Translations under genes and position numbers: made by a program | Notes under the pieces: model-generated | The model's input: only the letters and a program-made list of their open reading frames with translations | Databases searched by the model: none | Told to the model about the DNA's origin: nothing | IMG/VR virus record: IMGVR_UViG_3300034160_000001 | Span: 1 to 30,657 of that record | Origin: a virus | DNA: 30,657 nucleotides | Strand: one strand, 5' to 3' | Part shown: positions 1-30,657 of the stretch, piece by piece | Numbering within the stretch: position 1 is the first letter of the stretch | Layout of the letters: each line of letters begins with the position of its first letter

Positions 1-138
1 AACCTTGCAGTAAGAGCGATCCTCGAAGACGCGCCGAAGTACATGAGTGAGCAGCTCGGGTACGACATCGCTGACATCCCGTTCCCTGCTGTAGCCGAGT
101 CCGGCTCTAGCATGTTCAACAAGAAGCGCCTGCATTGA
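1..138 (+). CDS. DNA polymerase, family A, C-terminal end (partial)
   Basis: Open from the first base, this frame gives 45 codons and stops at TGA 136-138. The peptide ends in ...FPAVAESGSSMFNKKRLH. A tail with EDAPKYMSEQLGYDI followed by a short basic end fits the C-terminus of T7-type (family A) replicative DNA polymerases, and in phiKMV-like genomes the polymerase lies just upstream of the exonuclease/endonuclease VII block seen next here. None of the catalytic motifs (A, B, C) are inside the window, so the call rests on position and on the general look of the tail. The start and most of the protein lie left of the window. Confidence 0.6.
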   Translation, partial: NLAVRAILEDAPKYMSEQLGYDIADIPFPAVAESGSSMFNKKRLH

Positions 139-143
139 TCCGC

Positions 144-311
144 ATGGTAGGCCGCATGGCCTACCTGCTGGACGGGCGACGGGGCTGGATCTCCCACCAG
201 AGTCCGCCCCACCCACTCAGCACCCATAAGCGGCGCTGGGCGATCCGTCTAGTAGGCTGCACCATCCTCGTACAAGAGGATAGATTCACTGTCGATTGGA
301 GGCCACGCTAA
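144..311 (+). CDS. Possible small protein of 55 aa, unknown function
   Basis: A 56-codon frame starts at ATG 144, five bases after the polymerase stop, and ends at TAA 309-311. The product is basic and rich in Arg and Trp (LDGRRGWISHQS, HKRRWAIRLVGC). No strong ribosome site precedes ATG 144. A second in-frame ATG at 156 is preceded by GGTAGG, but that sequence is part of an 8-bp hairpin. It fills the gap between the polymerase and the next gene, which is common in these compact genomes. I do not recognise it, and it may be non-coding. Confidence 0.4.
   Translation: MVGRMAYLLDGRRGWISHQSPPHPLSTHKRRWAIRLVGCTILVQEDRFTVDWRPR
146..165 (+). other. Perfect 8-bp hairpin just after the polymerase gene
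   Basis: GGTAGGCC (146-153) and GGCCTACC (158-165) are exact inverted repeats around a GCAT loop. No T-run follows, so it is not a classic terminator. It could be an RNA processing or stability hairpin between the polymerase gene and the next gene. It overlaps the start of the possible 55-aa frame. Confidence 0.5.
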
Positions 312-361
312 CCGGCACGCTGTACTCGCACTACCTTTCTTAATTACACAGGAGTTCCACA

Positions 362-1375
362 ATGTCTGAAGTAAACCAGAACCCAGCCGCCATTCTCGCC
401 GCAGCACTGGCAGCCGCTAACGCCGCAGCAGAGACCACCAGCGTCGACATGAGCGAGGTCTCCAAAGGTGGTGGCGGTGAGCGCCGCGTCCTACCTGAAG
501 GCTTCGCCTTTGCCCGTCTGGTTGAGTACGTCGAGTACGGCGAGCACATCGCTGAGTTCGACGGTAAGCCGAAGCCGCCTGCTATGAAGTTCCGCATGGC
601 CTTCGCACTCTGGGGCGACACCAATCCGGGCTCCGAAGTCCCTGCTGCGGATCGTCCTGACGACCTGTTCCACTACTTCCACGAGGGTGTTGCCAAGCCG
701 GCGATCCTGCGTACCTTCGACATGTACCTCGGGAACAACGAGAAGGCGCGCACCAAGCTGGCATTCGACAAGATGAACTACGACAACAAGCCGTTCAAGT
801 CGTTCGGCCAGATGCTGGGTCAGGCGTTCCTGCTGCCTGTTACCCGCAAGAAGATCGCCAAGGGTGTGAACGCTGGCAAGTTCCGCAACGACATCAACTG
901 GGCGAACATCATGGCGCCGCGTGATCCGATCAGCCGCCAGCCATACCCAGTTCCAGAGATGCCGATGGAGCTGCTGCGTTACTTCTTCTTCGACAACCCA
1001 ACCCCTGAGACTTGGGCGGCTCTGGCTATCGAGGGCACGAACGACAAGGGTGAGTCCAAGGACTTCATCCGCGACGACATCAAGAAGGCCGTGAACTTCG
1101 AAGGCTCCGCTCTGCATATCATGCTCGGTGGTGTTGCTGGCGCCGCTACTGCGCTGCCGGTGCCTGACCTGACTCAGCAGGCTGCCCCTGCGGTGCCGCA
1201 GGTTAACGTGGAAGCTGCCGGTGCAGTGACCCCACCAGCCGTGCCTGTGATAGCTCCGGCTGCTGTAGCAACTGACCTGCCGTTCGATGGCGGCACCCCG
1301 ATGCAGGCTCCGGTAGTAGTAGTAGCCCCGGCTGTGCCTACCCTGCCAACCATGCCTGCTCTCCCGGCGCTGTAA
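362..1375 (+). CDS. Putative ssDNA-binding / replication-associated protein (337 aa)
   Basis: ATG 362 is preceded by ACAGGAGTTCCACA, a good ribosome site. The N-terminus (about 1-35) is Ala-rich. A folded core (about 45-265) carries aromatic and charged stretches such as RLVEYVEYGEHIAEFDGK and MAFALWGDTNPG. The last ~70 residues are a Pro/Ala/Val-rich, probably disordered tail that contains DLPFDGG, reminiscent of the DIPF tip with which SSB proteins recruit partners, though here it is internal. In phiKMV-like phages a protein of this size sits between the DNA polymerase and the 5'-3' exonuclease and is usually annotated as hypothetical or ssDNA-binding. The function is inferred from position and architecture only; the frame itself is certain. 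Confidence 0.5.
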   Translation: MSEVNQNPAAILAAALAAANAAAETTSVDMSEVSKGGGGERRVLPEGFAFARLVEYVEYGEHIAEFDGKPKPPAMKFRMAFALWGDTNPGSEVPAADRPDDLFHYFHEGVAKPAILRTFDMYLGNNEKARTKLAFDKMNYDNKPFKSFGQMLGQAFLLPVTRKKIAKGVNAGKFRNDINWANIMAPRDPISRQPYPVPEMPMELLRYFFFDNPTPETWAALAIEGTNDKGESKDFIRDDIKKAVNFEGSALHIMLGGVAGAATALPVPDLTQQAAPAVPQVNVEAAGAVTPPAVPVIAPAAVATDLPFDGGTPMQAPVVVVAPAVPTLPTMPALPAL

Positions 1376-1377
1376 CT

Positions 1378-2340
1378 GTGCTGGCCCTGCCCGGAAGTGA
1401 GTTCTGGGCAGGCAAGCCGGACTTGTATGAGGGCGCCCCACCGGGGCGTATCCTCTTGCTCGATGCCGACGGGCCTGCCTACAAGGCGGCTGCGACAGTG
1501 AAGACACTGGACACAGCCATTCGCAAGTTCATCAAACTCGCCCTGACTCAAATGTTCCTAACGAACAGCGAACACGGCAAGCTGTACCTGACCGCCAGCG
1601 GGTGTGTGAAGGCGTACCGCGACTGCTACCCAACGGTTAAGCCGTACCAAGGGAACCGCAGCGGGAAGGCCAAGCCGCCGTTGCTGGAGCCACTGCGCGT
1701 GGCGATTGCACGGATTGCACAGGAGGGCGGTGCAGGCTTGCCGCCAGAGCTGAGCGTGGAGCTGCATCACTACTGGGAGGCGGACGATGCCATGATCATG
1801 GATGCGCACACACAGGGCGCTCTGGGTCTGGTCGAGTCTGCGGATAAGGACCTGCGCTTAACGCCGGGGCCGTATCTAGAACAGGAGACTGGTGTGGTAG
1901 ACATCATCACGGATCGGTACGGCTGGATCGACGAGGCGTACACCCCTGCGGGTAAGCTCAAGATCAAAGGGCATGGCACCAAGTTCTTCTTGGCGCAGAT
2001 GCTCATGGGCGACCGGGCCGACAACGTGGTGGGGCTGTCCCATCTGGACGGCAAGGCCATTGCTGAGCGCGGCGCGTTAAACTTCCTGATGCCTATTAAG
2101 GACGAGAATGAAGCTATCGACGCTATACTGCGCGCTTATGTGCGCAATGGGCAGAACGCGCTTGCCGAGGCTGAGTGCTTATGGCTGCGCCGCCACCAGC
2201 ATGACAGTGCATACCACTACTTCATGGAGGCCGACCTCGATCCGCGCATCCGCAACTGGCTCACTGAGCTGAACGAGTACCATCTGGAACTCATCGCAAA
2301 CGAGAAGGAGCGTCGCTATGAATCAACCTGCGATCTATAA
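1378..2340 (+). CDS. 5'-3' exonuclease (T7 gp6 / FEN-like, 320 aa)
   Basis: This enzyme would degrade DNA from 5' ends, removing RNA primers and feeding recombination and host DNA breakdown. The metal-binding acidic motifs of the FEN / Pol I 5'-nuclease family are visible in order: LLDADG (D29, D31), the basic arch-type region YQGNRSGK, EADDAM (E134, D136, D137), SADKD (D156, D158) and MGDRADNV (D212, D215). The start is GTG 1378, two bases after the previous stop, with little Shine-Dalgarno sequence, so translation is probably coupled. The D29 motif so close to this start leaves no room for a much later one. It overlaps the endonuclease VII gene by 23 bases. Confidence 0.9.
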   Translation: MLALPGSEFWAGKPDLYEGAPPGRILLLDADGPAYKAAATVKTLDTAIRKFIKLALTQMFLTNSEHGKLYLTASGCVKAYRDCYPTVKPYQGNRSGKAKPPLLEPLRVAIARIAQEGGAGLPPELSVELHHYWEADDAMIMDAHTQGALGLVESADKDLRLTPGPYLEQETGVVDIITDRYGWIDEAYTPAGKLKIKGHGTKFFLAQMLMGDRADNVVGLSHLDGKAIAERGALNFLMPIKDENEAIDAILRAYVRNGQNALAEAECLWLRRHQHDSAYHYFMEADLDPRIRNWLTELNEYHLELIANEKERRYESTCDL

Positions 2341-2743
2341 GATCCCACGGAGCCAGCAGCGTACGTTCCTCCTGAAGCTGCACAAGGAGCAGGGTGGCAT
2401 CTGTCCACTCTGCTTCAAGCACATTGACCTGTCCGAGAAGGGCGCCGCTGTGATGGATCACTGCCATGAGTCAGGCCAAGTGCGGGGCATCCTGCACCGG
2501 TCCTGCAATGCCGCAGAGGGCAAGGTGGCGAACGCTGCGGGCCGCTGGGGTGCCAAGAGCATGGACTACGATGCAGCGGTGATCCCGTTCCTCGAACGCC
2601 TCGTGGCTTACCTGAAGAAGCCGAAGCACAACCTGATCTACCCAACCCACCTAACGCCAGAGGAAGCCAAGGCTAAAGCGAACCTGAAACGTCGCTCGGC
2701 TGCCGCTGCCAAAAAGGCCGCTATCGCTGTGAGGAAACCATGA
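2318..2743 (+). CDS. Recombination endonuclease VII-like resolvase (141 aa)
   Basis: Endonuclease VII enzymes cut branched DNA such as Holliday junctions before packaging. The His-Me fold is recognisable: a CPLC zinc pair (C29, C32), the catalytic strand MDHCHESGQVRG (D47, H48, H50), and RGILHRSCNAAEGK, which supplies the second zinc pair as H60/C63 in place of the CxxC of T4 gp49. A Lys/Ala-rich basic tail follows from about residue 110. ATG 2318 lies inside the end of the exonuclease gene and is preceded by GAGAAGGAG. The stop overlaps the next start (ATGA). Confidence 0.9.
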   Translation: MNQPAIYKIPRSQQRTFLLKLHKEQGGICPLCFKHIDLSEKGAAVMDHCHESGQVRGILHRSCNAAEGKVANAAGRWGAKSMDYDAAVIPFLERLVAYLKKPKHNLIYPTHLTPEEAKAKANLKRRSAAAAKKAAIAVRKP

Positions 2744-4011
2744 GCAACCGTATTAAGTGCCAGTACACTGAGACCCCATCTGGTGGTATCCTAGGTGACA
2801 TCCGGTGGGTGGATCCAGCCACCGGGCGCATCTACAGAGACGAGTTCGCAGGGACCCGCCAGAATGTCAGTGGACGGGATATTGAAGCCACCAAGTGTGG
2901 TGACTCCTTTGCCTTCAACTCTGTAGCGTTCCCCGGCAAACGATTCGTCCTGACCCCAGTTGACCTGCTACCACTCAAATCCCCAGCTAAAGAGGTTCCA
3001 TTGACTGACGCCAAGTGCCCTATCCGTTCCCTGTTCGACGACGCCCAGATCACCTTTGCGTATGCGATGGGACTGAAGCAAGGGGCAGCTCTCCTGTCCG
3101 AGTGCACAGATAACGGCAGCCGCACGGCTGTCACCGTATCCCGCCAGTTGTTTCGATTCTGGTGCATCGACCTCGGCGTGCATGTGCCCAAGTCTGCCCG
3201 CAAGGTACGTGCTGAGGAGCTGAAGCTCAAGGGCACTCCGAAGATCCTGCTGATTGACATCGAGACCGCACCGATCCTCGGGTACGTCTGGTCGCTCTGG
3301 AAGCAGAACGTCGGTCTGAACCAGATCAAGGAAGAGTGGTACATCCTGAGCTACTGCGCGAAGTGGCTGGGTGAGGACGGTATCATCTACCGCGATGTGC
3401 GCCACGATCCGCATAGCGATGCCAGCCTGCTGCCTGAGCTGTGGGAACTGCTGAACGAAGCCGACATCATCATCGGCCAGAACGGCAAGGCGTTTGACAT
3501 TCCGAAGATCCAAGCCCGTATGGTTATGGCTGGCATGCTGCCGCCGCGTCCGTTCAAGGTGATCGACACACTGCTCATGGCGAAGCAGCAGTTCCGCTTC
3601 ACCAGTAACCGTCTGGAGTGGATGACCGGCGACAGCGCGAATCTCACCGAGATCAGCAAGTCCAAGCACGCCAAGTATCCGGGCTTCGCTCTCTGGGCTG
3701 AGTGCCTGAAGGGCAACATGGAAGCATGGGACGAGATGCGTGAGTACAACGTACCTGACGTAACTTCGATGGAGCAACTGTATCTCCGTCTGCGTCCGTG
3801 GTATGTCGGCCATCCTAACCTCGCTGCGTACGTCGAGTCGGAAGAGGTGCTGTGCCCTCGCTGCCTGTCCCCGGACGTTAAGCAGGACGGCTTCACCTTC
3901 ACGCAGACTGGCAAGTACGAGATGTACACCTGCGGTGGCTGCGGTGGCTGGAGCCGTGGGCGCTACACTCGCAACACTACCGGCAAGCGCAAAGCCCTGC
4001 TGACTAACTGA
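2740..4011 (+). CDS. DEDDy 3'-5' exonuclease with C-terminal zinc ribbon (423 aa)
   Basis: The centre is an RNase H-like exonuclease: ILLIDIETAP (D173, E175), NGKAFDIPKI (D253) and EYNVPDVTSM (Y336 and D340, a YxxxD arrangement) give the full DEDDy set. At the C-terminus CPRC (C372, C375) and CGGC (C398, C401) form a four-cysteine zinc ribbon likely to contact nucleic acid. The first ~165 residues form a separate N-terminal part I do not recognise. The gene starts at ATG 2740, overlapping the previous stop, with GTGAGGAAACC before it. Its place after two other nucleases suggests a role in recombination, DNA degradation or end processing. Proofreading is less likely, as family A phage polymerases carry their own exonuclease. 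Confidence 0.85.
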   Translation: MSNRIKCQYTETPSGGILGDIRWVDPATGRIYRDEFAGTRQNVSGRDIEATKCGDSFAFNSVAFPGKRFVLTPVDLLPLKSPAKEVPLTDAKCPIRSLFDDAQITFAYAMGLKQGAALLSECTDNGSRTAVTVSRQLFRFWCIDLGVHVPKSARKVRAEELKLKGTPKILLIDIETAPILGYVWSLWKQNVGLNQIKEEWYILSYCAKWLGEDGIIYRDVRHDPHSDASLLPELWELLNEADIIIGQNGKAFDIPKIQARMVMAGMLPPRPFKVIDTLLMAKQQFRFTSNRLEWMTGDSANLTEISKSKHAKYPGFALWAECLKGNMEAWDEMREYNVPDVTSMEQLYLRLRPWYVGHPNLAAYVESEEVLCPRCLSPDVKQDGFTFTQTGKYEMYTCGGCGGWSRGRYTRNTTGKRKALLTN

Positions 4012-4022
4012 GGAGAGCTGTA

Positions 4023-4640
4023 ATGGCACGATATGCTAAGTTCCTGATCTGCACCCCTGATGCCGAGTTCAACTATGCGGGGTTCACGCCCAATGCGCAT
4101 GACTATCAGCGCCTGAACTACCAGAAGGCGAAATGCTACTACCGAGACGGGGCGTGGTACGTCCCCGACGGCTACGGCCTGCCGCGTAGTGAGCCGGATG
4201 GTCCGCAGTGGACTATCCCGACACCCGAGCCAACCCCGTGTGCATGGCCGGTGTGCGCCTGCATTGAAGAGGTGCGCTGCGCCAGCTCGTTCAGCACTCC
4301 GCCTGTGGAGTTCCATGAGGGCGCCCCGGCAGCTCCAGTGTCTGGGCAGAAGTTCGACGGCGACAAGGACGAGCCCGGTCTGCTACTGACCGGCTGCCAC
4401 CTCGCTGTGGCTGGCGTCATCGCAGTGCTGGGCTTTGGCTTCCGCAAGTACAAGAAGCGCAACGGCTGGAAGGAAGTCCCTGAGGCCAAGCGCCGCTACA
4501 AGGATGCCATGCACCGGCACCTACAAGCCATCGAGCGTGGCGAGCTGATCGACCCAGAGTCCGGTAAGCCGCACATCGACCACGTAGCCTGCAATGCGAT
4601 GTTCCTGTCGCAGATGCACCACGAGGGGTTTGGTGAGTGA
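4023..4640 (+). CDS. Protein with MazZ-type dATP/dGTP diphosphohydrolase N-terminal domain (DUF5664), 205 aa
   Basis: Residues ~110-198 match the family long called DUF5664: KFDGDKDEPGLL, then AVLGFGFRKYKKRNGW, RRYKDAMHRHLQAIERGE, and IDPESGKPHIDHVACNAMF. The conserved Lys/Tyr helix, R/H-rich helix and DPESG.PH..H..CNA.FL block are all present. Known members sit in phage nucleotide metabolism, and MazZ hydrolyses dGTP-type nucleotides in phages that make 2-aminoadenine. The first ~105 residues are different, with five cysteines (including CAWPVCAC, 73-80) and a Pro-rich linker. GAGGAGAGCTGTA before ATG 4023 is a strong ribosome site. No PurZ gene is visible in the window, so a modified-base role is not implied. 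Confidence 0.75.
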   Translation: MARYAKFLICTPDAEFNYAGFTPNAHDYQRLNYQKAKCYYRDGAWYVPDGYGLPRSEPDGPQWTIPTPEPTPCAWPVCACIEEVRCASSFSTPPVEFHEGAPAAPVSGQKFDGDKDEPGLLLTGCHLAVAGVIAVLGFGFRKYKKRNGWKEVPEAKRRYKDAMHRHLQAIERGELIDPESGKPHIDHVACNAMFLSQMHHEGFGE

Positions 4641-4813
4641 AACAGTACATCGCCCTCTGTTCCGCTGGTCCTATGAACGACTACCGGTTCAGTGCGGAGA
4701 ATGACGAGGAGGCTCTACGGAGCTTCCGCGTTGACTTCGAGACACTACCGCAGCACTGGACCTTCCAGATTTACGAACTCAAAGCACTAGGAGAAGTACA
4801 TGCGCCCGAATAA
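4637..4813 (+). CDS. Small acidic protein of 58 aa, unknown function
   Basis: A GTG at 4637 overlaps the stop of the preceding gene (GTGA) and opens 58 codons to TAA 4811-4813. The product begins MKQYIALCSAGPMNDYRFSA and ends ...YELKALGEVHAPE; it has a plausible amino-acid mix with DEEALRSF and FQIYEL segments. The end overlaps the start of the next small gene by 14 bases, and that gene's ribosome site (AGGAGAA) lies within this frame. I do not recognise the family. The chain of overlaps argues for translational coupling and hence for a real gene. Confidence 0.65.
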   Translation: MKQYIALCSAGPMNDYRFSAENDEEALRSFRVDFETLPQHWTFQIYELKALGEVHAPE

Positions 4814-4946
4814 ATGGTATCGAGCAGAGATCCTGAGCATCAATGAATTCCGTGAGTACCGCGCCGAGAGCGTGGATGCGGCTGCTGAGCTGGCTGCCGA
4901 AGAGTTCGGCGAAGACGACATTGGCCGAGTAACCGAGAAGCGCTGA
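4800..4946 (+). CDS. Small protein of 48 aa, unknown function
   Basis: ATG 4800 follows CTAGGAGAAGTAC, a clear ribosome site, and the frame runs 48 codons to TGA 4944-4946, eight bases before the RNA polymerase start. The product is charged and mostly helical in appearance (REYRAESVDAAAELAAEEFG). Small acidic proteins placed next to a phage RNA polymerase sometimes act as regulators, but nothing in the sequence shows that here. Confidence 0.65.
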   Translation: MRPNKWYRAEILSINEFREYRAESVDAAAELAAEEFGEDDIGRVTEKR

Positions 4947-4953
4947 GGAACCC

Positions 4954-7410
4954 ATGACTGATCTGATTGCCCTCCAACTGGAGCACGAAGAAGCACTGCA
5001 CGTCGAAGCAACGAATGCTGCGAAGACGCGCCTTCAGCAAGCGCTGGAGGGCGCTCAGCTCGACAGAGTACCTCGGGCAAGGGTCCTGATGCTGCGGCTG
5101 TTCCAGCAGACTCAGGAGGCGATCCAGCGGGAGATCGACGGCAAGGCTGCCGGCCCTGCTGCGCATTTGCGGCATATCCTGCGGGCGGTGCCTGCTGATG
5201 TGACTGCTGCCCTTGCATTGCGTATGGGTCTCATGCTAGTGATGCGTGGGACCCGTGTGGGTGTGGCTACGGTGATGAGTACGCTCGGAGGGAGTCTCCT
5301 CAAAGAGATCGAAGTCCGAACAGCCATCAGCCTGAACGCCTCGTACTACGACCGCACAATGGAGTACCTGCGCTCCTCCGGGACGATCAGCCCACGGCAC
5401 ATCGACAAGACCATGCAGGCTGTGGTGAACGCCGTGGTGCCTGAGAGCGCCCGTCTGGAGCTGACCCAGACCGAGCAGGTGAAGCTCGGGAAGTTCATGC
5501 TGGACCCGCTGATCGAAGCTGGCCTTATGACCACGGTGCGCTCTGTGAATAAGGGCGGTACAGTGGTCTCGGTTGTACCGTCCGAGGATGCCCGTGAGTT
5601 CCTGCACCACTCGGAGGTCATCGGCATCTGGGGCGGCGTAGGGACGTCGGTAGCGCTAGCCCCACCTGTCCCTTGGACCTCAGTGTTCGACGGCGGCTAT
5701 CACAGCGAGAGAGCCCGTAGGAGCCACTTGTTCCTGAAGCGGTCCAAGCACCAAACACGGAAGGCTCGGCAGGCACAGCTCCGCAAGGCCACTCTTGACA
5801 ACATGCCAAAAGTGTTTGCTGCTGCGAACTACCTGCAAGCTGTACCGTACGTGGTGGACGAGGGCACCTTTGCTGTGGTCAAGGAGGCATGGGAGTCCGG
5901 CGGCGGCGTGCTGGGAGTCCCTACAAAGACATTCCCGGACAAACCTGAGTTCCCGTTCGCCGAGGCTTGGGCCAAGGCGGAGGCGACTCCTGAGGAGCTG
6001 GAGGTATTCAATGCGTGGAAGAGACGAGTGCATCGCTGGCATACGGCGAGCACAAAGCACAGGGCAGCCCAGCGTGACTTTGGCGCGCTTTATCGAGTTG
6101 TTAGCAAGCACGCAGGGCAGCAGTGTTGGTTCCCGGTACATGTTGACAGCCGTGGGCGGTTCTACTACTGGGGCGCGCCCAACCCACAAGGCACCGATAT
6201 GGCCAAGGCGTGCCTCCGCTTCGCTCGCAAGAAACGACTGGGGAAGCGTGGCCTGTACTGGCTCAAGGTCCAAGTTGCTAACTGCTACGGCTTCGATGCG
6301 GCGCACTTTGATCAGCGAGCTGCATGGACGGAGAGCCGACTTGATGATCTACGACGAACTGTCGCCGATCCCCTTAACTCCGACCTGCTGGCCGACGCCG
6401 ATTCCCCACTCTGCCTACTCGCTGCCGCCCGCGAGCTTATCGCAGCAATTGAGAGTGGCGCCCCTGAAGCGTTTGAATCAGGCATTATCGTCCACATGGA
6501 CGCGACGTGCTCTGGTTTGCAGCACTTCTCTGCCATCCTCCGAGATCCTGTGGGCGCTGCCTTCGTTAACCTCATCGGTCCCGGCACCCGCAAAGCGGAC
6601 ATCTATCAGCGAGTTCTGGATCTCTCGGTTGTTCAGCTCAGGATGGATGCCCAGCATCTCTGTGTAGACCCGGAGCGGGCAGCATACGCTAAGCTGTGGC
6701 TGGAGTTCATCGAAGCGGGGGCTGGCCGTAAGCTGGCCAAGGGGCCGTGCATGACGCTTGTGTACGGTACGACCTTCCGGGGTATCGTCGACCACTGCCT
6801 CGACTGGATGGAGGACAACCAGCACGCTGCACCGCTGGGAGTCCCTGCAAGCCGGCTGGCTGCGCACATGACACGTACCCTGCTGGATGCCATCAGGTTG
6901 ACTGTACCGGCTGCGGTAGCTGCGATGGAGTGGCTGCAATCGCTAGTGCGTAAGGTGTCCAAGGACGGCGTGATCTACTGGGTGACACCGCTGGGCATGC
7001 AAGTGTTCCAGCAGTACCCTGTGATGAACGACACCAGAGTGCGCCTGCGCTCACTGGCGACTGAGTATTGCATCGTGAAGGAGGCGACTGATGTATTGGA
7101 CATTCGCAAGAGTGCCAACGGCATCAGCCCGAACTTCGTGCACGGTCTCGACTCAGCGCACCTCGGTGGTACGGCCATCCGCATGGAGGCTCAGGACTGC
7201 GATATGGCAGGTATCCACGACTCGGCAGGTACTCATGCTTGCGATGTGGACTTCATGCAGCAGGCGCTGCGTGAGGAGTTCGTGGAGATGTATGAGCGAG
7301 CTGATTGGCTGGCTGAGTTGCGGGACCATCTGGGACTGGATGTACCCCTACTGGAGAGAGGGACATTCGATCTGCAAGAGATCAAGAAATCGTGGGCATT
7401 CTTCTGCTGA
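4954..7410 (+). CDS. T7-like single-subunit DNA-directed RNA polymerase (818 aa)
   Basis: This polymerase transcribes the phage late genes from phage-specific promoters. The catalytic motifs line up with T7 RNAP: MDATCSGLQHFSAILRD (D516, equivalent to T7 D537), AKGPCMTLVYG (K596 and Y604, equivalent to K631 and Y639) and the motif C pair SPNFVHGLDSAHL ... GIHDSAGTH (H755, D756, equivalent to H811, D812). FPVHVDSRGRFYYWG precedes motif A. The chain ends in SWAFFC, like the FAFA foot of T7 RNAP. At 818 aa it is shorter than the 883 aa of T7. The start follows GAGGAACCC. Its position immediately before the virion genes is the signature of phiKMV-like genomes. Confidence 0.97.
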   Translation: MTDLIALQLEHEEALHVEATNAAKTRLQQALEGAQLDRVPRARVLMLRLFQQTQEAIQREIDGKAAGPAAHLRHILRAVPADVTAALALRMGLMLVMRGTRVGVATVMSTLGGSLLKEIEVRTAISLNASYYDRTMEYLRSSGTISPRHIDKTMQAVVNAVVPESARLELTQTEQVKLGKFMLDPLIEAGLMTTVRSVNKGGTVVSVVPSEDAREFLHHSEVIGIWGGVGTSVALAPPVPWTSVFDGGYHSERARRSHLFLKRSKHQTRKARQAQLRKATLDNMPKVFAAANYLQAVPYVVDEGTFAVVKEAWESGGGVLGVPTKTFPDKPEFPFAEAWAKAEATPEELEVFNAWKRRVHRWHTASTKHRAAQRDFGALYRVVSKHAGQQCWFPVHVDSRGRFYYWGAPNPQGTDMAKACLRFARKKRLGKRGLYWLKVQVANCYGFDAAHFDQRAAWTESRLDDLRRTVADPLNSDLLADADSPLCLLAAARELIAAIESGAPEAFESGIIVHMDATCSGLQHFSAILRDPVGAAFVNLIGPGTRKADIYQRVLDLSVVQLRMDAQHLCVDPERAAYAKLWLEFIEAGAGRKLAKGPCMTLVYGTTFRGIVDHCLDWMEDNQHAAPLGVPASRLAAHMTRTLLDAIRLTVPAAVAAMEWLQSLVRKVSKDGVIYWVTPLGMQVFQQYPVMNDTRVRLRSLATEYCIVKEATDVLDIRKSANGISPNFVHGLDSAHLGGTAIRMEAQDCDMAGIHDSAGTHACDVDFMQQALREEFVEMYERADWLAELRDHLGLDVPLLERGTFDLQEIKKSWAFFC

Positions 7411-7412
7411 TG

Positions 7413-7438
7413 ATTATGTCTCCCTCTATGGTAAGGAG
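7413..7438 (+). promoter_or_regulatory. Candidate phage RNAP promoter, repeat copy 1 (diverged)
   Basis: ATTATGTCTCCCTCTATGGT followed by AAGGAG, starting 3 bases after the RNA polymerase stop. It matches the consensus ATTATGTCTCCCTTAGTGGT except in the CTTAG segment, where it reads CTCTA. It is the most diverged of the six copies and could be a weak or decaying promoter. Strand is assigned from the direction of the genes. Confidence 0.45.
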
Positions 7439-7466
7439 CAGCGCGGACTGGACATAGGGAGGGTAG

Positions 7467-7482
7467 AGAGATAAGTATCTCT
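7467..7482 (+). other. Perfect 7-bp hairpin at the RNAP / virion gene boundary
   Basis: AGAGATA (7467-7473) and TATCTCT (7476-7482) are exact inverted repeats with a 2-base spacer. They are followed by an AT-rich stretch (7483-7497) that stands out from the GC-rich surroundings. There is no long T-run, so termination is uncertain. It lies between repeat copies 1 and 2 and could be an mRNA processing site or part of a control region. Confidence 0.4.
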
Positions 7483-7521
7483 ATTAATATAACTATGAGA
7501 CATATAGAGAGTAACCTCTTT

Positions 7522-7545
7522 ATTATGTCTCCCTTAGTGGTGGAG
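7522..7545 (+). promoter_or_regulatory. Candidate phage RNAP promoter, repeat copy 2
   Basis: A full match to ATTATGTCTCCCTTAGTGGT, followed by purine-rich GGAG. It ends 8 bases before ATG 7554 and lies 111 bases after the RNA polymerase gene, the place where a late promoter for the virion genes would be expected. Together with copy 3 it shares an upstream ACCTCT. The GGTGGAG at its end also serves as the ribosome site of the next gene. Confidence 0.6.
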
Positions 7546-7553
7546 TATGATAA

Positions 7554-7799
7554 ATGGCAGGATTACGCCGAAATGGCCGACCTCTCGATAATGTCTCCCT
7601 TAGTGGTAGAACAGGCAAGAGTGCGGCTCAACCTGTATTCTTCACTCCCGAGCAGATCGCTTGGCTGGAAGCTACCTTCCCTGAACCACTGATCACGCCG
7701 GAGACGACGATGGAGCATATCCAGAACGTAGCAGGCAAGCGAGAGCTGATCATGGCTATGAAGGCCCGTACACGGGCTATGGCGACGGTGCAGCTATGA
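7554..7799 (+). CDS. Small protein of 81 aa between RNAP and GNAT-like gene, unknown function
   Basis: ATG 7554 is preceded by GGTGGAGTATGATAA. The protein is basic at its N-terminus (MAGLRRNGRPLDNVSLSGRT), then has VFFTPEQIAWLEATFPEP and a helical C-terminal part (MEHIQNVAGKRELIMAMKAR). Small proteins in this position, just after the RNA polymerase, occur in phiKMV-like phages, but I cannot assign a function. The codons for DNVSLSG contain repeat copy 3, so a candidate promoter is embedded in coding sequence. The stop overlaps the next start (ATGA). Confidence 0.75.
   Translation: MAGLRRNGRPLDNVSLSGRTGKSAAQPVFFTPEQIAWLEATFPEPLITPETTMEHIQNVAGKRELIMAMKARTRAMATVQL
7588..7611 (+). promoter_or_regulatory. 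Candidate phage RNAP promoter, repeat copy 3
   Basis: ATAATGTCTCCCTTAGTGGT, one base from consensus, followed by AGAA. It lies 66 bases after copy 2, inside the start of the 81-aa gene. Two near-identical elements so close together suggest a doubled late promoter feeding the virion gene block. Confidence 0.55.
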
Positions 7800-8245
7800 G
7801 ACGCACTATCCGCTTAATGGCGGCGGGAGAAGCCTCCCGCATCGCTGTACTCGCACTTCCCAGCATCCTCGAATTCCCGGAGCTGCGGCAGTCCCAAGAT
7901 TACCGTGAGGACGTGCACCGCATCGCTTCAAGCCTTGCAGAGTTCGACCGCACAGAGATCGCTATCTACGACGGCGAGACCGTTGTGGGAGGCGCTACGG
8001 TTGTCTTAGACGACGACCAACACGTCGGCCCATGCCTGAGCCTGCAATGGCAGTACGTGCTCCCTGCGTACCGCTCAATGCACTTGGGGCGTCACTTTGT
8101 CCGCGAGCTGCTTCGGCAAGCTGGCTGGGCCGGTATCAAGAACGTGTCGTACTCGCACCGCACAGGTCCGGGTAAGTACACAATCACATACCGTGAGGTG
8201 AGTCCCAATGGGCAAAAAGGTAAAGAAGCTAGTCGGAAAAGTTAA
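7796..8245 (+). CDS. GNAT-family acetyltransferase-like protein (149 aa)
   Basis: The order of elements fits a GNAT fold: an N-terminal IRLMAAGEAS part, IAIYDGETVVGGATVVLDD as the central beta strands, LQWQYVLPAYRSMHLGRHF with a motif-A-like R93..H96-L-G98 pyrophosphate loop, then a helix RELLRQAGWAGIKNVSYSHR. Similar small GNAT-like proteins precede the portal gene in several T7-type and phiKMV-like phages. Whether it acetylates host proteins, or keeps only the fold, cannot be told. ATG 7796 overlaps the previous stop, so expression is probably coupled. It overlaps the following gene by 38 bases. Confidence 0.7.
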   Translation: MRRTIRLMAAGEASRIAVLALPSILEFPELRQSQDYREDVHRIASSLAEFDRTEIAIYDGETVVGGATVVLDDDQHVGPCLSLQWQYVLPAYRSMHLGRHFVRELLRQAGWAGIKNVSYSHRTGPGKYTITYREVSPNGQKGKEASRKS

Positions 8246-8555
8246 AAAGTTCACCGAGAAGTGGGACCCGCTGGGTGCCGGCACGCTGAACCAGTTCGTC
8301 GATCCGCTTGCGGATCAGTGGATCGGTACAGACTTCACTGGTGCCAAGGCTGCACAGTCGGAACTCGATGCGAGCAACCTCGCTCGGGAGACGCAAGCCC
8401 AGACGTTTGCTCAGAACATGAGCATCGACCTCGGTAGCGAGAACGTAGCCCAAGTTGACTTGGGTGGAACCGCAGACGCGGCAGGCACGGGGAACCGGCG
8501 CAAGAAGCGCCAAGGTGGCTCCAGTGCGTCCAGCTCCCTCGGCATCAATTACTGA
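8208..8555 (+). CDS. T7 gp7.3-like virion/tail assembly protein (115 aa)
   Basis: The start MGKKVKKLVGKVKKFTEKW and the end GSSASSSLGINY closely resemble both ends of T7 gp7.3, which begins MGKKVKK and ends GGGINI. T7 gp7.3 is a small virion protein needed for tail attachment and is ejected into the host. The middle differs, with ETQAQTFAQNMSIDLGSENV and a basic RRKKRQGG before the tail. GAGGTGAG precedes ATG 8208. Position directly before the portal gene is the same as in T7 and phiKMV (gp29 position). Confidence 0.7.
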   Translation: MGKKVKKLVGKVKKFTEKWDPLGAGTLNQFVDPLADQWIGTDFTGAKAAQSELDASNLARETQAQTFAQNMSIDLGSENVAQVDLGGTADAAGTGNRRKKRQGGSSASSSLGINY

Positions 8556-8564
8556 GGAGAGCTT

Positions 8565-10103
8565 ATGAGACCGTCTACCGCCGCAGCCCGGTGGGAGCAA
8601 CTCCGGGATACGGCCAGCATCAAGCGCGCAGAGGAATTTGCGAAGATGACGCTGCCGTACATCATGCGAGACCCACTTCAAGGCGAGCATGCCGACATCG
8701 AACACGACTTCCAGTCTATCGGTGCGGTGCTCACAAACAACCTCGCAGCTAAGCTAGTGCAGGCGCTGTTCCCGACCGGCATCCCGTTCTTCCGATCCGA
8801 GCTGACTGATGCTATTCGGCAGGCTGCCGGGAACGAAGACGTGGAAGACGGTGAGGTCTCTGCGGCTCTGGCCCAGCTAGACCGCAAGGCGACACAGCGT
8901 CTGTTCATGAACGCTTCGCTCGCCAAGCTGACCCGTGTGGTCAAGCTCTTGATTATCACCGGCAATGCACTTGTGTACCGTGACAGCGCCAAGGCTACCT
9001 TGGTGTGCTGGAGCATGCACAGCTACTCTGTCCGCCGCGACCCTACCGGAAAGTGGCAGGAGATCGTGCTAAAGCAGAAGTTCATGGCTTCCGATCTGGA
9101 CAAAGAGTACATCGACTCCCTGCGAGCCGCTGGCCGGAACATCAAGCCGGATACGAAGGTTGACCTGTACACGTACATCAAGCGCTCACAAGGCGCTGTG
9201 TACGAGATCGTGACCAGCAGCCATGAGATCGACGGCGTACCCGTCGGCAAGGTTGGGAGCTGGCCCGAGCATCTGTCCCCGTACATCTGCCCAACGTGGA
9301 ACCTCGCTGATGGCGAGCACTACGGTCGGGGCCATGTCGAGGACCACATCGGAGACTTCGCTAAACTGTCCCTGCTCTCTGAGCGTCTGGGGCTGTACGA
9401 GCTGGAGTCGCTGGACATCCTGAACGTCGTGAACGAGCAGGCTGGTGCGGTGGTCGATGACTACCAAGATGCAGAGACAGGTGACTATGTGCCGGGTGGC
9501 GTAAATGCCGTGTCGGCGTACGAGCGTGGCGACTACCAGAAGATCATTGCAGTGAATAGCTCGCTGGCCTCGGTTATCTCGCGGCTCAGCATGGCGTTCA
9601 TGTACACCGGGAACACCCGTGACGCTGAGCGTGTGACCGCCGAGGAGATCAGACAGACTGCTAGCGAGGCTGAGGCCACGCTGGGTGGTGTGTACTCGCT
9701 CTTGGCTGAGGGCTTCCAAGGTCCTCTGGCATACGTGTGCTTGGCTGAGGTGTCGGTGGCACTGCTTGAAGGTCTGGTGAACAAGACTCACAAGCCAACA
9801 ATCCAGACAGGCATCCCTGCCCTGTCCCGCAGCATGGCTGTGCAGAACCTCATCAACGCAGCACAGGTTATCGCTGGCTTCATCCCTGCCTTGAAGCAGG
9901 TTGACCGCCGATTCTCTGTGACCAAGATGGTGGACATGGTGCTGGCAGCGTACAGCGTGGACTCGTCTGAGCTATTCCAAACCCCAGCGGAACTTGAAGC
10001 TGAGGCCAAGCAGATGGAAGCGCAAGCTGCGCAGACACAGGCAGCGCAAGCGCAACTCGTCGAGCAGGCCGGTCAGGTATCCACGACAATCGGAGCACTA
10101 TAA
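8565..10103 (+). CDS. Portal (head-tail connector) protein (512 aa)
   Basis: The portal forms the dodecameric ring at one capsid vertex through which DNA is packaged and ejected. Length (512 aa; T7 gp8 is 536) and sequence fit: an N-terminal RWEQLRDTASIKRAEEFAKMTLPYI region, SIGAVLTNNLAAKLVQALFPTGIPFFRSE, the RDAERVTAEEIRQTASEAEATLGGVYSLLAEGF helix typical of podophage connectors, and a Gln/Ala-rich C-terminus. GAGGAGAGCTT precedes ATG 8565. The scaffold gene follows after 2 bases. Confidence 0.95.
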   Translation: MRPSTAAARWEQLRDTASIKRAEEFAKMTLPYIMRDPLQGEHADIEHDFQSIGAVLTNNLAAKLVQALFPTGIPFFRSELTDAIRQAAGNEDVEDGEVSAALAQLDRKATQRLFMNASLAKLTRVVKLLIITGNALVYRDSAKATLVCWSMHSYSVRRDPTGKWQEIVLKQKFMASDLDKEYIDSLRAAGRNIKPDTKVDLYTYIKRSQGAVYEIVTSSHEIDGVPVGKVGSWPEHLSPYICPTWNLADGEHYGRGHVEDHIGDFAKLSLLSERLGLYELESLDILNVVNEQAGAVVDDYQDAETGDYVPGGVNAVSAYERGDYQKIIAVNSSLASVISRLSMAFMYTGNTRDAERVTAEEIRQTASEAEATLGGVYSLLAEGFQGPLAYVCLAEVSVALLEGLVNKTHKPTIQTGIPALSRSMAVQNLINAAQVIAGFIPALKQVDRRFSVTKMVDMVLAAYSVDSSELFQTPAELEAEAKQMEAQAAQTQAAQAQLVEQAGQVSTTIGAL

Positions 10104-10105
10104 AC

Positions 10106-11068
10106 ATGGCAGCAAACGACCAGAACCTCCCAGCAGGCTTGGGTGTCGCACCAGCGGTAGCCCCGCAGATCCCCGGCACACCTGCTGGCACCTCGGTCAT
10201 TCAAATGCCGAATCCAACACCTCGTCCGGCTGAGCCTGGTCCGATGCTGTCGTACGAGCAGTACCAAGCGCAGTTCGTCTCGCAGCAACCACAAGTTCCT
10301 GCGAGTCAGGTCCCGCCAGCGCCGGTTCAGAATCCGAACCCGATGCTCACCACGTTGCAGGCACCACCTGCACCGGGCGTGGCCCCAGCTCCTGCCCCAG
10401 CACCGCCAGTCCTGCCAGCACCTCCGGTTGTACCGGAACCGCCAAAGCCGGATGCGCCTGCTGCTGGTACTGTAGCGGATCTGGCCGGTGCTCTCGGCAG
10501 CGACCCTGCGATTGCACCGGGTATCGCGTACCTCGAAGCGGCGGCTACTGCTGCCGGTCTGGACGTGACCCGAGCCTTCGGGCAAGCTGCTGACGAACTG
10601 GATGTCCGGTTCATCGACAAGGCGTATCTGGTTGAGAAGGTCGGGCAAGCTCAAGCCGATCAGATGATCAAGGTCGCCGAAGCAAGCATCGTGTACGCCA
10701 AGGCGGCCACTGAGCAACTGTACACCGATGTCCGCGCCTCTGCTGGTGGCGACGAGGCATGGGCGCAAGCCATTGCCCTGTTCAACCAGCACGCTCCGCA
10801 AGAAACCAAAGTCGCACTCGGCGCCTTGTTCGATAGCATGAACAAGGACCAGATGGTGTACGCAGCATCGCAAGTGGTGGCATTCGCCAAGGCCACTGGC
10901 GGTCTGGTGCAGCAGGGCGCACAGCCTCTCGGTACTCCGGGGAACGTGCAGGGCATGACGATGGAGCAGTATCGCACTGCAATTGCTGCACTGCCGCGCA
11001 ATGCGACAGATGCGCAGTACGCTGAGCTACGTACCCAGCGCGAAGCTGGCGTGAAAGCCGGCCTGTAA
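10106..11068 (+). CDS. Capsid scaffolding / assembly protein (320 aa)
   Basis: Its place between portal and capsid genes and its composition identify it as the scaffold, which templates procapsid assembly and leaves before maturation. Residues ~1-125 are Pro/Ala-rich and likely disordered. After them come helical segments: VADLAGALGSDPAIAPGIAYLE, a charged region around RFIDKAYLVEKVGQAQADQM, and MTMEQYRTAIAALPRNATDAQ near the end, as in T7 gp9-type scaffolds. The ribosome site is weak (GGAG 12 bases upstream), and coupling to the portal stop 2 bases away probably drives translation. Confidence 0.9.
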   Translation: MAANDQNLPAGLGVAPAVAPQIPGTPAGTSVIQMPNPTPRPAEPGPMLSYEQYQAQFVSQQPQVPASQVPPAPVQNPNPMLTTLQAPPAPGVAPAPAPAPPVLPAPPVVPEPPKPDAPAAGTVADLAGALGSDPAIAPGIAYLEAAATAAGLDVTRAFGQAADELDVRFIDKAYLVEKVGQAQADQMIKVAEASIVYAKAATEQLYTDVRASAGGDEAWAQAIALFNQHAPQETKVALGALFDSMNKDQMVYAASQVVAFAKATGGLVQQGAQPLGTPGNVQGMTMEQYRTAIAALPRNATDAQYAELRTQREAGVKAGL

Positions 11069-11077
11069 CAACTGTAC

Positions 11078-11099
11078 CGCCGTAGGATGACCTGCGGCG
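11078..11099 (+). other. 9-bp hairpin between scaffold and capsid genes
   Basis: CGCCGTAGG (11078-11086) pairs with CCTGCGGCG (11091-11099), one G-T pair, around an ATGA loop. No T-run follows. It lies 21 bases before the capsid start and could be an RNase cleavage or mRNA stability element that raises capsid output. Function is inferred. Confidence 0.5.
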
Positions 11100-11120
11100 T
11101 TAATTGCATAGGAGAAACGC

Positions 11121-12107
11121 ATGTCCTTTCTGAACGATCTGTCCCGTCCGCATTACGCTGGTGCTCTGGCGAACGTCGACATCCACCTCGAAGAACACTT
11201 GGGTATCGTGGACAAGGCATTCGCCTACACCTCGAAGTTCGCCCCACTGATGAACATCCGCACCCTGCGCGGCACCAACGTGGCCCGTCTGGACCGCATC
11301 GGTAACGTGAAGGTCGGTGGCCGTAAGTCCGGTGACGATCTGGTGATCAGCCGAGTGGTGAACGATAAGTGGAACCTGACTGTCGACACCCTGCTGTACC
11401 TCCGCCACCAGTTCGACAACCAAGACGAGTGGGTCTCCGATCTGGCGATGCGCAAAGAAGTTGCTGAGCTGGATGGCATCGAGCTGGCCAAGATGTTCGA
11501 CCAAGCGTGCCTGATCGCCGTCGCCAAGGCTGCTGCCCTGCCGGCGCCAACCGATCTGGAAGACTCGTTCTCGCCGGGTATCCTGAAGACCCTCACCTTG
11601 ACGGGCACCCCGTCCGAGAAGGCTGACCAACTGGTGCGTATGCACCGTGAAGTCTGCGAAGAGTTCGTGGACCGCGATCTGGGTGATGACCTGTACTCCG
11701 AGGGCTTGACCCCGGTGTCGGCACAGGTGTTCTCGCTGTTGCTGGAACATGGCAAGCTGATGAACGTCGAGTTCCAAGGCGTCGGCGGTGCAGCGAACGA
11801 CTTCGCTCGTGCTCGTGTTGCCATCCTGAACGGCGTCCGCGTTCTGGAAACCCCACGCTTCGCTCGTGCTGCCATCACTGGCCACCCACTGGGCTCGGCA
11901 TTCAACGTCTCGGCTGACGAAGCCAAGCGTCAGATGCTGGTGTTCATCCCGAGCAAGACTCTGATCACTGCCCAAGTGCAGCCGGTCACTGCCAAGTTCT
12001 GGGAATGGGAAGAGAAGTTCTCGTGGGTTCTGGACACCTTCCAGATGTACAACATCGGCGCCCGTCGTCCTGACACCGCTGCTGCTGTAGAAATCACCGG
12101 CCTGTAA
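11121..12107 (+). CDS. Major capsid protein (328 aa)
   Basis: This gene follows the scaffold and precedes the tail tubular genes, the invariant podophage order. Length (328 aa; T7 gp10A is 345) and sequence fit an HK97-fold capsid: [80 protein letters not shown] and a C-terminal [33 protein letters not shown] before ATG 11121 is a very strong ribosome site. A hairpin lies upstream and a strong terminator downstream, so this most abundant product has its own mRNA ends. Confidence 0.95.
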
Positions 12108-12115
12108 TGGTGATG

Positions 12116-12135
12116 AGGCTCCCTTCGGGGAGTCT
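12116..12135 (+). other. TTCG-tetraloop hairpin after the capsid gene
   Basis: AGGCTCCC-TTCG-GGGAGTCT forms an 8-bp stem (one G-T pair) with the very stable TTCG loop, 9 bases after the capsid stop. It has no T-run and stands just before the terminator at 12154, a pairing that would protect the 3' end of capsid mRNA. Confidence 0.6.
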
Positions 12136-12153
12136 CTCCAAAGTTCACCGACA

Positions 12154-12187
12154 CCCCGTGCCGAGCCTCGCTCAGTGCGGGGTTTTT
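12154..12187 (+). terminator. Rho-independent terminator after the capsid gene
   Basis: A stem of about 13 pairs starts with CCCCG and closes with CGGGG around a CTC loop (two G-T pairs and one mismatch), directly followed by TTTTT (12183-12187). It occupies the same place as the late terminator (T-phi) of T7, after the capsid gene and before tail tubular protein A, and would reduce but not stop read-through to tail genes. Confidence 0.85.
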
Positions 12188-12206
12188 GCGCACTTTAGGA
12201 GAGACT

Positions 12207-12761
12207 ATGCGTCTATTGACCGCTGTAAACACCATCCTGCGGAAGCTGGGTGAGATCGACGTACCCTCCGTAGATGAGGCGTACCCTACACTCGCAATTG
12301 TTCTGCCTGCCCTCGACGAAGCCCGGACCACGGTGCTCAAGGAGGGCTGGTGGTTTAACACACTGCACGACTGGGATGCCACTCCGACCCCTGACGGGTT
12401 TGTGGAGCTGCCGGAGAACACGCTGATGTTCTACCCAGACGACCCTCAGTATGTCTTCGAGGGTAGCGTTATCGTGCAGGCCGCGAACCATGACCCGTAC
12501 ATCGGTAAGCCAGTGCGTGGTAAGCTCATCATCGACAAAGACTTTGAGCGCCTCCCGTACACTGCTGCGATGGCTGTGACGTACACTGCCGCAGTGGAGA
12601 CGTACACCGCAGACATCGGGCCGGATGACACCAGCGTCAAGCTGGATAACACCCGCATCGAGTTCCTGATGACTCTGAGCGCAGAGCACACCCGGTCCCG
12701 TAAGCAGAATACCAAGAAGAAGCGGGCATTCCAACAATGGAAACGGAGCCTGTACACATGA
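12207..12761 (+). CDS. Tail tubular protein A (T7 gp11-like, 184 aa)
   Basis: This protein forms the adaptor ring joining portal and tail. The start LLTAVNTILRKLGEIDVPSV and the segment VLPALDEARTTVLKEGWWFN are typical of the family (T7 gp11, 196 aa), as is the basic end RSRKQNTKKKRAFQQWKRS. ATG 12207 is chosen because TTTAGGAGAGACT stands directly before it; the frame is open further upstream only through the terminator. The stop overlaps the tail tubular B start (ATGA). Confidence 0.93.
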   Translation: MRLLTAVNTILRKLGEIDVPSVDEAYPTLAIVLPALDEARTTVLKEGWWFNTLHDWDATPTPDGFVELPENTLMFYPDDPQYVFEGSVIVQAANHDPYIGKPVRGKLIIDKDFERLPYTAAMAVTYTAAVETYTADIGPDDTSVKLDNTRIEFLMTLSAEHTRSRKQNTKKKRAFQQWKRSLYT

Positions 12762-15190
12762 GCTATAAAGACTCGGCACATAAGAACCTCTTGATGGGCG
12801 TGTCCCAGCAAGCGCCGCAGGATAGGCTCCCGGGGCAACTCTCGGAGCAGATCAATATGATCTCAGACCCAGTGACCGGTTTGCGCCGGAGGCCGGGGAC
12901 AGAGTTCATCCGAGTACTACTGAGTGCGAACCTCGCAGGCACTGTCCGCCCGAAGATCTACCACACCGACATCAACAGCCGCTCTGTGGTGTTCGTTATC
13001 TTCCCAAGCGGCGGCGACCTGTACGTGTTCGACGACCAGACCGGCGTGCTCCTGCAATCATATCTTGCCCAGCCGTACCTACAAGCCAACACCCCTGCTG
13101 CCCTGCGGCTGGTGACGATGGGTGACGAGGTGTTCATTGCGAATACCGAGATCAAGCCTAGCAAGGCGCCCGCCACAGGTGGGAAGAACCCGGATCGCTT
13201 CGGATACTTCTACATCCCAGCTGGGCAGTACAGCAAGGAGTACGGGATCGTCGTCACGAATTCCCAGACCGGCGCCCAGTACAGCACGGCGTACATCACA
13301 CCAGACGGCAAGGGCGATAATGACGCCAAGCTGGCTTCGGTGCATTCGGTGGCGTGGCACCTGTACGGTAAGATCTATGGTCGCACGGCTGTGGTTGGCG
13401 ACCTGTCCCGCCCGGATGTTACCGCAGATCCTGCGATGGCGGCAGTGGCGGCGGCGACCGTGAACTCTGGCCTGAACCAAGGGTATGTGGGGATCGAGTT
13501 GAGTGCCGGGTGGTCGGTGACGATCACATCCAATACTGGCTCTGGCTTCCTGCGGACCTCAGGTGACATGACCATCAGATCCTCGGACGAACTGCCTGCA
13601 TCCCTGCCTACCACGGCAGCAGGTGTAGCCTTCATGGACGGTGTGATCGTAGCCACCGGCACAAGCGCCAACCTGACGTACTTCAGATGGGACCACGGCA
13701 CAGGCCGCTGGAAGGAGGACGCAGCATACGGCGACGGCACTGGCTTCCTGAACATGCCGCAGCGCCTGCTCTGGGACAGCACGGGCTGGACGTACGGGAC
13801 CCCTGCGTACCTTGCACGGCCTGCTGGCGACTCCGACTCAAACCCGGACTTCAACTTCCTGAAGTCGCCGGGGATCACCGGGCTCACCACGTTCCAAGGG
13901 CGGCTCGTCTTCCTGAGTAACGAGTACGCCTGCATGTCTGCGAGCAACGACCCACTGCGTTGGTACAAGCGGTCGGCTGCTGCGATTGCAGATGACGACC
14001 CGGTCGAGGTTGCGGCGCAGGGTACACTCACTGCACCATACCAGTACGGCATCACGTACAACAAGGATTTGATCCTGTTCAGCCGGAAGTACCAAGCGGT
14101 CATCCCCGGTGGCGGCGTGATCACACCACGGACGGCTAGCCTGTCTGTGACGACCACGTACGAAGCTGACATGAACTGCGTGCCGTTTGCGGCAGGCCGC
14201 TCCCTGTACTTCGCGGCACCCCGGTCTCTCGGGTACGTCGGCATCCACGAGATGTCGCCAAGCCCAAGCACCGACAGTCACTACGTGGCTGACGACGTGA
14301 CCAGCCACATCCCATCCTATATCGCAGGTCCAGCAGCGTATATCGCTGGTGCCAGTACATCTGGGTTCCTCGTCACAGGATCGGATACCGACACACCTGA
14401 GCTGCTCACCGTGTACCAGTACATCTGGGCCGGCGCAGAGAAGGTGCAGCAGGCGTGGCACCGCTGGGACCTGCACAAGCAGATCCTCGGTGTGTACTTC
14501 AGCGGTGACACCATGATGTGCATCGTGTACGGTGGCTTCCAAGTCATCCTAATGCGGTTGAATCTGCGAGCCCTCACAGGCGCAGCAGGCTTGCCCGCAC
14601 CACGGTACGACATGCAGCGCCCAGTCACCTGCACAGTAGCAGGACGCCTCACGGTGGATACTGGGTACTACGACACGATCAAGCACGACCCGCGAGTATA
14701 CCGGACTAGCGCTGGCGTTGGGCAGTACCTTGAACGGCGTGCGTTGACTGTCTCGTGGGATGGTGGCCCCACCATCGACTTCCTCGTTCCTGAGGCAGAG
14801 GTGGGGCAGCAGTACATCATCGGGCATGGCTACACTTCCGAGATGGAGCCGTCCCCGCCAGTCGTGCGGGATCACAACGATGTCCCCATCACCACGTCCC
14901 GCGCAACGCTGCGGGGCTACCGGGTGAGCTACAAGGACACCGGGGAGTTCCAGTACAAGATCGGTGACTCGGTTCGACCGGGGCAGTGGATCGACACAAC
15001 ACCGCTTCGACTGTTCAGCCGCAGGCTTGATGCCGGTCAACCGTTCGTGGACACCGCTGTGGTGCCTCTACCTGCACGGGTAGACATGCTCACGTCTTCG
15101 CTGGTGCTTCGAGCGGACGGGCCGTACGACATGAACATCAGTTCTATGGAGTACGGATACAAGAGCAACCTACGGTACAGGAGAGCATAA
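12758..15190 (+). CDS. Tail tubular protein B / tail nozzle (T7 gp12-like, 810 aa)
   Basis: The protein builds the tail nozzle. The N-terminus KNLLMGVSQQAPQDRLPGQ and SDPVTGLRRRPGTEFI match the T7 gp12 pattern (SIKNLKGGISQQPDILR ... GLQKRPP). Length is 810 aa against 794 in T7. ATG 12758 overlaps the previous stop and has GGAG 8 bases upstream; an ATG 21 bases earlier lies inside the tail tubular A gene and has no better site. The final residue codons overlap the next start (TAATG). Confidence 0.93.
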   Translation: MSYKDSAHKNLLMGVSQQAPQDRLPGQLSEQINMISDPVTGLRRRPGTEFIRVLLSANLAGTVRPKIYHTDINSRSVVFVIFPSGGDLYVFDDQTGVLLQSYLAQPYLQANTPAALRLVTMGDEVFIANTEIKPSKAPATGGKNPDRFGYFYIPAGQYSKEYGIVVTNSQTGAQYSTAYITPDGKGDNDAKLASVHSVAWHLYGKIYGRTAVVGDLSRPDVTADPAMAAVAAATVNSGLNQGYVGIELSAGWSVTITSNTGSGFLRTSGDMTIRSSDELPASLPTTAAGVAFMDGVIVATGTSANLTYFRWDHGTGRWKEDAAYGDGTGFLNMPQRLLWDSTGWTYGTPAYLARPAGDSDSNPDFNFLKSPGITGLTTFQGRLVFLSNEYACMSASNDPLRWYKRSAAAIADDDPVEVAAQGTLTAPYQYGITYNKDLILFSRKYQAVIPGGGVITPRTASLSVTTTYEADMNCVPFAAGRSLYFAAPRSLGYVGIHEMSPSPSTDSHYVADDVTSHIPSYIAGPAAYIAGASTSGFLVTGSDTDTPELLTVYQYIWAGAEKVQQAWHRWDLHKQILGVYFSGDTMMCIVYGGFQVILMRLNLRALTGAAGLPAPRYDMQRPVTCTVAGRLTVDTGYYDTIKHDPRVYRTSAGVGQYLERRALTVSWDGGPTIDFLVPEAEVGQQYIIGHGYTSEMEPSPPVVRDHNDVPITTSRATLRGYRVSYKDTGEFQYKIGDSVRPGQWIDTTPLRLFSRRLDAGQPFVDTAVVPLPARVDMLTSSLVLRADGPYDMNISSMEYGYKSNLRYRRA

Positions 15191-15726
15191 TGTTCTGGAT
15201 TCCCCTGTTGATCTCGGGGGCCATGTCTGCGGGTAAGACGGCCATCGACAACAAGGAGAAGATCAAGCAAGGTAAGCTGGAGAACAAGGCACGGGAGAAG
15301 GTAGACCTTCGGAACTTGGCGGATGCAGCTCAACAGGTAGGCAGCCTCGGCATGCTTGCAGGTGAGTACAGACGCCAAGCGACGGAGACCCGGATCTCAG
15401 CACAGCGCGAAGTTGGTAAAGCCCGAGGTACTGCGGAAGCGCAGGCTGGGGCTGCCGGCATCAAGGGCGCCAGTGTCGACGCCGTGTTCTTAGACCTCGA
15501 ACGAGAGTTCGGGGAGGCACAGGTTGCGATTGATCGAGACCTTGAGAACAAGCAGTACAACCTAGGCGACCAATTGCGGTCACTACAACTGTCCACGGCC
15601 AACGGCCTGTTGGGGCAGACCAACCCACGAGCTGGTCAGAGTAGCCCGCTGTTAGCAGGCGCCCTGACCGTAGGGAGTATGTATGCGAATGCGTACTTCC
15701 AGTTCGGAGCACAGAAAGGAGCATAA
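15190..15726 (+). CDS. Internal virion protein A (T7 gp14-like, 178 aa)
   Basis: It is the first of three genes between tail tubular B and the tail fibre, the place of the ejected core proteins that form the DNA channel across the cell envelope. The N-terminus FWIPLLISGAMSAGKTAIDN is hydrophobic, then long charged helices follow (QGKLENKAREKVDLRNLADAA, QREVGKARGTAEAQAGAAGI, VFLDLEREFGEAQVAIDRDL). T7 gp14 (196 aa) has the same plan and forms the outer-membrane pore. The start is coupled to the previous stop, with CAGGAGAGCA upstream. Confidence 0.85.
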   Translation: MFWIPLLISGAMSAGKTAIDNKEKIKQGKLENKAREKVDLRNLADAAQQVGSLGMLAGEYRRQATETRISAQREVGKARGTAEAQAGAAGIKGASVDAVFLDLEREFGEAQVAIDRDLENKQYNLGDQLRSLQLSTANGLLGQTNPRAGQSSPLLAGALTVGSMYANAYFQFGAQKGA

Positions 15727-15727
15727 G

Positions 15728-18388
15728 ATGGCTGAGCGTTCCTCACAGGAGCTTGGGCTGCGTGTCAACGTGACCGATAAGCAAGCGTATCAAGGCGGTG
15801 GTCGAGCGGCTGTGAAGGACTACCAAGTTCAGGATACCGGCAGCGGGGCATCACGAGTCCTTGCCGGTATCCTCGACGCGGCAGGCGGAGTCGCCCAGCG
15901 CAAATTCGAGTCCAACGTGCAAGAGCAGATCGTCAAGGGAAGCCGCGCACGTATGGCAGGGGAGGCTGAGGACGCTATCGAGTCTGACGCCTTCGCCGCC
16001 CCGTTCGTTCGTAACGGGTACAAACAGCAGGACTACCGGATCAAGCAGGCAGACTTCAGCCTGAAGCTGGGGCAGCTCGCTGAGAACGAGGGGCGGAAGC
16101 TAACCCCGGAGCAGTTCAGCAAGCGCATGGGTCAAGAGGCACAGGGCATCCTATCCTCGCTCGACGGGCTGCCGCCGGAGGCACATGTCCAAGCACTGAT
16201 GCAGCAGACCAAGGCTGAGGAGACCCTCATCACCAAGCAGGCGCAGAACCATGCCGGCTGGTTGATTGAGGAGGGCACCAAGCCCTTCCTTGCCCAAGGC
16301 AACAGCATCCTTGCCCGCCTGAGTTCGGCGCAGGCACAGGGCGACGACCTGACGTACCGGGCTGCCACGGAAGAGGCTGCGCTGTACCACTTGAACCTGC
16401 TGAACACGCCGGCCATCCCGGACGGCCAGCGCGAGAAGGTGGCTAAGCAGTTCTTGCTGGGCGCCCTCGACCTGAACCAGCGGAAGGTGTACGAGGACCT
16501 GCGTGATGCAGGTGGGCTCGACACCATGTCGTTCGATGATCGCAGGGAGTTGAACGGTGCGTACGAGCGTAGCCAAGCCAGCACCCGAGGCATCGAGAGT
16601 ATGGCTGATCTGGAGCGTGATTCGACATTCCAGTCAGGTGTGGCCTCCGGTGCTGCGGGGCTAGACGACGCTGTAAGCTACGCCAAGGACCGCGTAGCCC
16701 GTAAGCTGTGGGGGCCGGAACAGGCGCTGAGCTTTGTGCAGAATGCCCAGAAGGGCGTAGCGAACCGCCAGCTCATGGGCAACATGGTGACAGCCTTGGA
16801 AGAGGGTGACATCAACCAACTGAACACCCTCGGGTTCGACGTTGAGGAAGCCCTGACCAAGTACGACCAACTGGCCGCTGCTAATGGCGCCCCGGTGAGT
16901 CAGCGACTGGCGAACACCACCAAGCTCGGGCTGCGCCTTGGCGTGTTCCCGAAGAACTATGGTGCGGCTGTCAGTGCCTCGATCCGGGGCGTGCTGGCAA
17001 GTGACGGGGAAGTGCAGCCTGAGTTGGTGCAGACCCTGAACACGATTGCCGAGCAGGTCACACAGGCCGAGAAGTCGAACCCCGCAGCAGGTAACGTACT
17101 GCTGAGTGGCGTACCTGAGGAGCAGCGCGGCGCTCTGGCGTTCATGCTGCAACAGGCGAAGCTGGGCATCGAGCCGGGGCGTGCCTTGAAGGAGTACGGT
17201 GCACGGGACCTGTCTGCTACCCAGCAGGAGGACTTCCAGAAGTTCCAGAACAGCCAAGCATTCCAGAAGTCATTGGTCGGTAAAGTCGACTCGACGTTCT
17301 TGTCTGGTGCGTTCGGTCGGGTGGGGAACTTCATCACCGGCTCCAGCAACCTCAGCGACAACGAGGCTGTGCTCAGCATGTACCGCCGCGCTGTACAGGA
17401 CGAGGCATTCCAGCTGAGTGGCGACCGCCGCAACGCTGGCTTGCTGACCTCTCCAGATGGCCACGAGGCACTGCTGAACCTCGCTGCCGCCAACGTCTCC
17501 AGCCGCACCATTCAGGTCGGACAGGATGGTGTGCTGCTGGACCGGGAACGCGCCCCACTGATCCTGCCGCGAGGCACCAGCGCAGAGGAGGTGTTCGGTG
17601 CCCGCGACACCAAGAGCATTGGCCGTGCACTGGCTGAGAAGTACCCGCCTGATGTAAAGGGCGTGTTCGGCGACAAGTCCACCGTGGCCTTCGAGTACAC
17701 CCGCCAGAACGGCATGTACCGTATCCAGTACGATGCGAACGGCCAAGAGCTGGACCGCACCAAGATTGACCCTAAGGCTATCGGCACTGAGGTCAACCGC
17801 AAGAACGCCGAGCATGTGAATGCACAGCGGGCTGCGGATCTGGGTGCTGAGGTCGATGCAGGGAACGGCAACAAGCTGCTGATCGACGGCGGGAACGCCA
17901 GCGGCATGCAGCGACGTGGTGTGTACGACTGGCGCCGCGACATGCTCTCCCACGAGGGCTACCGCGACACCGTGTACAAAGACCGCAACGGACTGGCTGT
18001 AGGTGTTGGCCGGAACGTAACCGGCAAGCTCAAGGAAGGTGACACCATCAGCCGCGAGCAAGCTCAACAGTGGTTCGCTGAGGACACCGACAACGCACTG
18101 ATTGCCGGAAACCGGATCGCCAAGGACTTGGGCGTCACGAACCAGCAGGCTATTCTCGGTTTGGCTGGGGCTGCATTCCAGCTTGGCGAGGCGGGGCTGG
18201 GCGAGTTCACGAACACCAAGAAGGCGATCCAGATGAAAGACTGGGAAGGCTTCAAGAAGCAGGTCTACGATAGTGCGTGGGCTAAGCAGACACCTGCGCG
18301 CGTTAAGGCGTTCCTCGGGTACATGCAACCACACTTCACAGAACTGGCCACCGGGCCTGACTGGTATAGCGAGGCTACGGCCCAATAG
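15728..18388 (+). CDS. Internal virion protein B with C-terminal GH24 lysozyme domain (phiKMV gp36-like, 886 aa)
   Basis: The ejected core protein here carries the peptidoglycan-cutting domain. Most of the chain (1-~725) is helical and Gln/Ala-rich. From ~735 to the end it resembles phage-type lysozyme: MLSHEGYRDTVYKDRNGLAVGVGRNVTGK with E743 and D752 separated by eight residues as in T4 lysozyme E11/D20, then EQAQQWFAEDTDNAL and GLAGAAFQLGEAG. The position of T4 T26 seems occupied by A757. In phiKMV the homologous gp36 has a C-terminal lysozyme, so the domain probably opens the cell wall during DNA entry. ATG 15728 follows AAAGGAGCATAAG; an earlier in-frame ATG lies inside the previous gene. 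Confidence 0.88.
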   Translation: MAERSSQELGLRVNVTDKQAYQGGGRAAVKDYQVQDTGSGASRVLAGILDAAGGVAQRKFESNVQEQIVKGSRARMAGEAEDAIESDAFAAPFVRNGYKQQDYRIKQADFSLKLGQLAENEGRKLTPEQFSKRMGQEAQGILSSLDGLPPEAHVQALMQQTKAEETLITKQAQNHAGWLIEEGTKPFLAQGNSILARLSSAQAQGDDLTYRAATEEAALYHLNLLNTPAIPDGQREKVAKQFLLGALDLNQRKVYEDLRDAGGLDTMSFDDRRELNGAYERSQASTRGIESMADLERDSTFQSGVASGAAGLDDAVSYAKDRVARKLWGPEQALSFVQNAQKGVANRQLMGNMVTALEEGDINQLNTLGFDVEEALTKYDQLAAANGAPVSQRLANTTKLGLRLGVFPKNYGAAVSASIRGVLASDGEVQPELVQTLNTIAEQVTQAEKSNPAAGNVLLSGVPEEQRGALAFMLQQAKLGIEPGRALKEYGARDLSATQQEDFQKFQNSQAFQKSLVGKVDSTFLSGAFGRVGNFITGSSNLSDNEAVLSMYRRAVQDEAFQLSGDRRNAGLLTSPDGHEALLNLAAANVSSRTIQVGQDGVLLDRERAPLILPRGTSAEEVFGARDTKSIGRALAEKYPPDVKGVFGDKSTVAFEYTRQNGMYRIQYDANGQELDRTKIDPKAIGTEVNRKNAEHVNAQRAADLGAEVDAGNGNKLLIDGGNASGMQRRGVYDWRRDMLSHEGYRDTVYKDRNGLAVGVGRNVTGKLKEGDTISREQAQQWFAEDTDNALIAGNRIAKDLGVTNQQAILGLAGAAFQLGEAGLGEFTNTKKAIQMKDWEGFKKQVYDSAWAKQTPARVKAFLGYMQPHFTELATGPDWYSEATAQ

Positions 18389-18396
18389 GAGAAACA

Positions 18397-21300
18397 ATGG
18401 CAGAGGCAAAGGGCAAACTGACCCCTAAATTCCCGATGACCCCGACCGAGATCCTGACTGCCCAACAGGCAGCCACTCCGGTAGAAGGCGTCGGTATAGA
18501 CGCTATCGGCGGTCCTCAGGTACAGCGGCAGGTTGCCCTCGGCCAAGAGGCCAACACCGTCACTCTCGATGCAATCAAGGCTGAGCAGGAACGCTCGGCC
18601 ACGGATACCGCGACGGCGCTGCTGAGTGAGAGCACCGTCACCGGGCGTGCCTTGGATGAGGCATCCCAGTGGTTCGGTCCAGAACGTACTGAGATCGACC
18701 GCAGCTTCAACGCTGGAACGTACGCCCAGAAGCGATTCGCTGAACTGGGTATCCCGCAGAACGAGCGGTATGCCAAGGCTATCGCACAAGCCGCTGATGC
18801 TGACGATGCGGAGCAGATCATCTCCCGCATTAAACAGCACGAGGAGAACCAACGTGTCATTGAGCAGAATCCTTACTGGAACTTCGCCGCAACTATGGTC
18901 GACCCTGTGGCTCTGGCTATGGATGCTGTCACCTTCGGTACAGGGCGTGCCCTTCGACTTGGGCGTGCTGGCATGGCTGGCCTCGGAGGGGCTGGACAGG
19001 TCGCCTATGTCGGCGCGATGGACGCCACCGACATGGAAGTCGATACTAGCACGTACCTGCTTGCTGGTGCCCTCGGCGCCGGTATTGGCGCTGTGGTTGG
19101 TAAGGGTGCTGCCCGCACCGCTACAAAGCCCGTGCGACCTGGGCCGGTTGTCACTCCCGCTGCCGTGCCCGAGCCGACTGTTCCGGGAGCCATCCCAGCC
19201 GCAGTCACTCCAACCGTACCAGCTAAAGCCTTAGAGCTTGAGTCGATGGGCCGGCAGGTAGTGATCCCGAGCGTGAACCGCACAGCGGATACCTTCGAGG
19301 ATGCGCTGGTGGCGAACGCCCACGGCAAGACTGTGGCCGAGGCCGCCAGCTACATCAGCAAGCATGCCGACGTACCGCCTGCACTCCGGGTAGTTGCGGA
19401 CAAGGTGGCCGAGACCCTCGCCAAGATGGAGACTGCTGGACAGCGCTCGCTGTTCAAGGTCATCCGTGGTGGGGATCGTGGCGGCGAGCAGTACCTGAAA
19501 CCGGGTGTGGGCGGCCTGCACAGCACGTTCAAGGGCGAGACCCTTGTGTCTGTGCGTGGGGCTACAGCTGCCGGCCGGGTGGGGACTAACCCAATTACCA
19601 CGCTGCACGAGCTGACGCACGCTGCCACTGTGCAGATCATGCGCGGCATCAAGGATGGCAAGGTAGTGAACGCAGCCGCCACTCAAGCCATGCAGGAGAT
19701 CACTAGCGTCATGGGCTTGGTGCGTCAGCACTTGAAGACCAGCACGACCCTCAGCGACTTCGCCAAGGACCTCAAGGCTGGTCGCTCTAATGCGATGGCA
19801 AACGAGTACGAGATGGTGGCGTGGGGCCTGACTGACCCACGCATGCAGAAGCTGCTGAACGACGTGAAGCTGCCTAAGGGCACCCTCTGGGATGCCTTTG
19901 TAACTCAGGTCCGCTCCATTCTAGGCTTGGCGCCCGAGGCCGACACAGCTCTGTCTCAGGTACTCCAGTCGGCATCGAAGCTGCTGGACGAGGCACCGGG
20001 GTACACTGCCGAGATGGCATCGTGGGCCAACAAGGGTGCACCGACATCGGCACCACTGGTCGAGGCTTCGCTGGAGACAGCCAAGCAGTCTGCCAAGGAG
20101 GCCGTGGGCTTCGTGAATCGCTTCTTCGCTGAAGCTGACCTGCTGGGACCTAACCCAGAAGCACGGGCACTCATGGGCCGCTTGATTGACGACCCTGTAC
20201 GCCGGGAAGGCTTCAGCACCAACGACAACGCCGCCAGCTACCTCCGCCGCTACCGTAACGAGTTCGACGGCTTCGTCAAGCAGTACGACGACGCGGTTGC
20301 CGAGGTCATGGGCAAGCGGGGTATTGGCTGGAAGGATCGTGCCCTGAACACCAAGAAGGGTGTCTCTGGCCGGGATGCTGTGAACGACGAGGTGGCGACT
20401 GAGCTGCTGCGCCGTAACCGCGAGTGGACGAGTCAGGGCTTCGTGAGCAACAAAGCGGACCTCGACCCGGACATCAAGCGCATTGCCGACATCTCCGACG
20501 ACATCCACGGGCGTATGGGGAAGCGTGCACAGGAAGCTGGCGTACGGGGCTTCGAGGAGTTCCAGCCACATCCGGGCTACTTCCACCGCTCGTGGAACTA
20601 CTCCAAGATGCTTGAGTTGGATAACGTCCAACCGGGCTTGGCTGCCAAGGTGATTGGCGAGGCGGTGCATCGTGGCCTCAAGGGGCTGGATGCGGATGAC
20701 GCACTCACCATTGCCAAGGCTATCGTGCAGCGAGCTAAGGACCGTGCCTCTGGCATCCGGTCCGAGTTCATGGGTGCGCTGGGTGTAGCTGATACCACGT
20801 ACATCCGCGAGGCTCTGGAGTCCGCTGGTGTGAGCGAAGTCAAGCGCAGCAGCATCATGGGCAAGATCGAGCAGAAGGCATCGGACCAAGGCACCGTGAA
20901 GTACGGTAAGAGCCGCCTGAATCTGGACATGGACGTGGAGCTGAATATCGGCGGGCAGGTGTACCGTGCTGCTGATCTGGTGGACCGCGACGTGGACCGC
21001 TTGCTGGAGAACTACGCTGGCTCCATCTCAGGCCGCTCTGCACTGGCCCGCGCCGGTATGCCGGGTGATAGTGAGATCGAGGCATTCATCCGCGACTATA
21101 CCAAGACCGTGGCCCACATGGGTGTGGCGAAGACTGAAGAACTCACCGGCCAACTGCGCGGCGTGTTCGGGGACTTCACCGGGAACGTACCCAAGGAGCA
21201 CCAGCTCGGACCTATCGCACAACGTGCGGCAGGATTGACTAGTGCCACCATGCTCGGGTTCTCGGGTGTGTACCAGCTAGCAGAGGTTGCCACGATCATG

Positions 21301-22332
21301 CACCGGCAGGGTGTCGCCGCTACACTGGGCGCCATGCTGGACTCTGCTGGGGGTGGCTTCCGTAAGCTGCTGGGCGATGCGAACAAGGACGCCGACTTGG
21401 CTGCGGAGATGCAGACTGTGCTCGGTCTTGACCTTGCACGGGATGTCCGCATGAAGCCGTGGAAGCGTCAGTTCGACACATTCCTCAGCTCTAGCGACAC
21501 CACGTTCGACCGGCTGCTGCACAGCGGCAAGCAGGCCACGCCTATCTTGAATGGCATGAAGTTCGTGCACGGCATCCAATCCAGGATGAATGCGAACCTG
21601 ACGCTGAACAAGGTGGCTCGGGCCGCTGCCGGTGACGAGGATGCCATCGCTGTCCTGAAGGCGTACGGCAAGGATGTGGACTGGGAGACCCTGCTGCCAA
21701 GGGTTCGCGGTTATGTCTCCCTTAGTGGTAAGAACGCCACAAGCATGAACTGGGGCCAATGGGCCAAAGCAGATGTTGACACGGTGATGAACACCGCCCT
21801 CCGTATCATGGACGACTCGTTGCTGTACGGACGTGTAGGTCAGAACGCCGGGTACGCTCGTTCCCCTGTTGGGCAGATGCTCGGCCAGTTCCGCAGCTTC
21901 GTGGCATTCGCACATAACAAGCTCCTCCGGGGTACTTTCGAGAACCAAGGGGTGCTGGGAGTCGCATCGTTACTCGCACTGCAATACCCGCTCACGTCAA
22001 TGATGATGGGCGTCAAGGCTGCGATCAACGGCAAGCTCGATCTCTCTGAGGATGGGCTGAAGAAGATGGCAACCGACGGGATCAGCTATACTGCTGGTCT
22101 TGGCTTCACCGCTGATATGTGGGGCATTGTGTCCGGTAACGGTCGCATGTCTGCACCTGTCTTCGGCTTGGCTGAGAGCACTGGTGAAGTGTTCCGAGGC
22201 GTCAAAGGATTGTTCGGTGACGACCAACGTGCAGCAGCAGGCGATCTCGCCTCTGGTGCCGCAGGTCTAGTCCCGTTCGTGAACGTGTTCCCAGCATCGA
22301 AGTTGCTCATCGAGAGCATCAAAGGAGAGTAA
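18397..22332 (+). CDS. Internal virion protein C (T7 gp16 / phiKMV gp37-like, 1311 aa) with HExxH zincin motif
   Basis: The largest gene, in the T7 gp16 position (1318 aa). It should be ejected and line the channel that pulls DNA into the cell. An Ala/Gly-rich hydrophobic region spans ~165-235. At residues 404-408, HELTH in TTLHELTHAATVQIMRG is a zinc-protease HExxH motif, and NEYEMVAWGLTDPRMQ at ~469-484 supplies a plausible third ligand glutamate (E470 or E472), as in zincin domains found in large phage polyvalent proteins. The lysozyme domain found at the N-terminus of T7 gp16 is not seen and lies in the preceding protein instead. AGGAGAAACA precedes ATG 18397. Repeat copy 4 is embedded near the 3' end. 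Confidence 0.88.
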   Translation: MAEAKGKLTPKFPMTPTEILTAQQAATPVEGVGIDAIGGPQVQRQVALGQEANTVTLDAIKAEQERSATDTATALLSESTVTGRALDEASQWFGPERTEIDRSFNAGTYAQKRFAELGIPQNERYAKAIAQAADADDAEQIISRIKQHEENQRVIEQNPYWNFAATMVDPVALAMDAVTFGTGRALRLGRAGMAGLGGAGQVAYVGAMDATDMEVDTSTYLLAGALGAGIGAVVGKGAARTATKPVRPGPVVTPAAVPEPTVPGAIPAAVTPTVPAKALELESMGRQVVIPSVNRTADTFEDALVANAHGKTVAEAASYISKHADVPPALRVVADKVAETLAKMETAGQRSLFKVIRGGDRGGEQYLKPGVGGLHSTFKGETLVSVRGATAAGRVGTNPITTLHELTHAATVQIMRGIKDGKVVNAAATQAMQEITSVMGLVRQHLKTSTTLSDFAKDLKAGRSNAMANEYEMVAWGLTDPRMQKLLNDVKLPKGTLWDAFVTQVRSILGLAPEADTALSQVLQSASKLLDEAPGYTAEMASWANKGAPTSAPLVEASLETAKQSAKEAVGFVNRFFAEADLLGPNPEARALMGRLIDDPVRREGFSTNDNAASYLRRYRNEFDGFVKQYDDAVAEVMGKRGIGWKDRALNTKKGVSGRDAVNDEVATELLRRNREWTSQGFVSNKADLDPDIKRIADISDDIHGRMGKRAQEAGVRGFEEFQPHPGYFHRSWNYSKMLELDNVQPGLAAKVIGEAVHRGLKGLDADDALTIAKAIVQRAKDRASGIRSEFMGALGVADTTYIREALESAGVSEVKRSSIMGKIEQKASDQGTVKYGKSRLNLDMDVELNIGGQVYRAADLVDRDVDRLLENYAGSISGRSALARAGMPGDSEIEAFIRDYTKTVAHMGVAKTEELTGQLRGVFGDFTGNVPKEHQLGPIAQRAAGLTSATMLGFSGVYQLAEVATIMHRQGVAATLGAMLDSAGGGFRKLLGDANKDADLAAEMQTVLGLDLARDVRMKPWKRQFDTFLSSSDTTFDRLLHSGKQATPILNGMKFVHGIQSRMNANLTLNKVARAAAGDEDAIAVLKAYGKDVDWETLLPRVRGYVSLSGKNATSMNWGQWAKADVDTVMNTALRIMDDSLLYGRVGQNAGYARSPVGQMLGQFRSFVAFAHNKLLRGTFENQGVLGVASLLALQYPLTSMMMGVKAAINGKLDLSEDGLKKMATDGISYTAGLGFTADMWGIVSGNGRMSAPVFGLAESTGEVFRGVKGLFGDDQRAAAGDLASGAAGLVPFVNVFPASKLLIESIKGE
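21709..21733 (+). promoter_or_regulatory. Candidate phage RNAP promoter, repeat copy 4
   Basis: TTATGTCTCCCTTAGTGGT followed by AAGAA, within the codons for GYVSLSGKN of internal virion protein C. It lies about 600 bases before the tail fibre gene and would boost tail fibre, terminase and lysis genes. The codons used are forced by the element, since it matches copies 2, 3 and 5, which lie in other contexts. Confidence 0.55.
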
Positions 22333-24489
22333 ATGGCTTCATATACCGCCCCCGAGTCCCTGCACGTAGGGACCGGGGTGGAGACAGTGTTCGGCTTCGG
22401 CTGGCCGTACCTGCTCCCATCGGACCTACTCGTGACCCTGAACGGCGTGGCTGTTACTACAGTCCTCGCCTCCCCGAATCAAGTGGTGATCAACCCGGCA
22501 CCTGCTGCTGGTGTGATCATCCGCATCTACCGCAACACCCCTGCGCAGAACCCGACGTATCTGTTTGCCACAGGCATCCCGATGCTGCCGAAGTATATCG
22601 ACGGCAACAACAAGCAACTGCTGTACGCCTTGCAGGAAGGGCTGCTCCAATTCGCCCAGACGCAGGCTACTGCCAACGAGGCGCTGGCACGAGCTACTGC
22701 TGCTCAGGCGGCAGCTGCCGCAGCTGCCGCTAGTGCAGCACAGCAGGCCGCTAATATCCGCCGCACCATCCGAGTTGGCGCTGGCGATCCAGAACTGCCG
22801 GAACTGCCCCCAGTGGCAGCCCGTGCAAACAAGCTCATGGGCTTCGACGCTGCGGGTAATCCAGTGGGCGTGATCCCCCTGAGCGGGTCCGGGGCTGAGT
22901 TGGCATTGGACCTGGCTAACGCAGTGACTCCCGGCAAGGGGTCCGCGATGGTAGGGCTACGCCGCCGAGGTGCGCAGACCGGTAAGGCTAGCACGGTCGA
23001 GGGCAAGTTCCACAGCGGCTACATCAACGCTGAGGAATTCGAGTACGCCATCACCAGCAAGAACGATCCGAACGACCCGACTACTTGGGACTGGGCACCT
23101 GCTGTAGAGGCTGCCTCGCAGTACCTGATCACCACGGGTAGTGGTGGTGTAATCTGCCTACCGCGTCTGGGGCCGTGCCGACACACTGGGATTAAGCTCC
23201 ACTCCGGTGTCAGTCTGATAGGCCACGGGGGCGGCACCCATATGCTGCACATTGGGTTGGGTAACGCCTTCGAGTGGATTGGCGACACCTCCGGAGACAC
23301 CGCGCCGCGTCAGCAGTACAAGGGCTCGGCTCGCCGGCTCAAGCGTATGACCGTACAGAACTTCATCTCGGAGGGTAACTCCGGCTCGCAGAATGGGTTC
23401 CACTTAGCCTACACCGAGAAGTTCGGTCGGGGCAACGTGGCCTTCCGCGACATGGAGATTGTAGGGCATGGCCAGGACGGTATCTACTGGACCTTCGGGG
23501 ATAACCTGACCCTTGATAACGTGTTCAGCCTGTACAACCGCCGCCACGGTCTGTACGTGTTCCAGAACTCGAACAGCCTGCACATCGACGGTGGTTCGTA
23601 CACTGCAAACGGGGCTCGGGGTATATACCTGAACCAAGTGGCAAGCTCGTGCAAGATCGACGGTGCGACTATCCACGACAACGCTACTAACGGAATCTAC
23701 GCCCAGCGCGCAGAGCAGCCATTGATCTACAACTGCCAGTTCAACGGTAACGGGTTCTCCACAGATGGGACGCACGCAGCGATTGCGCTCATCGGGGATA
23801 GCACCAAGATTGTAGAGGGCGGTATCGTAGAGGGCTGCCTGTTCGGGGATAACGCACCTAACGGTGCAGACGTGCAGACAGTGTACGTGAAGTCCGTGGC
23901 TCTGCTCTCGAACTACGTGTTCAACGTGAATGCTAGTAAACCGTACATCTTCCGCCTTGGCGGGGAGAGCCGTGGGGTTGTAATCCGGGGCACTCGCTGG
24001 AACATCACAGCAGGGACACCAGAGCGGGTGTCGATCCCATTGGGGCAGGAGGCCAACGTCGACTACATCCTAGAGGATGACGAGGCGCAGAACGCCAGTA
24101 CCGGGCTACCTGATAGCACGAAGCGCGTGGATAACCTGTGGAACCAGTTCCTAGAGTACCGCCTGCGCAACCCTAACAACGTGTTGTTCCAGACGCGCAG
24201 CACTGGGTCGGAGGCTAAGCCGTACTTCCTCATCACGGGCCGAGGTCTGCTCTCTTGGAACTACAACGGAGACGCTGCGAGTCCCACCAGGACCCTCGGT
24301 ATCAACTCGGACCACGAGATCGCTGCATCGGGTCGGGTACGGTCTGATCTGGGTTTCGTCACAGATAGTAGCTCGTGGAGTGCACGGCCACTGCGTCTCG
24401 GTAACTTCGTTCTCTGGTTTGACGCCACTGGCGCCCTGCGTAAGAAGAACGGCACACCGTCGGGGGACCTCGACGGCGAACTTGTATAG
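22333..24489 (+). CDS. Tail fibre / tailspike with T7 gp17-type N-terminus and beta-helix (718 aa)
   Basis: This is the probable receptor-binding or polysaccharide-degrading protein. Residues ~1-110 resemble the T7 gp17 tail-binding domain (VGTGVETVFGFGWPYLLPSD, LVTLNGVAVTT). An Ala-rich helical stretch (~110-150) follows, probably a trimeric coiled coil. Residues ~255-545 show the repeats of a right-handed parallel beta-helix as in pectate-lyase-fold spikes (NLTLDNVFSLYNRRHGLYVF, LHIDGGSYTANGARGIYLN, KIDGATIHDNATNGIYAQ). The C-terminal ~130 residues are different. A depolymerase activity is possible but no catalytic residues can be assigned. AAAGGAGAGTAA precedes ATG 22333. Confidence 0.88.
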   Translation: MASYTAPESLHVGTGVETVFGFGWPYLLPSDLLVTLNGVAVTTVLASPNQVVINPAPAAGVIIRIYRNTPAQNPTYLFATGIPMLPKYIDGNNKQLLYALQEGLLQFAQTQATANEALARATAAQAAAAAAAASAAQQAANIRRTIRVGAGDPELPELPPVAARANKLMGFDAAGNPVGVIPLSGSGAELALDLANAVTPGKGSAMVGLRRRGAQTGKASTVEGKFHSGYINAEEFEYAITSKNDPNDPTTWDWAPAVEAASQYLITTGSGGVICLPRLGPCRHTGIKLHSGVSLIGHGGGTHMLHIGLGNAFEWIGDTSGDTAPRQQYKGSARRLKRMTVQNFISEGNSGSQNGFHLAYTEKFGRGNVAFRDMEIVGHGQDGIYWTFGDNLTLDNVFSLYNRRHGLYVFQNSNSLHIDGGSYTANGARGIYLNQVASSCKIDGATIHDNATNGIYAQRAEQPLIYNCQFNGNGFSTDGTHAAIALIGDSTKIVEGGIVEGCLFGDNAPNGADVQTVYVKSVALLSNYVFNVNASKPYIFRLGGESRGVVIRGTRWNITAGTPERVSIPLGQEANVDYILEDDEAQNASTGLPDSTKRVDNLWNQFLEYRLRNPNNVLFQTRSTGSEAKPYFLITGRGLLSWNYNGDAASPTRTLGINSDHEIAASGRVRSDLGFVTDSSSWSARPLRLGNFVLWFDATGALRKKNGTPSGDLDGELV

Positions 24490-24497
24490 GAGATAAA

Positions 24498-24815
24498 ATG
24501 AGCGCCAAAGGCACAGCATCGCTGGAGCTGATGGCCGAACTTCATGCCATGCTAACGGAGACGTTTATCGACGATCTCCGTTGGTACAGGGATCAGGGTA
24601 TCCCTGTTCCTGCGGCAGAGAAGGCGGCTACCGCCAAGTTCCTGAAGGACAACGCAATCACCTGTGACCCTGCGGACGCTGCTGACATCGAGGCACTACG
24701 CCAAGAGTTGCAGGACACCCTCAAGGCCAAACGACAATCTGCGCTGGCTAAGGTACTTACCGGCAACACTGCGGAGGACCTGGCGGCCCTGTACGGGACG
24801 GACACAGTTCAATGA
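24498..24815 (+). CDS. Terminase small subunit (DNA maturase A, T7 gp18-like, 105 aa)
   Basis: Length and position directly before the large terminase identify it. The protein is helical: ASLELMAELHAMLTETFIDD, then YRDQGIPVPAAEKAATAKFL, and a C-terminal DIEALRQELQDTLKAKRQ. It would recognise concatemer DNA for packaging. TAGGAGATAAA precedes ATG 24498. The stop overlaps the large subunit start (ATGA). Confidence 0.88.
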   Translation: MSAKGTASLELMAELHAMLTETFIDDLRWYRDQGIPVPAAEKAATAKFLKDNAITCDPADAADIEALRQELQDTLKAKRQSALAKVLTGNTAEDLAALYGTDTVQ

Positions 24816-26584
24816 CCCCACATGAGCGGTTAACGGCTGCTGCTGAGACAGCAGCCATGTACCCTCGATTCCGCGACTTCTGCCTGGACGCGATGCTCTT
24901 CCTTGGATTCACGATGACGTGGATGCAGCTGGACATCGCGGACTACATGCAGGACGGCAGCAACCGCGACATGGTTGCTGCTCAGCGGGGCGAGGCCAAA
25001 TCTACTATCGCCTGCTTGTACGCTATCTGGTGTTTGATCCAGATGCCGTCGAGCCGGGTGATGCTTATCTCTGGTTCCGGTGACAAGGCCGAAGAGAACG
25101 GCCAGTTGATCACGAAGATGATCATGCACTGGGACCTACTGTCGTACCTGCGCCCTGAGGCCAAGTACGGCGACCGGACATCCGTTACATCGTTCGATGT
25201 GAACTGGGCACTCAAGGGCGTGGAGAAGTCTGCGTCGATCAACTGCATGGGTATCACTGCTGCCCTTCAGGGCTACCGTGCTGACCTGTTGATCCCCGAT
25301 GACATCGAGACCACCAAGAACGGCTTGACCGCTACTGAGCGTGCCAAGCTGGTTCGGCAGTCGCAAGAGTTCACCTCGATCTGTACGCACGGGAAGATCC
25401 TGTACCTCGGCACACCGCAGTCGCGGGAGTCGATCTACAACGGCCTCCCTGCCCGTGGCTTCAACATGCGCATCTGGCCGGGTCGCTTCCCTTCGCTGGA
25501 TGAGCAGGAGCGGTACGGTGAGTACCTCGCACCCACGCTAGTTGAGCGAATCCTCGCCCTCGAAGCACAGGGTATGATGTGCCGCACCGGTAAGGGACTC
25601 GATGGCACACGTGGCTGGTCCGCTGACCCGCAGCGGTACGACGAGGGTACGCTGATCGAGAAGGAGCTTGACCAAGGGCCGGAAGGCTTCCAGCTCCAGT
25701 ACATGCTCGACACCAGCCTCGCTGATGAGATCCGCATGCAGCTCAAGCTGAAGGACCTGATCGTCGGTGAGTTCACTCACGAGCGTGTCCCAGAGCAGAT
25801 CTCGTGGGCTGCTGATGAGCGGTTCAAGCTGAAGTTTGAGGCGCACAAGTTCGCTATCCTCAAGCCTGACCTGTACCTGCCTGCGAGTATGGATGGTGGA
25901 TGGCAGCCCCTGCAACAGATGACGATGTTCGTCGACCCTGCCGGTAATGGTGGTGACGAGCTGTCGTACGCTGTGGGTGGCGTGCTAGGTCCGTACATCC
26001 ACGTCGTTTCGATTGGTGGTTGGAAGGGAGGCTTTGCTGAGGACAACCTTGAGAAGTGCGTCTGCTTGGCTGAGGAGCTAGGCGTCAAGATCATCTATGT
26101 CGAAAAGAACATGGGTGCCGGTGCGGTTGGTCAGTTGTTCCGTAACTGGATGAACAAGATCGACGAGAAGACCGGCAAGAAGCGCTGCACTGGGATCGCG
26201 GTTGAGGATCGCCAGAAGAACGGCCAGAAGGAGAAGCGGATCGTTGACACCCTGCGCCCTGTGATGCAGCGTCACCGACTGATCTTCCACCGCCGTGCGC
26301 TGGATGATGACTTCAAGCTGCTGGCTCAGTACCCTGTGGATCAGCGCAACATCCGCTCTGTGTTCCACCAGTTGCACAACATCACCACTGACCGTGGTTC
26401 CTTGCAGAAGGATGACCGTATCGACGCCCTCGAAGGCTTGGTGCGGGAACTGACACCAGCTCTACTGCGAGACGACGAAGCCGCTACCCGTAGCCGTGAG
26501 AAGTCTGCGCTGATGGAGTTCCTAACCAACCCTATGGGTATCCCTAAACGCCATCTGGAGAAGCGCAAGAAGCGCGGGAGATGA
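24812..26584 (+). CDS. Terminase large subunit (DNA maturase B, T7 gp19-like, 590 aa)
   Basis: This is the packaging motor and nuclease. The N-terminal ATPase shows Walker A QRGEAKST (58-65, K63) and Walker B LLIPDDIE (159-166, D163/D164 with catalytic E166), followed by a coupling-type TTKNG. The C-terminal nuclease begins at MFVDPAGNGGDE (D375) and continues with IIYVEKNMGAGAVGQLF and QKDDRIDALEGLVREL, whose acidic residues complete the RNase H-like site. Length matches T7 gp19 (586 aa). The start overlaps the small-subunit stop. T7-type terminases cut concatemers into ends with direct terminal repeats. Confidence 0.96.
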   Translation: MTPHERLTAAAETAAMYPRFRDFCLDAMLFLGFTMTWMQLDIADYMQDGSNRDMVAAQRGEAKSTIACLYAIWCLIQMPSSRVMLISGSGDKAEENGQLITKMIMHWDLLSYLRPEAKYGDRTSVTSFDVNWALKGVEKSASINCMGITAALQGYRADLLIPDDIETTKNGLTATERAKLVRQSQEFTSICTHGKILYLGTPQSRESIYNGLPARGFNMRIWPGRFPSLDEQERYGEYLAPTLVERILALEAQGMMCRTGKGLDGTRGWSADPQRYDEGTLIEKELDQGPEGFQLQYMLDTSLADEIRMQLKLKDLIVGEFTHERVPEQISWAADERFKLKFEAHKFAILKPDLYLPASMDGGWQPLQQMTMFVDPAGNGGDELSYAVGGVLGPYIHVVSIGGWKGGFAEDNLEKCVCLAEELGVKIIYVEKNMGAGAVGQLFRNWMNKIDEKTGKKRCTGIAVEDRQKNGQKEKRIVDTLRPVMQRHRLIFHRRALDDDFKLLAQYPVDQRNIRSVFHQLHNITTDRGSLQKDDRIDALEGLVRELTPALLRDDEAATRSREKSALMEFLTNPMGIPKRHLEKRKKRGR

Positions 26585-26585
26585 T

Positions 26586-26819
26586 ATGCAACTAGACGCC
26601 ACGAGTGAGGCAATCAAAGGTACAGTGGTAATCGCTGGCACCACCGCGTCGGTGATGTCACCGAATGAGCTTGCCAGTTTCATTGCTGCTGTACTGACTG
26701 CCATCTTCGTGGTGGCTCAGCTTGTAACCCTGCTGCCAAAGATGCTGGACAGCATCCAGAACCTGCGTGCCCGCTTCAGGAGCCGCCCCGTGGAGGCCGA
26801 GGATGACACTACGAAATAG
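26586..26819 (+). CDS. Holin, probably a pinholin (77 aa)
   Basis: The product has a weakly hydrophobic segment (~11-26, GTVVIAGTTASVMS) and a strong membrane helix (~29-50, SFIAAVLTAIFVVAQLVTLL), then a charged cytoplasmic tail. Two segments with a weak first one fit pinholins such as phage 21 S, which only depolarise the membrane and work with SAR endolysins like the one next door. GGGAGATGAT precedes ATG 26586. Its end overlaps the endolysin start by 17 bases. Confidence 0.82.
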   Translation: MQLDATSEAIKGTVVIAGTTASVMSPNELASFIAAVLTAIFVVAQLVTLLPKMLDSIQNLRARFRSRPVEAEDDTTK

Positions 26820-27321
26820 ACTGCTAGCGCTGGGTGTCCCGGCGTTCCTAGCTGCTGCGGGGGCCAGTATCGGCCTCCACGAAGGGCTGCCTAAGCCGGT
26901 GGCTGGGATGTACCCTATCTACGCTGATGTGGGTGGGGTAGCCACTTGGTGCTACGGTCAGACAGGCATGCCTGAGAAGACCCGGTACACGCTTGCTGAG
27001 TGCGATAAGCTCTTGGCTAAGGATGTGGTTGCCCGGTGGGCGCAGATCGCCCCAGTGATCCCGGACGAAGCCCCTGACAGCGTTAAGTCGGTGATGCTGA
27101 GCATCTCGTACCACACTGGCGTGGCCGGCTGGAGGCATCCAGTGTTCCTGAAACCCCTAGCCGCGCATGATTGGCGCGCCGCCTGTGCTGCGATTGTAGC
27201 CCCGTGGCCCGGTAAGTACGGCATCGCTAAGGGCTTCAAGGCAACGGTGCAAGGACGGCCCCACCGGGGCTTGGAGAACAGACGAGCAGAGGAGTACCGC
27301 GAATGCGTCAAGGGCTTGTGA
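26803..27321 (+). CDS. SAR endolysin, GH24 muramidase (172 aa)
   Basis: Residues ~6-24 (RLLALGVPAFLAAAGASIGL) form an Ala/Gly-rich signal-arrest-release helix that holds the enzyme in the inner membrane until depolarised. Then come the muramidase residues: E27 in GLHEGL, D42 in YADVGG, C50 and T54 in TWCYGQTG. The E-to-D spacing is 14 residues, not the usual eight, through a KPVAGM-type insertion. KGFKATVQGRPHRGLENRRAEE near the end is typical of the family. ATG 26803 is chosen because GGAGGCCGAG precedes it and it starts the SAR helix; an earlier in-frame ATG adds an Arg/Pro-rich leader inside the holin gene. phiKMV uses the same SAR strategy (gp45). Confidence 0.88.
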   Translation: MTLRNRLLALGVPAFLAAAGASIGLHEGLPKPVAGMYPIYADVGGVATWCYGQTGMPEKTRYTLAECDKLLAKDVVARWAQIAPVIPDEAPDSVKSVMLSISYHTGVAGWRHPVFLKPLAAHDWRAACAAIVAPWPGKYGIAKGFKATVQGRPHRGLENRRAEEYRECVKGL

Positions 27322-27632
27322 TTCTGATCCTGTACGCCGTCGCAGCTTCGGCTGCTGTGTACTGGTACTCTGGGAGTCTCTCTGTGGCCCGTGCTGAGGC
27401 GCTGGCGAACAAGACGCTGTACGACGAGGAGGTCCTGCGAACGCAGCACCTGAAGGCTGATGTGATGCGACTGGAGGGCAAGCATGCCAAGTCCCGCAAG
27501 GAGTTACTCGATGTTCTGGCTGCGCATCCTGACTGGTCTGGGGCTAACACTCCTGTGCCTATCGCTGACAGCCTGTGCAACACCCCCGGTGTACGCTGCA
27601 AAGCCCGTACAGTGCGAGCACCCGGAGATTGA
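27303..27632 (+). CDS. Rz inner-membrane spanin (i-spanin, 109 aa)
   Basis: After MRQG a membrane helix (LVILILYAVAASAAVYWYSG, ~5-24) is followed by a charged helical periplasmic part (ARAEALANKTLYDEEVLRTQ, KADVMRLEGKHAKSRKEL), the layout of Rz proteins, which bridge to Rz1 in the outer membrane to fuse the membranes at lysis. It overlaps the endolysin end by 19 bases, with GGAGTACCGCGA upstream. The Rz1 frame lies within its 3' half. Confidence 0.85.
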   Translation: MRQGLVILILYAVAASAAVYWYSGSLSVARAEALANKTLYDEEVLRTQHLKADVMRLEGKHAKSRKELLDVLAAHPDWSGANTPVPIADSLCNTPGVRCKARTVRAPGD

Positions 27633-27729
27633 CCCAACCACGCAGGGTGGACTGCCGCTCGCCGTACAGGCGTACGCAGAAGCCCTGAACCTATGCAACA
27701 CCCTGAACGGATACCCACTGGAGGATTGA
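27511..27729 (+). CDS. Rz1 outer-membrane lipoprotein spanin (o-spanin, 72 aa)
   Basis: Read in a different frame inside Rz and running about 97 bases beyond it. The start FWLRILTGLGLTLLCLSLTAC is a lipoprotein signal with lipobox LTAC; the mature part starts at that Cys and is short and Pro-containing (ATPPVYAAKPVQCEHPEIDP), typical of Rz1. ATG 27511 is preferred as AAGGAG stands seven bases before it; an in-frame ATG at 27484 would lengthen the signal peptide. Partner of Rz in outer-membrane disruption. Confidence 0.85.
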   Translation: MFWLRILTGLGLTLLCLSLTACATPPVYAAKPVQCEHPEIDPTTQGGLPLAVQAYAEALNLCNTLNGYPLED

Positions 27730-27730
27730 A

Positions 27731-28036
27731 ATGGCTACTTTGAAGCAATTGCACGACGCACGTAACGCCGGCCTGAACTTGGCCAAGGCCACCCAAGACT
27801 TTGCGCAGGTAGACATCCTGAGCGCTAACAAGGACTCCCCTGCTGTAGTAGCTGCCGTCAAGGTAGCAGCTGACGCTGCTATCGCCGCTGCGGCTGCTGT
27901 AGGCGGCGCCGCGAGTGGTAGCACTGCGCTCGTGACCTCCGGCCTGTTGGCGGGCATCACTGCGACTGGCACCGGCACCAAGGTGACGTTGACCGTAGCG
28001 AATGGCGCCATCTCGGCTGTCACCCTGTCCGTATAA
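27731..28036 (+). CDS. Small Ala-rich protein of 101 aa, paralogue of the gene at 28581
   Basis: GGAGGATTGAA precedes ATG 27731. The N-terminus LKQLHDARNAGLNLAKATQDFAQ is a helix shared with the 148-aa protein two genes downstream (LHRARNAALRLAQATQPYAQ). An Ala-rich stretch follows, and the end KVTLTVANGAISAVTLSV is also similar to the end of that protein. No family is recognised. Its position after lysis and terminase genes, in a strong-ribosome-site cluster, fits a minor virion or tail-tip protein expressed late. Confidence 0.75.
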   Translation: MATLKQLHDARNAGLNLAKATQDFAQVDILSANKDSPAVVAAVKVAADAAIAAAAAVGGAASGSTALVTSGLLAGITATGTGTKVTLTVANGAISAVTLSV

Positions 28037-28045
28037 GGAGGTGCT

Positions 28046-28570
28046 ATGAGTTTCTGGGGATTCCTATCCAACCGAAGTGAGCAGGGTATGGTATGGCGGG
28101 GCATGCAGTTGATCTGCGGCCTCTCCCGTGGCCTGTTCGAGAAGCGACAGTTCCGTGCGTACCGGGAGTTCACTACCTCCACTGTGATCAAGTTCGTGGC
28201 CACGAAGCCGTTCCTCCTGACGTACCAGTCCCTCTGGACCGGGCAGGGTGCGGCTCGTGTTGTGATCAGCACTGGTGGTACGGAGGGTGGCACGTTCACA
28301 GCCATCCCAACCAAGTTCTGCAAGTACCTGCTGGACGGTGCTGTCGCCGGCAACACTACTGTGAGTGCAGGCGGTACGCATACTGGCGGCAGTGAGCGCG
28401 AGGTCCTGCGCTCTGATAGCAGCACGGCAGGTGGTGGGCAGGGCAACATGAACACGCTAGGTGGTGAGCGTATGCTCCCAGCGGGGACGTACTACATGGA
28501 CATCACCGTCACAGGCACCACCTCGGGCATGTACGCCGTGGAGTGGGAGGAACTCGATACCCTGTTCTAA
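28046..28570 (+). CDS. Protein of 174 aa, possible minor virion protein
   Basis: ATAAGGAGGTGCT before ATG 28046 is one of the strongest ribosome sites in the window, suggesting abundant product. The N-terminal ~50 residues are basic (RGMQLICGLSRGLFEKRQF). The rest is rich in Gly, Thr and beta-type segments (RVVISTGGTEGGTFTAIPT, SAGGTHTGGSERE, AGTYYMDITVTGTTSGMYAV), consistent with a beta-sandwich such as a decoration or receptor-binding domain. No homologue recognised. It stands between two paralogous genes. Confidence 0.75.
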   Translation: MSFWGFLSNRSEQGMVWRGMQLICGLSRGLFEKRQFRAYREFTTSTVIKFVATKPFLLTYQSLWTGQGAARVVISTGGTEGGTFTAIPTKFCKYLLDGAVAGNTTVSAGGTHTGGSEREVLRSDSSTAGGGQGNMNTLGGERMLPAGTYYMDITVTGTTSGMYAVEWEELDTLF

Positions 28571-28580
28571 GGAGATCCAC

Positions 28581-29027
28581 ATGGCTACACCAGCTGAGCT
28601 TCATCGCGCACGGAACGCTGCGCTGAGATTGGCACAAGCAACACAGCCGTATGCGCAGGGAGACCTGCCTATGGCTAGTATCGTCCCTGTCGTGCGGGGT
28701 AGCGTTAAGGAGACTGCGGACGAGGCCATCCTCGCCGCTATCGCCATCGGTGGGGAGGGTCCGGCTTGTCCGGGCCCTGAGCCTATGCCACAGACCCGCG
28801 CTATGATCGACCACATGGACTACACGCAAGTGATGGACTACCGGGGTGTGAACGCGTACCAAGCAATCGGGAACCTGATCGTGGAGAACAACGCGCTGTT
28901 GGCAGTAACCCTGCCTGCTAACCACACTGTCCTGAAGTCCGGTGCCCGCTTGCAACTGAACAACGTGCAGTACACGTTCACCGTCGTGAACGGACAGGTC
29001 ACTGCAATCCAAGCTATACCATTCTAA
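28581..29027 (+). CDS. Protein of 148 aa, paralogue of the gene at 27731
   Basis: TAAGGAGATCCAC precedes ATG 28581, so this start is taken over an earlier in-frame ATG inside the previous gene. The first ~60 residues align with the 101-aa protein (ELHRARNAALRLAQATQPYA). An inserted ~50-residue part with TRAMIDHMDYTQVMDYRGVN follows, then a beta-rich C-terminus (ARLQLNNVQYTFTVVNGQVT) like the end of the paralogue. Unknown function; the pattern suggests duplication followed by insertion in minor structural genes. Confidence 0.75.
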   Translation: MATPAELHRARNAALRLAQATQPYAQGDLPMASIVPVVRGSVKETADEAILAAIAIGGEGPACPGPEPMPQTRAMIDHMDYTQVMDYRGVNAYQAIGNLIVENNALLAVTLPANHTVLKSGARLQLNNVQYTFTVVNGQVTAIQAIPF

Positions 29028-29042
29028 TCTAGGAGATCCAAC

Positions 29043-29225
29043 ATGGCTACCCCAACCCTCGTACAAGTCGTCGCCCTGAACCGCACCATCACCACTGCGA
29101 AGCTGGTCGTGCAGAACTACGGTCAGTCTGAGCGCAAGCTGGATGACCTCACCCTCGCAGAGCAGAAGGCTGCCCTGACTGCACTGAAGACCGCACTGGA
29201 CTCTGTGCTCACCACCATCGGTTAA
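29043..29225 (+). CDS. Small protein of 60 aa, unknown function
   Basis: TAGGAGATCCAAC precedes ATG 29043, almost identical to the leader of the previous gene. The product is a small helical protein (LNRTITTAKLVVQNYGQSER, LTLAEQKAALTALKTALDSV). It shares MATP with the preceding protein but little else. It is the last + strand gene before the accessory right end. Confidence 0.7.
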   Translation: MATPTLVQVVALNRTITTAKLVVQNYGQSERKLDDLTLAEQKAALTALKTALDSVLTTIG

Positions 29226-29232
29226 CTAAGTC

Positions 29233-29299
29233 GAGTGTCTTCTAGCGAGGGCACTCCGCTGAGTTTACCCAGTTCCCAGTGCGCGTTCTATGAGCACTG
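29233..29299 (+). other. Two hairpins after the last late gene, possible weak terminator
   Basis: GAGTGTC (29233-29239) pairs with GGCACTC (29250-29256), and CAGTGC (29277-29282) pairs exactly with GCACTG (29294-29299). After the second hairpin comes TAAAAATTATTTAG, AT-rich but with no T-run, so intrinsic termination on the + strand is not convincing. The position right after the late gene block makes an mRNA end plausible. Confidence 0.3.
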
Positions 29300-29681
29300 T
29301 AAAAATTATTTAGACATGCGAGAACCCTCCCGACCCCAACCAAGCCTCCCTGCCCCATAGGCCCTCTCTGCGGAGCCATCCTTCGGAACCTGTGCTAGCC
29401 TCGCCTAGCCTTGGCGGAGCCTGCGCCGCAGCCTGAGGGGCCTTCAGCAGAGCCATGATGCCATGCCCGGAGCCGGAGTGCAAGCCCTTTGTAGCTACCT
29501 GCGGAGCCTGGCCCTAGCTGCCTGTGCGGAGCTGTGCGCAGTGCGGAGCGGATACCCTGTGTGATGCCTGTCCTAGTGCCTGTGCAGCCTTCTGCGCTGC
29601 TGTGAGAGGAGGAGAGCGGGAGTGCGGCCTTACCTCTGTGCGCTAGCCGTACCTCTTGCACTTCAGCGTATCTGCCTAGCC
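29300..29681. other. Low-complexity non-coding stretch with repeated TGCGGAGC-type words
   Basis: No convincing gene on either strand. The words (T/G)GCGGAGC recur at about 29369, 29413, 29500, 29525 and 29542, mixed with GCCTAGCC-like words. Frames that stay open on the minus strand give Ala/Gly/Arg/Ser-rich peptides without protein character. The stretch lies downstream of the minus-strand small gene and may be its untranslated 3' region, or a remnant of decayed sequence. Confidence 0.4.
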
Positions 29682-29840
29682 TCAGCGATTGCAGTACAGT
29701 GCCTGCTTGGAGCATTCTTTGGAAGCGTCTGCCTTAGCCTGCCATGCCTTGTGTTCGGCCTTGGCTTGGAGCTGGGTAGCTACTGCGCCGCCTAGCATCA
29801 GTGCCAGTACTACGCTGAGGATCATCGCTCGTACCATCAT
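29682..29840 (-). CDS. Minus-strand small membrane or secreted protein (52 aa)
   Basis: On the minus strand CCTAAGGAGATACAGA (29841-29856) stands directly before ATG 29838-29840 with ideal spacing. The 52-aa product begins MMVRAMILSVVLALMLGGAV, a hydrophobic segment after one Arg, i.e. a signal peptide or single membrane anchor, then a helical charged part (LQAKAEHKAWQAKADASKEC) and ends with two more residues of Cys context (CNR). This is the only gene on this strand with a convincing ribosome site. A minus-oriented promoter-like repeat lies 200 bases upstream. It could be a lysis, superinfection-exclusion or toxin-type peptide; none is shown. Confidence 0.6.
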   Translation of the reverse strand: MMVRAMILSVVLALMLGGAVATQLQAKAEHKAWQAKADASKECSKQALYCNR

Positions 29841-30054
29841 TCTGTATCTCCTTAGGCTGGATGCCTAGGTGCGCACTGTACAGCCTTGCATCCTGCTTGG
29901 CTAGCCACCCAGGCCCAGGTTGTGCACCCAGGTTGTGCTGGCACGTCTTATCCCACTCTGCCTGGTACGTTACGACCAGCCATCGCGTGCCGCTCTCCCG
30001 CAGCCATTTGTTGCGCCGCTCCGCTCGCTCCGCTCTCTCCTCTAAGGGAGACAA
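29734..30054 (-). CDS. Possible minus-strand protein of up to 106 aa (TTG start), overlapping the small membrane gene
   Basis: An open minus-strand frame whose only start is TTG 30054, inside the minus-oriented repeat copy 6. The N-terminal two thirds look protein-like (EERAERAERRNKWLRESGTR, WLVVTYQAEWDKTCQHN, WLAKQDARLYSAHLG), whereas the last ~35 residues overlap the 52-aa gene in another frame and look like a shadow. The ribosome site is weak. If the repeat starts transcription after the TTG this start would be lost, so the gene is doubtful. Confidence 0.3.
   Translation of the reverse strand: MSPLEERAERAERRNKWLRESGTRWLVVTYQAEWDKTCQHNLGAQPGPGWLAKQDARLYSAHLGIQPKEIQNDGTSDDPQRSTGTDARRRSSYPAPSQGRTQGMAG
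29914..29938. repeat. 13-base tandem repeat
   Basis: CCCAGGTTGTGC occurs at 29914-29925 and again at 29927-29938 (13-base period), with a partial CCCAGG just before. It lies in the minus-strand leader region. The period is not a multiple of three, so it shifts frame and is not a protein repeat. Confidence 0.7.
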
Positions 30055-30056
30055 TA
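30039..30056 (-). promoter_or_regulatory. Candidate phage RNAP promoter, repeat copy 6 (inverted)
   Basis: On the minus strand it reads TATTGTCTCCCTTAGAGG followed by purine-rich AGAGAG; it is the consensus with ATT-A lost before TGTCTCCC and GTGG changed to GAGG. It faces the minus-strand 52-aa gene, about 200 bases away. With copy 5 it forms an inverted repeat whose 12-base arms (CTAAGGGAGACA and its complement) are about 49 bases apart. Confidence 0.5.
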
Positions 30057-30096
30057 CCGATAGCCCTTTGTTTGCTTGGTGTTTGGCTCATATGTC

Positions 30097-30120
30097 ATTA
30101 TGTCTCCCTTAGTGGCAGAG
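30097..30120 (+). promoter_or_regulatory. Candidate phage RNAP promoter, repeat copy 5
   Basis: ATTATGTCTCCCTTAGTGG followed by CAGAG, 19 bases before ATG 30139 of the HNH gene. It matches copies 2 to 4 over 19 bases. In + orientation it would drive the endonuclease gene and anything to its right. Confidence 0.55.
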
Positions 30121-30138
30121 ATACCTATAAGGGGAAGT

Positions 30139-30639
30139 ATGAAGGCGATACCTATGGATTGGCTCAGGGCTAACCTGACCATTGATACCACTATGCCTAG
30201 TGGCTTACGGTGGCTCATCACTAACCGAGGCAGACGGCAGCCTATGGCCGGATCTCAGAAGCCTAATGGCTATTGGGACGTTGGGGTAAAGGGACAGGGT
30301 AACTACCTAGCGCATAGGCTTGTATGGGCTCTCCGGTATGGCCGTGATCCGGGGAATGCGCAGATAGATCACAGGGATAGGGATAAACGGAATAACCACC
30401 CATCCAACCTACGCTTAGCCACCGTCACACAGAATGCGCATAACACCGATGCGCTGCCTAGCAACACTACCGGTGTTAAGGGGCTCACTACGGTTAACGG
30501 CGGGTACTGGCAAGCGCAGATAGTCATAGCGGGCGTACGGCACCGTAAGGGGTTCGGTAAGGGGGAGGCTGGCAAGGCTCTAGCTATAGAGTGGCTAGAT
30601 AACCTACGCACAGCGCACGTTGGAGAGTTCGCAAACTAG
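30139..30639 (+). CDS. HNH homing-type endonuclease with AP2 DNA-binding domain (166 aa)
   Basis: AP2-HNH endonucleases cut phage DNA and spread their own gene. The HNH core is NYLAHRLVWALRYGRDPGNA (H59), AQIDHRDRDKRNNHPSNLRL (D77, H78, N86, N90), ATVTQNAHN. The AP2 domain follows (~106-155): LPSNTTGVKGLTTVNGGYWQ and IVIAGVRHRKGFGKGEAGKA. ATG 30139 is preferred because TAAGGGGAAGT precedes it; a longer frame from 30076 would run through the promoter-like repeat. Codon use differs from the late genes, with many CTA, ATA and AGG/GGG codons, suggesting recent acquisition. Free-standing genes of this kind are frequent at the edges of T7-type genomes. Confidence 0.9.
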   Translation: MKAIPMDWLRANLTIDTTMPSGLRWLITNRGRRQPMAGSQKPNGYWDVGVKGQGNYLAHRLVWALRYGRDPGNAQIDHRDRDKRNNHPSNLRLATVTQNAHNTDALPSNTTGVKGLTTVNGGYWQAQIVIAGVRHRKGFGKGEAGKALAIEWLDNLRTAHVGEFAN

Positions 30640-30642
30640 GTG

Positions 30643-30648
30643 TTGACA
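30643..30648 (+). promoter_or_regulatory. Perfect -35 box TTGACA at the window end
   Basis: TTGACA stands 4 bases after the endonuclease stop and 9 bases before the window end. A -10 box would lie outside the window, so a host sigma-70 promoter can be suspected but not shown. In phiKMV-like phages the early host promoters lie at the left end; if the genome joins there (terminal repeat), this could be the first of them. Confidence 0.3.
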
Positions 30649-30657
30649 GGCCATTAG

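Follow-up and report, generated by a model that had tools for sequence, protein, structure and literature searches.

An HExxH motif (HELTH) in an internal virion protein of a phage raises the question of whether it marks a genuine zinc metallopeptidase and, if so, what such an enzyme would do in a protein that is ejected into the host. The window, i.e., the whole 30,657-base IMG/VR virus record analyzed here, has a phiKMV-like layout: it encodes a single-subunit RNA polymerase, head-tail functions, three internal proteins, a tail fiber/spike, a terminase, and lysis functions.

The ejection protein and its genomic setting

The motif lies in a 1311-aa protein encoded on the plus strand (18397..22332), which belongs to the phiKMV gp37 class of internal virion (tetrameric ejection) proteins (phrog_342, E = 7e-213) and has solved relatives 9sfn_G, 8vb2_A, and 23sg_S. 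Gene order and phrog_342 homology place it third in the internal-protein operon, with a small 178-aa internal virion protein of the gp35/gp14 class (15190..15726, plus strand; phrog_805, E = 6e-39) and a 901-aa internal virion protein (15683..18388, plus strand; phrog_2083, E = 1e-232) upstream. The 901-aa protein contains a C-terminal phage lysozyme domain (17948-18289, plus strand; PF00959, E = 2.4e-7). The 1311-aa protein is matched by 559 records; its nearest named relative is that of Pseudomonas phage phiNV3 (83.7%), followed by those of the phiKMV/LUZ19 type (~60%). The original prediction called it an ejected core protein, which is right by homology because gp37-class protein is packaged in phiKMV virions (PMC3765740). 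T7 gp16 is of the same core/ejection protein class and has the same gene order, but it carries an N-terminal lytic transglycosylase (PMC8954989), in keeping with the transglycosylase mentioned in the original prediction, and none was found in the 1311-aa protein. The C-terminal hub region, residues 573-1311 (20113..22332, plus strand), is conserved in relatives with and without the cassette described below. A 19-residue stretch at residues 221-239 (19057..19113, plus strand), the most hydrophobic of the protein with a borderline Kyte-Doolittle score of 1.52, could be a membrane segment.

Other open reading frames in the window are noted here in their own right. A stand-alone reading frame between the RNA polymerase and portal genes (7796-8245) resembles GNAT acetyltransferases by eye, and a similar HHpred hit was reported for gp29 of Burkholderia phage JG068 (PMC3765740). 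The neighboring reading frames at 27731-28036 and 28461-29027 have a related segment in common (MATLKQLHDARNAGLNLAKATQ.. / MATPAELHRARNAALRLAQATQ..) and are likely paralogs. Two reading frames, 2318-2743 and 30076-30639, look like HNH-type endonucleases by eye, one of them lying close to where the contig ends on the right.

Conservation of the candidate zinc site

HELTH occupies residues 404-408 (19606..19620, plus strand) and NEYEMVAWG residues 469-477, both as originally placed, the interval 19606-19848 corresponding to residues 404-484. By analogy with known enzymes of this type, H404 and H408 would be zinc ligands and E405 the general base. A nearly invariant T411 follows the motif in the alignments (19627..19629, plus strand), extending it to HExxHAxT, and the invariant E472 (19810..19812, plus strand), in the context N..E[MLF], is the candidate third ligand. 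An HExxH motif appears in only 1.2% of shuffles of the 1311-aa protein. A chance motif on a functionless structural helix is refuted by invariance across subfamilies, and its probability is negligible. Across an alignment of 13 members whose identity falls as low as 15-21%, only 8 of 224 positions of the window protein are invariant, and H404, E405, H408, and E472 make up half of them (hypergeometric probability ~7e-7).

The motif-pattern scan is biased for HExxH and was used only for E472 and for the multiple sequence alignment; in this set, selected on the HExxH part only, E472 is conserved in 77 of 77 sequences. For an unbiased view of conservation, relatives were gathered by their C-terminal hub and not by the motif. 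In this set, E472 is present in all 50 distinct domains, and HExxH is intact in every domain that is not cut by a contig end, one 5'-truncated copy being without only the first two residues. A profile made from sequences with the motif was still what identified the domain-positive members of the hub-recruited set, but in the ~1000-aa negatives the block is missing altogether and not the motif alone. Loss of the histidines in homologs was looked for and none was found: the motif is gone only where the whole cassette is gone, and the four residues persist in all domain-bearing relatives. The third ligand had been placed at E470 or E472; E472 holds in both sets, and E470, which is conserved in neither, was rejected.

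Predicted fold and homologs of the domain

An AlphaFold2 (AF2) model of residues 296-547 (19282..20037, plus strand), computed from a 38-sequence alignment of fetched loci, has a pLDDT of 89.6 and a pTM of 0.85. It contains helices, a strand at model residues 56-61, strands at 78-83 and 86-92, a long helix bearing HELTH, and a later conserved helix (model residues 175-184) with E472 near its start. The model thus has the elements of the zincin core: a helix at the N-terminal side, three strands, and a pair of helices toward the C-terminus. The possibility that HELTH sits on a helix that has no third ligand was tested by this structure prediction and is not what the model shows: the motif helix follows a three-stranded sheet and the glutamate lies on a downstream helix, a zincin-type arrangement.

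A profile search with the domain recovered 9sfn, 23sg, and 8vb2, and then the N4 virion RNA polymerase (vRNAP; 9pnr, E = 3e-9), whose HELVHAST...NEFMAWG was aligned by hmmsearch to the HELTH and NEYEMVAWG motifs; phrog_2206 was matched at E = 2e-11 (11 of 13 members). In a Foldseek search of the PDB with the model, all hits had E > 0.1, and the N4 vRNAP stood out with a probability of 0.80; anthrax LF entries were among the low hits. Fold matches among predicted viral structures are phiKMV-like core proteins, polyvalent-type proteins, and virion RNA polymerases. Delivered proteins in which the zincin accompanies further effector domains are that of L178, with GNAT (see below), and the DarB-like antirestriction protein of Parlo. 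A search of bacterial genomes returned only 2 metagenomic loci, and the domain is therefore essentially viral at this search sensitivity. No named Pfam or NCBIfam peptidase family scored above its curated cut-off, and the sub-threshold matches (such as Tox-MPTase4, SprT-like, and DUF3267) were rejected as names for the domain.

The N4 vRNAP domain, known as C1 or MPTase (PDB 9PNR, Schitoviridae), has HELVH and NEFMAWG and is also packaged in the capsid and injected, but it belongs to a different phage family and, within a 3500-aa protein, is joined to an RNA polymerase rather than to a T7 gp16-like hub. Its HExxH was noted in the N4 structure paper (PMC12633501). Iyer et al. 2017 described zincin-like MPTases as the commonest domain of polyvalent injected proteins, the N4 vRNAP included, and proposed auto-processing or host targeting as their function (PMC5512222). 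Like the domain described here, polyvalent MPTases have HExxH and a glutamate on a later helix, a three-strand core, and a habit of mixing with effector domains in injected proteins. Homology to the MPTase/C1 domain of N4 vRNAP therefore places the domain in an already known family. Taken together, the conserved site, the AF2 topology, and this homology make it almost certain that the residues hold an intact zincin-family domain, in support of the zinc metallopeptidase originally proposed from the motif and its context.

What has not been recognized is the setting. PhiKMV/LUZ19 gp37 (Krylovirinae; 9sfn_G has the same 1337-aa length) is homologous along its full length (~60% identity; the score to 9sfn_G is 1644 bits) and carries HEAVH and the glutamate of NVKELVAWG at the equivalent positions, although the domain itself is only ~46% identical; the gp37 records examined read "internal virion protein with endolysin domain" and annotate no protease. 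The phiM1 tetrameric ejection protein gp48 (PDB 8VB2) is homologous in both protein and domain (HEAAH...THEF), but the same region was published as an endolysin/exotransglycosidase-like insertion in the hub (PMC11440229). The domain-bearing proteins of these phages are labeled "endolysin" or "exotransglycosylase" in PHROG 342 and many GenBank records. The text of Iyer et al. 2017 mentions neither phiKMV nor internal virion or T7-like ejection proteins (PMC5512222), and in the open-access literature we found no paper naming a protease in gp37-class proteins. The zincin domain is thus of a known kind in an unrecognized and mislabeled setting, and the pattern of domain exchange described below is the more novel aspect.

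A discrete cassette between conserved flanks

The domain and a preceding Pro/Ala-rich linker occupy residues ~236-572 (19102..20112, plus strand), a segment that MR16, Pseudomonas phage HHBS14_1, and phages like them lack as a unit. Aligned with MR16 and HHBS14_1, the 1311-aa protein matches up to residues ~226-235 and resumes at 573-576, with a short remnant between and collinear flanks; in each of these phages the neighboring protein retains its lysozyme. The hydrophobic stretch at 221-239 ends at the cassette boundary, so that the slot comes directly after it. Among 72 complete reading frames of the hub-recruited set, the zincin domain is present in 49 and absent from 23, counts that do not represent independent events because many of the 72 are close relatives.

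The domain has also moved. In locus L138 (1911-5840) the usual site is empty and the zincin (residues ~592-895) lies between the halves of an HHBS14_1-like hub, at a second site equivalent to residues ~905-925 of the window protein; the same zincin domain sequence was found on a truncated contig from another metagenome (L136). In L178, of the Klebsiella phage myPSH1235 type, ~197 residues (~220-416) containing a GNAT domain (PF00583, above cut-off) precede the zincin and are missing from the 97%-identical L184. GNAT also directly precedes the zincin in L237 and L238, and this arrangement is found in a few Klebsiella, Escherichia, and Shigella phages (myPSH1235, KpV48, ZH5, SFN6B), while most Klebsiella records among the matches listed cover no more than the zincin-side part of the search sequence. 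On sequence grounds, the zincin is a discrete cassette at ~236-572, missing cleanly in close relatives, relocated in one lineage, and sharing its slot with GNAT in some Klebsiella-type phages.

Other domains fill the same slot. In L139 (1764-2312) a domain of ~186 aa occupies it, where the slot of HHBS14_1 is empty and the two are 90-91% identical on both sides; this domain has no phage match. It also occurs in L208, and its resemblance to ADP-ribosyltransferases is motif-like. The slot of L147 (residues ~252-700) contains HEYGVH, an HExxxH motif, followed by an ADP-ribosyltransferase-like stretch, and matches the C-terminal part of phrog_873 "endolysin" (positions 803-1249). Neither the L139 nor the L147 slot domain has a PDB match, a single-sequence AF2 model of the ADP-ribosyltransferase-like domain was poor (pLDDT 49.5), and assignment of these domains as ADP-ribosyltransferases, based on motif-like similarity, was dropped. 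After the zincin of L151, residues ~630-670 (VPFLTLDGAKVTGHEGRHRADVL) are ParB/DdrB-like by eye only.

We lean slightly toward a more general reading, in which ejection protein 3 of phiKMV-like and related Autographiviridae would have a payload slot (~236/572) and a second site at ~905-925 where host-acting enzymes are swapped whole. The proposed payloads, held with the same narrow preference, are the HExxH zincin, the GNAT acetyltransferase, probably the HExxxH zincin, and the ADP-ribosyltransferase-like and ParB-like domains. If host-acting enzymes are exchanged in this way, the ejectosome would double as an effector delivery device. The exchange of peptidoglycan-hydrolase domains among ejection proteins has been reviewed previously (PMC8954989).

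The cassette also evolves faster than its surroundings. Compared with phiNV3, its dN is 0.28-0.36 versus 0.05-0.09 for the rest of the protein, and yet it is constrained, with a dN/dS below 0.3. Relaxed constraint would also fit the higher rate.

Alternative functions of the domain

The main rival of a host-directed role is auto-processing, in which the zincin, either within the capsid or once ejected, would cut its own polypeptide or the core proteins that accompany it, releasing domains or permitting disassembly. Such a function was suggested for several polyvalent proteins by Iyer et al. 2017, who cite the processing of P1 DdrB (PMC5512222). Pseudomonas phage Draal03 (L020 1708-5515) and Xanthomonas phage S3 (L111 2003-6908) have two reading frames in place of one gene, an N-terminal one with the zincin and one for the hub, so the two halves can exist as separate chains. 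However, many relatives work without the cassette and keep the rest of the protein, the zincin of L138 is at an unrelated position, and the N4 vRNAP with its homologous domain is packaged unprocessed (PMC5512222) and showed no evidence of degradation when purified (PMC12633501). We consider auto-processing unlikely, at perhaps one third the weight of an effector role, which is favored over virion processing because of the cassette-like distribution.

Two further readings would deny the domain proteolytic activity. It could be a metal-binding structural zincin fold or could act like an HExxH oxygenase, an activity brought up for C1 of N4 by authors who point out that HExxH is also found in radical SAM/alphaKG-HExxH enzymes (PMC12633501); as far as we found, protease activity has been reported for no close member. 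The strict invariance of the general-base and third-ligand glutamates is nevertheless that expected of gluzincin catalysis, and the AF2 topology fits a zincin, making a non-proteolytic role improbable. Still less credible is a peptidoglycan-degrading domain (endolysin/exotransglycosylase), as given by the PHROG 342 and GenBank labels and by the phiM1 paper for the equivalent region Asp268-Asp528, with BLASTP/DALI support (PMC11440229), and as might be expected from homology to the T7 gp16 class with its N-terminal transglycosylase. Pfam contains no lysozyme/SLT family matching the 1311-aa protein even at E = 10, and none was found in phiKMV gp37; the region instead has HExxH...E and homology to N4 vRNAP C1, and the neighboring protein already has a lysozyme, also in the cassette-less phages. 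The endolysin/transglycosylase assignment was rejected for this lack of family support.

Proposed role and significance

We propose that residues ~236-572 are a swappable effector cassette with one glutamate-type zincin (HExxH plus E472) of the polyvalent/N4 vRNAP kind. As a portion of the tetrameric core protein it would be packed into the capsid, travel through the tail with the ejectosome, and refold in the host periplasm or cytoplasm, where it would bind Zn2+ through H404, H408, and E472 and cleave one or more host proteins, favoring early infection. Sequence and model show the intact conserved active site, the zincin-type predicted topology, the homology to the N4 MPTase, and the cassette behavior; packaging is known from papers on phiKMV homologs, and we infer ejection, metal binding, proteolysis, and a host target for the 1311-aa protein. 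That the cassette is an active protease is very probable. We assign a probability of about 0.6 to its being an injected and swappable host-directed effector. Phages can do without the domain, move it, and exchange it, and it evolves quickly while its active site stays untouched; a role in the injection machine itself is therefore unlikely.

Hundreds of phages carry this protein class, mostly labeled endolysin/transglycosylase or hypothetical, and should the cassette prove to be a protease that enters the cell right at the onset of infection, current labels are wrong. Small lytic phages, some of them in phage therapy research, would then own a delivered effector whose target, whether an envelope protein, a protease, or a defense protein, is directly searchable, and near-identical natural pairs with and without the slot domain make the question testable. 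The cassette pattern suggests an interchangeable anti-host weapon rather than a part of the injection machine.
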